From: Acidimicrobiaceae bacterium
Lineage (GTDB): Bacteria > Actinomycetota > Acidimicrobiia > Acidimicrobiales > RAAP-2
Reading direction: 5' to 3'
Assembly (NCBI GenBank): GCA_003158855.1
Contig: PMLJ01000018.1
Span: 1 to 53,499, forward strand
Length of the DNA stretch: 53,499 nt
A model generated the notes under the pieces. It saw only the letters and a program-made list of their open reading frames with translations. It was not told the origin of the DNA and did not search any database. The first letter of the stretch is position 1. Each line of letters begins with the position of its first letter. Of the stretch, positions 1 through 53,499 are shown piece by piece. A program made the position numbers and the translations under genes.

Positions 1-552
1 CCGCTTCTCCCTCTCCGCTTCCGCTTGGCGTGCCATTGCCCGCTTCATGGTGTCGGGCAATTGGATATCTTTCAGTTCGACCAGCGTCACGAGCACACCC
101 CAGTCAGCGGTCTGGACGTCAAGAATCTCTCGGATGTCGACGTTGATGCGATCAGTTTCGGCGAGCATCTCGTCGAGAGTGTGCTGACCGACAACCTTGC
201 GGAGCGTTGTCTGCGCAATTTGATTGATCGCCTCTTGGACGTTCTCGATAGCGATGACCGACTTCGTTGCATCGACGACGCGATAGTACGAAACGGCCGA
301 AACGTCAACGCTCACGTTGTCGCGCGTGATGATCCCTTGCGACTGGATCGGCATCGTCACAATACGAAACGAAACCTTGCGCAATACGTTGATGACCGGC
401 AAGAGGAAGACGAGACCTGGCTCTTTTTCAGCAACGACCCTTCCGAAGTGGAATACCACTCCCTTCTCGTACTGATGGACCACGTGGAGAGTCAAGGCCA
501 GAAAGACGATTACCACCACGACAATGACGAGCACGATAACCGACGCAGTCAT
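1..552 (-). CDS. Stomatin/slipin-like SPFH (band 7) membrane protein, 3' end cut by window edge
   Basis: The reading frame is open from an ATG at 552 to the window edge, giving 184 residues; the C-terminus lies outside. Residues 4-22 are a run of Val, Ile and Leu that forms one N-terminal membrane anchor. An SPFH/band 7 domain follows, with the slipin-like stretches VVFHFGRVV, GLVFLLPVI and LRKVVGQHTLDEML near residues 32-130. The visible end (RAMARQAEAEREKR) is the start of the usual charged coiled coil. The family forms oligomeric scaffolds on the cytoplasmic side of the membrane; an NfeD partner is common but would lie outside this window. AAAGGAG sits just upstream of the ATG, which supports this start. 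The family call is firm; the specific role is unknown. Confidence 0.9.
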   Translation of the reverse strand, partial: MTASVIVLVIVVVVIVFLALTLHVVHQYEKGVVFHFGRVVAEKEPGLVFLLPVINVLRKVSFRIVTMPIQSQGIITRDNVSVDVSAVSYYRVVDATKSVIAIENVQEAINQIAQTTLRKVVGQHTLDEMLAETDRINVDIREILDVQTADWGVLVTLVELKDIQLPDTMKRAMARQAEAEREKR

Positions 553-886
553 ACGGACTCTCCTTTAGAACCCTCATGTATTCCGAGAACAGGGATTCGA
601 ACAAGGGGTAACCGCATTTCACGGCTCTGCACCCGGGTCGGCTCTCGCATCACTGATTGAATGCTCATCATCACCCAACTTCTCCATGGTGGTTCAGTAC
701 GGTCAACCGCTCCACCGTTCAATTGTCACCATAGTCACTTCATCAAAACCGGGCACCAAGGAAATCTGGAACCAACTAATGGCGCAGAGTCGTCTAGGCC
801 GCCTGAGGCCAATGACTGGCGATTGTTCTGAATGAACATCTGATTTGCGTCGGAGGGCCGAGTTGATCCCGCACCTCGCTGCGACA
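553..886. other. Intergenic stretch, no gene recognised
   Basis: 334 bases between the start of the SPFH gene and the end of the SDR gene. It should hold the promoter of the SPFH gene. I see no conserved coding frame, tRNA or strong terminator. A 17-codon ATG frame on the minus strand near 620-690 has nothing to support it. Confidence 0.5.
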
Positions 887-1708
887 CTAGAAGGCGAAAT
901 CCTTATTGGGACGAATGACGATCTCAGGAATATGAACGCGACCCGGTCGGGTCACGGCGAAGTACACCGCGTCTGCGACGTCGTCGGGTCTGATCATGAA
1001 GTCGGTCAGCGCCTCTTGAGCTCCCTCGAGCACGTCGTCAGGGAGGCGCTCCCCGGGAACCACCTCGGCTTCAATTCCCGACATTGCAACAACCCCTTCG
1101 AGGATCGCCGGATCGACGTTCCGGCCAATGTTGGTGGCGACGAGGCCGGGCATGATGCTCGTGACCTGGATAGGATCCTCCAGAAGCTCCTGGCGAAGGG
1201 TGTTGGTGATCACGTTGACGGCGTGCTTGGTGGCTCCGTAGACGCCGGAGTCCGGGTTGAGCGCAGCGGCCGACGAGATGTTCACGATACTCCCATGGTT
1301 CCCCTTGGCCCTCATCGCTCGCACCGCCGCCTGGCATCCGACCAGCAGCGCCAGCACGTTAGTCTCGAGCATCAATCGCCAGTCCTCCACGTCACCTTCC
1401 GCCACCGTGTCGAGAAATGAAACCCCGGCGTTGTTGACGAAGATGTCCAGCTGACCGGTCTCGTTGACCGCGCAATCGACGAGGTTCTGCACCGAGCCGG
1501 CGTCTCTGATGTCCGCGACGACAACGGCGGCCTTTCCTCCGGCGGCGGTGATCCGCGCCGCGCTCTCCTCCAGCGCCAGCTTCTCGCGGCCGGCGAGCAC
1601 GACGAAGACTCCCTCAGCCCCGAGTCGCTCCGCGATGGCACGCCCGATCCCGCTCGACGCTCCGGTAACAACGGCGCTCTTGCCTCGAAGTCCTGGTTCA
1701 ATCGACAT
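887..1708 (-). CDS. Short-chain dehydrogenase/reductase (classical SDR)
   Basis: 273-residue classical SDR. The NAD(P) motif TGASSGIG lies near residues 14-21, NNAG near 90, and the catalytic Ser and the YGATK Tyr-Lys pair near 140-160 (VNISSAAALNPDSGVYGATK). The C-terminus has the IMPGLVATNIG segment seen in fatty-acyl or steroid-type SDRs. An in-frame upstream extension to 1786 exists, but the ATG at 1708 starts exactly at the normal SDR N-terminus and has GGAGAG a few bases upstream. The substrate cannot be told from sequence. The gene reads in the same direction as the epoxide-hydrolase-like gene upstream, with about 115 bases between, so co-transcription is possible. Confidence 0.9.
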   Translation of the reverse strand: MSIEPGLRGKSAVVTGASSGIGRAIAERLGAEGVFVVLAGREKLALEESAARITAAGGKAAVVVADIRDAGSVQNLVDCAVNETGQLDIFVNNAGVSFLDTVAEGDVEDWRLMLETNVLALLVGCQAAVRAMRAKGNHGSIVNISSAAALNPDSGVYGATKHAVNVITNTLRQELLEDPIQVTSIMPGLVATNIGRNVDPAILEGVVAMSGIEAEVVPGERLPDDVLEGAQEALTDFMIRPDDVADAVYFAVTRPGRVHIPEIVIRPNKDFAF

Positions 1709-1822
1709 GATGCTCTCCAAGTTCCAGCGGGTCCCGACAACCCAGCGTTGTCGCAGACTACACACGACCGGGGCGATGTGTAGCACCGTTGCCGTTGAGG
1801 ACCACTGGCGGAACTCAGGCCG

Positions 1823-2806
1823 CTACGAACCCGTTCGCCCTAGCGAGCGAAGGAAGTCCAACAGGGCGGCGTTGGTCTCCTTCGGCCGCTCCTGCTGCAC
1901 CCAATGCCCCGCCCCCTCGATGACGGTCGTCCCACGGAAGTCCGGGAGTGCCAACGCCATCGCCTCGGCCCCGCCGGGCATCATCGATCTCACGGGATCG
2001 AGAGAACCGGTGAGGAACCCCGCGGGCATCGAGATGGTCGAGACCGCGAGGTTCTTGCCCCGCTCCCAGTTGGCGTCCAGATTGCGGTAGTAGCTCAAGG
2101 GGCCGAAGAAGCCACCATTGGCGAAGGCGTTCGCGTACACGTCCACGTCGTGCTCGCTAATCCACTGCGGCAGATGCTCGGGCGCCGCTCGCAGGACGTC
2201 AAGCATGCCGGTCCCGTCGCGCGGGGAGAGGGGCGAGGACCCCTCGGCCATTCCCTCTCCCCCGGCGGAGTAGAGCATATTGCGCAGGAAAGTCCGCGGT
2301 GCTGCCTCGAGCTCGATCTCGGCGGGTCCCACGGGCTGGAAATACAGGATGTAGAAGAACTTGTCGGCGAAGATCGACTCAAATACTCCGATGGGCGGGG
2401 CGGGAGACTGCATCAGGGGAACGCTCATGTTGTAGATCGACGACACCCGATCAGGATGGAGTTTGCCCATCTCCCAGACCACGATGGCGCCCCAGTCGTG
2501 GCCCACGAACGCGGCTTGGCGAAGGCCGTAGTGGTCGAGCAGGCCGCACAAGTCGCCCGTGAGCTGGTCCGACCCGTACTGGGCGACATCACCCTGGGGT
2601 CTGCTGCTCAGGCCGTAGCCACGAAGATCGGGTGCCAGCGCGCGAAATCCGGCGTTGGCCAATGCCTCGAGCTGGTGCCGCCACGAATACCAGAGTTCGG
2701 GGAATCCGTGGCAGAGGACAACCGGCGGCGCATCGACCGGGCCGCAACTCGCGACGTGAAGGGTGATCCCATTGCTCGCGACCTGCTCGTGAGTGATCTC
2801 AGGCAT
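1823..2806 (-). CDS. Alpha/beta hydrolase, epoxide hydrolase-like
   Basis: 327 residues. HGFPELWYSWRHQ near residue 33 gives the oxyanion-hole HG-P motif typical of epoxide hydrolases, GHDWGA near 100 holds the nucleophile Asp, and a late GHWVQQERP holds the catalytic His. The central region is the usual cap domain. The family opens epoxides to vicinal diols, though some members are dehalogenases or other hydrolases. I chose the ATG at 2806 (MPEITHEQV) because it places the first beta strand normally and has AGGACAGGAC upstream; an ATG at 2827 and a GTG at 2860 are in-frame alternatives. The neighbour SDR could act on a diol or alcohol product, which is only inference. Confidence 0.85.
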   Translation of the reverse strand: MPEITHEQVASNGITLHVASCGPVDAPPVVLCHGFPELWYSWRHQLEALANAGFRALAPDLRGYGLSSRPQGDVAQYGSDQLTGDLCGLLDHYGLRQAAFVGHDWGAIVVWEMGKLHPDRVSSIYNMSVPLMQSPAPPIGVFESIFADKFFYILYFQPVGPAEIELEAAPRTFLRNMLYSAGGEGMAEGSSPLSPRDGTGMLDVLRAAPEHLPQWISEHDVDVYANAFANGGFFGPLSYYRNLDANWERGKNLAVSTISMPAGFLTGSLDPVRSMMPGGAEAMALALPDFRGTTVIEGAGHWVQQERPKETNAALLDFLRSLGRTGS

Positions 2807-3006
2807 CGGTCGTCCTGTCCTGGGCATCTTGCCGGATTCTTTCGATGGCGGGCCTTCCACGACGCTGCGAGGGGCAACGTCGCTGACGCTACCATCCTCG
2901 ATTCATGCTCAGTACCGGAGATCTTGCCATGGCCGACCGCTCACGCTTCTCGCCCTGGCGAGACGCCGCGCCGGGACCGAGGGAGGTCGTTCGTACCGGA
3001 CGCGGG

Positions 3007-3921
3007 TCAGGGACGAACACGGGCGCGGATAGATTCGATCCATTCACTCGCCGACCTGCGCGCCTCACTCGCCTCCTTGCGACGGTCCACCGCATCGTCG
3101 CCGGTCACGGGATACGAGCCGAGGAACTTCACGCGCGTCAGGTGGGCTTGGAGGTCGGCCAGGCAGTCCGCGACCAGATCATCTGCCACGTGACCGTCGA
3201 ACTCGATGACGAAGCAGTAGTCGCCGAGCCCGAGCTTGGTCGGACGACTCTCCAGCTTCGTCAGGTTGATGTCACGGGCGGCGAACCGTCCAAGAATCCC
3301 GTACAGCGACCCCGGCCGGTCGGCGTCCTGGAAGCAGACGATCGTGGTCCGGTCGTGCCCCGTGGGCGTCGCAACCGCTTCTCTTCCGACGACAACGAAC
3401 CGGGTGGCGTTTCCCGGATGGTCCTCGATGTCGCTCGCGACCTGATCGAGACCGAAGATCCTTCCCGCTATCGACGAGCCCACCGCCGCCCACGGCTCGT
3501 CGGACTCGGCGACCTCGCGAGCCGCCTGCGACGTGGACGTCGTCTGCTCGCTCACCACGCCCCGCAGCTTCTCGAGGAATCCCCGGCACTGGGCGAGCGC
3601 GTGGACGTAGCTCGAAACCTTGGTGATCTCCTCGAGCTTAACGCCGCGACGCGCCAGGAGATGGAGGTGGATCGGCAGGACGATCTCGCGTTCGATCAGC
3701 AAGTCGTGATCGAACACCAGCCCGTCGATGGTCGCTGAGACCGTGCCCTCGATCGCGTTCTCGAGGGGCACCAAACCCTGATCGAGCGTTCCGTTCGCGA
3801 CCAGCGCCAGGACTTCAGGGATCGAATCGCACGCCACCGTCTCCACATTCTCCAGAGTGGCGGCGGCTTCGTGCGAAAAAGTTCCTTCCGGTCCGAGGTA
3901 GCCAACTCGCGCTTGTGCCAT
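3007..3921 (-). CDS. pheA: Prephenate dehydratase
   Basis: 304 residues. Converts prephenate to phenylpyruvate in phenylalanine synthesis. The N-terminal periplasmic-binding-like catalytic domain starts with GYLGPEGTFSHEAA at residues 7-20, contains VPLENAIEGTV near 51-61, and ends with the catalytic NATRF motif at 171-175. The C-terminal ACT domain (about 190-275) has ESRP at 224-227, the phenylalanine-binding motif for feedback control. No chorismate mutase domain is fused, as usual in actinobacteria. TAACAT at 3928-3933 (minus strand) ends six bases before the ATG, so the mRNA is probably leaderless. The gene stands alone. Confidence 0.97.
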   Translation of the reverse strand: MAQARVGYLGPEGTFSHEAAATLENVETVACDSIPEVLALVANGTLDQGLVPLENAIEGTVSATIDGLVFDHDLLIEREIVLPIHLHLLARRGVKLEEITKVSSYVHALAQCRGFLEKLRGVVSEQTTSTSQAAREVAESDEPWAAVGSSIAGRIFGLDQVASDIEDHPGNATRFVVVGREAVATPTGHDRTTIVCFQDADRPGSLYGILGRFAARDINLTKLESRPTKLGLGDYCFVIEFDGHVADDLVADCLADLQAHLTRVKFLGSYPVTGDDAVDRRKEASEARRSASEWIESIRARVRP

Positions 3922-4027
3922 TAAGGGATGTTACTTCGCCCTAATGTGGCCCTCGAAGCCGTTCCATTCTGGCGAGAGGCCGTTTCGCACCTACGATGGC
4001 AACGGACCAAAATGAAGGGTTGGCGCA

Positions 4028-5395
4028 ATGGGGCACCAAATGTTTGAGTATGACGGCAAGCTCGCGAACGAGGTGTACGAGTACTGCCGTGACCGGCTGA
4101 CCCACCCAGTGCCCCTCGACTTCGGCAGCCTCTCGACGGACCCCCTGCCGAGCCTCGAAGGACTCATTCGGCGCGAGGGCAACGACGCCGAGGAGATCCT
4201 CGAGTTCTTCAAGCACCGCCTCGCCCCGCACGTCGTCTCGATCGACTCGCCCGGCTTTCTCGCCTTCATCCCGAACGCCCCGACGAAGAACTCCTTGTTC
4301 TTCGACATGGTGGTGGCGTGCTCGGGCCTCAACGGAACGAGCTGGCTCGAATCAGCCGGCGTCGTCATCGCCGAGAACCAGGCGCTTGAATTCCTCGCAG
4401 ACTTGGCCGGTATGCCCAAAGGGTCCGGTGGAGCGTTCGTGTCGGGGGGATCGATGGGCAACCTCTCGAGCCTGACCGTCGGGCGCGATCTGGGTCGCGC
4501 AAAGCATCCGGAGCTGCTGCCGCACGAGGTGCGCTTCGCCATATCCGACGACGCCCACTCGAGCATCGGCAAGGCCCTGCACGTGCTCGGCATCGAAGCG
4601 CTGATCGTCGAGGCCGACGACCACCGCCTCACACGGGCGAACCTCGAGTCGGCGCTCGCGAACGACCCCCATCCCGAAAGCGTCGTCGGCGTCGTCGCGA
4701 CGTCGGGAACAACCAACGCCGGAATCATCGACGACCTGGAGGGGCTCGGGAGTTTCGCGCGCGAGCACGACCTCTGGTTCCACGTCGACGGCGCATACGG
4801 CGGCGCCGCGCTGCTCTCGCCCACCCACCGCCACCTGCTCGCGGGCATTCGACACGCCGACAGCTTCATCGTCGATCCGCACAAATGGCTGTTCGCCCCG
4901 CTCGACTGCTGCGCGCTCGTGTACCGCAACCCGGCCGTCGCGCGCAAGGTGCTTGCCCAGCAGGCGAGCTACCTCGACGTCCTGCACGGCAGCGACGACG
5001 AGAACTACGAGTGGAACCCCTCGGACTTCGCGATCCACCTCTCGAGGCGCGCCCGTGGCCTTCCCTTCTGGTTCTCGCTGGTGACCAACGGGGTGAGGGC
5101 CTACGAGTCCGCGGTCCAGGCGGCGATCGACATCGCCGCGCGCACCGTCACGATCATCGACGAGATGGACCACGTGGAGCTCGTGCGCGAGAGCAGCCTC
5201 TCCGTCGTCCTGTACCGGCGCATCGGCTGGGAGCCCTACCAGTACAACGCGTGGAGCCAGAAGTTGCTGCGCGACCAGATCGCCTTCGTGACCCCGACGA
5301 AGTGGGAAGGCGAGACCGTGGCGCGCCTCGCGTTCCTGCACCCGGACACCTCCGAGGACCTGGTCCGCCAGATCCTCGAATCAATGCGCGACTAG
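4028..5395 (+). CDS. PLP-dependent group II decarboxylase (aromatic/amino-acid decarboxylase family)
   Basis: 455 residues. The PLP lysine is K286 in DPHKWLF, and the cofactor pocket residues sit in HVDGAYGGAAL (D254, A256) and around H177 in SDDAHSSIGKA. These mark the aromatic-amino-acid/glutamate/2,4-diaminobutyrate decarboxylase fold. The substrate cannot be assigned from motifs. GAAGGG lies about eight bases before the ATG at 4028; a second in-frame ATG five codons on is less likely. The stop overlaps the stop of the convergent ureohydrolase gene by four bases. That neighbour makes an amine-forming role plausible, but they are on opposite strands and not an operon. Confidence 0.88.
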   Translation: MGHQMFEYDGKLANEVYEYCRDRLTHPVPLDFGSLSTDPLPSLEGLIRREGNDAEEILEFFKHRLAPHVVSIDSPGFLAFIPNAPTKNSLFFDMVVACSGLNGTSWLESAGVVIAENQALEFLADLAGMPKGSGGAFVSGGSMGNLSSLTVGRDLGRAKHPELLPHEVRFAISDDAHSSIGKALHVLGIEALIVEADDHRLTRANLESALANDPHPESVVGVVATSGTTNAGIIDDLEGLGSFAREHDLWFHVDGAYGGAALLSPTHRHLLAGIRHADSFIVDPHKWLFAPLDCCALVYRNPAVARKVLAQQASYLDVLHGSDDENYEWNPSDFAIHLSRRARGLPFWFSLVTNGVRAYESAVQAAIDIAARTVTIIDEMDHVELVRESSLSVVLYRRIGWEPYQYNAWSQKLLRDQIAFVTPTKWEGETVARLAFLHPDTSEDLVRQILESMRD

Positions 5396-6402
5396 CGATC
5401 CTTCAGCAGGGGATCAGCCGGGTTTCTCGTCCTCTCGCCGCGCAGGCTCTTGCGACGCCACGCGATGCCGCCGAGCGCCTCCAGGACGACGCGGTTCGCG
5501 AGGTAGGCGGTGATCTCGGCGTGGTCGTACGGGGGCGAGACCTCCACCACGTCGACCCCGCCGAGCGGGGTCTCCATGGCGATCCTTCGAACGGCGTCGA
5601 GCAGCTGGCGGCTCGTGAGGCCACCGGGCTCCGGGGTTCCGGTTCCCGGAGCCGATCCGGGGTCGACGACGTCGACGTCCACCGAGAGGAACACCGCATC
5701 GCAGTCCATCATCGCGATCGTCATCGCCTCGTCGAGCACGGCGTCGAGCCCGCGACTCACGATCTCGCTCATCTCGAACGAGCGCATACCCTGCTCGGCC
5801 ATCCAATGGAGGGTCTCGGGTTCAGGCCAGTAGCCGCGAAGCCCGATCTGCAGGAAGCGGTCGCCGCGACAAGCCCCCGACTCGATGAGTCGCCGCATGG
5901 GTGTCCCGTGCCCGTAGAGGGACCCGAACTGGCTCTCGCCCGTGTCGGCGTGGGCGTCGAAGTGGATCACCGACACCCGCCCCCATCCCACGTGGTGCGC
6001 GACTCCGGTGACGTCGGGAAGGGCGATGGTATGGTCGCCGCCCAGGACAATCGGGATCACTCCGGCGCTGGCGACGGAGGTGACGAGCGTCTCCAACGAG
6101 GCGAGCGACTTCAGGGTGTCGCCCGACGGCATCTCGACGTCGCCGAGATCAACGACGCCGAGTTCGATCAACGGGTCGACGCCGAGGGCCAAGCTCGGGC
6201 GCATGCCGTCGTGCGGCAGGTAGTCGGCGGTGCGGATGGCCTGGGGCCCGAAACGGCATCCCGAGCGGTGCGACGTGCCGCCGTCAAAGGGGGCGCCGAT
6301 GATGACCGCTCCCGCGCCGCGCCACTCGGAGACGATGGTGGGATCGCCGGCGGGCACGCCGAGAAACGTGGCATCGGATCCGTACATGTTGCCAATTCGC
6401 AT
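5392..6402 (-). CDS. Ureohydrolase family protein (agmatinase/guanidinobutyrase type)
   Basis: 336 residues. The binuclear manganese ligands are all present: H124 in GGDHT, D149/H151/D153 in DAHADTGE, and D242/D244 in SVDVDVVDP. PGTGTPEPGG after the last motif is typical of agmatinase and guanidinobutyrase rather than of arginase. The enzyme would release urea from a guanidino compound, for example agmatine to putrescine. Homospermidine synthase and a PaiB-like regulator elsewhere in this window make a polyamine role attractive. The exact substrate needs a biochemical test, since agmatinase, guanidinobutyrase and guanidine hydrolase share these motifs. Confidence 0.88.
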   Translation of the reverse strand: MRIGNMYGSDATFLGVPAGDPTIVSEWRGAGAVIIGAPFDGGTSHRSGCRFGPQAIRTADYLPHDGMRPSLALGVDPLIELGVVDLGDVEMPSGDTLKSLASLETLVTSVASAGVIPIVLGGDHTIALPDVTGVAHHVGWGRVSVIHFDAHADTGESQFGSLYGHGTPMRRLIESGACRGDRFLQIGLRGYWPEPETLHWMAEQGMRSFEMSEIVSRGLDAVLDEAMTIAMMDCDAVFLSVDVDVVDPGSAPGTGTPEPGGLTSRQLLDAVRRIAMETPLGGVDVVEVSPPYDHAEITAYLANRVVLEALGGIAWRRKSLRGERTRNPADPLLKDR

Positions 6403-6435
6403 TGCTGTCCTTCGAAGGGGTTCCCTTCATTATCG

Positions 6436-6467
6436 CCCACGGCGCAGCGCGGCGCTCGCGCCGTGGG
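6436..6467 (-). terminator. GC-rich hairpin, terminator-like
   Basis: A perfect 10-bp inverted repeat, CCCACGGCGC at 6436-6445 and its complement at 6458-6467, with further pairing inside the loop. It lies just past the stop of the relic gene at 6473 and upstream of the ureohydrolase start. No clear U-tract follows on the minus strand, so it is only terminator-like. Confidence 0.45.
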
Positions 6468-6472
6468 CCGGC

Positions 6473-6815
6473 TCAACTCTCGATCGAGACCATCAACGAC
6501 TCCAAGCCGCGCAGCACGATGTTCGCGCGGCAGCGCACCTCCTCGTCGTGGAGTGTGGCCGAGCGGGTCCCCGAACAGGAACGGCCGCGCGTCGTTGCCC
6601 GTGGCTCGAATCTCATCGAGCTGTGCGTCGCGCCTGCGCAGCAAGGCCAGGCAGTCGGCGTATGGAGCAACCACTCGGTAGCCGCCGGGCGTAAAGTGGA
6701 CCAGGGCCGCCTCGCTGATCTCGTCGAAGAGCGGACCCGGATTGGTTGACCATCGAGGCTCCGAGGGGTCGTAATAGGCCGTTGGGGGAATGGTACCGAC
6801 TGCGAACGCCGGGGA
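6473..6815 (-). pseudogene. Frameshifted coding relic of unknown family
   Basis: Directly after the hydrolase stop at 6819 the same minus frame stays open and reads like protein (for example YYDPSEPRWSTNPGPLF, then ARPFLFGDPLGH near 6560). A shift of one frame near 6550 is needed to continue into LHDEEVRCRANIVLRGLES and a TGA at 6473. No ATG exists before the conserved-looking part; the only in-frame candidate is a GTG at 6674. I do not recognise the family. Good codon use on both sides of the shift and nonsense beyond it support a broken gene or an assembly indel. Confidence 0.5.
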
Positions 6816-6818
6816 GGA

Positions 6819-7703
6819 CTACCCAAAAGCCCTCTTGAACCCGGTGGCGAGCTCGTCGAGATGATTCGTGACGATCGAGATATGGCCCTCTTGCGGCTTG
6901 TGGGTGACCGTGACGTCGGGCACGTTGCTCGCGAGCCACGCGCCGTGCGTCGGCGGCACCATGAGGTCCTCGTCGCCGTACCAGACGGCAACCGGGACTC
7001 TGATGTCCGCGACATCGAAGCCCCACGCGCTGAAGAAGACACGGTCGTCGTCGTAGAAACCGAAGTAGCCGTTCGCGAATCCGTGCCGACACGATTTCGC
7101 CAGGCTCTCCCTCGAGGCCTCGCTCGCCAGCGCCTCCTTGTCGACGTCGGGCAGCAGGCCGCCGAAGAGCTCGATGATGTTCGCCGCGTTCGCCGTCGAG
7201 AACGCCTCGCCCGCCTTGACCATGTGGGCGTCGAAGAGCGGACCCCCGGACAATGAGAGGGCGAACTCCTCGAGGTTCTCTGGTCCCATCCCCGCGGTCC
7301 AGTCGAAGTCCACGTCGATCGGCACGACCCCCGCGAGCGACCAGGCGGCGAGGCAGCGTGGCGCATCGAGGGCTGCGCACGCGAGGGCGTGGGGCCCGCC
7401 GCCCGACCAGCCCACCGAGACGTAACGATCACGACCGAGCTCGTCAAGAACCGAACGTACGTCATCGACGACCGACGCGACGGTTCTTCCCTCGCGCCGG
7501 GTCGAACGGCCGTAACCGGCCCGCGACATCGTGACGAGGAAGAGGTCCGACGCCTCGACGACGTCCTCGAACGACGAGGCGGCAAAGATCGACCCCGGCG
7601 TGCCGTGATGGAAGAAGACGGTGTCTCCCGAGGGATCGCCGAAGGTGGCCACCTCGAGGATGCGTCCGTCAGGGCAGGTTACCGATGATTCTTGGAAACT
7701 CAT
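6819..7703 (-). CDS. Alpha/beta hydrolase
   Basis: 294 residues. HHGTPGS near residue 27 is the HG-P oxyanion region, GWSGGGPHAL near 100 is the nucleophile elbow with Ser, YGDEDLMVPP holds the acid, and the His is in EGHISI near the end. This pattern is found in proline-iminopeptidase-like and esterase-like hydrolases of actinobacteria; the substrate is unknown. The ATG at 7703 has GGAG six bases upstream and begins at the natural N-terminus (MSFQES), so the longer frame to 8111 is rejected. It is divergent from the SRPBCC gene at 7749, so both promoters share a 45-base gap. Confidence 0.85.
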   Translation of the reverse strand: MSFQESSVTCPDGRILEVATFGDPSGDTVFFHHGTPGSIFAASSFEDVVEASDLFLVTMSRAGYGRSTRREGRTVASVVDDVRSVLDELGRDRYVSVGWSGGGPHALACAALDAPRCLAAWSLAGVVPIDVDFDWTAGMGPENLEEFALSLSGGPLFDAHMVKAGEAFSTANAANIIELFGGLLPDVDKEALASEASRESLAKSCRHGFANGYFGFYDDDRVFFSAWGFDVADIRVPVAVWYGDEDLMVPPTHGAWLASNVPDVTVTHKPQEGHISIVTNHLDELATGFKRAFG

Positions 7704-7748
7704 GATCACTCCGTTCACCAAATCGCTTCTCACCCTACGCTGAAGTGC

Positions 7749-8180
7749 GTGAACCAAGAACGGACCATCAGCGCGACTCGATTCATCCCCGCTCCCTCGA
7801 AGGCGATCTTCGAGCTCTTGGCCGATCCTCGCCAGCACTGCGCGTTCGACGGATCGGGTAGCGTCATGAAGGTGCGAAAAGCCCCCGAGCGCCTCTTCCT
7901 CGGCGCGAAGTTCTCCATGGACATGAGGATCGGCATCGGGTACTTCGTGAGCAACAAGGTCGTCGTCTTCGAGGAGAACAGGTGCATCGCGTGGCACCAC
8001 TTCGCCCAGTTCATCTGGCGCTACGACCTTGAGGAGGTCCCCGGCGGTACCCAGGTCACCGAGTCGTTCAACTACGACAAGCCGTGGGGCTTGGGAATAG
8101 AACTCGTGCACAAGCCCGAAGCGAACCTCCGCGACATGGAAGCGACGCTCGAGCGGATCGAGAAGATCGCTACGGCGTGA
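7749..8180 (+). CDS. SRPBCC (START-like) family protein
   Basis: 143 residues beginning at a GTG. The order TISATRFIPAPSKAIFELLADP, a central beta-rich part and a C-terminal helix (LRDMEATLERIEKIA) is that of polyketide-cyclase/dehydrase-type SRPBCC proteins, which bind hydrophobic ligands in a helix-grip cavity. No catalytic residues can be named. The GTG at 7749 is chosen because conservation starts there; no strong ribosome site is seen. The 3' end overlaps that of the convergent DUF3048 gene by 11 bases. Confidence 0.8.
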   Translation: MNQERTISATRFIPAPSKAIFELLADPRQHCAFDGSGSVMKVRKAPERLFLGAKFSMDMRIGIGYFVSNKVVVFEENRCIAWHHFAQFIWRYDLEEVPGGTQVTESFNYDKPWGLGIELVHKPEANLRDMEATLERIEKIATA

Positions 8181-9180
8181 CCGTCAGCGGGACTCCGTCG
8201 TTCAAGAGTTCCACCCATGTCTGACCCGGACTCAGCCCGACGGTCTTGCCGTTCAACGTCTTATATGTCAACACGTCGGCCTTCGATGCTCCGCGCGACC
8301 ACGTACCGTGGACCTCTTTGCCGTCGATGAAGAAGGCGGCCTGGCCCGATCCCTGCAGGTTCGCGTATGAGGCCTCGGTGCCGATGCCATTCACGTAGTT
8401 GACCCACATGACAATGACGTTCTTTGGCGACTCACGAACTCCGTTACCCGTCACGTCGGGCTGGCCGAACAGGGTGCGGTCCCATGAGGCGGTGGTCGCG
8501 TTCCAGGTCCAGGTGACCGGATAGATGCTCGGGAACGGAACGACGAAGCGCGCGATCGATGCGCCGACGAACTTCTTGGCCGTGTCCCGGTACGAGAAGA
8601 GCTTCGGCGGCGGCGTCGGAGTGCCCTTGAAGTTGAACAACAACGGCGCAATCGCGTAGAGATTGTGCGGGGCTTGGCGCGAGGGATCGCGGAACATCGC
8701 GGCGCCGGCGCTCGATTCGTCAATCAGCTTCACCGGAGCGGTCGAAATGCTCGCCACCGCGTAGGCGGCCCCCCCGGAGTAGGCGAAGATCCCGCCTAGC
8801 GGCCACACCACCTGGGTGTCGGTGGGTCGAACCGAGCGAACGGGCCCGACCTTGCTCGGTGCGTTCGAGTTGAAGACCGCGGCCAATCGGGTGATTCCGC
8901 CGTTCACGATCTCCTCGTAGACGACGTTGGCTTGGTCGACACCCCACTGGGGCAGCGCCTCGGGAGTGTTCTCGATCTTCACCGTGAGAGCAGGCCGCGT
9001 CAGGGCGGCCCCGCCGGGGTCGGGCAGCCCGGTAAGGGGGGCAATGGGGATCGGAACCGTCGTCGTCGAGATGCTGGTGGTCGTCGTGGTGGTGGTGGTG
9101 TTCTTCTTCAGGTGCAGCCAAGCCACGAGTGCGACTCCCACGAGGACAACAGCGATGGCGAGGCTCAGTAACTTACGCAT
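8170..9180 (-). CDS. DUF3048 (YerB-like) membrane-anchored protein
   Basis: 336 residues. An N-terminal signal anchor (LLSLAIAVVLVGVALVAWL) is followed by a low-complexity Thr run near residues 28-42 and then the DUF3048 domain. Recognisable segments are RPALTVKIENTPEALPQWGV, GGITRLAAVF and VGPVRSVRPTD. The protein would sit outside the membrane; YerB-type proteins have no firmly known function. TAGTTT at 9187-9192 on the minus strand is six bases before the ATG, which suggests a leaderless message. The Thr tract is encoded by a GTG/GTC triplet-like run that could vary in length. Confidence 0.85.
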   Translation of the reverse strand: MRKLLSLAIAVVLVGVALVAWLHLKKNTTTTTTTTSISTTTVPIPIAPLTGLPDPGGAALTRPALTVKIENTPEALPQWGVDQANVVYEEIVNGGITRLAAVFNSNAPSKVGPVRSVRPTDTQVVWPLGGIFAYSGGAAYAVASISTAPVKLIDESSAGAAMFRDPSRQAPHNLYAIAPLLFNFKGTPTPPPKLFSYRDTAKKFVGASIARFVVPFPSIYPVTWTWNATTASWDRTLFGQPDVTGNGVRESPKNVIVMWVNYVNGIGTEASYANLQGSGQAAFFIDGKEVHGTWSRGASKADVLTYKTLNGKTVGLSPGQTWVELLNDGVPLTVTP

Positions 9181-9231
9181 ACGTACAAACTAGTAAGGAC
9201 GGGCCGGGCACCTCTTCATGCCACGAGGCCG

Positions 9232-9693
9232 CTACAGAATCTTGAAGATAGTGGTGTGGGGCAGTTGGGTTTCGGGGCTCAAATGCTCCGAGCCCTCAAT
9301 GGTCTGCCAGCCCGTCGCCTTGTAGAAGCCGAGCGCGCTGTCTCGCCCGTTGGCCCACACCTGCTGGGCGCCGAGGGCTCGCAGCTCGGCTTCGGCGAAT
9401 TCGAGGAGCAGCGCTCCATAGCCCGAACCCTGCGCGTCGAAGTCGGTCGCCATGTAGCGCAGCTGGTACGTCCGCAATTGCGCGTGCACCGGCGGCGTCG
9501 AGGGATAGAACGAGGCGGCCACCACGAGTCGGTCCCCAAGGAATCCTCCGAAGTGCAGCGACGTCCCCTCCTCGTCTCGGGGGTCGGCCACCGAAATGTC
9601 GGGATTGTTCGATCGCAGCACCCGACGACGAAGCGAGTGCAGCACGTGAGGATCGACCCGCTCGACGCGAAAGCCGTTGCGGGCGTCAGTCAA
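9232..9693 (-). CDS. GNAT family N-acetyltransferase
   Basis: 153 residues. The LRYMATDFDAQGSGYGALLLEFAE segment around residues 80-105 is the GNAT beta4-alpha3 acetyl-CoA site (Q-x-x-G-x-G/A form), and ALGFYKATGWQ near 125 is the conserved C-terminal motif. The substrate is unknown. The start overlaps the end of the upstream GNAT gene by eight bases, so the two and the PaiB-like gene beyond form one operon. Confidence 0.85.
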   Translation of the reverse strand: MTDARNGFRVERVDPHVLHSLRRRVLRSNNPDISVADPRDEEGTSLHFGGFLGDRLVVAASFYPSTPPVHAQLRTYQLRYMATDFDAQGSGYGALLLEFAEAELRALGAQQVWANGRDSALGFYKATGWQTIEGSEHLSPETQLPHTTIFKIL

Positions 9694-10180
9694 GGCTTCG
9701 CACCATCGTGAGCAAGGTGATCGAACGGTCGCGGCCCATCTTGATGGACTCTCCGTTGAGTCGAAATCCCATCTTCTCGTAGAAGGCCCGGGCCCGGGTG
9801 ACGCTTTCGGTGACGTGCAGGTAGAGGCTCTTGGCCCCTTCGCCTCGCGCCCACTCGCTCACCGCTTCGACGAGCTGACCGGCCACGCCGGTCCCCCGGG
9901 CGCCCGGGGTCACGTACATGCCAAAGAGCCAATGCGTTCCGGGATGCGAGTCGTTGAAGCCCCCAGAAGCCATGCCAACGACCTCGCCGTCGAGCTCCCC
10001 GAAGAAGTAGTTCCACTTCGCGGCGGCAATCCTCCACTTCAGGCGGGACCACTTCACGGAGTCCTCGTAGGTCGTGCCGTAGGCCTCGGGCGTGTCGGCC
10101 AGCGATTCCAGGCGGATGGCGCGCAGTCTCTGCGCATCCTTGGCGTTGGCCCGTCGAACGAGAAAAAACGACTCATCCAT
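9686..10180 (-). CDS. GNAT family N-acetyltransferase in an operon with a PaiB-like gene
   Basis: 164 residues. MYVTPGARGTGVAGQLVEAVSEWA near 90-115 is the acetyl-CoA site, and ARAFYEKMGFRLNGES near 140 is the typical C-terminal signature. In Bacillus the pai operon pairs a GNAT polyamine acetyltransferase (PaiA) with PaiB; this gene overlaps the end of a PaiB-like gene by eight bases, so it may play the PaiA part. That is context inference; family motifs do not fix the substrate. Confidence 0.87.
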   Translation of the reverse strand: MDESFFLVRRANAKDAQRLRAIRLESLADTPEAYGTTYEDSVKWSRLKWRIAAAKWNYFFGELDGEVVGMASGGFNDSHPGTHWLFGMYVTPGARGTGVAGQLVEAVSEWARGEGAKSLYLHVTESVTRARAFYEKMGFRLNGESIKMGRDRSITLLTMVRSLD

Positions 10181-10790
10181 TGTCGGTCATTCGCCGCGCG
10201 AGGATTTGTTCGGCGAGCGAGCCCTTCGCCAGATGCTCGCGGACGCTGTCGTGGTCGATCACGGGACGATTCTGCGAGAGCTTGGCCTTGCCCTCGATCG
10301 AGAGGACCTCGATCTCGATGCCGACGATGGCCTTCAACTGCTGCTCGATGTACTGCGTCGGCGAGTCCTCGACTCGCCACTCGGGGTCGCGACCCGCTTC
10401 GAAGGTTCCGGTGACTGATCGAACCTGGTGCGCCTTCCACTGCGGATCATCGCGCAGGGTGAGTCGGCCGCGCACCTCGGCGGCGACGTAGTTCCACGTC
10501 GGAACGACGCCCGGGCTTTCGGCCCGACTCGGATAATACGACGGCGTCACGTACGCGCTCGCGACCAGAAAGAGGCCGAGGACCTCGATACCTTCAGCCG
10601 CCGATCGCCACCACGGATTGGCCCTCGCGACATGGGACGTCAGCGTCCGGCGGTCTTCGCTCACGACAACGGGAACGAAGACGCTCGCAAGCCCGTCGGG
10701 CGTGCCGATGACGAGCATGCCCGCTCCGGCGTCTTTCACGACCTGCCACGCAAGGTCGTCATGGATCGAGAACTTGGGCGGGACGTACAT
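10173..10790 (-). CDS. PaiB-like FMN-binding regulator
   Basis: 205 residues, the normal PaiB length. The N-terminus MYVPPKFSIHD, the central NPWWRSA and VPTWNYVAAEVRG, and KAKLSQNRP near the C-terminus are hallmark positions of the PaiB/FMN-split-barrel negative transcriptional regulator family. PaiB with its acetyltransferase partner is linked to polyamine response and sporulation or protease control in Bacillus. Here it leads an operon with two GNAT genes, each overlapping the previous by about eight bases. DNA binding by this family is not well characterised. Confidence 0.9.
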   Translation of the reverse strand: MYVPPKFSIHDDLAWQVVKDAGAGMLVIGTPDGLASVFVPVVVSEDRRTLTSHVARANPWWRSAAEGIEVLGLFLVASAYVTPSYYPSRAESPGVVPTWNYVAAEVRGRLTLRDDPQWKAHQVRSVTGTFEAGRDPEWRVEDSPTQYIEQQLKAIVGIEIEVLSIEGKAKLSQNRPVIDHDSVREHLAKGSLAEQILARRMTDNG

Positions 10791-10829
10791 GGGTCCATTG
10801 TTTCACGGTTGGGTGCGAACCCTTCGCTC

Positions 10830-11344
10830 TCAGCTCGAGCCAAGCAAAGCGCCGAGCTTCTCGAAGCTCTCGCCCCGGCCGACTCCCCCGCCCATGGCGA
10901 TCATGGCGTCGCGGTCATCGATCACCGGATACGTTGCGAGAACCTCGACAACGGTCGAGTCGTCACCTCGCGAGAACGAGATCTCGCAGAACCACTCCAC
11001 CGTCACGTCTTCGAGCGCCGTGCCCTTTGGCCGAATGAGCGCGATCCACTCGTCGGGGTTCGAAAGAGCTCGACCGGCACCGAGCAACGGTCGGGGGCGA
11101 CATCATGGACCGCCTCGAAGATCGGGTAGTTCTGCCCGTCGCGCATCTGCATGACAATTCGATGCGAGCCGCCCTCTCGCAGATCCATCTCGCGCTCCAC
11201 CACTTCGAGGACGTGCGGGCCCCACCACCTCCTCAGGATCTCGGTGTTCGTGCACGCGTTGAACACCTCTTCCAGTGGGGCAGTGAGCGAGCGGCGAAGG
11301 AGCACCTGGGGGAGCCCTCGATGGTCTGATTCTTGGTTCCGCAA
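10830..11344 (-). pseudogene. AHSA1/SRPBCC family gene with a frameshift
   Basis: The first part (11344 down to about 11090) reads RRSLTAPLEEVFNACTN, ILRRWWGPH and MDLREGGSHRIVMQM, the clear N-terminal half of an AHSA1 (activator of Hsp90 ATPase-like) domain. After VAPDR the frame must change; the other frame continues NPDEWIALIRPKGTALEDV to a stop at 10830, with the beta strands and C-terminal helix (GRGESFEKLGALLG) of the same fold. A single indel near 11085-11095 explains both. Either a true pseudogene or a sequence error. Confidence 0.8.
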
Positions 11345-11391
11345 TCCATCGCGACCCCCAACTGGGTCAGAACGAGACTAGTTCGAGCCCA

Positions 11392-12771
11392 CTAGACCGG
11401 ACCGTCGCCGGGAAGGCGCGCGGAGTAGATGGAGTAGCCGTCGATGTGGCGCACGAGGAACGTGGCGATCAAGGTCGCGCACATCATCGGAATCATGATC
11501 GGGAAGCCGCCGTGGACGAGCTCTGCGACGAGCACCAATCCCGCGAGGGGCGCCTGCATCGAGGCGCCGATCATTGCGGCGGCGCCGACGAGGGCGAACG
11601 CCCCAACCGGGGTTCCCGGCCACACGTGAATCCAAAGTGCTCCCAGGAACGCTCCGAGCGCCGCGCCGGTGCTGAGAAATGGGGTGAAGACGCCCCCCGC
11701 GGCGCCACTGCCGAGCGTGAGCGCGGTCACGAACGGCTTGAGCGCGAAGAGCGCGAAGAGCAGCCACAAGCCGCCGATGCCGAGGAACGCCTCGTGCGCC
11801 ATGTCCTTGCCGTTGCCGAAGAGCTGGGGATACCAGATGCCGATGATCCCGATCGCGAGAAACGCGAGCGGCATAGCCCAGAAGATCGAGGCGCCCTTCG
11901 CTCGAAAATGTGACGCCCACCCGATGAGACGGACGTAGAAGACCGCGAGCAGGCCGATCACGACGCCCGCGAGCAACGACCACACCATGAGCGAAGCGCT
12001 GAATCGGTACGCAGGGATGTCGACGTACGTGGCGCTGCTGGGCAGGTAGAGCCACGCGACCATGGTCGCGATGAGCGAGCAGGCGAGAGCCGGGAGCACG
12101 GTCGGCAGCGCGAAGCTTCCGAGCAGGACCTCCGCGGTGAATATTGCCCCGCCGAGGGGCACGTTGTAGACGGCGGCGAGTCCCGCGCCCCCTCCGCAAG
12201 CCACGAGCAGCCGCTTCTGCGCCGGCGTCAGACGCATCCAGTGCGAGAGCACGCTGCCCGACGCGCCTCCCATGAGCTTCGGGGCGGCCTCTCGGCCCAC
12301 CGATGCCCCGAGGCCAATCACCACCTCCGAGACGACGGACGTCAGGAAACTTCGCCGAAGTCCCAGTTCGCCGTCGCCATTCCACAGTGCGTCGTCGATC
12401 TCGGACTTCTCGTGCTTCAGGTACCGGCGGATCAGGAACCAGCAGACCGCGCCGATGACGCCCGCCACGAGGAGTGACGCCACCCGATGGATGTCCGAGG
12501 TCGCGGCGACCGCACCCTCGTAGCTGCCCGAGCGGTAGTTGAAGGCGGCGCGTTCTGCGAGCTTGAGCAACCACATCAAGAGGACACCAAAGAGCCCCGT
12601 CGCGATGCCGGTGATGACGATCGCGACCCAGAACGTCGGAGTGAGGGCGGCCTCTCCGTCGTTGGTGACGTTGGGCTGCTCCATCGCGCCGCGTCCCGAG
12701 GCGATGCGACGCTTTATCAGCGGAGGGGGGACTCGCAGCCGCTCGCTCTCGCCATCGTGCTTACGCTCCAT
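11392..12771 (-). CDS. ClC family chloride channel/transporter
   Basis: 459 residues with about ten hydrophobic helices. The ClC signatures are GASVGREAAP near residue 160, which keeps the gating glutamate but has Ala where many members have GREGP, NVPLGGAIFTAE near 205, and GAAGGVFTPFLSTGAALG near 355. No C-terminal CBS domains are present, so it resembles the short prokaryotic form. It moves chloride or another anion, possibly in exchange for protons. The start at 12771 is used; an ATG at 12684 also lies before the first helix. It stands alone. Confidence 0.92.
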   Translation of the reverse strand: MERKHDGESERLRVPPPLIKRRIASGRGAMEQPNVTNDGEAALTPTFWVAIVITGIATGLFGVLLMWLLKLAERAAFNYRSGSYEGAVAATSDIHRVASLLVAGVIGAVCWFLIRRYLKHEKSEIDDALWNGDGELGLRRSFLTSVVSEVVIGLGASVGREAAPKLMGGASGSVLSHWMRLTPAQKRLLVACGGGAGLAAVYNVPLGGAIFTAEVLLGSFALPTVLPALACSLIATMVAWLYLPSSATYVDIPAYRFSASLMVWSLLAGVVIGLLAVFYVRLIGWASHFRAKGASIFWAMPLAFLAIGIIGIWYPQLFGNGKDMAHEAFLGIGGLWLLFALFALKPFVTALTLGSGAAGGVFTPFLSTGAALGAFLGALWIHVWPGTPVGAFALVGAAAMIGASMQAPLAGLVLVAELVHGGFPIMIPMMCATLIATFLVRHIDGYSIYSARLPGDGPV

Positions 12772-12900
12772 AAGCCTCTCGTTGCTAAAAGTAAGTCAAT
12801 GGTAGCCCTGAGCCATTTCGCCACCGCACGAGCGATGCGACATCCATCGTCACAGGAGAGAGGGCACAATCGCCTTCACGCGCCTGCGGTATTCCAAGTA

Positions 12901-13221
12901 TTACGATGGAAATTGTTGGGACATGAGTCTCTCCCCGACGTCGATCTTGTCGCCGAACACCGCGCCGATGAAGGCGAACAGCACGATTCCGTGGGCTTCG
13001 CCACGTAGAAGTCCCGACCCGACGGCCATCACAAGAATCCCGAAATTGATCCGATGGCGCACAGATCGGTCGGGGCCGCTCTGGATGAGTTGGTTATCTT
13101 CCTTGAGCGTTACGGACCGCTCCAGTTCCTGCCCAGCGCCAGCCGGGCCCAGACCGCGACGCTCGACTGTTCGCTCGGTTCGAAAGGCGAAGGGCGGCCG
13201 CGAGATCATGAAGGACCACAA
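12901..13221 (-). CDS. Possible small membrane protein
   Basis: A frame of up to 106 codons. The first half is Arg-rich and doubtful. The second half, INFGILVMAVGSGLLRGEAHGI onward with LFAFIGAVFGDKIDVGERL, reads like one or two membrane segments with a charged tail. A GTG within SVRHRINF is a plausible real start, giving about 57 residues. No family recognised. Confidence 0.35.
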   Translation of the reverse strand: MWSFMISRPPFAFRTERTVERRGLGPAGAGQELERSVTLKEDNQLIQSGPDRSVRHRINFGILVMAVGSGLLRGEAHGIVLFAFIGAVFGDKIDVGERLMSQQFPS

Positions 13222-13315
13222 GGCGCCCGGCGAGGTTCTTCCTGCGCTTGCGGACCCGGCGTCATTGACCGTCTCACGCGGAGGCGCGGGTGAACCCTCG
13301 AGCTACTAGCCCACG

Positions 13316-13714
13316 GTGTGGACGCTCCGCGGCCTCCGGTACGCCTGGGACGACCCGGCTGCGCCTCCGGTTCGGGAATGCTTCGTCGACGAGGCGTGGC
13401 GCCTTCGTGGCATGCGTGCAAGGTATCGGCCCGGCGCGCTCGATGAAACGCCGGAGAAGCTCGCTCGGTTACGCAGCGACCCAGTTCTGCGAGTGCGCTG
13501 GAACGCCGAACGCGCAGCCATCGCGCTCATCGACTCCAGCGCGGGAGCGAACTCTCGCGGGCCTCTCGGTCTCAGGAAGCTTCACACTCTTCAGACCGGT
13601 GCTCGCCCCCGAGCACGACTCCGCAGGTCGGACAGAGGAGGTGAGCCCAGCACACGGGGTCACCTCCCTCGATCTCATCCTCCATCTCCAGGAGCTGACT
13701 CGGGTCTCGAATGA
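13316..13714 (+). CDS. Doubtful ORF; only the N-terminal part resembles protein
   Basis: A GTG-started frame whose first 85 codons look protein-like (for example PVRECFVDEAWRLRG and ETPEKLARLRSDPVLRVRW), but whose end runs antisense through the phosphatase gene. It may be a truncated relic. The remainder of 13222-13571 shows nothing else I can support. Confidence 0.2.
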   Translation: MWTLRGLRYAWDDPAAPPVRECFVDEAWRLRGMRARYRPGALDETPEKLARLRSDPVLRVRWNAERAAIALIDSSAGANSRGPLGLRKLHTLQTGARPRARLRRSDRGGEPSTRGHLPRSHPPSPGADSGLE

Positions 13715-14321
13715 TGACCTCTGCGCCGCTCGACATCAACTCGTCGCGAGTTCCGTATCCCCAGAGAACCCCAATCGGCAACAGCCCGTGGAACTTCGCC
13801 GCGAGCACGTCGTACTCGCGGTCGCCCACCATCCAGATCTCTCGCATCTGCGTTGGTTGGAAGTAGGAAAGGACCTCCCCGACGATGTCAGTCTTCAATG
13901 TCAACCTGCCATCGATGCTCGCGCCGGAGACCGTTTCGAAGTGGTGGCGCACCCCGAGCGAGTCCAGCATCTCGTGCGCGAAATCAACCCGCTTCGAAGT
14001 GGCGACGCCCATTCGCACGCCTCTTCTGCTCAGCCCTTCGAGCATTTCGGCGACTCCGCCGTAGAGCTCGCAAAGCCGAACCCCGGTCTCGGCGTAGAAC
14101 CCTCGATAGCGCTCGACGACCGCGGCGAGGTGCTGCCCATCGATTCCCAACTGCGAGAAGGAGTCCTCGAGCGGCGGCCCGATCAGACACTTGAGCCGCT
14201 CGTCAGAGGGATTGAGTCCGAGCTCATTGAGCGTCGACCGGAACGAACTCAGAATGCCCACCTGGGAGTCCGCCAGGGTTCCGTCGAGGTCGAAGATGGC
14301 AAAGGCTGGAAGAGAAGTCAT
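13572..14321 (-). CDS. HAD-superfamily hydrolase, phosphoglycolate-phosphatase-like
   Basis: 249 residues. Motif I is FDLDGTLADS at residues 9-18, motif II is VATSKR near 106, the motif III lysine is near LTLKTD, and motif IV is MVGDREYD near 165. The cap type and length match Gph/PGMB-like phosphatases. The last 20 residues (CPTCGVVLGGEHRSEEC) add two cysteine pairs, a small zinc-ribbon-like tail found on some actinobacterial HAD proteins. The substrate is unknown. The relic gene upstream reads into this start without an intervening stop in one frame. Confidence 0.87.
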   Translation of the reverse strand: MTSLPAFAIFDLDGTLADSQVGILSSFRSTLNELGLNPSDERLKCLIGPPLEDSFSQLGIDGQHLAAVVERYRGFYAETGVRLCELYGGVAEMLEGLSRRGVRMGVATSKRVDFAHEMLDSLGVRHHFETVSGASIDGRLTLKTDIVGEVLSYFQPTQMREIWMVGDREYDVLAAKFHGLLPIGVLWGYGTRDELMSSGAEVIIRDPSQLLEMEDEIEGGDPVCWAHLLCPTCGVVLGGEHRSEECEAS

Positions 14322-14324
14322 GCC

Positions 14325-14592
14325 ACCATCATTGCGCGACGCGGCAGTGTTCGCACGCCGAGCGAGTCTTAGCGCGATGCCCGACTCGCCCAGGGCTTGG
14401 GCGGCGCGAAGCTATCCAACCGCTGGTGATCGCCTTCTCGCGTCCGCTGATGATGGCCGAGTGGTACCTCGAGGTGAACGCCGCCGCCAGCAACTCTTCT
14501 TCCTCTTGCGCGCTGCGTCCCTCGGTTTCGAGCAGCTCCCAGCAACGGTTCTGGGCAGCCGCAGCGACGCGTCGGTGTGCGTCGGTCTGCAT
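14325..14592 (-). pseudogene. Truncated, frameshifted TPR-like actinobacterial protein
   Basis: From an ATG at 14592 the frame reads AAAAQNRCWELLETEGRSAQ and LLAAAFTSRYHSAI, typical of a family of about 150-residue helical (TPR-like) proteins that normally continue with a lineage of the form LGxxxxALRxARRxL. That continuation, AAQALGESGIALRLARRANT, is present, but in another frame after about position 14435, and it then runs straight into the phosphatase start at 14321. So there is one frameshift and the C-terminal half is missing. Confidence 0.6.
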
Positions 14593-14638
14593 GCCGAGAG
14601 ACTTCGAGACGATGCAAGGACTCTCCAGAGGAGCGCCC

Positions 14639-15328
14639 TCAGAGCCCGAGCAGGCCAGCCAGTTCGTCGAGCACCTTTTCGAACATGACGTTCGCATTCT
14701 TCACCGACCCCACGTAGTGGCCGTACAACTCGAAGCTCAAGAAGCCGAAGATCATGTTCCACGCCATGAGCGCGCGAACGTACATCTCGCGGGGAACATC
14801 GACGAGCACCTCTTCCAACGCCTCGACCTCGAGAAACTGGTCGACGTCGCGGGCCGCGTCGACGTTCAGCGGAAATGGATGGGCTTCCTGGGCGTCGGAC
14901 AGGATCTTGGAGAGCACGCGCGGGACCCGGGTCGCCGCCTCGATCGTGGAGACCGGCGCCACGTAGTTGGGCACCGGCGTGCCGTAGATGAGGCCGTATT
15001 CGTGGGGATGACGCCTGGCCCACCTGCGAACGGCTCTCGCGGTGATTCGAAACCGTTCACCCGCGCTCTCGGACGAGGCCTTGGCGTCAGCGCGTTCCAC
15101 GCTGGCGCCGAGGTCGTTGTAGGCGTCGAAGATGAGCGCGGTCAATAGATCGTCGCGCGTGGCGAAGTACCGATAGAGGGCCGACGACACCACTCCCATC
15201 TCGCGCGCGACCTCGCGCAGCGAGAGTCCGCTGACGCCCTTGGTCGCAATGAGCGTCCTCGACACCTTCTTGATGGTCGCGATCTGGGCCATTCGGGCCT
15301 CAGCGCGCGACAGATTCCTACCCGTCAC
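14639..15328 (-). CDS. TetR family transcriptional regulator
   Basis: 229 residues. The N-terminal HTH is RTLIATKGVSGLSLREVAREMGVVSSALYRYFATRDDLLTAL (about residues 25-66), with the second helix in REVAREMG and the recognition helix in SSALYRYF. The C-terminus resembles the TetR_C_13/WHG-type ligand domain (MIFGFLSFELYGHY). Start at GTG 15328: an extended -10 (TGC then GATACT at 15340-15335) ends six bases before it, preceded at 17 bases by TTGCCG, so the message looks leaderless. Three repeats upstream form a likely operator for itself and the divergent epimerase gene. Confidence 0.92.
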   Translation of the reverse strand: MTGRNLSRAEARMAQIATIKKVSRTLIATKGVSGLSLREVAREMGVVSSALYRYFATRDDLLTALIFDAYNDLGASVERADAKASSESAGERFRITARAVRRWARRHPHEYGLIYGTPVPNYVAPVSTIEAATRVPRVLSKILSDAQEAHPFPLNVDAARDVDQFLEVEALEEVLVDVPREMYVRALMAWNMIFGFLSFELYGHYVGSVKNANVMFEKVLDELAGLLGL

Positions 15329-15368
15329 CCGGCCAGTATCGCACCATGGCGCGGCTCCGGCAACTAAG

Positions 15369-15381
15369 AGAGCGGTGCTCT
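15369..15381. promoter_or_regulatory. Operator-like inverted repeat 1 (TetR candidate)
   Basis: AGAGCGGTGCTCT: perfect 5-bp arms around GGT. It lies just upstream of the predicted -35 of the tetR gene, in the divergent gap. The same motif recurs twice in the next 60 bases. Confidence 0.6.
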
Positions 15382-15398
15382 TGCAATTGACGCCGCAC

Positions 15399-15411
15399 TA
15401 TGCGATGCTCG
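15399..15411. promoter_or_regulatory. Degenerate third copy of the operator motif
   Basis: TATGCGATGCTCG keeps nine of the 13 positions of AGAGCGATGCTCT, including the full right half. Its centre is 30 bases from copy 1 and 22 from copy 2. Confidence 0.35.
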
Positions 15412-15419
15412 TTAGAAGC

Positions 15420-15434
15420 GAGAGCGATGCTCTC
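15420..15434. promoter_or_regulatory. Operator-like inverted repeat 2 (TetR candidate)
   Basis: GAGAGCGATGCTCTC: perfect 6-bp arms around GAT. It ends 17 bases before the epimerase ATG, where a bound repressor would block initiation. A GAGG ribosome site lies between it and the start. Confidence 0.6.
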
Positions 15435-15451
15435 TCAAGAAATGAGGTCAC

Positions 15452-16387
15452 ATGTCCGAGTACCTAGTGGTCGGAGCAGGTTCCATCGGCAGCGCGGTCG
15501 CCGCTCGCCTGGCGGCGCAGGATCACACCGTCACCGTGGCGTCGCGGCGCGCAAGGGGGCCCGAGCACGAGCTCGTCACCCGCGTCGGCGCCGACGCCTC
15601 GGACGCGCAACGCCTCAGCGAACTGGCCACTGGCTGCGACGCGATCTTCAACTGCCTGAACCCCCAGTACCACCGCTGGCCGACCGACTGGCCACCCATG
15701 GCGAACGCGCTGCTCGCGAGCGCCGAGAAATCGCAAGCCGTCCTCGTCACCCTGAGCAACCTCTATCCCTACGGACCGCCCACAGGTCCCATGACCCCCC
15801 AGTCACCGTTTCTCGCGAAGTTCGAAAAGGCACTGGTTCGCGCCACGATGTGGCAGGACGCCCTCGATGCGCACAACGCCGGCCGCATTCGCGCCACTGA
15901 AGTGAGGGCTTCCGACTTCCTTGGCGCAGGCGGTCAGAGCATGCTCGGCGACCGCATTATCCCGAGGGTCCTCCAGGGGAAGTCCTGCCGGGTCTTCGGT
16001 GAACCCGACGTGCTCCACAGTTGGACGTTCACCGATGACGTGGCGAGGACGCTGATCACCTGCGCGCAGGCTCCGAGCGCGTGGGGTCGTGCGTGGCACG
16101 TGCCCACCAATCCCCCGAGGACCCAGCGCGAAGCCATCAACGACGTCGCCGACGTCGCTGGCTGCCACCACGTGAAGGTCGCGGGCATGCCGACGGCGGC
16201 AATCCGACTTCTCGGACTATTCAACCCGACAGTTCGCGAGCTTCCAAGGACCATGTACCAGTTCACGATGCCCTTCGTCATCGACGACCAAGCGACGCGC
16301 ATCGAGTTCGAGCTCGAGCCAACGCCGTGGCGAGACGCCCTGGACGCGGTCATCCGAAGCTACCGGCAACGGCCATCGAATGACTAA
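15452..16387 (+). CDS. NAD(P)-binding epimerase/dehydratase family protein (atypical SDR)
   Basis: 311 residues. VVGAGSIGSAVAARLAAQDH near residue 6 is the Rossmann glycine motif. The region YPYGPPTGPMTP lies where extended SDRs have their active site, but no clear YxxxK is seen. SWTFTDDVARTLI near 195 is the typical epimerase C-terminal segment. The function is unknown. It is divergent from the TetR gene, and operator-like repeats between them suggest that this gene is the regulator's target. The start ATG follows GAGG by four bases. The stop overlaps the convergent methyltransferase stop by four bases. Confidence 0.87.
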   Translation: MSEYLVVGAGSIGSAVAARLAAQDHTVTVASRRARGPEHELVTRVGADASDAQRLSELATGCDAIFNCLNPQYHRWPTDWPPMANALLASAEKSQAVLVTLSNLYPYGPPTGPMTPQSPFLAKFEKALVRATMWQDALDAHNAGRIRATEVRASDFLGAGGQSMLGDRIIPRVLQGKSCRVFGEPDVLHSWTFTDDVARTLITCAQAPSAWGRAWHVPTNPPRTQREAINDVADVAGCHHVKVAGMPTAAIRLLGLFNPTVRELPRTMYQFTMPFVIDDQATRIEFELEPTPWRDALDAVIRSYRQRPSND

Positions 16388-17193
16388 CGCCTAGCGAGAA
16401 CCTCGACGTTGACCACGATGAAGACGCCATCTTCGTCGTTCGACCAATCGATGAACGCGTCTGATATCGCCTGGAGTTCGTCGCTGGTGGTGAACCCGTA
16501 CGAGAGACCCTGCTTGGCGAAGTCACTGTAGATGACCCGGTCGGCCCAGAGCTGGCCCCACCACCCGCGTTCTTCCACCGTGAAGTACGTCCAATTGGAC
16601 GACGAGACTTCGATCGAACGAAAGCCAGCTTCTCTCACCCAGCGAGGAAGTTGACGTCCCGCGTCCGCTTCGGCGCCATTGGCGCGGGTCACCTGGTGGT
16701 AGATCTCCATCCACCTGGTCAGCCGCTCATCCGCGGGCGACCAGGCGAACGCGGCGAAGTCCGCGTCACGGACGGCGAGAAGCCCGGTTTCGCGAAGCAC
16801 ACGACGCATTTCTCGCAGTGCCATGACTGGATCGCCCAGATGCTGGAGGACTTGATGGGCGTACACGACGTCGAAGCTCGAGTCCTCAAAGGACAGACCG
16901 TGCACGTTACCCACCTCGAAACTGAGGTTGTCGAGGCCCTGGTCCTGATGAATCGACCGAGCCGCCTCGATCACGCCGGAGGAGATATCGATCGCCGCCA
17001 CTGGGCCCGGTGCTACGAGTCTCGCGAGGTCGGCGCTGATCGTCCCGGGACCGCAACCGACGTCCAGAAGTTGAAGCCCTGGCTCCAGATGACTCAGAAG
17101 GAATCCCGCGGAGTTCTCGGCGGTCCTCCACCGATGGCTTCGCAGCACCGATTCATGGTGCCCGTGCGTGTACTGATCATTCTGCGAGTTCAT
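16384..17193 (-). CDS. Class I SAM-dependent methyltransferase (UbiE/Methyltransf_11-like)
   Basis: 269 residues. Motif I is LLDVGCGPGTISADLA near 45, with AIDISSGVIEAA as motif post-I, FDVVYAHQVLQHLGDP as motif II and MRRVLRETGLLAVRD as motif III. The substrate is unknown. The start at 17193 (MNSQND) shares an ATGA with the stop of the upstream GNAT gene, indicating translational coupling; the longer in-frame extension to 17409 lies inside that gene and is rejected. Confidence 0.9.
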   Translation of the reverse strand: MNSQNDQYTHGHHESVLRSHRWRTAENSAGFLLSHLEPGLQLLDVGCGPGTISADLARLVAPGPVAAIDISSGVIEAARSIHQDQGLDNLSFEVGNVHGLSFEDSSFDVVYAHQVLQHLGDPVMALREMRRVLRETGLLAVRDADFAAFAWSPADERLTRWMEIYHQVTRANGAEADAGRQLPRWVREAGFRSIEVSSSNWTYFTVEERGWWGQLWADRVIYSDFAKQGLSYGFTTSDELQAISDAFIDWSNDEDGVFIVVNVEVLARR

Positions 17194-17609
17194 GCTTCCT
17201 CGTCGAGCCACCGTGCGAGCACCGTGGTCTGGGCGTCCTCGTACCCGAGTCGTCGGTAGAAGCCAGCCACCTGTTCGTTCGTGTTTCGAACCATCAACTG
17301 CACCTTCACCGCTCCGCAACTGCGAAGCCAGTTCTCGCCTGCCTTCACGAGGGCTCTCCCGATACCTTCCCCGCGATGCCCCCTCGCGACCGCGAGGTAG
17401 TACATCCAACCTCGGTGCCCATCGTCGCCCACCATCACAGTTCCCGCGAGTTCTCCGTTGACGAATGCGCCCAGTACCGCAGAGTTCTCACCTTTCAGCG
17501 CTCGCCGGAAATCCTCATCCGGATCGTTCCATGGTCGGGTGAGGTCCGCCTCGCTCCAGATGGCGGTGGCGTTCACCAAGGCGGAGTGGTCCAACTCTTC
17601 GATCTTCAT
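17190..17609 (-). CDS. GNAT family N-acetyltransferase (YpeA-like)
   Basis: 139 residues. YYLAVARGHRGEGIGRALVK near 80-100 is the acetyl-CoA site and VAGFYRRLGYEDA near 120 is the C-terminal motif; NDPDEDFRRAL near 25 matches YpeA-type acetyltransferases. The start at 17609 is supported by TACGAT at 17616-17621 six bases before the ATG, the local leaderless pattern. An upstream in-frame ATG region to 17705 would run into the dyad promoter and is rejected. It is coupled to the methyltransferase by an ATGA overlap. Confidence 0.88.
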   Translation of the reverse strand: MKIEELDHSALVNATAIWSEADLTRPWNDPDEDFRRALKGENSAVLGAFVNGELAGTVMVGDDGHRGWMYYLAVARGHRGEGIGRALVKAGENWLRSCGAVKVQLMVRNTNEQVAGFYRRLGYEDAQTTVLARWLDEEA

Positions 17610-17694
17610 TACGACATCGTAGGTGTTGAAGGGTTCACGGATCTGGCGTCGTTGCGTCTCCTCACCAAGCGCGTTGGACAGAATCTTGTTCCCG

Positions 17695-17747
17695 CCTGCT
17701 GTCAAATCTATTTGACAGCAGGATTCGTGTCAATTAGAATTGACACG
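17695..17747 (+). promoter_or_regulatory. Promoter with two perfect dyad operators and a start at the GTG
   Basis: Dyad 1 is a perfect 13-bp inverted repeat with a 2-base spacer (17695-17707 and 17710-17722). Dyad 2 is a perfect 10-bp inverted repeat with a 2-base spacer (17726-17735 and 17738-17747). Both contain TGTCAA-N6-TTGACA. The right half of dyad 1 supplies the -35 TTGACA (17712-17717); 17 bases later TAGAAT (17735-17740) is the -10, inside dyad 2. The predicted +1 is 17747, the G of the GTG start. Binding at either dyad would block the promoter. Confidence 0.85.
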
Positions 17748-17959
17748 TGAAAGACTCTGAAATCAATGACTCGGTTGCTGCGTCCGACCCCGCCCAGGGG
17801 TTGCGTGCCTCGCAGGCTCTCCATGGGTTGGGAGAGCGGGTTGAAGCGAGATACGTGGCCCTCGCGCGTGAACAGGGGTGGTCATGGCAGCAAGTTGGTG
17901 ACGCACTCGGGCTCACGCGACAGTCGGTTCACCTCAAGTACGGAAAGGACGCGAAATGA
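17747..17959 (+). CDS. Small helix-turn-helix protein, likely autoregulator
   Basis: 70 residues. The HTH lies at about 38-65, VALAREQGWSWQQVGDALGL followed by TRQSVHLKYGK, of the type found in short actinobacterial HTH proteins. It starts at GTG 17747, which is also the predicted transcription start. The stop overlaps the ATG of the Clp-N gene by ATGA, so the two proteins are made in a coupled way. It is the obvious candidate to bind the two dyads in its own promoter. Its relation to proteolysis is inferred only from its partner gene. Confidence 0.85.
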   Translation: MKDSEINDSVAASDPAQGLRASQALHGLGERVEARYVALAREQGWSWQQVGDALGLTRQSVHLKYGKDAK

Positions 17960-18462
17960 CTGCCACTCAGAAGACGCCCGGGGCTTATCACCCGTGGGCC
18001 ACCTACGTCGCAGCGTGCGAGGAAGCGCGGCGGCGCGGCGACCGCCGGGTCGGTACCGAACACCTGCTGCTCGCGTTGCTGCGCGACCCGTCAATCGAGA
18101 AGGTGCTCAACATCAGCAACGATGAGGCACGCTCGAAGCTCATTGCGCTCGATGACGAGGCGTTGCTCGCCGTTGGCATGCCTCGCGAGTTCAGTTCGCC
18201 TCTGCTGTCAGAACGTCCGCTCCCCGCGCGGCCCACGATCAAGAATGTGATGAAGAATCGCATCAAGTTGACGCCGGCGGCGAAGAGAGCCATGCAGGAT
18301 GCCGGCAAGCCCATGCGTCGGGGAAGGCGAATCTCACCCCAGCAGGTTGTCTTGGCCGTCCTCGAGGGTCGGCCGCCGGACCCGGCCGCGACGCTCCTCG
18401 AAGCCCTCGGGGTAGACACCGTCAAGGTTCGAGCGCGCTTCGAAGAAAGGCTTACCACCTGA
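17956..18462 (+). CDS. Clp N-terminal (R) domain protein without ATPase
   Basis: 168 residues. Two Clp-N-like repeats are visible: YVAACEEARRRGDRRVGTEH with LLLALLRDPS (about 18-48), and LTPAAKRAMQDAGKPMRRGR followed by ISPQQVVLAVLEG (about 95-135). These resemble the substrate and adaptor docking domain of ClpC/ClpA, but no AAA+ module follows. Such stand-alone proteins could act as adaptors or decoys for ClpC, whose gene is at the right end of the window; that is inference. It is translated with the HTH protein from one leaderless promoter. Confidence 0.85.
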   Translation: MTATQKTPGAYHPWATYVAACEEARRRGDRRVGTEHLLLALLRDPSIEKVLNISNDEARSKLIALDDEALLAVGMPREFSSPLLSERPLPARPTIKNVMKNRIKLTPAAKRAMQDAGKPMRRGRRISPQQVVLAVLEGRPPDPAATLLEALGVDTVKVRARFEERLTT

Positions 18463-18466
18463 GCCT

Positions 18467-18930
18467 TGGGTGCGCCAACGCCTGCCCAGAATCGCTCGTA
18501 CTCCAATCGCCGGGCCACCTGATCGGCCAAGTCGAGCGAGAACTCCCGTTCGATACTCCAAGGCGCCAAGTCGATGCCGTTCGTCACTCCACCGCCCGTT
18601 ACGAGGTCGCCGTCATCGGCCACCCTCTCGTCGTCCACGCCGAGCGCGACGCCCGGAGGAGCGACGGCCAGTCCCCTCGCTGGGCCTCGCCCCAGGCGCC
18701 TGTTTCGTCTCTCGCCGCCCACTCCCCTCCGGGGACATTCACTACGTCGGCTTTCCCGGGTTCGAAGACACCGTCGAGGTGAGGCCTGAGGCCGTAGGTC
18801 GCGCGAATCTCCAAGGTCGGAACCCGCGAGACATCTCGAACATCGATCCCGCCGCCGAGCGGAACACCTCGTGGAGCCCGATGACGTCGAGCTCGTCAGC
18901 TTGATCGAACTCCGTCATGTCAAAGCGCAT
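18467..18930 (-). pseudogene. DJ-1/PfpI (GATase1-like) gene broken by two or more frameshifts
   Basis: Three pieces in three frames line up in the right order. FDQADELDVIGLHEVFR (from ATG 18930) is the N-terminus, GLRPHLDGVFEPGKADVV with NVPGGEW is the middle strand region, and TGGGVTNGIDLAPWSIEREF with VARRLEYERF is the C-terminal part of a DJ-1/PfpI protein. The segment with the nucleophile Cys is not readable in any frame. No intact protein can be made. Confidence 0.75.
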
Positions 18931-19049
18931 CCCTTCACCCCAGCAACGGCCCTTCAACGCTGCGCCAACTTCGCAACCCCCGCGATCTTCGTCCTTCGCC
19001 CTGCCCGGGTCCTCTTTCCCGGCAGGCCGTCCTTTGCTAAGAAGAGTCC

Positions 19050-19412
19050 ATGAGCGAATCCCTCGAAGGACTCCGGACGGTCATCTATCCGAGCGATAAC
19101 CTCGGCGAGTCGAAATCATGGTGGTCGTCGTTTCTTGGCATTGAACCATACTTCGACCAACCCTTCTACGTGGGGTATTCGGTAGGCGGCTACGAGCTCG
19201 GGCTTCTTCCCGGCGCGGACCCGTCTGAGGGGGCGCTCGCGTACTGGGGCGTCGCGAACGTCCAGAAGGCCATCGACGCCGCCCTCGCCTCTGGGGCTTC
19301 CGAGCATTCGCCCGCTGCGGACGTCGGCGACGGGATCGTGACCGGGTCGGTGCGCACTCCCGATGGTTCAGTTCTTGGCTTCATCTTCAATCCGCACTTC
19401 GCACTCGCTTGA
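19050..19412 (+). CDS. VOC (glyoxalase/bleomycin-resistance) family protein
   Basis: 120 residues. One full VOC domain of two beta-alpha-beta-beta-beta modules: TVIYPSDNLGESKSWWSSFL with GYELGLLPG, then WGVANVQKAIDAALASGAS and TPDGSVLGFIFNPHF. Metal ligand positions are only partly recognisable, so catalysis is uncertain. AAGAAGAG precedes the ATG. No partner gene is evident. Confidence 0.85.
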   Translation: MSESLEGLRTVIYPSDNLGESKSWWSSFLGIEPYFDQPFYVGYSVGGYELGLLPGADPSEGALAYWGVANVQKAIDAALASGASEHSPAADVGDGIVTGSVRTPDGSVLGFIFNPHFALA

Positions 19413-19431
19413 GAGGCGCTGACGGAAGTTG

Positions 19432-19578
19432 CTAGTGGACCATGGCCGCGACGATCAGAACGATCGCGGTCGGAATCAGCACCAGCAGCCAGCCCTGCCA
19501 GGTCTGGGGCCGCACGCCGTAACCGCTCCCCTTCGGAGCGAACCAACCGCGCTTCTTTTCATCATTCTGCAGAATCAT
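19432..19578 (-). CDS. 48-residue single-pass membrane protein
   Basis: From ATG 19578 (AAAGGAAATGG upstream). The first half is polar with KKRGWFAPKGSGYGVRP, and WLLVLIPTAIVLIVAAMV is one membrane helix reaching the C-terminus. Short proteins with a GWFxPKxxGYG lead and a terminal helix recur in actinobacteria; their function is unknown. The upstream in-frame extension is Arg- and Thr-rich and looks non-coding. Confidence 0.65.
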   Translation of the reverse strand: MILQNDEKKRGWFAPKGSGYGVRPQTWQGWLLVLIPTAIVLIVAAMVH

Positions 19579-19803
19579 GGATCCATTTCCTTTGCGGCGG
19601 CGTCTTCCTTCATGATGCCACGATTTCCACCGGCATTCCCTGAGCATCGGTGTCCTTGACCTCGATGCCTCTTCGCATCTTGTCCTCGGTGTGGTGAGCG
19701 GATTCACGCAACCTCTGGAAGTCGTCGTGTCCTGCTGATGAAAGGCTGCGTCACTCCTCGACGATCGGTCATCTAAGTTCGAGTCCATCACAGAGGGGGA
19801 TCC

Positions 19804-20562
19804 ATGCGCGTACTTATCACCGGCACTGAACTCGCCAATGCGGGCCACGAGGTCATAGCCACCGCGCGGGACCTTTCACTGCTCGACTCACTCGACGTCG
19901 CGATGCGGCTCAGGCTCGACGTGGCCAGTGAGGCATCCATTGGCGAGGCCCTGGCGAGCGCGGGCGAACTCGACGCCATTGTCAACAATGCTGCGAGCCA
20001 CGGACAGGGGCCGCTCGAGGACTACCCCCTCGATCGGTTGCGCGAGGTCTTCGAGGCGAACGCCTTCGGGCCCGTTCGACTGCTGCAGCACGTCCTTCCG
20101 TCGTGGCGGGTGAGAGGCCACGGCGTCATCGTCAACGTCAGTTCGGTGCAGGGTCGGGTTTCCTCCCCGCTCGAAGGCGTGTACTCAGGCTCCAAGTACG
20201 CGCTCGAAGCCTTCTCCGAGGCGCTGCACTACGAGGTTCGCCACTTCGGGATCCGAACGGTGATCATCGAGCCCGGCTACATAGCGCCGGGGATGAAGCC
20301 GGTTCCCTCGCGTGAACGCAATCCCGCCTACGAGGGTCTCTGGAACGACTGGGAGGGCACCGACGCCAAACTGAACGGACCGGCCGGTCGACCTGGTCCC
20401 GAAGTCGTTGGGCGGGCAATACTTCGCGCCATCGAGGATGACTCCACCCCGCTGCGCGTTCCCGTGGGAGCCGACGCCGAATTGATCTTGGCCACGCGCA
20501 GTCAGCTCAACGACGGCGAGTTTGAAGCGACGATGCGCCAGACCCTCGGTCTCACGTGGTGA
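19804..20562 (+). CDS. SDR family protein lacking the glycine-rich cofactor motif
   Basis: 252 residues. It matches SDRs along most of its length: a DVASEASIGEAL strand-helix, NNAASHGQGP in place of NNAG, SSVQGRVSSPLEGVYSGSK with YxxxK, and an IIEPGYIAPGM C-terminal part. The N-terminus reads MRVLITGTELANAGHEVIA. A normal SDR has about 10-12 more residues here (TGASSGIGRAxA), so an in-frame deletion has removed the Rossmann glycine turn. A ribosome-binding GAGGGGG precedes the ATG. It may be a recent in-frame pseudogene or a non-catalytic form. Confidence 0.8.
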   Translation: MRVLITGTELANAGHEVIATARDLSLLDSLDVAMRLRLDVASEASIGEALASAGELDAIVNNAASHGQGPLEDYPLDRLREVFEANAFGPVRLLQHVLPSWRVRGHGVIVNVSSVQGRVSSPLEGVYSGSKYALEAFSEALHYEVRHFGIRTVIIEPGYIAPGMKPVPSRERNPAYEGLWNDWEGTDAKLNGPAGRPGPEVVGRAILRAIEDDSTPLRVPVGADAELILATRSQLNDGEFEATMRQTLGLTW

Positions 20563-20574
20563 GCTGGCGGCTGA

Positions 20575-21489
20575 TTAGTAGCCGAGCTCGAGGTCAACGA
20601 CGCCGACCAGCTGCTCGCCGCGCAGATAGCGGCGCAGGTTCGAGACGAACAAATCCATTGCCCCGGTGAGGAATGGGATCCCCGTCCACGATGCGTGCGG
20701 AGTGAGGAACACCTTGTCGTGAGAGTAGAGCCAATGCCCGGAGGGGAGCGGCTCTGGCACGCAGACGTCCAGGGACGCTCGGGCGATCCGGCCGTCGTCG
20801 AGAGCGACCCGCAGCGCATCTTGGTCAACGAGCGATCCGCGCGCGATGTTGACGAGGTGCAGCCCGGGCTTCACCAGAGCCAGCGTTTCTTCGTTCAAGA
20901 TGTTCACCGTCGCACTCGTCGCTGGAACACAGAGCACCAGATGATCGACGTCAGGGAGCATCTCTTCGATGCGGCCCACGAGCTGCACGCCAGGAATCTC
21001 GCTCGGGGTGTTCGAACGCCGCATCGCGACCACCCGCATGTCGAATGCCTGGGCCAGGCGGGCCACCCTCTGGCCGATGCCCCCGAAGCCCACCAGGCCC
21101 ACCATCTGGCCTGACAGGCACAGCGTTCGTTGGAAGTTCCAGATCTCGGGAGACTCCTTGATCCAGAGTTCTGGAAAACGGCGGCTGTGGGCGAGCATTG
21201 TCGCCATGACGTATTCGGATATCGGCACCGCCCCGGCGCCCTTGGCGCACGTGACGATCGGAGCCTGCAGGAGCGCCGGATTGACGTGATCGATCCCGGT
21301 TCCGGCGAGCTGGATCCAGGCGACCCCGGAGATGGCGGCGTCGATGGACTTCTGATCGAAGCCCGAGAAGAGAATCGCATCGGACGGGATCGATCCCTCG
21401 TACGTCGCCAAGTCCACAACATCGACCTCGGGGAACTCAGCGCGGAGTCGTTCGACGCATTGGCTCACACCACAGAGCACGATAGCCAT
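20575..21489 (-). CDS. D-isomer-specific 2-hydroxyacid dehydrogenase family protein
   Basis: 304 residues. The NAD domain has GLVGFGGIGQRVARLA near 130. The catalytic set is Arg in NIARGSLVDQDAL near 225, the acidic residue in ASLDVCVPEPLPSGHW near 250, and His in LTPHASW near 272. The ligand is not predictable. The N-terminal catalytic half is short but complete. It converges on the SDR at 19804. Broken VOC remains lie upstream. Confidence 0.88.
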   Translation of the reverse strand: MAIVLCGVSQCVERLRAEFPEVDVVDLATYEGSIPSDAILFSGFDQKSIDAAISGVAWIQLAGTGIDHVNPALLQAPIVTCAKGAGAVPISEYVMATMLAHSRRFPELWIKESPEIWNFQRTLCLSGQMVGLVGFGGIGQRVARLAQAFDMRVVAMRRSNTPSEIPGVQLVGRIEEMLPDVDHLVLCVPATSATVNILNEETLALVKPGLHLVNIARGSLVDQDALRVALDDGRIARASLDVCVPEPLPSGHWLYSHDKVFLTPHASWTGIPFLTGAMDLFVSNLRRYLRGEQLVGVVDLELGY

Positions 21490-21656
21490 CAGGTCCTCCA
21501 GTCGCAGGAGGGAAGATCCTCTCGCCAGGTTTTGCTGACCGACTTTAATGCGGCGCGATCACCACGGATCCGCGCGCCATCGCATCTTCCCGGCTCGGTA
21601 CTCAGGCAGCCGGCCGTCAGGCGCCATCGGAAGCAAAATAGGAATTCCCATCGGAG

Positions 21657-21994
21657 TCACCGAGTCGCGCCCTGTGCACCCCAGGGCACGGGTTCGGGTT
21701 CCTGACTGGACACGGCGCCAAGGGCGCTCAAGCGCTTGAAGTCGGCCCTCACGTCATCGCTCGCCAGGTGGATGTCGGTGTTGAGAGGCGTCTCGGGGGT
21801 CCGAGCCAGTCGCCCGTGGATGTAGGCGGGTCTGCGGACGATTCACCAAGTGTGTCCCCGTGGCGCAACGGCCAGGATGCGGTGGTCGGCGCTCATCTGG
21901 TTGTCTTGTCGAACCTCCCAGCCCAGAACATCCGGTAGAAAATGAGCGTGACATCCGGGTCGCTCACGACGTCCACTGTTGCGTGGACGTGCAT
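21657..21994 (-). pseudogene. Broken VOC-family gene
   Basis: From ATG 21994 the frame begins HVHATVDVVSDPDVTLIFYR, as VOC proteins do, then stops after about 32 codons. Farther on, another frame reads NTDIHLASDDVRADFKRLSA, the second VOC module, ending with a TGA at 21657. At least one frameshift and probable small deletions separate them. 21490-21656 shows no gene. Confidence 0.55.
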
Positions 21995-22057
21995 GGCCGT
22001 CCTTTCACTACGAGCCTCGGGAGCAAGACGGCGACCACGCGAAGCACCTCCACCGCC

Positions 22058-22426
22058 CTAGTCGGGAATCTGGGTCGTCAGGCAGAATGGGTGGCCCGCC
22101 GGATCCAGCAGGACAACGAAGCGGTCCGGAGCGGACTGGAATCTCGCCCGAGTCGCCCCCAGGCGGATCGCTTCGGCTTCAGTCCCTTCGAGGTCGCTGA
22201 CCGCCAGGTCCAGATGGATCTGCTTGGGGACGTCACTTTCGGGCCACGTTGGCTCTCTGTAGTTCTCGACTCTCACCGTGGAGAGCCACATTCCCTGGAG
22301 CCTTACCGCGACGAAATCGTCACTGGAGAAGGCGATCTCCCCTCCAAGAAGGCTGGCCCAGAACATCGCCAAGCCGGCCGGGTCGGCGCAGTCGAGGGAG
22401 ACTGAGCCAAGTCGAATGTTCGTCAT
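22058..22426 (-). CDS. VOC family protein
   Basis: 122 residues. LGSVSLDCADPAGLAMFWAS at the start and LAVSDLEGTEAEAIRLGATR then FVVLLDPAGHPFCLT at the end form the glyoxalase-like fold typical of the small actinobacterial VOC proteins. The function is unknown. TATGTT at 22433-22438 (minus strand) ends six bases before the ATG, the leaderless pattern. The relic just downstream belongs to the same superfamily but is not a close copy. Confidence 0.85.
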   Translation of the reverse strand: MTNIRLGSVSLDCADPAGLAMFWASLLGGEIAFSSDDFVAVRLQGMWLSTVRVENYREPTWPESDVPKQIHLDLAVSDLEGTEAEAIRLGATRARFQSAPDRFVVLLDPAGHPFCLTTQIPD

Positions 22427-22521
22427 TTCTTGAACATAGTCCTCGGCATTGCCGCGTTGCCAGAGCTACTCCCGAGGAGATCCGCACCCCGCCGAGGCGG
22501 GCATCCGATGCGAACGAGCCG

Positions 22522-23136
22522 TCAGCGAAGCTTGAGTTGAAGCCTTGCCCGCACGACCGGCCATTCTGAGTCGAGCACCGAGTACATGGCGGTGTCGCGG
22601 TACAGGTCCTCTTCGCCAACGACCATCGAGGGCTGCCAGCGGCGAAGGACCCCCTCGAAGGAAGCGCCGATTCGAAGTATCGCCGCCCTCGACCGCTCGT
22701 TTCGGGCGTCGCTCTTGAAGTCAACCCGGGTGACGTTCCAGACGTCGAATGCCTGGGTCAAGAGGAGGAGCTTCGCCTCGGTGTTGACGGGGGAACGTTG
22801 GGCCGATGCGGCCAGCCACGTCCCGCCAATCTCGACCGCGAAGGGCCGAGTCTCGTCGCCTCGAAACCGAAACGTCATGAAACGGGTCACGCCCACGGCG
22901 CGACCGTCGGAGACGTCGACCTGCGCGAAAGGGACAATCAGGCCGGCGTCGCGGTCGACGAGCAGGTCCTCGACGTAGGTGTTCATCGAGGCCAGGTCCT
23001 TCGGCACGGGCGTGAATCGATACGTCTGGCGATCTTCACCGGCGGCGCTGGCCAATGCGCTCGCGTGCGAAGTGGCCAACGGCTCCAGACGGACTCGAGT
23101 CCCTTCCAGGGTTGGGACGTTCAATGGATGAGTCAT
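22522..23136 (-). CDS. GNAT acetyltransferase, RimJ/RimL type
   Basis: 204 residues. TLEGTRVRLEPLATSHASAL at the N-terminus, EIGGTWLAASAQRSPVNTEA near 105 and VDFKSDARNERSRAAILRIG followed by ASFEGVLRRW are the usual RimJ/RimL-like blocks. It could acetylate a protein N-terminus or a small molecule; no more can be said. It stands between the VOC and phosphotransferase genes. Confidence 0.87.
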   Translation of the reverse strand: MTHPLNVPTLEGTRVRLEPLATSHASALASAAGEDRQTYRFTPVPKDLASMNTYVEDLLVDRDAGLIVPFAQVDVSDGRAVGVTRFMTFRFRGDETRPFAVEIGGTWLAASAQRSPVNTEAKLLLLTQAFDVWNVTRVDFKSDARNERSRAAILRIGASFEGVLRRWQPSMVVGEEDLYRDTAMYSVLDSEWPVVRARLQLKLR

Positions 23137-23242
23137 TCATCCAGTCTCACACGCCGGCCCGGCCACGCGGCCATCAACGCCGAGCGCGTGGCACCCCCGG
23201 TGCTCCTCCTCGCGGCCGACGCTCCATGGCGATGCCCCGGGC

Positions 23243-24133
23243 CTATGTCTCCGACGCGAACGCCAGCACCCTTTCGAGCGTTCTCGACCCGACGACGGCG
23301 TAGGGGGCGGGGCCATCGACACCAATCTCGGTGAACATCATCCCGAAGAGGGCGGCCCAACCAAGGGCGCGTGCCACGAGCGAAGTGTCGGTGTGCCGAT
23401 ACGAACCTAGGAACGTTTGCACGACGTCGGGTGCGAGGAACATCCACGCGCTCGCCACGTCCGTCGCCGGGTCCCCCGCGCACAGATCCCCGAAGTCGAT
23501 CACGGCGCTGAGTTCGTCCTTATCGATCAGAAGATTCAGGGGATGAAGGTCGCCGTGGATCCAGACCGCCGGTCCCTCCCAGGGACGAGCCCTCAACGCA
23601 ATCTCCCAGACTTCGCGCAAGGCGGATTCCGCGACCGCTCCCCTCAAGGAAGCCAACGTCGATTCAAACGTCTCGATTCGCGCGGCGAGCGGCGTATCTC
23701 GAAACGGATTGGAGGGAGCATCGTCTGGCGCTGGCTGATGCAGCGCGTTCATGAAACTGGCGAGATGCTCCGCCGTGCCTCGGGGATCTCTCAGTTCCGC
23801 CTCGTGCGCCGGAGCGCCGTCGAACCACCTCGTTATCGACCAGGGGTGCGGATAGATCGGACCCTGCCGACCCACGAGCACCGGCTCGGAGATGGGCAGC
23901 GGAAGCGCCGGGGCGAGTACCGGCAGCCATTTGAGTTCCTTTTCCATCAGGGCCGCGGCGGCTTTCCGTCGCGGGAGGCGGACCACCAACTCGTCGCCAA
24001 CGCGCCACAGCGAATTGTCGAAGCCCTCCGCGGCGTGACGAAGCTCCAGTCCCGAGAGATCCGAGAACTGTTCGGCGAGAAGCGCCCGGACGATCACTTC
24101 ATCAACGTGAATGTCGGGATAAGGCACGGGCAC
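23243..24133 (-). CDS. Aminoglycoside-phosphotransferase-like kinase (APH/ChoK family)
   Basis: 296 residues. The catalytic loop HGDLHPLNLL near 197 and the metal-binding IDFGDLCAGDP near 213 are intact. LVVRLPRRKAA near 52 holds the ATP lysine strand. APH-type kinases phosphorylate antibiotics, but many environmental members act on small metabolites; no resistance can be claimed. GTG 24133 is supported by TAGCGT at 24140-24145 exactly six bases upstream. Confidence 0.88.
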   Translation of the reverse strand: MPVPYPDIHVDEVIVRALLAEQFSDLSGLELRHAAEGFDNSLWRVGDELVVRLPRRKAAAALMEKELKWLPVLAPALPLPISEPVLVGRQGPIYPHPWSITRWFDGAPAHEAELRDPRGTAEHLASFMNALHQPAPDDAPSNPFRDTPLAARIETFESTLASLRGAVAESALREVWEIALRARPWEGPAVWIHGDLHPLNLLIDKDELSAVIDFGDLCAGDPATDVASAWMFLAPDVVQTFLGSYRHTDTSLVARALGWAALFGMMFTEIGVDGPAPYAVVGSRTLERVLAFASET

Positions 24134-24184
24134 ATCCCAACGCTAACGATCGTCGAGACTTCACGCTGGAGGATCCCGGCAGTG

Positions 24185-25372
24185 TCAGAGGTTGACCAGC
24201 ACCGACGAATCGAGATCCTTCACGTCGGTGATCCCGGTCAGCCCGAGTGTCACCATCATCTCCTCGCGCATGATGTGGAAGATGTGATCGACGCCCATTT
24301 CGCCGCGCGCGGCGGCGGCGAACGCCCACGGCCTGCCCATGAGGCACGCCTTGGCGCCCAGCGACAGCGCCTTCACCACGTCGAGGCCGCTCCTCACCCC
24401 GCCGTCCATCAGCACATCGCATTCATCCCCAATTGCCTTGGCGATCGCCGGAAGGGCGCTGATGGTCGAGGGGACATCATCGAGCTGGCGACCACCGTGA
24501 TTGGAGACAATGACGGCATCGGCGCCGCGGCCGACCGCCTCTCGGGCGTCGTCGACGTCCAGTATTCCCTTCAACGCGATCTTGCCCTTCCAATGCGAGC
24601 GCAGCCACGCGAGCTCGTCCCACGTTACGCTCGGATCGAACTGGCTGGCGATCCAGCCTTGAAAGTCAGCGGGCACCTTGGCGAGCGGCAGAAACTGCTC
24701 GAGGTTGCCGAAGGTGAGCGGCTTCCCGCCCAGGGCGACCTCGCGGACCCACGTTGGATGACGGGCGAGGTCAAGTCCCCGCCGCATCCGGCTGGGTTTC
24801 ACGGACGAGCCGCTGATGCCGTTTCGCACGTCACGGTAACGCTGCCCCACGACCGCCAGGTCGACGGTCAAGATCAGCGTCGTGCAACCCGCAGCGGCCG
24901 CCCGCACCATCAGCTCCTCGGCGTAGGAACGGTCCTTCATGACGTACAACTGAAACCAAGGGGGGCTCTTCACCGCCTTCGCGACCTCTTCAATGCTGCA
25001 GATCGAAAGGGTCGACTCGCAGAACGGGACCCCCGCCCGCTCCGCGGCCCTCGCCGCTTGAACCTCGGCGCGTTTCGCGAACATGCCGGCGAACCCGACG
25101 GGAGCGAGAATCAACGGCAAGGCGATTTCCTGTCCGAGCACCGTGGTCGAGAGGTTGCGCACCGAAACGTCGCGCAGAACGCGCTGGCGAAGCTGGATTC
25201 GGCGCAGGTCGTCGCGGTTCGCCTTCATCGATGCTTCGGCGAATGCTCCCCCGTCGATGTAATCGAAGATCTGGCGGGGCAACTTCCTTCGCGCCAACTC
25301 CCGGTAGTCTTCGACCGAAGCGGGCACGAGATTGAGGCTTCGATCAGGTCGGTTCAGGGGCACGAACCTCAT
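24185..25372 (-). CDS. FMN-dependent alpha-hydroxy-acid oxidase/dehydrogenase (LldD family)
   Basis: 395 residues. The catalytic His292 lies in SNHGGRQLDD. FDYIDGGAFAEAS near 36, LAPVGFAGMF near 89 and MDGGVRSGLDVVKAL near 320 are the FMN/TIM-barrel blocks of L-lactate dehydrogenase, glycolate oxidase and mycofactocin MftD types. The substrate is unclear. It is probably an lldD-like enzyme oxidising an L-2-hydroxy acid at the membrane or in the cytosol. No mycofactocin genes are nearby. Confidence 0.9.
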   Translation of the reverse strand: MRFVPLNRPDRSLNLVPASVEDYRELARRKLPRQIFDYIDGGAFAEASMKANRDDLRRIQLRQRVLRDVSVRNLSTTVLGQEIALPLILAPVGFAGMFAKRAEVQAARAAERAGVPFCESTLSICSIEEVAKAVKSPPWFQLYVMKDRSYAEELMVRAAAAGCTTLILTVDLAVVGQRYRDVRNGISGSSVKPSRMRRGLDLARHPTWVREVALGGKPLTFGNLEQFLPLAKVPADFQGWIASQFDPSVTWDELAWLRSHWKGKIALKGILDVDDAREAVGRGADAVIVSNHGGRQLDDVPSTISALPAIAKAIGDECDVLMDGGVRSGLDVVKALSLGAKACLMGRPWAFAAAARGEMGVDHIFHIMREEMMVTLGLTGITDVKDLDSSVLVNL

Positions 25373-25444
25373 TATGCACCAAGTCAGAGTCCGAGAGGCC
25401 GGTACCTCGCCGCTGCCACGGCGCTTGAAGCAAAGTGCGCAGGG

Positions 25445-26575
25445 TCAGGACAATGCTTGCGCCAGGTCTCGGATCAGATCATCCACGTCTTCGATGCCGA
25501 CGCTCAAGCGAACGAGGCTCGCCGGCGGTTCGAGCGTCGAACCCGCGGTCGAGGCGTGCGTCATGACGGCCGGGAGTTCGATGAGGCTCTCCACGCCACC
25601 GAGGGACTCGGCCAGCGTGAAGACCGACGTCATTTCGCAGACGTTGCGCGCCTTCGCGGCCCCGCCCTTCAGTGTGAAACTGACCATGCCCCCGAAGTCG
25701 CTCATTTGGGCAGCGGCGACCTCGTGACTGGGATGGGTCGCGAGACCCGGGTAGTAGACCCTCTCAACCGCGTCGTGACGCGAAAGGTACTCGGCGACGG
25801 CTCGCGCGTTCGAGCAGTGACGCTCCATGCGGATGCCGAGGGTCTTCAACCCCCGGATGAGCAGGTAGCAGTCGAGAGGTCCGGGCACGGCACCGATGGC
25901 GTACTGGTGGAACTTCAGTTTGGCCGCGAGCTCGTCGCTGCTCGTCGCGACAAATCCCCCGATCACGTCGGAGTGCCCGCCGACGTACTTCGTCGTCGAG
26001 TGAACGACCACGTCCGCGCCGAGGGTGAGGGGGCGCTGCAGAAACGGGGTCGCGAACGTGTTGTCAACCACCAAGAGCGCTTCGTGCTTGTGCGCGATGG
26101 CGGCCAGATCCTTGATCGACACCACGTTCAACAAGGGATTGCTCGGCGTCTCGACCCAGAGCATCTTGGTCGACTTGTCGAAGGACGCTCGAACGCCATC
26201 AAGGTCGCTCAGGTCAACGCACGAGATGGTGACACCCCACTCACCGAAGATCCTGGTGAGCAGCCGGTAGGTACCGCCGTAGGCGTCATTGCCGAGCACG
26301 ACGTGGTCACCGGGCGCGAGCGTGCGCAGCAGCGCGTCCTCGCCGGCGAGTCCCGATGCGAACGCTATCCCGTGGCTTGCGCCTTCGAGGTCGGCGAGGC
26401 ACGTTTCGAGTGCCGCCCTCGTGGGGTTGTCGACCCGCGAATAGTCGCTGAACCTCGGGATCCCGACGCCGTCTTGGGCGTAGGTCGAAGTGAGATACAC
26501 GGGCGGATTCACCGCACCGGTAACAGGATCGGGCTCTGAGCCCACGTGAATCGCCCGAGTGTTGAATCCGGTCAT
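25445..26575 (-). CDS. Cystathionine gamma-lyase / gamma-synthase family enzyme
   Basis: 376 residues. K196 in HSTTKYVGGHSD binds PLP; YSRVDNPTRAALE near 45, ETPSNPLL near 142 and SLGGVESLIELPAVMTH near 328 are the gamma-family motifs. Immediately downstream of and overlapping by one base with the cystathionine beta-synthase gene, which points to gamma-lyase activity: cystathionine to cysteine in reverse transsulfuration. Sequence alone does not exclude gamma-synthase (metB). Confidence 0.92.
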   Translation of the reverse strand: MTGFNTRAIHVGSEPDPVTGAVNPPVYLTSTYAQDGVGIPRFSDYSRVDNPTRAALETCLADLEGASHGIAFASGLAGEDALLRTLAPGDHVVLGNDAYGGTYRLLTRIFGEWGVTISCVDLSDLDGVRASFDKSTKMLWVETPSNPLLNVVSIKDLAAIAHKHEALLVVDNTFATPFLQRPLTLGADVVVHSTTKYVGGHSDVIGGFVATSSDELAAKLKFHQYAIGAVPGPLDCYLLIRGLKTLGIRMERHCSNARAVAEYLSRHDAVERVYYPGLATHPSHEVAAAQMSDFGGMVSFTLKGGAAKARNVCEMTSVFTLAESLGGVESLIELPAVMTHASTAGSTLEPPASLVRLSVGIEDVDDLIRDLAQALS

Positions 26576-27975
26576 TACTTGCTCCTCTGCTCCAGGTAAC
26601 CAAGCAGGTCGCTGCGCGTGAGCACGCCGACGGGATGACCACCGTCGAGCACGAGCAGGCCGGCGGTGGAGCTGAGACGCCGGGTGAGCTCGGTGACGCT
26701 CATGCCGACTCCGATCATCGGCATCGGGGGATCGGCGACGTCCTTCGCGCGAAGATCGAGCACCGCGGCGTCACGCATGGTCGCCTCGAGAAGTCCCAGC
26801 TCGCTGAGCGATCCCGACACCTCCTTCGCCGCCAGCGGCAACTCGTCGGTGACCGTCACCAGCAACTGGGAGACGTCGTTCCTTCGCATGACCGAAATCG
26901 CATCACGCACCAGCACGTCTTCGGTGACGAGCACCAGGTCGGCGAGCCCGTGCGACTGTCGCTTCGCCTTGGCTGCCAAGACGTCGCCCGCGTCCATCTC
27001 GTTGTGGGGACGCAGGAACCCGTAGTCGGTCATCCAGGCGTCGTTGAAGATCTTGGAAAGGTACCCTCGCCCGGAGTCGGGGATCAGCACGACGACGACG
27101 GCGTCCGCGGACTGGGCGGCCGCGACCTTCAATGCGGCGGCTACCGCGGTCCCTCCGGAGCCCCCGATTAGGATTCCCTCGCGCTGGGTCACCAGCCGGG
27201 CCATGGCGAATGCGTCGGCGTCGCTGACGGCGATGACTTCGTCCACAATCGACGGGTCGTAGTTACCCGGCCAGAAGTCCTCTCCCACTCCCTCGGTGAG
27301 ATACGGTCTCCCGGCTCCCCCCGAGAACACCGATCCTTCGGGATCGGCGGCGATGATCTTGATGTCGGGGTTCTGTTCCTTAAGGTACCGCCCGACTCCC
27401 GTGATCGTTCCCCCGGTCCCTGCACCCGCGACGAAGTGCGTCACGCGGCCCTTGGTCTGGCGCCAGATCTCAGGACCCGTGCTCTCGTAGTGAGACCTTG
27501 GATTGTTGGGATTCGAATACTGGTCCGGTCGAAACGAATTCGGCGTCTCCTTCGTCAACCGCTCGGCGGTCGAGTAGTACGAGTCGGGGTGTTCGGGCGC
27601 CACGGCGGTCGGGCAGACGACCACTTGGGCCCCGTAGGCGCGAAGCACGTCGATCTTCTCCGGAGCCATCTTGTCGCTCATGACGAAGATGCACTTGTAC
27701 CCCCGCTGGGCAGCGACTATCGCGAGCCCCACGCCGGTATTCCCGCTCGTCGGCTCGATGATCGTGGAGCCCGGGCCGAGCAGGCCGTCCCGCTCGGCGG
27801 CTTCGACCATGGTGAGGGCGGGCCGGTCCTTCGAGCTTCCGCCCGGATTCGTTGTTTCCAACTTTGCGATGAGGTCGCTCTGGAGTCCGGCGCCGATCTT
27901 GCCCAGTCGAACCATAGGGGTGTTGCCAATGAGCTCGAGTGGGCTACCAGCCACGTCCATGTCGGGAAAAGGCAT
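26575..27975 (-). CDS. Cystathionine beta-synthase with C-terminal CBS domains
   Basis: 466 residues. The N-terminal fold II PLP domain carries K49 in NPGGSSKDRPAL, SGNTGVGLAIVAA near 88 and the phosphate loop GAGTGGTITGVG near 188. EGSVFSGGAGRPYLTEGVGE is typical of CBS rather than cysteine synthase. Residues about 340-466 form a pair of CBS (Bateman) domains. It condenses serine and homocysteine to cystathionine and is the first gene of the transsulfuration operon. Upstream, a 6-bp hairpin (GAGAGG/CCTCTC) lies near 28012-28028; no riboswitch could be built. Confidence 0.95.
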   Translation of the reverse strand: MPFPDMDVAGSPLELIGNTPMVRLGKIGAGLQSDLIAKLETTNPGGSSKDRPALTMVEAAERDGLLGPGSTIIEPTSGNTGVGLAIVAAQRGYKCIFVMSDKMAPEKIDVLRAYGAQVVVCPTAVAPEHPDSYYSTAERLTKETPNSFRPDQYSNPNNPRSHYESTGPEIWRQTKGRVTHFVAGAGTGGTITGVGRYLKEQNPDIKIIAADPEGSVFSGGAGRPYLTEGVGEDFWPGNYDPSIVDEVIAVSDADAFAMARLVTQREGILIGGSGGTAVAAALKVAAAQSADAVVVVLIPDSGRGYLSKIFNDAWMTDYGFLRPHNEMDAGDVLAAKAKRQSHGLADLVLVTEDVLVRDAISVMRRNDVSQLLVTVTDELPLAAKEVSGSLSELGLLEATMRDAAVLDLRAKDVADPPMPMIGVGMSVTELTRRLSSTAGLLVLDGGHPVGVLTRSDLLGYLEQRSK

Positions 27976-28202
27976 GCGTCGTCGTTTCTACTAGATCAAC
28001 TCAACTATCAAGAGAGGTCTTGCCCTCTCGCAATAACTCTAAAGGACGTGGGTTGCCGCGATCGGGGCCAAGAGTTTCATCCCCATCGAGCCGTGAGAAG
28101 TTGAATTCTTTCCAATTCGCCGGTCATTCGTTCCAGAACGCGTTGGTGTACGTTGAGCGTTGTTGCGCCCCTTGGCGTGCCGCGGACCCGAAGAAGGACC
28201 AA

Positions 28203-28493
28203 ATGGACGAATCTGGAACGACTCCGATCAACTCCTCCGCGTTGAACGACGAGGAGTTAGCGGGCCTGGCGCTCGCGGCCGATCCGAACGAGCCCCTCGA
28301 CCACGACGCGGTTCCCTGGTACGGGAACTCGAGCTTCAAGGGGGGCTTGCTGCCCGATTGGTACATGCCGCGGCCGGTCGCGACGTCGCGCGGCCGCGCG
28401 ACGAAGGTCGTCATTGTCTCCATCGTCGCGGCCTTTCTCATCATCGACGCCTTCGGCCTCTGCATCACGTCAGGGTTTCTCTCCCTCGCGTGA
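28203..28493 (+). CDS. Small single-pass membrane protein of unknown function
   Basis: 96 residues from ATG 28203, preceded by AAGAAGGACC. The N-terminal half is acidic (NDEELAGLALAADPNEPLDH), the middle has YGNSSFKGGLLPDWYMP, and KVVIVSIVAAFLIIDAFGLC is a membrane helix near the C-terminus. I know no function for this pattern. The extension upstream to 27939 is antisense to the CBS start and rejected. Confidence 0.7.
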   Translation: MDESGTTPINSSALNDEELAGLALAADPNEPLDHDAVPWYGNSSFKGGLLPDWYMPRPVATSRGRATKVVIVSIVAAFLIIDAFGLCITSGFLSLA

Positions 28494-28548
28494 CCCGGCA
28501 CGTTGCGCGGCGCTGAGACGTCGCGCCGGCCGCGAGCGAGAGGGAGCC

Positions 28549-30003
28549 TCAGGCTTGGAAGTTGGTGAACTGCCAATAGTCATCGTGGTCGAGGGTCCGC
28601 CCCGACCAACGATCGAACCAGTCAACCTTGGTCGTCACCGGGTCCCAGTCGAGGGGACCCGACCACGTCGTTCCCACGTACGGCAGCGCCACGTCGAGCA
28701 CCTGACGCCACGGCAACTCGTCCGGCACCCGCACACCCTCGCGCGGCGAGCGAAGCAGCCAGTCGATCGCGCCGAGGATCGACGCGGCGACCTGCACGGT
28801 CGTGGCGCTCTGGTGGGGAGCAGCCTCGCGGGCCTCTTCAACGGTCGTGAGCATCCCGGTCCACCACGACTTGTAGGGGTGGCCCATCAAGAGCACGCCC
28901 AGCTCGTCACTCCCGGCGATGATCTCGTCGTTCATGATCCGCTGGTTCTCGGGATAGTCGTACTGATTGCCTTCGAGTTCCACGAAGCTGGCCCACGCTG
29001 AGTCACTCGGGCAGTAGGCGTAGTGGACGGTTGGCCGGTACACCGGAACGTCGCCTTCCCATACGGTCAGGTGGTCGCAGATCGTGAAGGCCTCCCCGTG
29101 TCGAATCACCATGCCAACGATCTGACCCGACGGCACGCGCGAGCGGACCAACGTCTTGTGCGCCATCTGGGCGAGGCAGATCTGGTTGCGCGGACCGGCA
29201 CCTTCGTGCGCGTACGCCAGTTCCGGAAGGCGTTTCTCGTGGGTGCCCCATCCCATCTCCGCGGGAGCGACCCCCTCTTCATAGAAACCGTCGACGCTCC
29301 AGGTATTCACGAACTCACCGGGGAGCTTCGGACGATCGGTGATCTGCGTGTCGCGCTCGGCGACATGGATCACCTTCACGTCCAAGAGCTGGGCCAGGAC
29401 ATTGAAGCGCCCGTCGTCAAGCGCCTCGACAATGAGCGGGTGGCGCTCGCTCAGCAGGCCATCGCTCAGCACCCGCTGGGCGATCTCGACCAGCGCCTGC
29501 TTCGTGAGATGACTGACCAGACCCGGATTCGCCCCGTGTTCGACCACCGCAGATGGTCCATCGTTGCGGCCCCACTTCGCGAGTTGGCGACGAAGCTCCA
29601 TGTGGCGCCAGTACAGGGTCCTCTCCTGGGGCGACGTGGTCGCGGGATCGTGGTATGGATTCCACACTTCCACCGACGTATTGAGATAGCGGACGTTGTG
29701 GTCGCGGCACCAGTCGAGCAGCTCGCTCAGCCCAATGTTCCAAGCTAGGTCGATGAGGAGATCACCGTCGCCAAGGAAGGTCGAGAGCGTCTCCTCGAGG
29801 GTCTCCCGCGTTATCTCCAACTGCCGATACTGAACGCCCTTGTCGATGGAAGGGGAGATCCTCTCTCGATTATCACGACTCTCGATCACGGTGACTGCAG
29901 AGGGATCAAATCCGAATCTTTCCAGGAGGAGGGGTAGCAGGCACTGCGCCACCGAACCGCATCCAAGAATCACCACTCGGCCGGGCATTTGGTATTGGGA
30001 CAA
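28549..30003 (-). CDS. hss: Homospermidine synthase (saccharopine dehydrogenase-like)
   Basis: 484 residues. VVILGCGSVAQCLLPLLLER at 10-29 is the NAD site; LIDLAWNIG near 86, RYLNTSVEVWNPY near 105 and VVEHGANPGLVSHLTKQAL near 152 are typical of bacterial homospermidine synthase, which makes homospermidine from putrescine (and spermidine). The length matches the family (about 480). A decarboxylase and a ureohydrolase earlier in the window could supply putrescine, and PaiB/GNAT could control or acetylate polyamines, but none is linked in an operon. Confidence 0.88.
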   Translation of the reverse strand: MSQYQMPGRVVILGCGSVAQCLLPLLLERFGFDPSAVTVIESRDNRERISPSIDKGVQYRQLEITRETLEETLSTFLGDGDLLIDLAWNIGLSELLDWCRDHNVRYLNTSVEVWNPYHDPATTSPQERTLYWRHMELRRQLAKWGRNDGPSAVVEHGANPGLVSHLTKQALVEIAQRVLSDGLLSERHPLIVEALDDGRFNVLAQLLDVKVIHVAERDTQITDRPKLPGEFVNTWSVDGFYEEGVAPAEMGWGTHEKRLPELAYAHEGAGPRNQICLAQMAHKTLVRSRVPSGQIVGMVIRHGEAFTICDHLTVWEGDVPVYRPTVHYAYCPSDSAWASFVELEGNQYDYPENQRIMNDEIIAGSDELGVLLMGHPYKSWWTGMLTTVEEAREAAPHQSATTVQVAASILGAIDWLLRSPREGVRVPDELPWRQVLDVALPYVGTTWSGPLDWDPVTTKVDWFDRWSGRTLDHDDYWQFTNFQA

Positions 30004-30225
30004 TTAGATCTCCTCGAGGATTGCTGGTCGAAACGAATTCCGCCCGTCAATCCTAATGAATTGTCCGCAGGCGCAGTTGAGCGGCTCACTCGGTCCAGAA
30101 ACGGTCCGGCGCCTCCACGTCATACCGCGGCCCGAGGCCCGCGGCGAATGGCCGACGCCGATTCGGTGACGGCTTGCCGTTGTCGGCCGGTCACCACGTC
30201 CACCTGCTCCAAGGAGGAATCTGCA

Positions 30226-30284
30226 GGACTCGACGCCTCATCCTCGGCGATGGTCATCGTTGCGAAGGATGAGGCGTTGAGTCC
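30226..30284. repeat. Long near-perfect hairpin in an intergenic region
   Basis: Two 19-base arms (30226-30244 and 30266-30284) pair over their length with a single G:T position and a 21-base loop. A 12-bp palindrome CCGGACGTCCGG follows at 30284-30295. It lies after the stop of the heme-binding-like gene and before the homospermidine synthase start, all read on the minus strand, so it could be a terminator or a processing site. No U-tract follows. The remaining 30004-30319 holds no gene that I see. Confidence 0.7.
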
Positions 30285-30319
30285 CGGACGTCCGGCCGCT
30301 CGACCAGGTTCAGTGTCGT

Positions 30320-30874
30320 TCAACCCACCCGGTGGAGCGTGTTGTGGTCGGTGTGAGCGAAGGGCTCGTCGAACTCCTTCATGCGCAGCATCGTCACCTC
30401 GTCGTACGACCACGTGTCATCGCCAATGGTGATGGTGACCGCGTAGCTCAGTGTGCTGGCGTTCATCGACAGGTACTTGTTCTCCCCGATGTTGTAGTGG
30501 GGATCGCCGAGCGATGCCTCCATCGTGAACAAGACCGAGTCGGCGTCGGTGACTCCGCCCGCGAGCGCCGTGATGCCCCGGGGAACCACGAAGCCCTTCA
30601 TGATCTCGCCGGTCGCGGCGTCCCACAGCCAGTAACCAACTTCGGTGTGGAAAGGATTGCTCTCGTCGCCGCGCCACATCGCGCTCTTGTAGTCAAGCCC
30701 GTACAGGCTCTGCTTGCCGTTGTCGACCGGTCCAAAGGGCTTCATCGTGCACTTCTCGCGGTACGGGGTGCCGAGCACCTCGCCCTTCGAGTGTGAATAC
30801 GCGGTGTCGAGGCCGCCCTTCTCGCCTTCCCATTCTCCGGCCAGTCTTTCGAGAGGTCCCCATTCGTTTGCCAT
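30320..30874 (-). CDS. Nitrobindin-like heme-binding beta-barrel protein (DUF1794/FABP-like)
   Basis: 184 residues. GPLERLAGEWEGEKG at the N-terminus, GYWLWDAATGEIMKGFVVPR near 85, and HTDHNTLHRV at the C-terminus are the pattern of the nitrobindin/heme-binding-like family. In nitrobindins a C-terminal-region His binds ferric heme and the protein isomerises peroxynitrite; whether this one binds heme is not shown. I moved the start to ATG 30874 with AGGAA upstream; a TTG two codons earlier also fits. Confidence 0.75.
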   Translation of the reverse strand: MANEWGPLERLAGEWEGEKGGLDTAYSHSKGEVLGTPYREKCTMKPFGPVDNGKQSLYGLDYKSAMWRGDESNPFHTEVGYWLWDAATGEIMKGFVVPRGITALAGGVTDADSVLFTMEASLGDPHYNIGENKYLSMNASTLSYAVTITIGDDTWSYDEVTMLRMKEFDEPFAHTDHNTLHRVG

Positions 30875-30919
30875 CGCCAATTCCTACCCTTCTAGATTTC
30901 GTACTCGTTGATTTTACTT

Positions 30920-30936
30920 ACTGAGTTCAACTTAGT
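30920..30936. promoter_or_regulatory. Imperfect 17-bp dyad upstream of the nitrobindin-like gene
   Basis: ACTGAGTT-C-AACTTAGT pairs at seven of eight positions, 46 bases before the ATG at 30874. It could be an operator. The rest of 30875-31191 shows no gene, and the short Arg/Ser-rich frames there look non-coding. Confidence 0.3.
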
Positions 30937-31191
30937 GACCTAGGCGTCATCGCCACAATCCACGACATCGGGCTCCAAGGCGTGCCAAATCTACCGGCCT
31001 CACTAGAAAATTGGTGCAGCCCCTCGCAACGATGGTGAGCCGGGACCATTCGGGGCTGGGCGACCAACCTCTCAACGTGGACCTCGTCGAGCGGTTGGGG
31101 ATATCTCGCTCGGCCTCATCGCCTGATTCGAATCCTGGCGCGCTCGCGACGCGCGGTTCGCATCGGTCGCCCGGTCCAACTCGCCGTCGAG

Positions 31192-31860
31192 CTACTCCTT
31201 GACGTAAACCAGGGCGAACCCGTCGTAGCCCTTGCTTCCGACGGTCTGGACCGCGGTGCCTTCCACACGCGGTTCGCCCGCCACGAGTTCGAGGAATCTG
31301 CGAACTCCCAGGACTCGCTCGTCCGAGCTCGTCGACTCGACCACGGCCCCGTTGCGAACAACGTTGTCGGCGACAATCACGGTCCCTGGGCGAGCGAGCT
31401 CCAATGACAGTGCGAAGTACTCGGGATAAGCCTCTTTGTCGGCGTCGATGAAGATGAAGTCAAAGGGCGCGGCCCCTTCCGCGACAAGTCCGCGGAGGGC
31501 TTCAACCGCCGGTCCGACCCGGATCTCTACCATCGCGGCGAGCCCGGCCCGGTCTATGTTGGCACGGGCGACGTTGGCGTGATGGGGTTCCAATTCGAGG
31601 GAGATCAACCGGCCGTCAGCCCGAAGCGACCGGGCCAACCAGATGGTGCTGTAGCCGCCGAGGGTTCCGATCTCGAGGATCCGCTTCGCGCCGCGAATGG
31701 TCGCCAGCAACTCCAGGAATTTACCCTGATTGGGGGCGACGCTGATCTCGGGCAGGCCGGCCGCGGAACTGTCGCCAAGAGCGGCGTCGAGCGAGGCGTC
31801 CGAGGGGGCGAGGAGCGAAACAAGATAGTCATCCACTCTCGTCCAAAGTTCTTCACCCAT
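31192..31860 (-). CDS. O-methyltransferase family 3 (COMT-like, class I SAM)
   Basis: 222 residues. ILEIGTLGGYSTIWLARSL near 61-79 is motif I, FDFIFIDADKEAYPEYF near 133-149 contains the metal-binding Asp, and IVADNVVRNGAVVE follows. This is the catechol/caffeoyl-CoA O-methyltransferase family, which uses a divalent metal. The substrate is unknown. It sits downstream of pepN on the same strand with a 51-base gap. Confidence 0.92.
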   Translation of the reverse strand: MGEELWTRVDDYLVSLLAPSDASLDAALGDSSAAGLPEISVAPNQGKFLELLATIRGAKRILEIGTLGGYSTIWLARSLRADGRLISLELEPHHANVARANIDRAGLAAMVEIRVGPAVEALRGLVAEGAAPFDFIFIDADKEAYPEYFALSLELARPGTVIVADNVVRNGAVVESTSSDERVLGVRRFLELVAGEPRVEGTAVQTVGSKGYDGFALVYVKE

Positions 31861-31911
31861 CGCGCAAGCCCCCCAGACGTCTGAGGGGTAGTCTCCCTCA
31901 CGGAAGGTCGG

Positions 31912-34452
31912 TCAATCAACCATCGCCTCCAACGTCGAGACGAGCGATGGCCCGTTCCGCTTCGCCACCGCCACGTGCACGTCCATGAGATCGAGGAGCT
32001 GGGCGACCTGCTGCTGGCCAACGGCCAGAGGATTGGATTCGTGAAAACTGCGCACTTCAGCGGCGAGCGCCGGGTCTTTCACGAACGTCAGCACGCCCGC
32101 GACGATCGCGACTGGCGAACCCACGGGAAAACGCTCGACGGCCTGGGCCCAGCGCTCGGTAACGGCCCTCCAAACCCGTGGTCCGGCCGTTCGATTGCGA
32201 ATGAGCGCTCCGATGAGGTAAGGCGCGTCCTGCGTGCGCACCTCCGTGAAGGCCCGCTCGAGGGTTCTGAGCACCATCTCGGGATCACGCGAACTCGCCG
32301 GAGCGAAGAGATAGCGCTGCTGGTCCTGTGGCGTCGTCGCGCCCTGGCAGCGCTGCCGACAGACTTCCTCGTCACCGGGCCGACTCTGATGCATGGTGAT
32401 CGCGACGATGGCGTTCGCCAGGTCGCCGCTGACCTCGCCGGTGTCGAAGCGCGACGTCGCCTCCACGATTATTCCGGCGTCGCGACCAAACGTGCCAAGA
32501 ACATCGATGACCTTCGCCCGCAGTTCGCGTGCCTGGCTCGATTCTCCCTCTACCGGCCCCCATCCCAACCGGTCGAATACCGGTCCGAAGAGACCCTGCA
32601 CCGCGGGGACGAGGGCGTCTCGTCCCACATCATCCACGATTCGGTTGACGAGGGCGACCGCCTTGATGACGACGTCCCAGGTCGCGGGCTCATCGAGGTC
32701 GACGAGGCCCTTCGCGAGTGTGAACACGTCAGCGAACGAAGATCGGCCCACCAGTATCGAGGCCCAGGTGTCCGAGAACAGCACGGCTCGCTCGATCTCA
32801 TCGAGTTCCCCGAGTCGCGCCGCGATAGCGGCCAGATGATCAGGCGCGTACGCGGTCCGGTAGAAACCCGAACCGCCCGCGTTCACGACGGAACTCTCGT
32901 CAAGGAGCATGGTGGCGCTCGCACCTTCGAGGAGATGCGCGGTCGGCGCCCCGCCGTCGAGGGAGCGCACCAGGATTGGGACCTTCCAGCTCGATCCGAT
33001 GTTGGACGCGCCGACCGCCTCGGCGTACTCGAAGGGCTCCTGGGAAATCGTGGAGCCCTCGACCGAGACGAGCGGGAATCCACCCTGGAGGATCCACGTG
33101 TCCATGATGGCTGCGACCGGCTCGCCGGAGGCGGCTTCGAGCGCCGACCAGAGATCCGAGGTCACGGTGTTCGCGTACGAATGGCTCTCCAGATAGATCC
33201 GGACGCCGTCACGGAAGGTCTCCTCACCCAGGTACTGCTGGAGCATGCGCAGCACGGCGCAGCCCTTTATGTAGGTCAGGACGTCGAACATCCCGCGGCA
33301 CTCGTCAGGCGAGACGACTTCGTACTCGATTGGCCGGGTCGAGTGCTGGCCGTCAATGGTGAAGGCCGTGTCGCGGCTCGTGTTGAACGTGACCCATTTC
33401 TTCCATTCGGGTCGAAAATCGTCGGTGCAGATCGACTCCATGAAAGTCGCGAAAGCCTCGTTCAGCCAGATTCCCTCCCACCAGTCCATGGTCACGAGGT
33501 CCCCGAACCACATGTGGGCGAGTTCATGGTTCACGACCAAGGCGACCCTCTCCAGCTCGGTATGCGACGCGGTCGCGGGGTCGATGAGCAGATCCGCCTC
33601 GCGGAAGGTCACGCAGCCGAGGTTCTCCATGGCTCCTGCGGCGAAATCCGGGATCGCGACCAGGTCGACCTTGTCCCCCGGATAGTCGATTGCGAAGTAC
33701 GCCGCGAAGAACTCAAGGGCGTGGACGGCCGTCTCCATCGCCCAAGCGGTGAGGTGGCCCTTGCCGACCGGATAGACGATTCGCACCGGCGTACCCGCTG
33801 CCATCGTGACGGGGGATGCTTCGAAAGGGCCAACCACGAAGGCCACGAGATACGTCGACATGATCATCGTCGGCGCGAAGCGGACTTCCCGGCGACCTCC
33901 TTCGAGGAGACCGGAGGACAGCTGGGCGGTGTTGGAGAACGCTGCGAGCCCTTCGCTCACGACCAACGTCACCTGGAACGTAGCCTTGGACGCGGGGTCG
34001 TCCCAACACGGAAAGGCCCTGCGGGCGTCGGTGACCGCAAACTGGGTCGTCGCGATTGTGCGGGTGATCCCGTCGCCATCGACGAAGATCGAACGGTAGA
34101 AGCCGCGGAGCTGGTCGTTCAGGATGCCGGCGAAGCTGAGCGTTACGGTTGCCTTCCCGACCGGCACCGTGTCGTCGAAGGCGAACGAGGCGGTTTCGTA
34201 CTCCTCGTCAAGGGTAGGCGGCCCCGAGCGGAACTCGCGGTTGCCCGAACGAACCACGGCCGGCGATACCTCCAGCTCAATCGCGTTGACGGCGAACGTG
34301 TTGACACCCTCGGCAACGTCGACATCGATTTCAACGGTGCCAACGAAGGTGGCGGCGTCCAAGTCGGGCTCGAACTCAAGTCGGTACGCCGAGGGAACGA
34401 CGCGCGTCGGTAGTCGATAGGGATTGGCTTTGGCTTCTGGGTTTCTGCTCAC
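31912..34452 (-). CDS. pepN: M1 family aminopeptidase (aminopeptidase N-like)
   Basis: 846 residues. GAMEN at 273-277, HELAH at 309-313 and E332 in NEAF give the HEXXH-X18-E zinc site; a Tyr-containing segment and a long ERAP1-like helical C-terminal domain (about 520-846) follow. The N-terminus has no signal peptide, so it is cytosolic. It removes N-terminal residues from peptides. The start is a GTG at 34452, with TAGCAT about seven bases upstream, so the leader is at most one base. Confidence 0.95.
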   Translation of the reverse strand: MSRNPEAKANPYRLPTRVVPSAYRLEFEPDLDAATFVGTVEIDVDVAEGVNTFAVNAIELEVSPAVVRSGNREFRSGPPTLDEEYETASFAFDDTVPVGKATVTLSFAGILNDQLRGFYRSIFVDGDGITRTIATTQFAVTDARRAFPCWDDPASKATFQVTLVVSEGLAAFSNTAQLSSGLLEGGRREVRFAPTMIMSTYLVAFVVGPFEASPVTMAAGTPVRIVYPVGKGHLTAWAMETAVHALEFFAAYFAIDYPGDKVDLVAIPDFAAGAMENLGCVTFREADLLIDPATASHTELERVALVVNHELAHMWFGDLVTMDWWEGIWLNEAFATFMESICTDDFRPEWKKWVTFNTSRDTAFTIDGQHSTRPIEYEVVSPDECRGMFDVLTYIKGCAVLRMLQQYLGEETFRDGVRIYLESHSYANTVTSDLWSALEAASGEPVAAIMDTWILQGGFPLVSVEGSTISQEPFEYAEAVGASNIGSSWKVPILVRSLDGGAPTAHLLEGASATMLLDESSVVNAGGSGFYRTAYAPDHLAAIAARLGELDEIERAVLFSDTWASILVGRSSFADVFTLAKGLVDLDEPATWDVVIKAVALVNRIVDDVGRDALVPAVQGLFGPVFDRLGWGPVEGESSQARELRAKVIDVLGTFGRDAGIIVEATSRFDTGEVSGDLANAIVAITMHQSRPGDEEVCRQRCQGATTPQDQQRYLFAPASSRDPEMVLRTLERAFTEVRTQDAPYLIGALIRNRTAGPRVWRAVTERWAQAVERFPVGSPVAIVAGVLTFVKDPALAAEVRSFHESNPLAVGQQQVAQLLDLMDVHVAVAKRNGPSLVSTLEAMVD

Positions 34453-34607
34453 CCGATGAATGCTATTGGGCGTCGCTGGCGGACCTCGCCGATGAGATCA
34501 AGGCGCGTCCCCGCCGTCAATGGACCGCGAACGTCGCGCGCCCATTCCAATCCTCCACCAGACGCACTGGCGCTCAAGCGCCCGCCACAGTGCGGAGGAC
34601 CTGTCGC

Positions 34608-35294
34608 TCAGGGCTCGAGCGATGACTCGACCACGGCCGTGATCGCTTCGGCAACGCCCGTCGGATCGGTAACGAGCCCGAGATGGGTTCCGCGGACCTC
34701 GACCACGGGCCATCGACGGCGCCTCGCCTCCTCGGCGTCCCCGAGATACGCATCACTCAAGAGGACGTAACCGTTGCGCGTCGCGGGCCATGGCCGCGCC
34801 GGGGGAACGACGCCGGAGAAGTACGAGAGCGGCACACTTGGGAGCTCTCCTTCAATGCTCGCTCGCCTCGCGGAGTCGGGAATCAACTCTTCCATCACGT
34901 CGGGACCGAGCCACTCCGACCAGGGAGGCAGGACGCCGTCGACTGCCATCGCGGTGAGTTCTCCGAGGAATTCCTCCGGCATCAACCGGGTCTCCGACGT
35001 CTCAGACGCGATGCCCGCATCGACAAGGACGATCATCGGGTCGGCGGAACCCGAATCCCCGACGATCGAAGTCATCAGCGGGCCCGCACCACTATGGGCG
35101 ACGAACACGGTGCCATCGCAACGGCCGACCTGGCTGAACACCGAGTCAACCACCGCCCGCCAGCCTTTCGCGGTCGAGGTCGGATCGATGCATGGGACGA
35201 CGACCTCATGCCCCGAGGTCCGTAGCTCATCGGCGACCCACTTCCAAGTCGTCGGCCCGACCAGGGGACTGTGCACCAACACGAAGGACGCCAC
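34608..35294 (-). CDS. Alpha/beta hydrolase (esterase/salicylate-esterase-like)
   Basis: 228 residues from GTG 35294. SFVLVHSPLVGPTTWKWVAD at the N-terminus is the HS/HG oxyanion strand of short alpha/beta hydrolases, VFVAHSGAGPLM near 67 holds the nucleophile Ser, and VRGTHLGLVTDP near the end has the His. No clear cap. TACCAT at 35301-35306 ends six bases before the GTG and confirms this start over the longer frame to 35426. The substrate is unknown. Confidence 0.8.
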   Translation of the reverse strand: MASFVLVHSPLVGPTTWKWVADELRTSGHEVVVPCIDPTSTAKGWRAVVDSVFSQVGRCDGTVFVAHSGAGPLMTSIVGDSGSADPMIVLVDAGIASETSETRLMPEEFLGELTAMAVDGVLPPWSEWLGPDVMEELIPDSARRASIEGELPSVPLSYFSGVVPPARPWPATRNGYVLLSDAYLGDAEEARRRRWPVVEVRGTHLGLVTDPTGVAEAITAVVESSLEP

Positions 35295-35460
35295 GAGACA
35301 ATGGTAATGATTGGGTGAATCTCGCAGTCGCGCGGTCGGATCCGAGCGTCGGTGCCGGTGCGCCGCGTGATCGCAGACCTGGCTACGACTCCCGGTGATG
35401 CTGCACCCATTCACCTTGAGTCCCACTCACGCATCGCTCCGCTCATAATCGTTCCAGTCT

Positions 35461-35490
35461 TAGACAGGACGGAGGCCGACCTCGTAGCCT
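35461..35490 (+). promoter_or_regulatory. Predicted promoter of the CDF-like gene (leaderless)
   Basis: TAGACA at 35461-35466, 18 bases, then TAGCCT at 35485-35490. The predicted start falls on the ATG at 35497. Confidence 0.6.
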
Positions 35491-35496
35491 CGGTTC

Positions 35497-36111
35497 ATGC
35501 ACGACTCGAGAAGTGACTCTCTTGATTCGAAGCGTCATCTGCGTTGGGGAACGACCCTCGAGATCATCACCCTTGGCTGGAATGTCGCGGGCGTGGTCGT
35601 ACTGGGAATCTTGGCCGTTCAGGCGCACTCGATCGCCCTCTTCGGCTTCGGTCTGGACTCCCTGGTCGAGATCGGTGCCAGCGCCGTGGTTCTTTGGGAG
35701 CTTCGAGGAGTCGGAGTTGAGCGCGAGCGTCGCGCCCTGATGCTCATCGCCGTTTCCTTCGTGTTGATCTCCGGGTACCTCGCCGTGCAGTCGACGCTCT
35801 CGCTGGCATCTCGCTCGCACGCGCACCACAGCCCGTTGGGCATCGCCTGGACCGCAACCACCGCCGTGGTGATGTTCATCCTGGCTTGGCAGAAGGGCCG
35901 CGTAGGAAGAGAACTGGAGCGAGAGGTCCTGATAAAGGAGAGTCGGGTCACGTTCATAGACGGACTCCTCGCGATCGCGATACTGCTCGGCCTAAGCCTC
36001 AACGCGTTCGCCGGCTGGTGGTGGGCCGATCCCGCCGCCACCTTCGTCATTGTTGGTTACGGGGTTCGTGAGGCGGTGGAGGTATCGCACGGGCTACGAT
36101 CAGCCAGTTGA
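35497..36111 (+). CDS. Cation diffusion facilitator-like membrane protein
   Basis: 204 residues with about five to six hydrophobic helices. GFGLDSLVEIGASAVVLWEL near 48-67 matches CDF helix 2, with D and E where many zinc CDFs have H and D; FIDGLLAIAILLGLSLNAFA near 150 and WWADPAATFVIVGYGVREA near 174 match helices 5 and 6. The C-terminal cytoplasmic dimer domain is absent, as in short CDF-like proteins. Metal specificity is unclear. Starts at its predicted transcription start. Confidence 0.85.
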   Translation: MHDSRSDSLDSKRHLRWGTTLEIITLGWNVAGVVVLGILAVQAHSIALFGFGLDSLVEIGASAVVLWELRGVGVERERRALMLIAVSFVLISGYLAVQSTLSLASRSHAHHSPLGIAWTATTAVVMFILAWQKGRVGRELEREVLIKESRVTFIDGLLAIAILLGLSLNAFAGWWWADPAATFVIVGYGVREAVEVSHGLRSAS

Positions 36112-36333
36112 TCCGACGTCGGCCTCGAAGAGTCGGCTGCGTAGTCACGGCGCCGGGACGAGACAGAAGCCAGTCGTCAATCGGGTCGCTCGCGCAAGAA
36201 CTCCCTCTCTGCATCCGTCCGTTCGACTCAGCCCGTCCGAAACGTCGCGGCGACACCGATTCCCACCAGAGCGGTGAGATCGCGTCCCCGACTGAAGCCT
36301 GCACGCTCCCGTTTGCCGCGAGTCGGTGAGGCC

Positions 36334-36810
36334 TCACTTCAGAGTCACGCAGATCGCGACTGGCCGAGGTGCGCCCGCGGGCGCGCCAAGCGTGACACTT
36401 CCCATTTGGCAACGACGGAATTCCGGGTCTTGTGCAGCGCGGAAGACCGCTTCCACCGCACTGCCGATGCTTCGAGCGCACCGTTATCGAGAAAGTCGTG
36501 GTCCCATGCTTGAGACGAACCGTCGGAGAGGGGCGGCTGGCGAAACGGCGGGTTGGAACGGGATCAGCTTATTGGCAAGACGAACGAAGGGCCAGCCGTC
36601 GAGGGCGCACGCATGAACCAAGGCGGATTTGACCGAGAAGTTGTTCCGGGATGCCTCGACGCGAATCGGCGTGCCGACAATCACCGAAGTCCGGCTGAGA
36701 GCAATGCGGATCGAGATCGGTAATTGGGAGCTCGCATCGGCGTTCGCCTCGCAAGACGGCGCAACGACCAATCTCGCAACCAGGACGGAACTCAGAAGTT
36801 TCGGCTCCAT
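36334..36810 (-). pseudogene. Secreted-type protein gene broken by two frameshifts
   Basis: From ATG 36810 one frame reads a short hydrophobic lead, then SRTSVIVGTPIRVEASRNN and LVHACALDGWPFVRLANKLI, resembling small secreted actinobacterial proteins with a beta-sandwich-like repeat. A second frame continues VRLKHGTTTFSITVRSKHRQ, and a third frame gives GSVTLGAPAGAPRPVAICVT with a TGA at 36334. Two shifts, near 36510 and 36400, are needed. I do not know the family's function. 36112-36333 contains no gene that I see. Confidence 0.6.
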
Positions 36811-36886
36811 GAACCCAGTTCGGGCGCCAAGCCGATGCGCAGGAAAGGCCTTCTGTTGACGTGCGTCGACAGACTCCTCGTGCAAG

Positions 36887-37741
36887 TCAGGTCGTCGGAC
36901 TCGACGACGCGTTCTCTTGCGGGCGCCACGCTCGAATGAACGCATTCGCCACCGCTCCGTCGTACTCGCCCAGAGCGCGCTCCAAGTCGACACCATCAGG
37001 TATAGAGATTGAAGCGGCGAGGCGCTCCACCGCAGCACGGTCGTGAACGAGCGTAGGCACAATCTCCGCGTTCACAAAGCCAGCGGCAGCGAGTTTGTCG
37101 CGATAGTCATCCACCACCAACGCCCCCGCAATGCACCCGGTCCACAATGCCATCAGCCCTCGGAGGTCCTCTGGGAGTTCGCGCTGGAGAACAACGTCCG
37201 AGATCGCAAAGAGCCCACCGGGCTTGAGAACGCGGAAGGCCTCTCGCAGAACGACGTCCTTGTCTGCGGCGAGATTGATGACGCAGTTGGAAATAATGAC
37301 ATCGACCGACCGGTCTTGCAGCGGAATGCTCTCAATAGTGCCAAGGAGGAATTCGGCATTCTCGATACCTGCTTCCGCCTGGTTCCTTCGCGCCAGGTCA
37401 ACCATCTCCGGTGTCATGTCAAGTCCGTACACCTTTCCGGTGGGCCCTACGCGACGAGCTGAAAGGAACACGTCAATGCCTCCGCCAGAGCCGAGGTCGA
37501 GCACGACTTGCCCGGCGAGCAAGGTTGCAAGAGCTGTCGGATTGCCGCAGCCGAGCGACGCCAGTACGGCCGCCGGCGGTAGGTCGCTGGTTTGATCAAT
37601 GGCGTAAAGCTCTGAGCCGAACCCCTCGCCGACGCCAGTTTCTGGGCCACAGCACGATGATGCTGATGCGGTTGCCGCGAGGGCCGCAGAGGCGTAGCGC
37701 TCCTTCACGGCGTTGCGGATGCTGTCTGCCTGGTTCGTCAT
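36887..37741 (-). CDS. arsM: Arsenite S-adenosylmethionine methyltransferase
   Basis: 284 residues from ATG 37741. [20 protein letters not shown] at 80-99 is the SAM site and [15 protein letters not shown] follows. The cysteines that bind As(III) in ArsM proteins are found at C65 (SLGCGNP), C153 (SNCVINL) and C203 (TGCIAGA), with an extra C30-C31 pair. It methylates arsenite to MMA/DMA and possibly trimethylarsine. It lies ten bases after arsR in one operon. No arsB, acr3 or arsC gene is in the window. Confidence 0.93.
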
Positions 37742-37751
37742 ACGTTCTCCT

Positions 37752-38072
37752 CTAGCTGATTGGTGATGCACTCGCGAGACTTGACAGGAGTCGAATCGGC
37801 CCAATGACGGCGTCACAACAAATGGAATAGCGGTTCGATCGCCCTTCGGGTGTCGCCGCGATCAAGCCCACCTCACGCAGGGCCTTGAGGTGATGACTCA
37901 CCAGTGGCTGTGCGATACCCAATTGATCGGTGAGTTCGACAACCGTCTTCGATTCTTCCGACAAGGTCACGAGAATCGCGAGACGGTAGTCATCGCTAAT
38001 GGCCTTCAGCACTGGCACTAGCGAGTGCGCCACTTGAAGCGGCGTAGCCCGAGCACCCGCCTTTGATTTCAT
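37752..38072 (-). CDS. arsR: ArsR family metalloregulator, likely controlling arsM
   Basis: 106 residues. The winged HTH spans [20 protein letters not shown] with [10 protein letters not shown]. The classical ELCVCDL arsenic site is not in helix alpha3 (it reads [10 protein letters not shown]). Instead a vicinal pair C85-C86 is in the C-terminal part (YSICCDAV), as in ArsR types with C-terminal sites. A leaderless promoter places +1 at the ATG (38072). It should repress itself and arsM until As(III) binds. Confidence 0.92.
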
Positions 38073-38078
38073 GGAAAG

Positions 38079-38107
38079 ATTTTAGCATTAATTACTATTG
38101 ATGTCAG
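38079..38107 (-). promoter_or_regulatory. arsR-arsM promoter (leaderless)
   Basis: On the minus strand CTGACA (38107-38102), 17 bases, then TAAAAT (38084-38079); the predicted +1 is 38072, the A of the arsR ATG. The spacer holds an imperfect dyad, ATCAAT-AGTA-ATTAAT, in an AT-rich patch, the likely ArsR operator. Confidence 0.75.
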
Positions 38108-38267
38108 CAAGTTTTGTTGATTAATCCGCGGCTCAACTTTCCATGGGAAGCCTGCAGACATTCGTCTGCACGCGTTATGTAGAAGCTCCGCCGACTGAAT
38201 CACCTAGCGCGCAACCAGCCCGGCATCAGGCCGACAGCGTGTCCGGAAGTGGCGGTACGAACTCGGC

Positions 38268-39047
38268 TCAACTTGCTCGGTATCGCCTGGCGAGCTCTGG
38301 GCTTTGCGCGCCGAACGCGGCAAGGTCGGCCTGGGACACCGCTTCCAGAACGCTGGCGTCCTCGACGCCGGGGGCACATACCACTTCGCCCAACTCCAAG
38401 CCCCGAAGGCTGGCGGTAACCACGTCAGCAGCGGACATTCTGGGCACAGCGCTGAGGTCCAGCCCCTGACGCTCGTGAAACTCGGTCGCCACCACGCCGG
38501 GGCATAGAACCTGAATCCTCAGCCCCTCTGACTTCAACTCCTCGTGCAGCACCTGGGTCATCGCAACAAGGTGGGCTAATGTCCCTGCGTAAACTGCCCG
38601 CCGTGGCAGTTGTGCCTGCGTTGCCGGGCCGCTAAACGCGATCATTCCTGCCACATTGATGATGGTCCCTTCTCCGCGTGCCACCATCCCCGGCACTGCG
38701 GCACGGATCAACATCGTCGGGGCCACGGTCTTGACGTGCACTAACTCGCGCGCCTTTTCGGCCGAAAGCTCCGCAATCGGCATGTAGTGCGCTACGCCAG
38801 CGTTGTTCACCAGCATCGTCAGCGGTAGGGAGGCGCACACGTCAGCGACCGAGTCAACCCCCTCATCGGTGGACAGGTCTGCGACCAGGGATTGGACGTT
38901 GACGTCCGGAAGCGAGGTGACGAGTTCTTCCAGTCGGTCCTGGCGTCGTCCCACGGCCACTAGGTCGTAACCGTCGGCAGCCAGCCGATGAGCGAAGGCG
39001 ACACCAATCCCTGACGACGCCCCTGTGACGAGCGCAAGCTTGTTCAT
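38268..39047 (-). CDS. SDR family protein with a non-canonical active site
   Basis: 259 residues. TGASSGIG at 8-15 and NNAG near 86 are normal, and the C-terminal CPGVVATEFHERQGLD is typical. The catalytic region reads INVAGMIAFSGPATQAQLPR followed by RAVYAGTLAHLV: the Tyr is present but the Lys of YxxxK is Leu (codon TTA), and the Ser is shifted. It may be an SDR subfamily variant or may have lost oxidoreductase activity. AAGGGAA precedes the ATG. A 7-bp inverted repeat (TGCAGAC/GTCTGCA, 38153-38170) lies downstream. Confidence 0.85.
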   Translation of the reverse strand: MNKLALVTGASSGIGVAFAHRLAADGYDLVAVGRRQDRLEELVTSLPDVNVQSLVADLSTDEGVDSVADVCASLPLTMLVNNAGVAHYMPIAELSAEKARELVHVKTVAPTMLIRAAVPGMVARGEGTIINVAGMIAFSGPATQAQLPRRAVYAGTLAHLVAMTQVLHEELKSEGLRIQVLCPGVVATEFHERQGLDLSAVPRMSAADVVTASLRGLELGEVVCAPGVEDASVLEAVSQADLAAFGAQSPELARRYRAS

Positions 39048-39288
39048 TCCAGCTATTCCCTTCGTGTGCCCGCATCGGCTACCGGAGGGCTCCGGCGAGC
39101 ATGTCCAGTCAACCCATTGGGGTTGTGAGCCAGAATTGGATATCGATCAGGCTGGATCAACTCTAGTGGTCCTGCTCCCATTTGGCGATGAGGTGTCTTC
39201 TCAGTTGAGTCATCCTCACGTCCACGTGTGCCAGCAGGGGACGCTCGGCGAGCGGCCGTCGAGACGCAACGTGGTGCCGTGCGCTCGC

Positions 39289-39726
39289 TCAATCTTCTAT
39301 CTTGAACCTGTAGACGTTGGTCTCGCGCGGTTCAAAGCCCAACTTCACGTAGAGCGCGTTCGCCGCTACTCGAGACGGTCGACTTGTTAGGTCAACGGTT
39401 CTGACTCCGTGGCTGGCAGCAACATCGACCGCGGCCGTCGTCAGTGCAGCACCGACTCCGAGGCCGCGCGTGTCCTTGTCAACAACGACATCTTCAATCC
39501 ATGCCCGAATTCCAGTTGGAATTGGGAAGACGATGAGCGTGAGTGTCCCCACCAATACGCCCTCGTTCTCTGCGACCAGAAGGGTCACCGAATCAGCGGT
39601 GAGCAGTTGCTCTAGATCCTCCATCGTGAGAGGGGGCGCGGACGAAGACAACTGTGGCAACAGGTGGTTGAGCCCGTCAAGCAGTTCGTTTGTCGGGCTC
39701 GTGGCGATCCCGACGCTGAGGCTCAT
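39289..39726 (-). CDS. GNAT family N-acetyltransferase
   Basis: 145 residues from ATG 39726. WIEDVVVDKDTRGLGVGAAL near 80-99 is the acetyl-CoA site and ANALYVKLGFEPRETNVYR the C-terminal signature. The substrate is unknown. The ATG shares ATGA with the stop of the NUDIX gene, so translation is coupled; the first five codons of the longer frame fall inside that gene. Confidence 0.88.
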   Translation of the reverse strand: MSLSVGIATSPTNELLDGLNHLLPQLSSSAPPLTMEDLEQLLTADSVTLLVAENEGVLVGTLTLIVFPIPTGIRAWIEDVVVDKDTRGLGVGAALTTAAVDVAASHGVRTVDLTSRPSRVAANALYVKLGFEPRETNVYRFKIED

Positions 39727-40412
39727 TCCTCGCCTCGCCACACTGGACGTCGCAGATCGTCATAGAAGACGTCGCGGCTCTCGCCATCGATCGCCGCAAA
39801 GATGAAGTCCGCCCAACGCTCCGCGCCGAGCGTCGGCGAAGGCAGGTTGTCACGCGTGAACCATCCCGCGTCGGTGCATTCGAGCGGGTGGATGTTCAGC
39901 TTCCCACCCACCGCGCGGCAGAAGAACAGGAGCGAGTAGAGCGGGATTCGAGAGGCACCGAGTCGCATTCCGTCGAGCACTCCGATGAGTCGGATCGGCT
40001 CGACCTCGATACCGGTCTCTTCCTGGACCTCCTTCACGACCACCTCGGGCGCGGAGTAGCCAACGTCGCACCATCCGGTCGGGTAGAGCCAGACGCCGGA
40101 GTCCGCACGCTGGATGAGGAGGAGTTCGCCCTTCTCGTTGGCGACAGCCGCCCCGACTGCGACCTTCGGCGTCGCGTACCCGGGTACGCCGCTGCCGACC
40201 TGCTTCATCCACTCAATAACGTGGCCGTCGGCGTCGAGCACGCCTTCGAGTCCCTCTTCGGCGGCCGCCTTGATGTCGCCCGCGATCTTCAGGACTTCCT
40301 CGTAGCGCTCGCGCTCGAACTGGCTCTGGGTGAAACCAATCCCGGTCTTGGCGACGCCGGCGAGCGACTCGGCCCAGCGCAACAGGGTCTTTTCGGGTAC
40401 GAACTCATCCAC
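39723..40412 (-). CDS. NUDIX hydrolase with an N-terminal helical domain
   Basis: 229 residues. The Nudix box is GWCDVGYSAPEVVVKEVQEE plus TGIEV (about 117-141), with all conserved G, R/K-E-x-x-E-E positions except Lys for Arg. An N-terminal region of about 65 residues (LLRWAESLAGVAKTGIGFTQ) is that of the Nudix_N/ADP-ribose pyrophosphatase-like group. It hydrolyses a nucleoside diphosphate derivative; which one is not clear. Coupled to the downstream GNAT gene. Confidence 0.92.
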   Translation of the reverse strand: MDEFVPEKTLLRWAESLAGVAKTGIGFTQSQFERERYEEVLKIAGDIKAAAEEGLEGVLDADGHVIEWMKQVGSGVPGYATPKVAVGAAVANEKGELLLIQRADSGVWLYPTGWCDVGYSAPEVVVKEVQEETGIEVEPIRLIGVLDGMRLGASRIPLYSLLFFCRAVGGKLNIHPLECTDAGWFTRDNLPSPTLGAERWADFIFAAIDGESRDVFYDDLRRPVWRGEE

Positions 40413-40435
40413 GATTTCGACGTTACCAACAACGA

Positions 40436-41122
40436 CTACGCCGTGGTGGCCTCGAGCACTTCGTCAATCGTACCGACGAGTCCGGTGTAGAAGGCGCCGA
40501 ACTCTCCGTAGAGAGTGGAAGCCTCGTCGTAGCGCATGGTGTAGACGCACTCCTTGAGGTCGTCGACGTGCCTGCCGAAGAGGGTGACGCCCCACTCCCA
40601 GTCATCGAGGCCGGTCGAACCGGTGACCACCTGGAGGATTCGCCCCTTGAACGCGCGCCCCGACGCGCCGTGCTGGCGCATCAACTGCTCGCGCTGCTCG
40701 TAGGGAAGGGCGTACCAGTTATTCCTCTCGCCGCGGCGCTTGGACATCGGATAGAAGCAGAAGGCGCGCAGGCCCTCTGGAGGAAGGACCGGGAAGAGGC
40801 GGTCCTGGAGGATCTTCTCGGGCGTGGCGCCCGCGTATTCGCTGACCTCGGTCACCGAGACGTAGCTTTCGGCGACCTTGAAACCGGCGGCCTGGACCTT
40901 CGACTGGAACCTGCGCAGGTCCCAGAGGTCCTCGCCCAGCACCATGAAGCACGTGTCAGCCTTCGCGCCCATGATCGCGGCGGTCACCACCTGCAGTCCG
41001 GCTTCGATGGCGTCGTCGACGGCCTTGCGCACGGCGCCCGCGTCGACCACGCCATCGGGGTGGCAGAAGAGGTGCAGAACATTGAGGCCGCGTGATGCAA
41101 CGAGAGGCGTGGGTGAAGTCAT
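40436..41122 (-). CDS. hemQ: Coproheme decarboxylase (HemQ/ChdC)
   Basis: 228 residues, chlorite-dismutase fold. FYPMSKRRGERNNWYALPYE near 124-143 contains the catalytic Tyr (NNWYAL) and the propionate-binding Arg/Lys residues; SGRAFKGRILQVVTGSTGLD near 153 carries the axial His-containing neighbourhood of the family. HemQ oxidatively decarboxylates coproheme to heme b in monoderm bacteria. TAGCAT at 41129-41134 ends six bases before the ATG, so the message is likely leaderless. No other heme genes are adjacent. Confidence 0.95.
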   Translation of the reverse strand: MTSPTPLVASRGLNVLHLFCHPDGVVDAGAVRKAVDDAIEAGLQVVTAAIMGAKADTCFMVLGEDLWDLRRFQSKVQAAGFKVAESYVSVTEVSEYAGATPEKILQDRLFPVLPPEGLRAFCFYPMSKRRGERNNWYALPYEQREQLMRQHGASGRAFKGRILQVVTGSTGLDDWEWGVTLFGRHVDDLKECVYTMRYDEASTLYGEFGAFYTGLVGTIDEVLEATTA

Positions 41123-41168
41123 GGCTCCATGCTACGGCGAAAGCCCTTCACGCCGACGGCCCCGCAAT

Positions 41169-41204
41169 GCGAGAACCGCGGGGCCTTCGCCCCGCGGTTC
41201 TCGC
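41169..41204. terminator. Strong bidirectional hairpin between groEL and hemQ
   Basis: A perfect 16-bp stem (41169-41184 and 41189-41204) with a 4-base CTTC loop. It begins 22 bases after the groEL stop, so it probably ends the groEL transcript. No U-tract follows, as is common in high-GC actinobacteria. Confidence 0.85.
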
Positions 41205-41225
41205 GATAACTCTGACTGCAACGGC

Positions 41226-42896
<1,671 letters not shown>

Positions 42897-42923
42897 TTAG
42901 CAGTCTAGGGGGAAGAGTGCTAA
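42897..42923. promoter_or_regulatory. CIRCE element (HrcA operator)
   Basis: TTAGCAGTC-N9-GAGTGCTAA on the plus strand, i.e. TTAGCACTC-N9-GACTGCTAA read toward groEL. One base differs from the TTAGCACTC-N9-GAGTGCTAA consensus. It lies between the MoaD-like stop and groEL. A further GCACC/GGTGC hairpin (42871-42890) lies in the groEL leader. Confidence 0.93.
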
Positions 42924-42929
42924 CGCGGG

Positions 42930-43205
42930 CTAGCCGCCCGCAACTGCGGGGACCAGGGAAACCGTCTGGCCGGGATCGAGCACCGTATCGAGACCGTCGA
43001 GGAACCGAATGTCCTCGTCAGCGACGAAGACATTCACGAATCGGCGCAGCGCCCCGCGATCGTCGAGCACCCGAAAGGCAATGCCCGGGTAGGCCTCGTC
43101 AACTGCGTTAATGGCTTCGCGCACGGTCGTCGCCTCGACGGGAACCTCCCCGGCGCCGCCAACGAGCGCGCGCAGCTGGCTGGGCAGGCGGACTATGACG
43201 CTCAT
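42930..43205 (-). CDS. MoaD/ThiS-family sulfur-carrier-like protein
   Basis: 91 residues. The beta-grasp (ubiquitin-like) fold is seen from MSVIVRLPSQLRALVGG through VREAINAVDEAYPGIAFRVL, FVNVFVADEDIRFLDGLDTV and LDPGQTVSLVPAVAGG. It ends exactly in Gly-Gly, the residue pair that is adenylated and converted to a thiocarboxylate in sulfur carriers. It overlaps the threonine-synthase-like gene by ATGA and is co-transcribed with it under a SAM riboswitch. This points to a sulfur donor role for amino-acid synthesis rather than molybdopterin or thiamin. No MoeB/ThiF or JAMM protease gene is adjacent. Confidence 0.93.
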   Translation of the reverse strand: MSVIVRLPSQLRALVGGAGEVPVEATTVREAINAVDEAYPGIAFRVLDDRGALRRFVNVFVADEDIRFLDGLDTVLDPGQTVSLVPAVAGG

Positions 43206-44452
43206 GACGCTGACGACACTAACTGGTGGAAGCGCAATGCTTCTTCGGCGTCAGCGAGCGACGGCGAAATGGTCGACGAGAACGTCGCGGTGTCCACGAC
43301 GGCGTCGAGCGTCTTGAGGCCGTGGCCGGAGATGATCGCCACGATTGACTTGTCGGGGTCAATGGTGCCGCGGTTAATCATCTGGCGCAGCGAGGCAATA
43401 GTGACGCCTCCCGCGGTCTCGGCGAACACGCCCTCGGTCCTGGCGAGCAGGCCAATGCACTCGAGAATCTCGGAGTCGGGCACCGATCCGCAGTCGCCGC
43501 CATTGGCGCGCAGTTCGTCAAGCACGTACGGGCCATCCGCGGGGTTGCCAATCGCGAGCGAGCGGGCAATGGTGTTCGGACGCTGGGGGGTCACCACGTC
43601 GGCGCCCTCGGCGAAGGCCGTCGCGATCGGCGAGCAGCCCGTCGCCTGAGCCCCGAAGAGAACGGGTGCGTCGCCGTCAACGAGACCCAGTTCGATGAAC
43701 TCGCGAAAGCCCTTGGCGACCTTGGTCAACTGGCTGCCTGACGCCACCGGCACGACCACCTGGTCGGGCGTGCGCCATCCCAACTGCTCGCAGATCTCGA
43801 ACGCCAGGGTCTTGGAGCCTTCGGCGTAATAGGGACGCAGGTTCACGTTGGCGAAGGCCCAGTCGGGGTGCTCGGCGACCAGCTCGACACAGAGGCGGTT
43901 GACGTCGTCGTAGTTTCCCTCGACGCCGAGGACCGTTCCGCCAAAGATCGCGGTCATCGCGACCTTCGACTTCTCCAGGTCCGACGGGATGATCGCCACG
44001 CTTGGCCAGCCAATGAAGGCGGCGTGCGCGGCGACCGACGTGGCAAGGTTCCCCGTCGAAGCGCACGCGGCGGTTGAGAAACCAAGCCGACGAGCGCTCG
44101 AAAGGGCCACGGAGACCACGCGGTCCTTGAACGAACCGGTTGGGTTTCTCGTGTCGTCCTTCAGCCAGAGTTCCTTCACCCCGAGGACGTCCGCGAGGCG
44201 CGAGGCGCGACGCAGCGGCGTCCAGCCCGCCCCGAGGTCCACGGGCTCGACGCCCGGGTCCGGTAGCAGCGCGCCGTAGCGCCAGATTGAATTGGGGCCG
44301 TTCGCGATGGACTCGCGCGTGACCACGCCTTTGGCGCCCTCGATGTCGTAGGAGACCTCAAGGGGACCAAAGCAGTACTCGCACGAGTAGCGAGCCTCAG
44401 CAGGGTACGCGGTACCGCACTCTCGACATAGAAGACCTGTAGCGAAACTCAT
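43202..44452 (-). CDS. thrC: Threonine-synthase-like PLP enzyme, candidate homocysteine synthase
   Basis: 416 residues from ATG 44452. An N-terminal zinc ribbon (CRECGTAYPAEARYSCEYC, residues 9-27) is followed by a fold II PLP domain: NPTGSFKDR near 103 holds the PLP lysine and the ASTGNLATSVAAHAA phosphate loop is near 129. By family it converts O-phosphohomoserine to threonine. Two context facts argue for a sulfur-using variant: a SAM riboswitch in its leader and a coupled Gly-Gly sulfur-carrier-like gene. Homocysteine from O-phosphohomoserine and carrier thiocarboxylate is the hypothesis. The gene name follows sequence family only. GGGAG precedes the ATG by two bases. Extension to 44572 would overlap the riboswitch and is rejected. 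Confidence 0.88.
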   Translation of the reverse strand: MSFATGLLCRECGTAYPAEARYSCEYCFGPLEVSYDIEGAKGVVTRESIANGPNSIWRYGALLPDPGVEPVDLGAGWTPLRRASRLADVLGVKELWLKDDTRNPTGSFKDRVVSVALSSARRLGFSTAACASTGNLATSVAAHAAFIGWPSVAIIPSDLEKSKVAMTAIFGGTVLGVEGNYDDVNRLCVELVAEHPDWAFANVNLRPYYAEGSKTLAFEICEQLGWRTPDQVVVPVASGSQLTKVAKGFREFIELGLVDGDAPVLFGAQATGCSPIATAFAEGADVVTPQRPNTIARSLAIGNPADGPYVLDELRANGGDCGSVPDSEILECIGLLARTEGVFAETAGGVTIASLRQMINRGTIDPDKSIVAIISGHGLKTLDAVVDTATFSSTISPSLADAEEALRFHQLVSSAS

Positions 44453-44462
44453 AACTCCCTTT

Positions 44463-44564
44463 TCATCGTTCGGGCTTTGGCACCTGGTGTGATGAGCGGG
44501 TAGCTCGTGTATCACACTGGTTGTCGCGACTTCTGCGGGCCCGCCCCTCAGTCGCTCTTGATGA
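44463..44564 (-). ncRNA. SAM riboswitch (SAM-I clan, possibly SAM-I/IV type)
   Basis: Read on the minus strand the leader shows the conserved S-box order: ATCAAGAGC, then GAGGGGCGGGCCCGCAGAAG, GACAACC, GTGTGAT with its complement ATCACAC, and GGTGCCAAAGCCC. P1 is TCATC (44564-44560) with GATGA (44467-44463). P2 is GCGACT with AGTCGC, and P3 is GTGTGAT with ATCACAC. The P4 stem of classical SAM-I is lacking, as in SAM-I/IV variants. P1 closes 10 bases before the ATG, next to GGGAG, so ligand-bound RNA could block ribosome entry. Confidence 0.9.
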
Positions 44565-44571
44565 CCTCTCA

Positions 44572-44600
44572 ATTCTTACTGGTCCGGCCGCCTTTGTCAA
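44572..44600 (-). promoter_or_regulatory. Promoter of the riboswitch transcript
   Basis: On the minus strand TTGACA (44600-44595), 17 bases, then AAGAAT (44577-44572, within TAAGAAT). The predicted +1 is 44565, one base before the first P1 nucleotide, so the aptamer forms the very 5' end of the mRNA. Confidence 0.8.
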
Positions 44601-44636
44601 GTGGGGATCCTCGGAGGATGCCCTAGCCTCTAGCGC

Positions 44637-45413
44637 ATGACGACTTCAGAGGTGCCGTGGACCCTCAACCGAGAGGATTTCGATCTCGCGAGGGTGACAA
44701 TGCTCAAGCAGTCCACTTCCATCGCGGTCGTCATCCCGGCGAAGAACGAAGCCAACACGATTGGGGCGGTCCTCGATGCCGTTCGCCACTACCCCGAGTT
44801 CGTCGACGAGCTCGTGGTGATCAACGATCACTCCAATGACGACACGATGACCGTGGCCGACCACCACGGCGCCCGGGTCATCGCGCTTCTCGGGCGAAGC
44901 GGCAAGGGCGAAGCCATGCAGGCCGGCCTTAAGGCGACCACGTCGGAGATTGTCGTGTTTCTCGACGCCGACGTCCTCAACACGAGCCCCGAGTTCGTGC
45001 CCCGCCTCGTCCAGCCCCTGCTTGAACGGAGAGGTATCGAGCTCGTCAAGGGCTACTACGACCGCCCGCTGCACAACATGCCCACCGGCGGAGGCCGGGT
45101 AAACGAGCTCGCCGCCCGCCCGATACTTTCGCTGCTCTATCCGGGCCTCGGCGAGGTGCGTCAACCCCTCGCCGGCGAAACTGCGGGACGACGCAGCGCC
45201 TTCGAGTCCATCAGGTTCGAATCCGCCTACGGCGTCGAGATCGCGCTGCTCATCGACATTGCTCAACAGTACGGCGTGCACAGCCTGGCCCAGGTCGATC
45301 TTGGCGTTCGTCGTCATCGCAACCGGCCCCTGGAGGAACTGCGCCCAATGGCGGTTGACGTCCTACGAGCAGCGCTCGGCCGCTTTCGAGTCGCGCTGCC
45401 TCCGCAGATCTGA
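44637..45413 (+). CDS. gpgS: Glucosyl-3-phosphoglycerate synthase-like glycosyltransferase
   Basis: 258 residues. GT-A fold: VVIPAKNEANTIGAVLDAVR at 31-50, VVINDHSNDDT near 60, and DAD at 110-112 for the metal. ARPILSLLYPGLGEVRQPLA followed by GE near 160-180 and YGVEIALLIDI near 200 match GpgS (GT81), which transfers glucose to 3-phosphoglycerate, the first step of glucosylglycerate and methylglucose lipopolysaccharide synthesis. The length is somewhat below that of mycobacterial GpgS (about 320), so a related GT2 role is possible. TAGCCT lies seven bases before the ATG. Confidence 0.8.
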   Translation: MTTSEVPWTLNREDFDLARVTMLKQSTSIAVVIPAKNEANTIGAVLDAVRHYPEFVDELVVINDHSNDDTMTVADHHGARVIALLGRSGKGEAMQAGLKATTSEIVVFLDADVLNTSPEFVPRLVQPLLERRGIELVKGYYDRPLHNMPTGGGRVNELAARPILSLLYPGLGEVRQPLAGETAGRRSAFESIRFESAYGVEIALLIDIAQQYGVHSLAQVDLGVRRHRNRPLEELRPMAVDVLRAALGRFRVALPPQI

Positions 45414-45926
45414 CTAACCCTTGATTGCTACGTCGGGTCCCAGGATGATGATGACGTCATCGCCCGATGCGCCCTTTACCGGGCTAAGACCATTGAGCGG
45501 TTGAATCGCCGAGGCGCCCACCTTGATCTCGTTAGCGAGTTGTTTCGCCGCCCAGGCGTACCCAGGGTTGTAGTAGATGATCGTCTTGGAGACTGTTGAC
45601 CCGTTCACTTCTGGAAGAGTGTCCCAGCCGAACGTCATCAACTGCTGGGTGTACGTGCGTGCGAGTCCGGTCGTGTGGGTGCCGTTCGCCACTTGAACGC
45701 GAACCTTGGACTTCGGCACCACGGTCGATGTCGTTGACGATGAGTTCGTCGTCGAATGGGCAGTGGTCGTCGTCGTAGGGCCCGGACTGGAGGCATTGGT
45801 TGATCTCAGAGTGACGAAGGTTGCCCCCACAAAAAGGACCAGGATTATGAGAACCACAAGCAGAGACGGCTGGTAGTGCGATCCGTCGTCGTGCGATCCG
45901 TGTCGGGGGTGTGAGGTTTCACTCAT
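45414..45926 (-). CDS. LytR C-terminal domain protein with membrane anchor
   Basis: 170 residues from ATG 45926. A polar His-rich start is followed by one helix (SLLVVLIILVLFVGATFVTL), a Ser/Thr linker, then a LytR_C domain: KVRVQVANGTHTTGLARTYT, LMTFGWDTLPEVNGS, IIYYNPGYAWAAKQLANEIK and ASGDDVIIILGPD. It faces the outside; function in the wall is likely but unproven. The stop abuts the stop of the convergent glycosyltransferase. Confidence 0.9.
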   Translation of the reverse strand: MSETSHPRHGSHDDGSHYQPSLLVVLIILVLFVGATFVTLRSTNASSPGPTTTTTAHSTTNSSSTTSTVVPKSKVRVQVANGTHTTGLARTYTQQLMTFGWDTLPEVNGSTVSKTIIYYNPGYAWAAKQLANEIKVGASAIQPLNGLSPVKGASGDDVIIILGPDVAIKG

Positions 45927-45978
45927 TTCACCAACTCTAGAGCGGTGCGTCAACTTTCACTAACCTAGATACTTCCGA

Positions 45979-46052
45979 GCCGGTGTGGCGCAGTCTGGCA
46001 GCGCAGGCGATTTGTAATCGTCAGGTCGGGGGTTCGAATCCCTCCACCGGCA
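45979..46052 (+). tRNA. tRNA-Thr (anticodon TGT)
   Basis: The acceptor arms GCCGGTG and CACCGGC pair fully, the D arm GCGC/GCGC and T arm GGGGG/CCCTC (one G:T pair, loop TTCGAAT) are normal, and the anticodon stem GGCGA/TCGTC encloses the loop TTTGTAA with TGT. It reads ACA codons. CCA is not encoded (the 3' end is followed by CCC). It stands alone just upstream of an odd surface protein gene. Confidence 0.95.
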
Positions 46053-46191
46053 CCCAGAGGCAGATTTGGTCCCCGCCATTGAAAAACGTCCCCGGCAAAC
46101 GCATTCCCACCCTCAAAAAGCATCGGCTGGGCTTGCAAGGCGGTCAAGGCGAAAGTTTCAGGACCCGTTGAGCGAGCGGAGCCCGCCATTT

Positions 46192-47595
46192 CTACTTGAC
46201 GAAGATTTCAACGCGGCGAAACATGGCGATTGTTGAGCCCTTGATGGCGCCTTCCCCCGCTGACCTCATGGTCACGCTCTTCGCGTGGATTGTGGCAAGT
46301 TGCCCCCGCAAGTAGAAGACGACCGAAATCGCCCGCTTGGCGCTGATCGTCATGTTGAGGGCCGATGAACCGCTCCCGGTCGCGTAGCCGTAGAGGGACG
46401 CGGAATCGTATCTCTTCGACTTCATGGCCAAGGCGATTCTCCGAATCTGGATCTTCAGAGCACCATTAAGCGCGCTAGAGCCATTGGCAAACGGCCCGAT
46501 TGCACCGATTAGAAGAGACTGACCCTTGCCCAGTTTGTTCGCCGACCACTGGGCGTAAAGAGTCATCGTGCTGCTCAAAGTGAACTTCGCCCCGCTCGAG
46601 AATGAAGTCCCGCTCGCGTCCGTGGACGTATTCCACCCAGCGAAGGAGTAGCCGGGGTAGGTGAACTTGCTGGCGATTGGAAGAGTCACCGTACTACCCT
46701 CCAAACCAGTAAGCGCTGCAATTGAACCAGCACCGTGATTGGAGGAGAACCGCAATGTCACCGTTGGATTGGCGGTCCACTGCGCATAGATGACGACTGA
46801 CGAAGTTGGGACGAATGAAGCGCCGGCCAAGCCCAAAAAGGCTCCGCCGCTCGGCGCGCTGTACCAACCGCTGAACGTGTAGCCAGGCTTGGTGATTCCC
46901 TCAATCGAGGGCAGCAAGACAGACGATCCTGACGAAAGTGAGATTGGACTGAGGGGACCTGCTCCGCCGCCGCCATTCAGCGTAATGACGATGGTGGAAG
47001 TTGAGGGCGGAGAAGTTGCGCCATTCGCCGTCCACTGGGCGTAGAGAGTCGGAGCGCTGTTCAGCACGAAGCTCGCTCCGGCACTGTACGAGGTGCCTCC
47101 ACCGTTAGGCGACGTGTTCCAACCGTTGAAAGTGTTATTGGCATAAGTCAGCGATCCAGCGCCAGGCAAGAAGATCAACGATCCAGCTGAGCCCGAAACA
47201 GGAGATGTTATGCCAACTCCACCATTAGGAGAGAACGTCAACAACCCGACGTTTACTGTCCACTGTGCATAGAGCGTGAGGTCAGCGCTGAATGAATACA
47301 GCGCGCCGTCTGCGTAGGTGGTCCCACTTCCATTCGCCGAGGTATTCCAATCTGAGAATTGGTGACCAGGATTGCTAAAGGATGGACTCAGCGCGGCGAA
47401 CAGTGTCAGATCCGCTGGCGCATTGAGAGTCAGGAACGTGCTAACTGTGTCCGACGGACTGTCATTCTCCATGAACGTGACCGGATGAAATGGGTTGACT
47501 CCGAACACAACAGTCGGTAGCGACAATCCAACGATAAATGAGACCAAGAGTGCGGCCGTGAAACGGCGCGCGGCAGTTCGTAACCTATGACGCAT
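46192..47595 (-). CDS. Secreted protein with four InlB B-repeats and an OmpA-like tail
   Basis: 467 residues from ATG 47595, with AGGAA upstream. Signal peptide: RRFTAALLVSFIVGLSLPTVVFG. Four Listeria-Bacteroides (InlB B/Flg_new) repeats follow, each ending in YAQWT or YAQWS, near residues 110, 190, 277 and 355, and each with a W-(N/Y)-(T/S)-x-x-x-G-x-(G/S/A) core. The C-terminal 100 residues (KRAISVVFYLRGQL, GEGAIKGSTIAMFRRVEIFV) look like an OmpA-like peptidoglycan-binding domain. Such repeats bind surfaces. It is richer in AT, Ser and Thr than its neighbours, which may signal transfer, and it lies next to a tRNA. No integrase is visible. Confidence 0.85.
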   Translation of the reverse strand: MRHRLRTAARRFTAALLVSFIVGLSLPTVVFGVNPFHPVTFMENDSPSDTVSTFLTLNAPADLTLFAALSPSFSNPGHQFSDWNTSANGSGTTYADGALYSFSADLTLYAQWTVNVGLLTFSPNGGVGITSPVSGSAGSLIFLPGAGSLTYANNTFNGWNTSPNGGGTSYSAGASFVLNSAPTLYAQWTANGATSPPSTSTIVITLNGGGGAGPLSPISLSSGSSVLLPSIEGITKPGYTFSGWYSAPSGGAFLGLAGASFVPTSSVVIYAQWTANPTVTLRFSSNHGAGSIAALTGLEGSTVTLPIASKFTYPGYSFAGWNTSTDASGTSFSSGAKFTLSSTMTLYAQWSANKLGKGQSLLIGAIGPFANGSSALNGALKIQIRRIALAMKSKRYDSASLYGYATGSGSSALNMTISAKRAISVVFYLRGQLATIHAKSVTMRSAGEGAIKGSTIAMFRRVEIFVK

Positions 47596-47751
47596 CAACG
47601 TTCCTATTCGTAGAGGAATGTGCGTCTGGGCAAACAGCCGTACTTACAACATCTCCAAGACCGCGTTTAGCTTTCGTGCCACGGGGCGAGAGACGATTCG
47701 ATATCAACGCGAATCATAACCACATCGGTCGCGAGAACACGACCAACGAAA

Positions 47752-48621
47752 CTATTTGTCGGCGTGCAAGCTACGTTGACGAGCCACTTCGAACGCGGCG
47801 ATTGAAACCGCCACACCGGCGTTCAGCGAGCTGATCTTTCCCAGTTGTGGAATTGAAACAACAGCGGAGCAGCGCTTGCGCGTCAACGCCGCGAGACCCT
47901 TCTCCTCTCCCCCAACGATGAGGGCGACCGGAACCGAACCGAGATCGAGGTCGTAGAGAGAGTCCTTGGATTCTCCCGCGAGACCCACGGTCAAGACTCC
48001 CGCCTTGTTCAGTTGATCGATCGCGGCGGGAATTCCCCCGACGTCACTGAACGTCAGGTACTCAATGGCCCCCGCGGCGGTCTTGGTGACCGTCGGTGAG
48101 ATGCGGGCCGACCGGTGGCGCGGAACCACGACTCCGGTCACGCCGGCTCCGTCCGCGCTGCGCAGCATGGCCCCGAGGTTGCGAGGGTCGGTCACGCCGT
48201 CGCATACGAGCAGGAAAGGGTGCTTCTTCTGGAGCAGCGACTCGAGGCTCACGGTCTCCAGCCGTGCGGCGATCGCCATGACTCCCTGGTGGCCCTCGGT
48301 GCGGGCTTCGCGGTCCAGGCGTGCCATCGAGATGACTTGGACGGGCACGCGCTGGCGCTGGGCCTCAACTTCGATCGCGTCCAAGATGTCCGACGGATCC
48401 TGGGCTTCGGCGACGTAGATCTTCTGGATTTGGCGCCGTCGGGCCTTGAGTAGTTCCAGGACAGCGTGTCGCCCTTCGACCTGCTCGCCGCCCAATCCTT
48501 CCTTCTCGCGGTTGGGGGCGCGTCGCGGTCCGCCGACCTGGCCGCCGGTCATTGGGCGGCCACCCTGACGCGATGGACGTCCCTTGGGTGCTCCTCGGCG
48601 GGGTGCGGGGCGCGGACTCAT
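47752..48621 (-). CDS. rlmB: 23S rRNA 2'-O-ribose methyltransferase, RlmB/TrmH family
   Basis: 289 residues. An Arg/Gly-rich lead (about 1-45) is followed by the substrate-binding domain (VEGRHAVLELLKARRRQIQK) and the SPOUT domain with DPRNLGAMLRSADGAGVTGV, IVGGEEKGL and SIPQLGKISSLNAGVAVSIA as motifs 1-3. It methylates G2251 of 23S rRNA (E. coli numbering) by family. The ATG at 48621 overlaps the ispF stop by ATGA. The upstream in-frame extension is antisense-like and rejected. Confidence 0.95.
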   Translation of the reverse strand: MSPRPAPRRGAPKGRPSRQGGRPMTGGQVGGPRRAPNREKEGLGGEQVEGRHAVLELLKARRRQIQKIYVAEAQDPSDILDAIEVEAQRQRVPVQVISMARLDREARTEGHQGVMAIAARLETVSLESLLQKKHPFLLVCDGVTDPRNLGAMLRSADGAGVTGVVVPRHRSARISPTVTKTAAGAIEYLTFSDVGGIPAAIDQLNKAGVLTVGLAGESKDSLYDLDLGSVPVALIVGGEEKGLAALTRKRCSAVVSIPQLGKISSLNAGVAVSIAAFEVARQRSLHADK

Positions 48622-49091
48622 GAGTTCTCCTCGAGCAAGACAACGGCGGTTGCGGCGATTCCCTCGACGTGGCCAAGCGACCCGAGGCCCTCGGCGGTGG
48701 TCGCCTTCACCGATACCACGGTGCCGACAACCGACGAGAGCTCGCTGCACATGGCCGGCATGAAGTCGGCCAGCCTCGGCCGTTCGGCAATGATCGTGAT
48801 GTCGGCCGACAGCACCCGATAGCCGGCGGCCTCGACGAGTTCGAGGGTTGCCTCGAGCAATCTCCTTGATGGAGCGTCGGCGAACTCGGGGTCGGTGTCG
48901 GGGAAATGGCGACCGATATCGCCCAGGTTGGCGGCGCCTAGCAGGGCATCGCACAGCGCGTGGGTCGCCGCGTCCGCGTCGGAGTGGCCAACGAGGCCGC
49001 GCGCTTCGGGAATCAGCACCAGGCCCAGCCAGAGTTCACGCGTGACCTCGTGGCTCACCCGATGAACATCGATACCGTGCCCGATTCTCAC
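48618..49091 (-). CDS. ispF: 2-C-methyl-D-erythritol 2,4-cyclodiphosphate synthase
   Basis: 157 residues. GHGIDVHR at 4-11 gives metal ligands D8 and H10, GHSDADAATHALCDALLGA near 35-53 adds the third His, DIGRHFPDTDP near 58 and SVKATTAEGLG near 125 complete the active site. Step 5 of the MEP isoprenoid pathway. Overlaps ispD and rlmB by four bases each. Confidence 0.98.
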   Translation of the reverse strand: MRIGHGIDVHRVSHEVTRELWLGLVLIPEARGLVGHSDADAATHALCDALLGAANLGDIGRHFPDTDPEFADAPSRRLLEATLELVEAAGYRVLSADITIIAERPRLADFMPAMCSELSSVVGTVVSVKATTAEGLGSLGHVEGIAATAVVLLEENS

Positions 49092-49732
49092 TGACCGCTC
49101 CTCGCGAATGAAGTGACCTTCTTCAGATCACCGGGTTGGGTGATCTTGATGTTGTCGATCTCACCGGCGACGACGACGACCCGTCCACCCAGTGCCTCGA
49201 CCAGGGCGGCGTCATCGGTCGCGTCATCGGAGCCGGCGTGGGCGCTCTCCAAGATGTCGCGGCGAAACGCCTGGGGCGTTTGCACAGTCACCAGATCGCC
49301 CCGGGGGACGGTCTCGACGACGACGGTGGCTTCGTCATCCTTGCGGACACGCTTCACCGTGTCGGTCACGGCCAATCCAGGTATTGCGGCGTCCGCTCCG
49401 GCGCTCACGGCGTCGACGACGGCGTGAAAGAGGGCGGAGGTCGCCAAGGGGCGGGCCGCGTCATGGACGACCACGATGTCCGCGTCCGGGCATGCGAGAA
49501 GCCCTGCGCGAACGGACTCCGCGCGGCTCGTCCCACCGGTGACCACGGCGTCCGCGCCTTCGCCGCCCCCGTCATACGACTCGGGAACAACGAGGACGAC
49601 TCGCGACGCGACGCAGCGTGCCGTTCGCACACTGCGTTCGGCGACCGTTTCGTCACCGACGCCGGCGAACTGCTTTGGTCCGCCGAAACGAACCCCCTGG
49701 CCGCCGGCCACGACAACGGCGGCCACGGACAT
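49088..49732 (-). CDS. ispD: 2-C-methyl-D-erythritol 4-phosphate cytidylyltransferase
   Basis: 214 residues. VVVAGGQGVRFGGPKQFAGV near 6-25 is the CTP-binding nucleotidyltransferase motif, VVHDAARPLATSALF near 90 and VQTPQAFRRDIL near 150 are IspD-specific. It makes CDP-methylerythritol in the MEP pathway. It follows carD by two bases and is translationally coupled to ispF. Confidence 0.97.
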   Translation of the reverse strand: MSVAAVVVAGGQGVRFGGPKQFAGVGDETVAERSVRTARCVASRVVLVVPESYDGGGEGADAVVTGGTSRAESVRAGLLACPDADIVVVHDAARPLATSALFHAVVDAVSAGADAAIPGLAVTDTVKRVRKDDEATVVVETVPRGDLVTVQTPQAFRRDILESAHAGSDDATDDAALVEALGGRVVVVAGEIDNIKITQPGDLKKVTSFARSGQ

Positions 49733-49734
49733 GA

Positions 49735-50223
49735 CTACGGAAGAACCGAGGCGAGCTTTTCTTCAGCCGCTTCAGTGTCAACGTTCAGAGCGAAGGTCAA
49801 CTCGGACACGAGGATTTGACGCGCGCGAGTGAGCATGCGCTTCTCGCCGGCGGAAAGACCCTTGTCCTTGTCGCGAATCGACAGGTTCCGGACCACTTCG
49901 GCGACTTGGTAGATGTCACCCGAACGAAGCTTCTCGGAGTGGTTCTTGAAGCGGCGCGACCAGTTCGTGGGCATGCGCGCTTCCTTCTTGCGAAGTACCG
50001 CGAAGACCTCCTCGACCTCTTCGTCGTTGATCACGTCGCGCAGACCCACCGATTCGGCGTTGGCGACCGGGACCATCAGGACGAGGTCGGTGTAGGCCAC
50101 CTTCAGCTTGAGGTAGTCCTGCTTCACGTCGAACGCGGTCATCTTCTCGATCTTCTCCACGGTGCAAGCGCCGTGGTGGGGGTAGACGAGACGATCTCCC
50201 TTTTTGTACTTACGAGAGGTCAT
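49735..50223 (-). CDS. carD: CarD family RNA polymerase-binding transcription regulator
   Basis: 162 residues. The N-terminal Tudor-like RNAP-interaction domain is KKGDRLVYPHHGACTVEKIE, and the C-terminal helical domain includes MPTNWSRRFKNHSEKLRSGD (with the Trp that wedges the -10 region) and AEVVRNLSIRDKDKGLSAGE. CarD stabilises the open complex, especially at rRNA promoters. First gene of the carD-ispD-ispF-rlmB run. Confidence 0.97.
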   Translation of the reverse strand: MTSRKYKKGDRLVYPHHGACTVEKIEKMTAFDVKQDYLKLKVAYTDLVLMVPVANAESVGLRDVINDEEVEEVFAVLRKKEARMPTNWSRRFKNHSEKLRSGDIYQVAEVVRNLSIRDKDKGLSAGEKRMLTRARQILVSELTFALNVDTEAAEEKLASVLP

Positions 50224-50295
50224 AAATCAGGTTCTCCTCAAAGGAAATCCGCCCGGAAGGGCGTTAGGGGGATTAGTAATTCTACCGCACTTTGC

Positions 50296-51636
50296 TCACA
50301 ACGTGTCGCCACGGGCCACTTCGATCGCTTCGGCCAATGAACGGCAGCGGAACACGCGTAGTCCGGGCACGTCGTCAAGGTCGCCCTGCGCGGGAACGAT
50401 GACCGCGGTGGCGCCGAGGCGTTGGGCCTCGCGGACCCGCCGGGTGAGTCCCGAGACGCCCCGGAGTTCGCCGGCGAGGCCCACCTCACCCATGGCCGCG
50501 ACGCTTCGCGGCACCGCGAAGCCGAGCGCCGCCGACGCCACGGCGAGGGCGAGGGCGACGTCGACCCCCGGCTCGTTCGCGGGCAGCCCGCCGGCGGTGG
50601 CGGCGAAGACGTCGGACCCGCTCGTGTCGATGTCGCAGCGCGCCTCGAGGACGGCGAGCAGGAGCGCGAGCCGCTGCGACGAGACCTGATGGGCCACGCG
50701 ACGCGGCGAGCCCGAGCTCGACGCCACGAGCGCCTGCAGTTCGACGAGCAGCGAACGCGACCCGTCGTTGGTGACCGCGAAGACCACCCCGGGAACCTCC
50801 AGTTGCTGGCCGCGAAGCGCAAAACCCGCGTCGGGCAGCTCGCGCAGTCCCTCGTTCACCATTTCGAGCAGGCCGACCTCGCCCGTGGGTCCGAAGCGGT
50901 GCTTCAGCGCTCGGATGAAGCGAAGCGTGCCGTACCGGTCCCCTTCAATGCGCACGACCGTGTCCACCAGGTGTTCGAGCGTGCGCGGCCCCGCCAACTC
51001 CCCGTCCTTGGTGACGTGGCCGACGAGCACCAGCGCCGTTCCGGTCGACTTCGCGGCCGAGCAGAGGCGCTCGGCGGCGTGGCGCACCTGGGGCACCGAA
51101 CCCGCCACGCTCGAGAGCGAGTCGTCGCTCATCGCCGAGATCGAGTCGATCACGCAGAGCGTCGGACGATGGGCGCGCAGGAGCTCCTCGGCGGCGTCGA
51201 CGCTCGTCGTCACGCCGACCTCCATGCCCGAGGGCACCTCGCCCATGCGGCGGGCGCGCTGGGCGACCTGGGATGCGGACTCCTCGGCGGCGATCAGGAG
51301 CACCGACGAACCCGAGCGGGCTAGCTGGCGAAGCGCCATCAACGCCAGCGTGGACTTGCCGACTCCGGGCTCTCCGAAGAGCAGCGTCGTCGAGCCCGCG
51401 ATGAACCCGCCGCCCAGCACCCGATCGAGCTCGCCGACACCGGTCGACGTCACCCTTTCGGTTCCGTCTCCCACGACGTCGAGGCACGTCGTGACGGCCG
51501 CTGGTGTCGACGAGGGTCGCGCGATCGAGCGCTCCTCGTCGAGGGTGTTCCACGCGCCACAGCCTGGACAGCGCCCAACCCACCGGGGCGAGTTGGTGCC
51601 GCATTCGCGACAGACGTGGATGGAGCGAGCCTTCAC
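50296..51636 (-). CDS. radA: DNA repair protein RadA (Sms)
   Basis: 446 residues. Zinc finger CRECG...CPGCG at about 9-30, Walker A GEPGVGKST near 88, the RadA signature near ALKHRFGPTGEVG (KHRFG where most have KNRFG) about residue 250, and a C-terminal Lon-like domain with the DPLPANEPGVDVALALAVASA-type block. It is a RecA-like helicase that drives branch migration in recombination. It lies between carD and clpC, the usual actinobacterial order. Confidence 0.96.
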   Translation of the reverse strand: MKARSIHVCRECGTNSPRWVGRCPGCGAWNTLDEERSIARPSSTPAAVTTCLDVVGDGTERVTSTGVGELDRVLGGGFIAGSTTLLFGEPGVGKSTLALMALRQLARSGSSVLLIAAEESASQVAQRARRMGEVPSGMEVGVTTSVDAAEELLRAHRPTLCVIDSISAMSDDSLSSVAGSVPQVRHAAERLCSAAKSTGTALVLVGHVTKDGELAGPRTLEHLVDTVVRIEGDRYGTLRFIRALKHRFGPTGEVGLLEMVNEGLRELPDAGFALRGQQLEVPGVVFAVTNDGSRSLLVELQALVASSSGSPRRVAHQVSSQRLALLLAVLEARCDIDTSGSDVFAATAGGLPANEPGVDVALALAVASAALGFAVPRSVAAMGEVGLAGELRGVSGLTRRVREAQRLGATAVIVPAQGDLDDVPGLRVFRCRSLAEAIEVARGDTL

Positions 51637-51666
51637 CCTGGCGACACTAGGAGTGTGCTGTGACGT

Positions 51667-53499
51667 TTAGGCGTTCGGCGAGAGGTCTTCGAAGTCCACC
51701 GACGGCGGCAGGCCCTCAACCCCTTCGAACGTCAGGTGCGGCCCTTCGGCGCCATCCGCGGCGTCGACGACGATCGTCTGGCCGGCGTGGAACTCCTTGA
51801 ACAGGATCTTCTCGCTGAGCACGTCCTCGACGTAGGTCTGAATGGCGCGACGCAACGGTCGAGCACCCAGTTCGGGGTCGTAACCCTTGTCCGCGAGGAA
51901 CTCCTGGGCGGCGGCCGACAGCTCCAGACCGAGACCCTGCACGGCCAGCTGGTCACGCAGACGGGTGACGAACAGGTCGGCGATCGAGATGACCTCGGGC
52001 TTCGTGAGCTCGTGGAAGACAATCGTGTCGTCGATGCGGTTCAAGAACTCGGGACGGAAGTGGGCCTTCAGGGCCTGGTGGACCCTTTCCTTCATCCGCT
52101 CGTGCGACGCCACATCCGTGGCCTTCGTGAAGCCAATGGCGGCTTTTCGAAGGTCGGCGGTGCCGAGGTTCGAGGTCATGATCAGAATCGTGTTCTTGAA
52201 GTCGACGGCTCGGCCCTGCGAGTCGGTCAGACGACCGTCCTCGAGGATCTGCAGGAGCGTGTTGAAGACGTCGGGGTGGGCCTTTTCGACCTCGTCGAAC
52301 AAGACCACCGAGAACGGCTTGCGTCGCACGGCCTCGGTCAACTGACCACCCTCGTCGTAACCCACGTAGCCCGGAGGTGAGCCAACGAGTCGGCTCACCG
52401 AGTGCTTCTCCATGTACTCGCTCATGTCGAGCTGGATCAGCGCGTCCTCATCGTCGAAGAGGAACTGGGCCAGGGTCTTGGCGAGCTCGGTCTTGCCAAC
52501 GCCGGTCGGCCCGAGGAAGATGAACGATCCACCGGGACGCTTCGGGTCCTTAAGGCCAGCGCGCGTGCGTCGGATGGCCCGGCTGAGCGCGGCGATCGCC
52601 TCGTCCTGGCCAACAATGCGCTTGTGGAGTTCGTCCTCCATGCGCAGCAACTTCGAGGTCTCCTCTTCGGTCAGGCGATACACCGGGATTCCGGTCCACA
52701 CGGCCAGGACCTCCGCGATGGTGTCCTCGTCGACCAGGTCGAAGGTTTCGCCGCCCGAGGCCTTCACGGTCACGTCCAGTTCGTCCTTCTTCGCGATGAG
52801 CTCGCGCTCCTGCTCTTCGAGGGCCTTCGCCTGCTCGAGGGCGCCGCTCTCCATGGCCGACTCCTTGTCGGCCCTTACGCGAGCGATGTCCTCGTCAAAC
52901 CTCTTCGCCGCCGGTGGGGCCGCCATGCGACGGATGCGCAGGCGACTTCCCGCTTCGTCGATGAGGTCGATCGCCTTGTCGGGCAAGAAGCGGTCGGCGA
53001 TGTAGCGGTCGGCCAGGTTCGCTGCGGCGATGAGGGCCTGGTCGGTGATCTTGACGGCGTGGAACTCCTCGTAGACCTCTCGCAGGCCCTTCAGGATCTC
53101 GATGGTCATCGCGACCGAGGGCTGCTCCACCTTCACGGGCTGGAAGCGTCGCTCGAGCGCGGCGTCCTTTTCGATGTGCTTGCGGTACTCGTCGATGGTC
53201 GTGGCGCCAACGGTCTGGAGTTCACCGCGCGCCAGCATCGGCTTCAGAATCGAGGCGGCGTCGATGGCACCCTCGGCGGCGCCGGCGCCGACGAGGGTGT
53301 GGATCTCGTCGATGAACAAGATGATGTCGCCGCGGGTGCGAATCTCCTTCAGGACCTTCTTCAGGCGCTCTTCGAAATCTCCGCGGTAGCGGCTTCCGGC
53401 GACGAGCGCGCCGAGGTCGAGGGTGTAGAGCTGCTTGTCAGCCAGCGTCACCGGCACTTGGTTGGCCACGATCTTCTGGGCGAGGCCCTCGACGATGGC
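51667..53499 (-). CDS. clpC: ClpC ATPase subunit, N-terminal part beyond the window edge
   Basis: 610 residues visible, the frame being open at the right edge (ending [15 protein letters not shown] at the N-terminal side). The rest of the D1 module is seen, with Walker [20 protein letters not shown], then the UVR/M-domain helix [17 protein letters not shown], then D2 with Walker [19 protein letters not shown], the ClpP-facing loop region, and [18 protein letters not shown]. It unfolds proteins for ClpP. The N domain, D1 Walker A and start lie outside. Two small proteins at 17747 and 17956 could be regulators of Clp function. Confidence 0.97.

Follow-up and report, generated by a model that had tools for sequence, protein, structure and literature searches.

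A MetM/MetO operon with a SAM riboswitch as a probable route to homocysteine with carrier-borne sulfur in an Acidimicrobiaceae bacterium

Does a threonine synthase homologue whose gene overlaps that of a small sulfur carrier protein, behind a SAM riboswitch, make threonine or homocysteine? This question is raised by a locus of an Acidimicrobiaceae bacterium, which we analysed within a window comprising the whole 53,499-nucleotide stretch of DNA. A sequence-only reading had favoured homocysteine over threonine, and this view appears well founded, as it draws support from gene content, phylogeny, a residue signature, regulation and a reciprocal distribution of metX. In our assessment the locus is, with a probability of about 0.88, a MetM/MetO operon that makes homocysteine with carrier-borne sulfur, gated by SAM and serving as one of two homocysteine routes in this organism. 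The MetM/MetO system is already known from Streptomyces, and the window operon has the same parts.

The open reading frames, coordinates, ATGA overlap and terminal Gly-Gly described in the sequence-only reading were all borne out on the sequence (Table 1). The start of metO overlaps the stop of metM (ATGA, 43202-43205), and groEL follows 81 nt beyond metO. A single promoter-like site was found, compared with a mean of 0.2 in shuffled sequences, and it is a consensus match only; given its position, the transcript would be expected to start near the first base of the aptamer. Elsewhere in the window, an open reading frame at 46192-47598 (minus strand) encodes a 468-aa protein whose repeats around GWNT and TLYAQW look by eye like the InlB-B/Listeria-Bacteroides type, and a 484-aa open reading frame at 28549-30003 (minus strand) appears by eye to be homospermidine synthase-like.

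Table 1. Features at and around the metM-metO locus, in window positions.
Feature	Position	Strand	Description
Promoter-like TTGACA-17-AAGAAT	44572..44600	-	Consensus match only, 10/12 positions
SAM-I (S-box) riboswitch aptamer	44460..44567	-	RF00162 profile
Shine-Dalgarno-like AAGGGAG	44455..44461	-	Directly 3′ of P1, across the aptamer end; from sequence
metM	43202..44452	-	416 aa; fold-type-II PLP enzyme with N-terminal Cys4 motif; threonine synthase homologue, MetM group
metO	42930..43205	-	91 aa; ubiquitin-fold sulfur carrier protein, C-terminal PAVAGG
groEL	41226..42848	-	Conserved neighbour downstream of metO; outside the pathway
Glycosyltransferase-like gene	44637..45413	+	Opposite flank, recurs at the locus; product named by eye

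The SAM control that had been claimed for the gene pair is upheld by an aptamer directly upstream of metM, which scores 50.8 bits against RF00162 (gathering score 44.4; E 8.6e-9), with its P4 region reduced and mostly missing against the model. Of 217 first-look candidates in the genome, 150 were scored, and no other SAM riboswitch was found among them. Seven nucleotides separate the aptamer from the metM ATG, and the Shine-Dalgarno-like element at the aptamer edge is likely the regulated site. A terminator-type expression platform was rejected in view of this 7-nt gap and because the minus strand between 42600 and 44800 gave no terminator-like site. As the anatomy suggests, high SAM would fold the aptamer and set its P1 helix against the metM ribosome-binding site, turning both genes off. 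The minimum-energy fold of the leader hides the ribosome-binding site without any ligand (z -0.72); it is uninformative, and we dropped it as a source for the switch mechanism. Among relatives, SAM riboswitches were also seen 8-9 nt before a GNAT acetyltransferase-like open reading frame (by eye), an unusual target, in G032 (L166, 15-101) and G075 (L169, 1273-1360), and one in G003, a metX-bearing genome without metM, precedes metY-metX and not metM (L141, 1582-1670).

MetM belongs to the PALP family (PF00291, E 9.4e-72), and its six best profile matches are threonine synthase models, including the TIGR00260 thrC model at 268 bits (cut-off 167). A reading of MetM as CysM was rejected, as a cysteine synthase profile is not the best match and a Mec-CysO-CysM set sits elsewhere in the genome, on contig C46. 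Maximum-likelihood analysis placed 38 MetM rows, together with three diverged variants, on one side of a branch with 100/100 support and 28 ThrC rows on the other; the MetM side includes rows from Streptomyces, Jiangella, Kutzneria and Nitrospira, and the window MetM is placed with that of an Acidimicrobiaceae MAG. The tree drew on 32 of the 80 loci described below, with one pair of rows identical and the S. albulus MetM sequence outside the set.

A residue signature marks the same division. We compared 79 MetM rows (78 loci and the window, omitting L043 and L070, which are cut inside metM) with 28 ThrC rows, namely the window genome's own and 27 from the loci of relatives. A Cys4 motif (C9, C12, C24, C27) is present in all 79 MetM rows and in none of the ThrC rows, and five residues fixed in all 28 ThrC rows (T98, S165, N167, R170 and N198, numbered as in the window genome's own ThrC) are L136, N204, R206, Y209 and S238 in all 79 MetM rows. 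The window MetM carries none of the five ThrC residues, retains the PLP lysine K109 and has all 25 checked residues. When aligned to Thermus ThrC (1uim), T98, S165, R170 and N198 correspond to T88, S155, R160 and N188, which we take, as a lead only, to be phosphate-binding; a literature search found no paper on phosphate binding by threonine synthase. We infer that MetM may retain phosphate elimination and may have lost the arrangement that lets the retained phosphate assist the addition of water.

The partner protein, MetO, has a ThiS/MoaD fold with a C-terminal GG (ThiS, PF02597, E 4.7e-13), and CysO (3dwg_C) is among its best solved-structure matches. In a scan of named genomes, 589 encoded a relative, and 80 loci were kept. 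Within these, the bare GG tail of the window MetO is shared by most near relatives; the 12 Streptomyces loci have GG in five and GGC in seven, and half of the 10 Nitrospira-type loci have longer tails. A motif fitting a JAMM protease, matched with our own pattern and not with a profile, occurs in 10 Nitrospira-type loci of the 80; two further matches (L085, L099) are upstream of metM and look unrelated. At the Nitrospira locus L087, metM, metO, a NIL-like small gene, a MoeB/ThiF-type gene and a JAMM gene form one run, the last three identified by eye, and tblastn matches of E1 and JAMM type stand in the same order at L079. A tail-trimming JAMM was rejected as a requirement of the system, as the window MetO ends in a bare GG and the motif is mainly found in the 10 Nitrospira-type loci.

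A MetO-like gene lies downstream of metM at 75 of the 80 loci, many of them overlapping or abutting, and a SAM aptamer lies upstream of metM at 36 of the 40 loci scanned (it was not found at L046, L079, L087 or L098); the arrangement is therefore not due to chance. Contig ends account for three of the five loci without a downstream MetO-like gene. At the other two of the 77 loci with downstream sequence, L067 (a Frankiales MAG) and L071 (Kutzneria), no metO was found within about 3 kb; the metM of each has a SAM riboswitch. At two Streptomyces loci that we examined (L077, L078), the riboswitch, metM and metO are followed about 0.9 kb on by groEL, with the glycosyltransferase-like flank also in place, which agrees with the statement of the sequence-only reading that the groEL-adjacent order is common to other actinobacteria.

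The two loci without metO nearby would fit an enzyme that makes homocysteine from free sulfide, with MetO as an accessory or delivery booster as in dual-donor enzymes, and the MetO-type carriers that relatives encode without metM (see below) point the same way. We consider this unlikely. The consistent retention of metO downstream of metM, often with overlapping or abutting genes, argues against it, and thiocarboxylated MetO is said to be the sulfur donor in the 2024 study of Hasebe and colleagues.

Homocysteine synthesis with carrier-borne sulfur also finds its other components in the genome of the window (G000; 2.7 Mb, 50 contigs, 96.5% complete). The sequence-only reading had suggested looking there for a second, classical thrC and for MoeZ, and a second thrC and a rhodanese-ThiF E1 are present. 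A separate threonine synthase (TIGR00260, 308.6 bits) lies beside homoserine dehydrogenase (hom-thrC) on another contig (L016), and the E1 (L015, 6894-8057; PRK08762, 563 bits, cut-off 449) has its ThiF part at residues 119-366 and, by eye, the rhodanese part N-terminal to it. Two further ThiF matches are weaker (91 and 38 bits; L017, L018), and a thrB gene for homoserine kinase was found as well (179.9 bits, cut-off 168); metH and metE lie outside this inventory. In the window, a cystathionine beta-synthase gene (TIGR01137, 552 bits) overlaps head to tail with one of the cystathionine gamma-synthase/lyase type (25445-27975, minus strand), which suggests reverse transsulfuration.

The same reading had raised the absence of a classical homocysteine route as something to check, and here the result went the other way: metX and metY are adjacent in this genome (NF047917, 509 bits; PRK07812, 765 bits; both above curated cut-offs). 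MetM is therefore unnecessary to explain methionine in this organism and would be the SAM-gated one of two homocysteine routes. Many Streptomyces are not known to have a canonical homocysteine route, a trait that the window genome, with its metX-metY pair, does not share; the absence of a canonical route is thus a common accompaniment of MetM and not a defining feature. In a MetX tree (17 of the 43 found), the MetX of the window genome groups with those of G055, G074, G067 and G003 (100/99) and the 12 others form a separate group (100/99), with most inner forks weak; this suggests that a second type of MetX may exist, that of the window genome included.

With these parts, the following route can be proposed. 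The rhodanese-ThiF E1, encoded elsewhere, would adenylate and sulfurate the bare GG of MetO to give the thiocarboxylate. MetM, judging by its homology, would bind O-phosphohomoserine as a PLP aldimine and eliminate phosphate as threonine synthase does; it would then add the MetO thiocarboxylate at C-gamma, in place of water at C-beta. Homocysteine could be freed from MetO by hydrolysis, or via a JAMM protease after an S-to-N acyl shift.

To see how the operon is distributed relative to metX, we took an even sample of 79 genomes from the order, the window genome among them, each with a completeness of 90% or more. For homocysteine routes the survey covered two genes, metX, counted from E 1e-60 (matches of 390-465 bits), and metY, counted from E 1e-100, where every match exceeds the cut-off; metA and DUF39 were outside it. 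The TIGR01392 cut-off was reached by no metX match in the 79 genomes or 14 controls. Pairs were drawn from the TIGR00260 rows over the cut-off and three below it and from the best 62 of 116 rows of the MetO model, and the riboswitch filters were strict, so that weak riboswitches are lost. In 39 of the 79 genomes a MetO-type gene comes after a TIGR00260 gene, and 36 of these have a SAM aptamer upstream of the pair. When this riboswitch-MetM-MetO arrangement is set against metX, 33 genomes have the operon only, 40 have metX only, three have both and three have neither (Fisher p = 3.0e-15, ignoring relatedness). Four families (f1, f14, f28, f38) each hold both a metX-less MetM genome and a metX genome.

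Both metX and metY are missing from 32 of the 36 operon genomes; G013 has metY only, and G000, G055 and G074 have both genes. MetM/MetO may therefore explain methionine synthesis in many relatives, and, as curated models label metM a threonine synthase, genomes that rely on MetM could look like methionine auxotrophs. In each of the 33 MetM-only genomes the thrC model, which omits the first ~55 residues, is matched over nearly its whole length without a stop. Another ThrC over the cut-off was found in 35 of the 36 operon genomes among the matches listed, and thrB in 31, with none at E 1e-10 in the other five. The 43 genomes without the operon comprise 40 with metX, G020 with metY only, and G050 and G059 with neither gene. 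In G059, a genome of the same genus (1.7 Mb, 97% complete), no MetO-type carrier (E 1e-12), metX or metY was found, and thrB and one thrC are present; it is a possible methionine auxotroph.

The metX-metY pair of the window genome raises the alternative that the operon is a relic there, or is being replaced. Two other metX-bearing genomes, G067 and G074, have metM frameshifted in their assemblies, and three more (G004, G037, G073) carry a diverged metM on a long branch (L153, L154, L155), changed at the positions of K163, T243 and GLK (378-380) in the window MetM, that adjoins metO and groEL and at which no riboswitch was found. We think such decay distinctly unlikely for the window operon, as its metM, metO and aptamer are intact, with every checked MetM residue in place, and metM is intact in the metX-bearing G055 too. 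The dN/dS of metM, at 0.048-0.064 relative to four near relatives (not sorted by metX), also argues against it; relative to two more distant relatives it is 0.087-0.114.

Carriers of the MetO type are not confined to the operon. Among the best 62 of 116 carrier rows, 22 high-scoring MetO-type proteins have no adjacent metM, and in 20 of the genomes concerned, all metX-bearing except G020, this gene lies within 2 kb of groEL: 17 are within 260 nt (that of G061 on the opposite strand), and those of G001, G009 and G077 are at 1.6-2 kb. The remaining two are at a contig edge (G017) and between Mec and CysM, the latter being CysO (G050). Seven lower-scoring carriers comprise six of CysO type and one beside groEL (G022). 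When G050 is left out and G022 included, 18 of the 22 carriers end in a bare GG and three in GG plus a short tail; that of G022 is longer and without a terminal GG. In six of the 20 genomes (G010, G020, G048, G051, G057, G077) the glycosyltransferase-like flank is directly on the opposite side, as if only metM and the riboswitch were missing. Loss of metM is the simpler reading, because Streptomyces has the full arrangement too. Since metO is kept near groEL without metM, MetO probably serves another enzyme besides MetM, which raises the question of what else this carrier feeds. In mycobacteria one E1, MoeZR, is shared by several carriers (PMC3227635).

One further result bears on threonine. 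No second ThrC over the cut-off was found in the MetM-bearing G012 (99% complete) among the matches listed; of all our results this one speaks most clearly against a role in methionine synthesis alone, and threonine synthesis by MetM may be conceivable there. A homologue from Microcystis, which shares 51.6% identity with S. albulus MetM and is encoded next to a carrier-protein gene resembling S. albulus metO, shows weak threonine synthase and threonine deaminase activity in vitro and had no clear MetM role in cells, the homocysteine test having used sodium sulfide (PMC12172450). These observations, together with the TIGR00260 label and with carriers that may have other clients, could mean that MetM is an ordinary threonine synthase alongside ThrC, or one that doubles as a threonine deaminase, and that the carrier serves another enzyme; we hold this to be highly improbable given the separate ThrC in nearly all MetM genomes, the SAM riboswitch at most metM-metO pairs, the near mutual exclusion of operon and metX and the group-wide replacement of ThrC-fixed residues, and on the residue signature, the separate ThrC and SAM control a plain threonine synthase was set aside.

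The homocysteine reading bears on a known gap. Price et al. 2018 (PMC5764234) name Acidimicrobium ferrooxidans DSM 10331 as an autotroph that has none of the known routes to homocysteine; Aquifex aeolicus and Pyrolobus fumarii are the other two organisms with this gap in that paper. In G028, which we have taken to be this organism, we found a SAM aptamer, metM (24 of 25 checked residues), a metO ending in GG, groEL and a separate thrC, with a thrB match at 151.7 bits, below the cut-off of 168; neither metX nor metY was found in it. If G028 is that organism, the MetM/MetO route would close its homocysteine gap, a matter that is now directly testable. A literature search found no paper tying MetM/MetO to Acidimicrobium; Hasebe et al. 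2024 may have done so.

A broader picture can be drawn to which we give even odds. The riboswitch and metM would form a removable module of the groEL locus, one that genomes with metX have usually lost or carry in frameshifted or diverged form (intact exceptions are G000 and G055), with metO often kept; MetO would be a general sulfur carrier, not dedicated to methionine, that feeds one or more other enzymes, such as a cysteine synthase; the window genome would run two parallel homocysteine routes, of which only the carrier-fed one is controlled by SAM; and the module would close the A. ferrooxidans gap.

How does the window operon compare with known systems? The Streptomyces MetM report that the sequence-only reading mentioned does exist: as cited in PMC12172450, the only paper treating MetM that the literature search found, Hasebe et al. 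2024 (AEM 90:e01247-24) identified MetM as a Streptomyces homocysteine synthase that converts O-phosphohomoserine to homocysteine, and the same text places a SAM riboswitch upstream of S. albulus metM. As described there, S. albulus MetM/MetO resembles the window operon in its threonine synthase homologue, carrier gene and upstream SAM riboswitch. The window differs in that its aptamer ends 7 nt before the ATG and its genome also has metX-metY; its MetO has a bare GG whereas seven of the 12 Streptomyces loci have GGC, and groEL is at 81 nt and not at ~0.9 kb. In Wolinella a protein thiocarboxylate is reportedly also the sulfur donor for homocysteine, but the enzyme is said to be MetY, not a threonine synthase homologue, acting on a different substrate, O-acetylhomoserine, with a JAMM enzyme. 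This HcyS/HcyF/HcyD route of Wolinella succinogenes (Krishnamoorthy & Begley 2011) is mentioned in PMC5764234. The CysM/CysO/Mec system of Mycobacterium tuberculosis likewise pairs a fold-type-II PLP enzyme with a GG-ended carrier that feeds it; its product, however, is cysteine, and a separate Mec-CysO-CysM set is encoded elsewhere in the window genome. Finally, classical ThrC (1uim, 6cgq, 2zsj, 2d1f) shares with MetM the family, the PLP lysine and the probable substrate, but the 28 ThrC compared have no Cys4 motif and differ from MetM by fixed changes in conserved loops.
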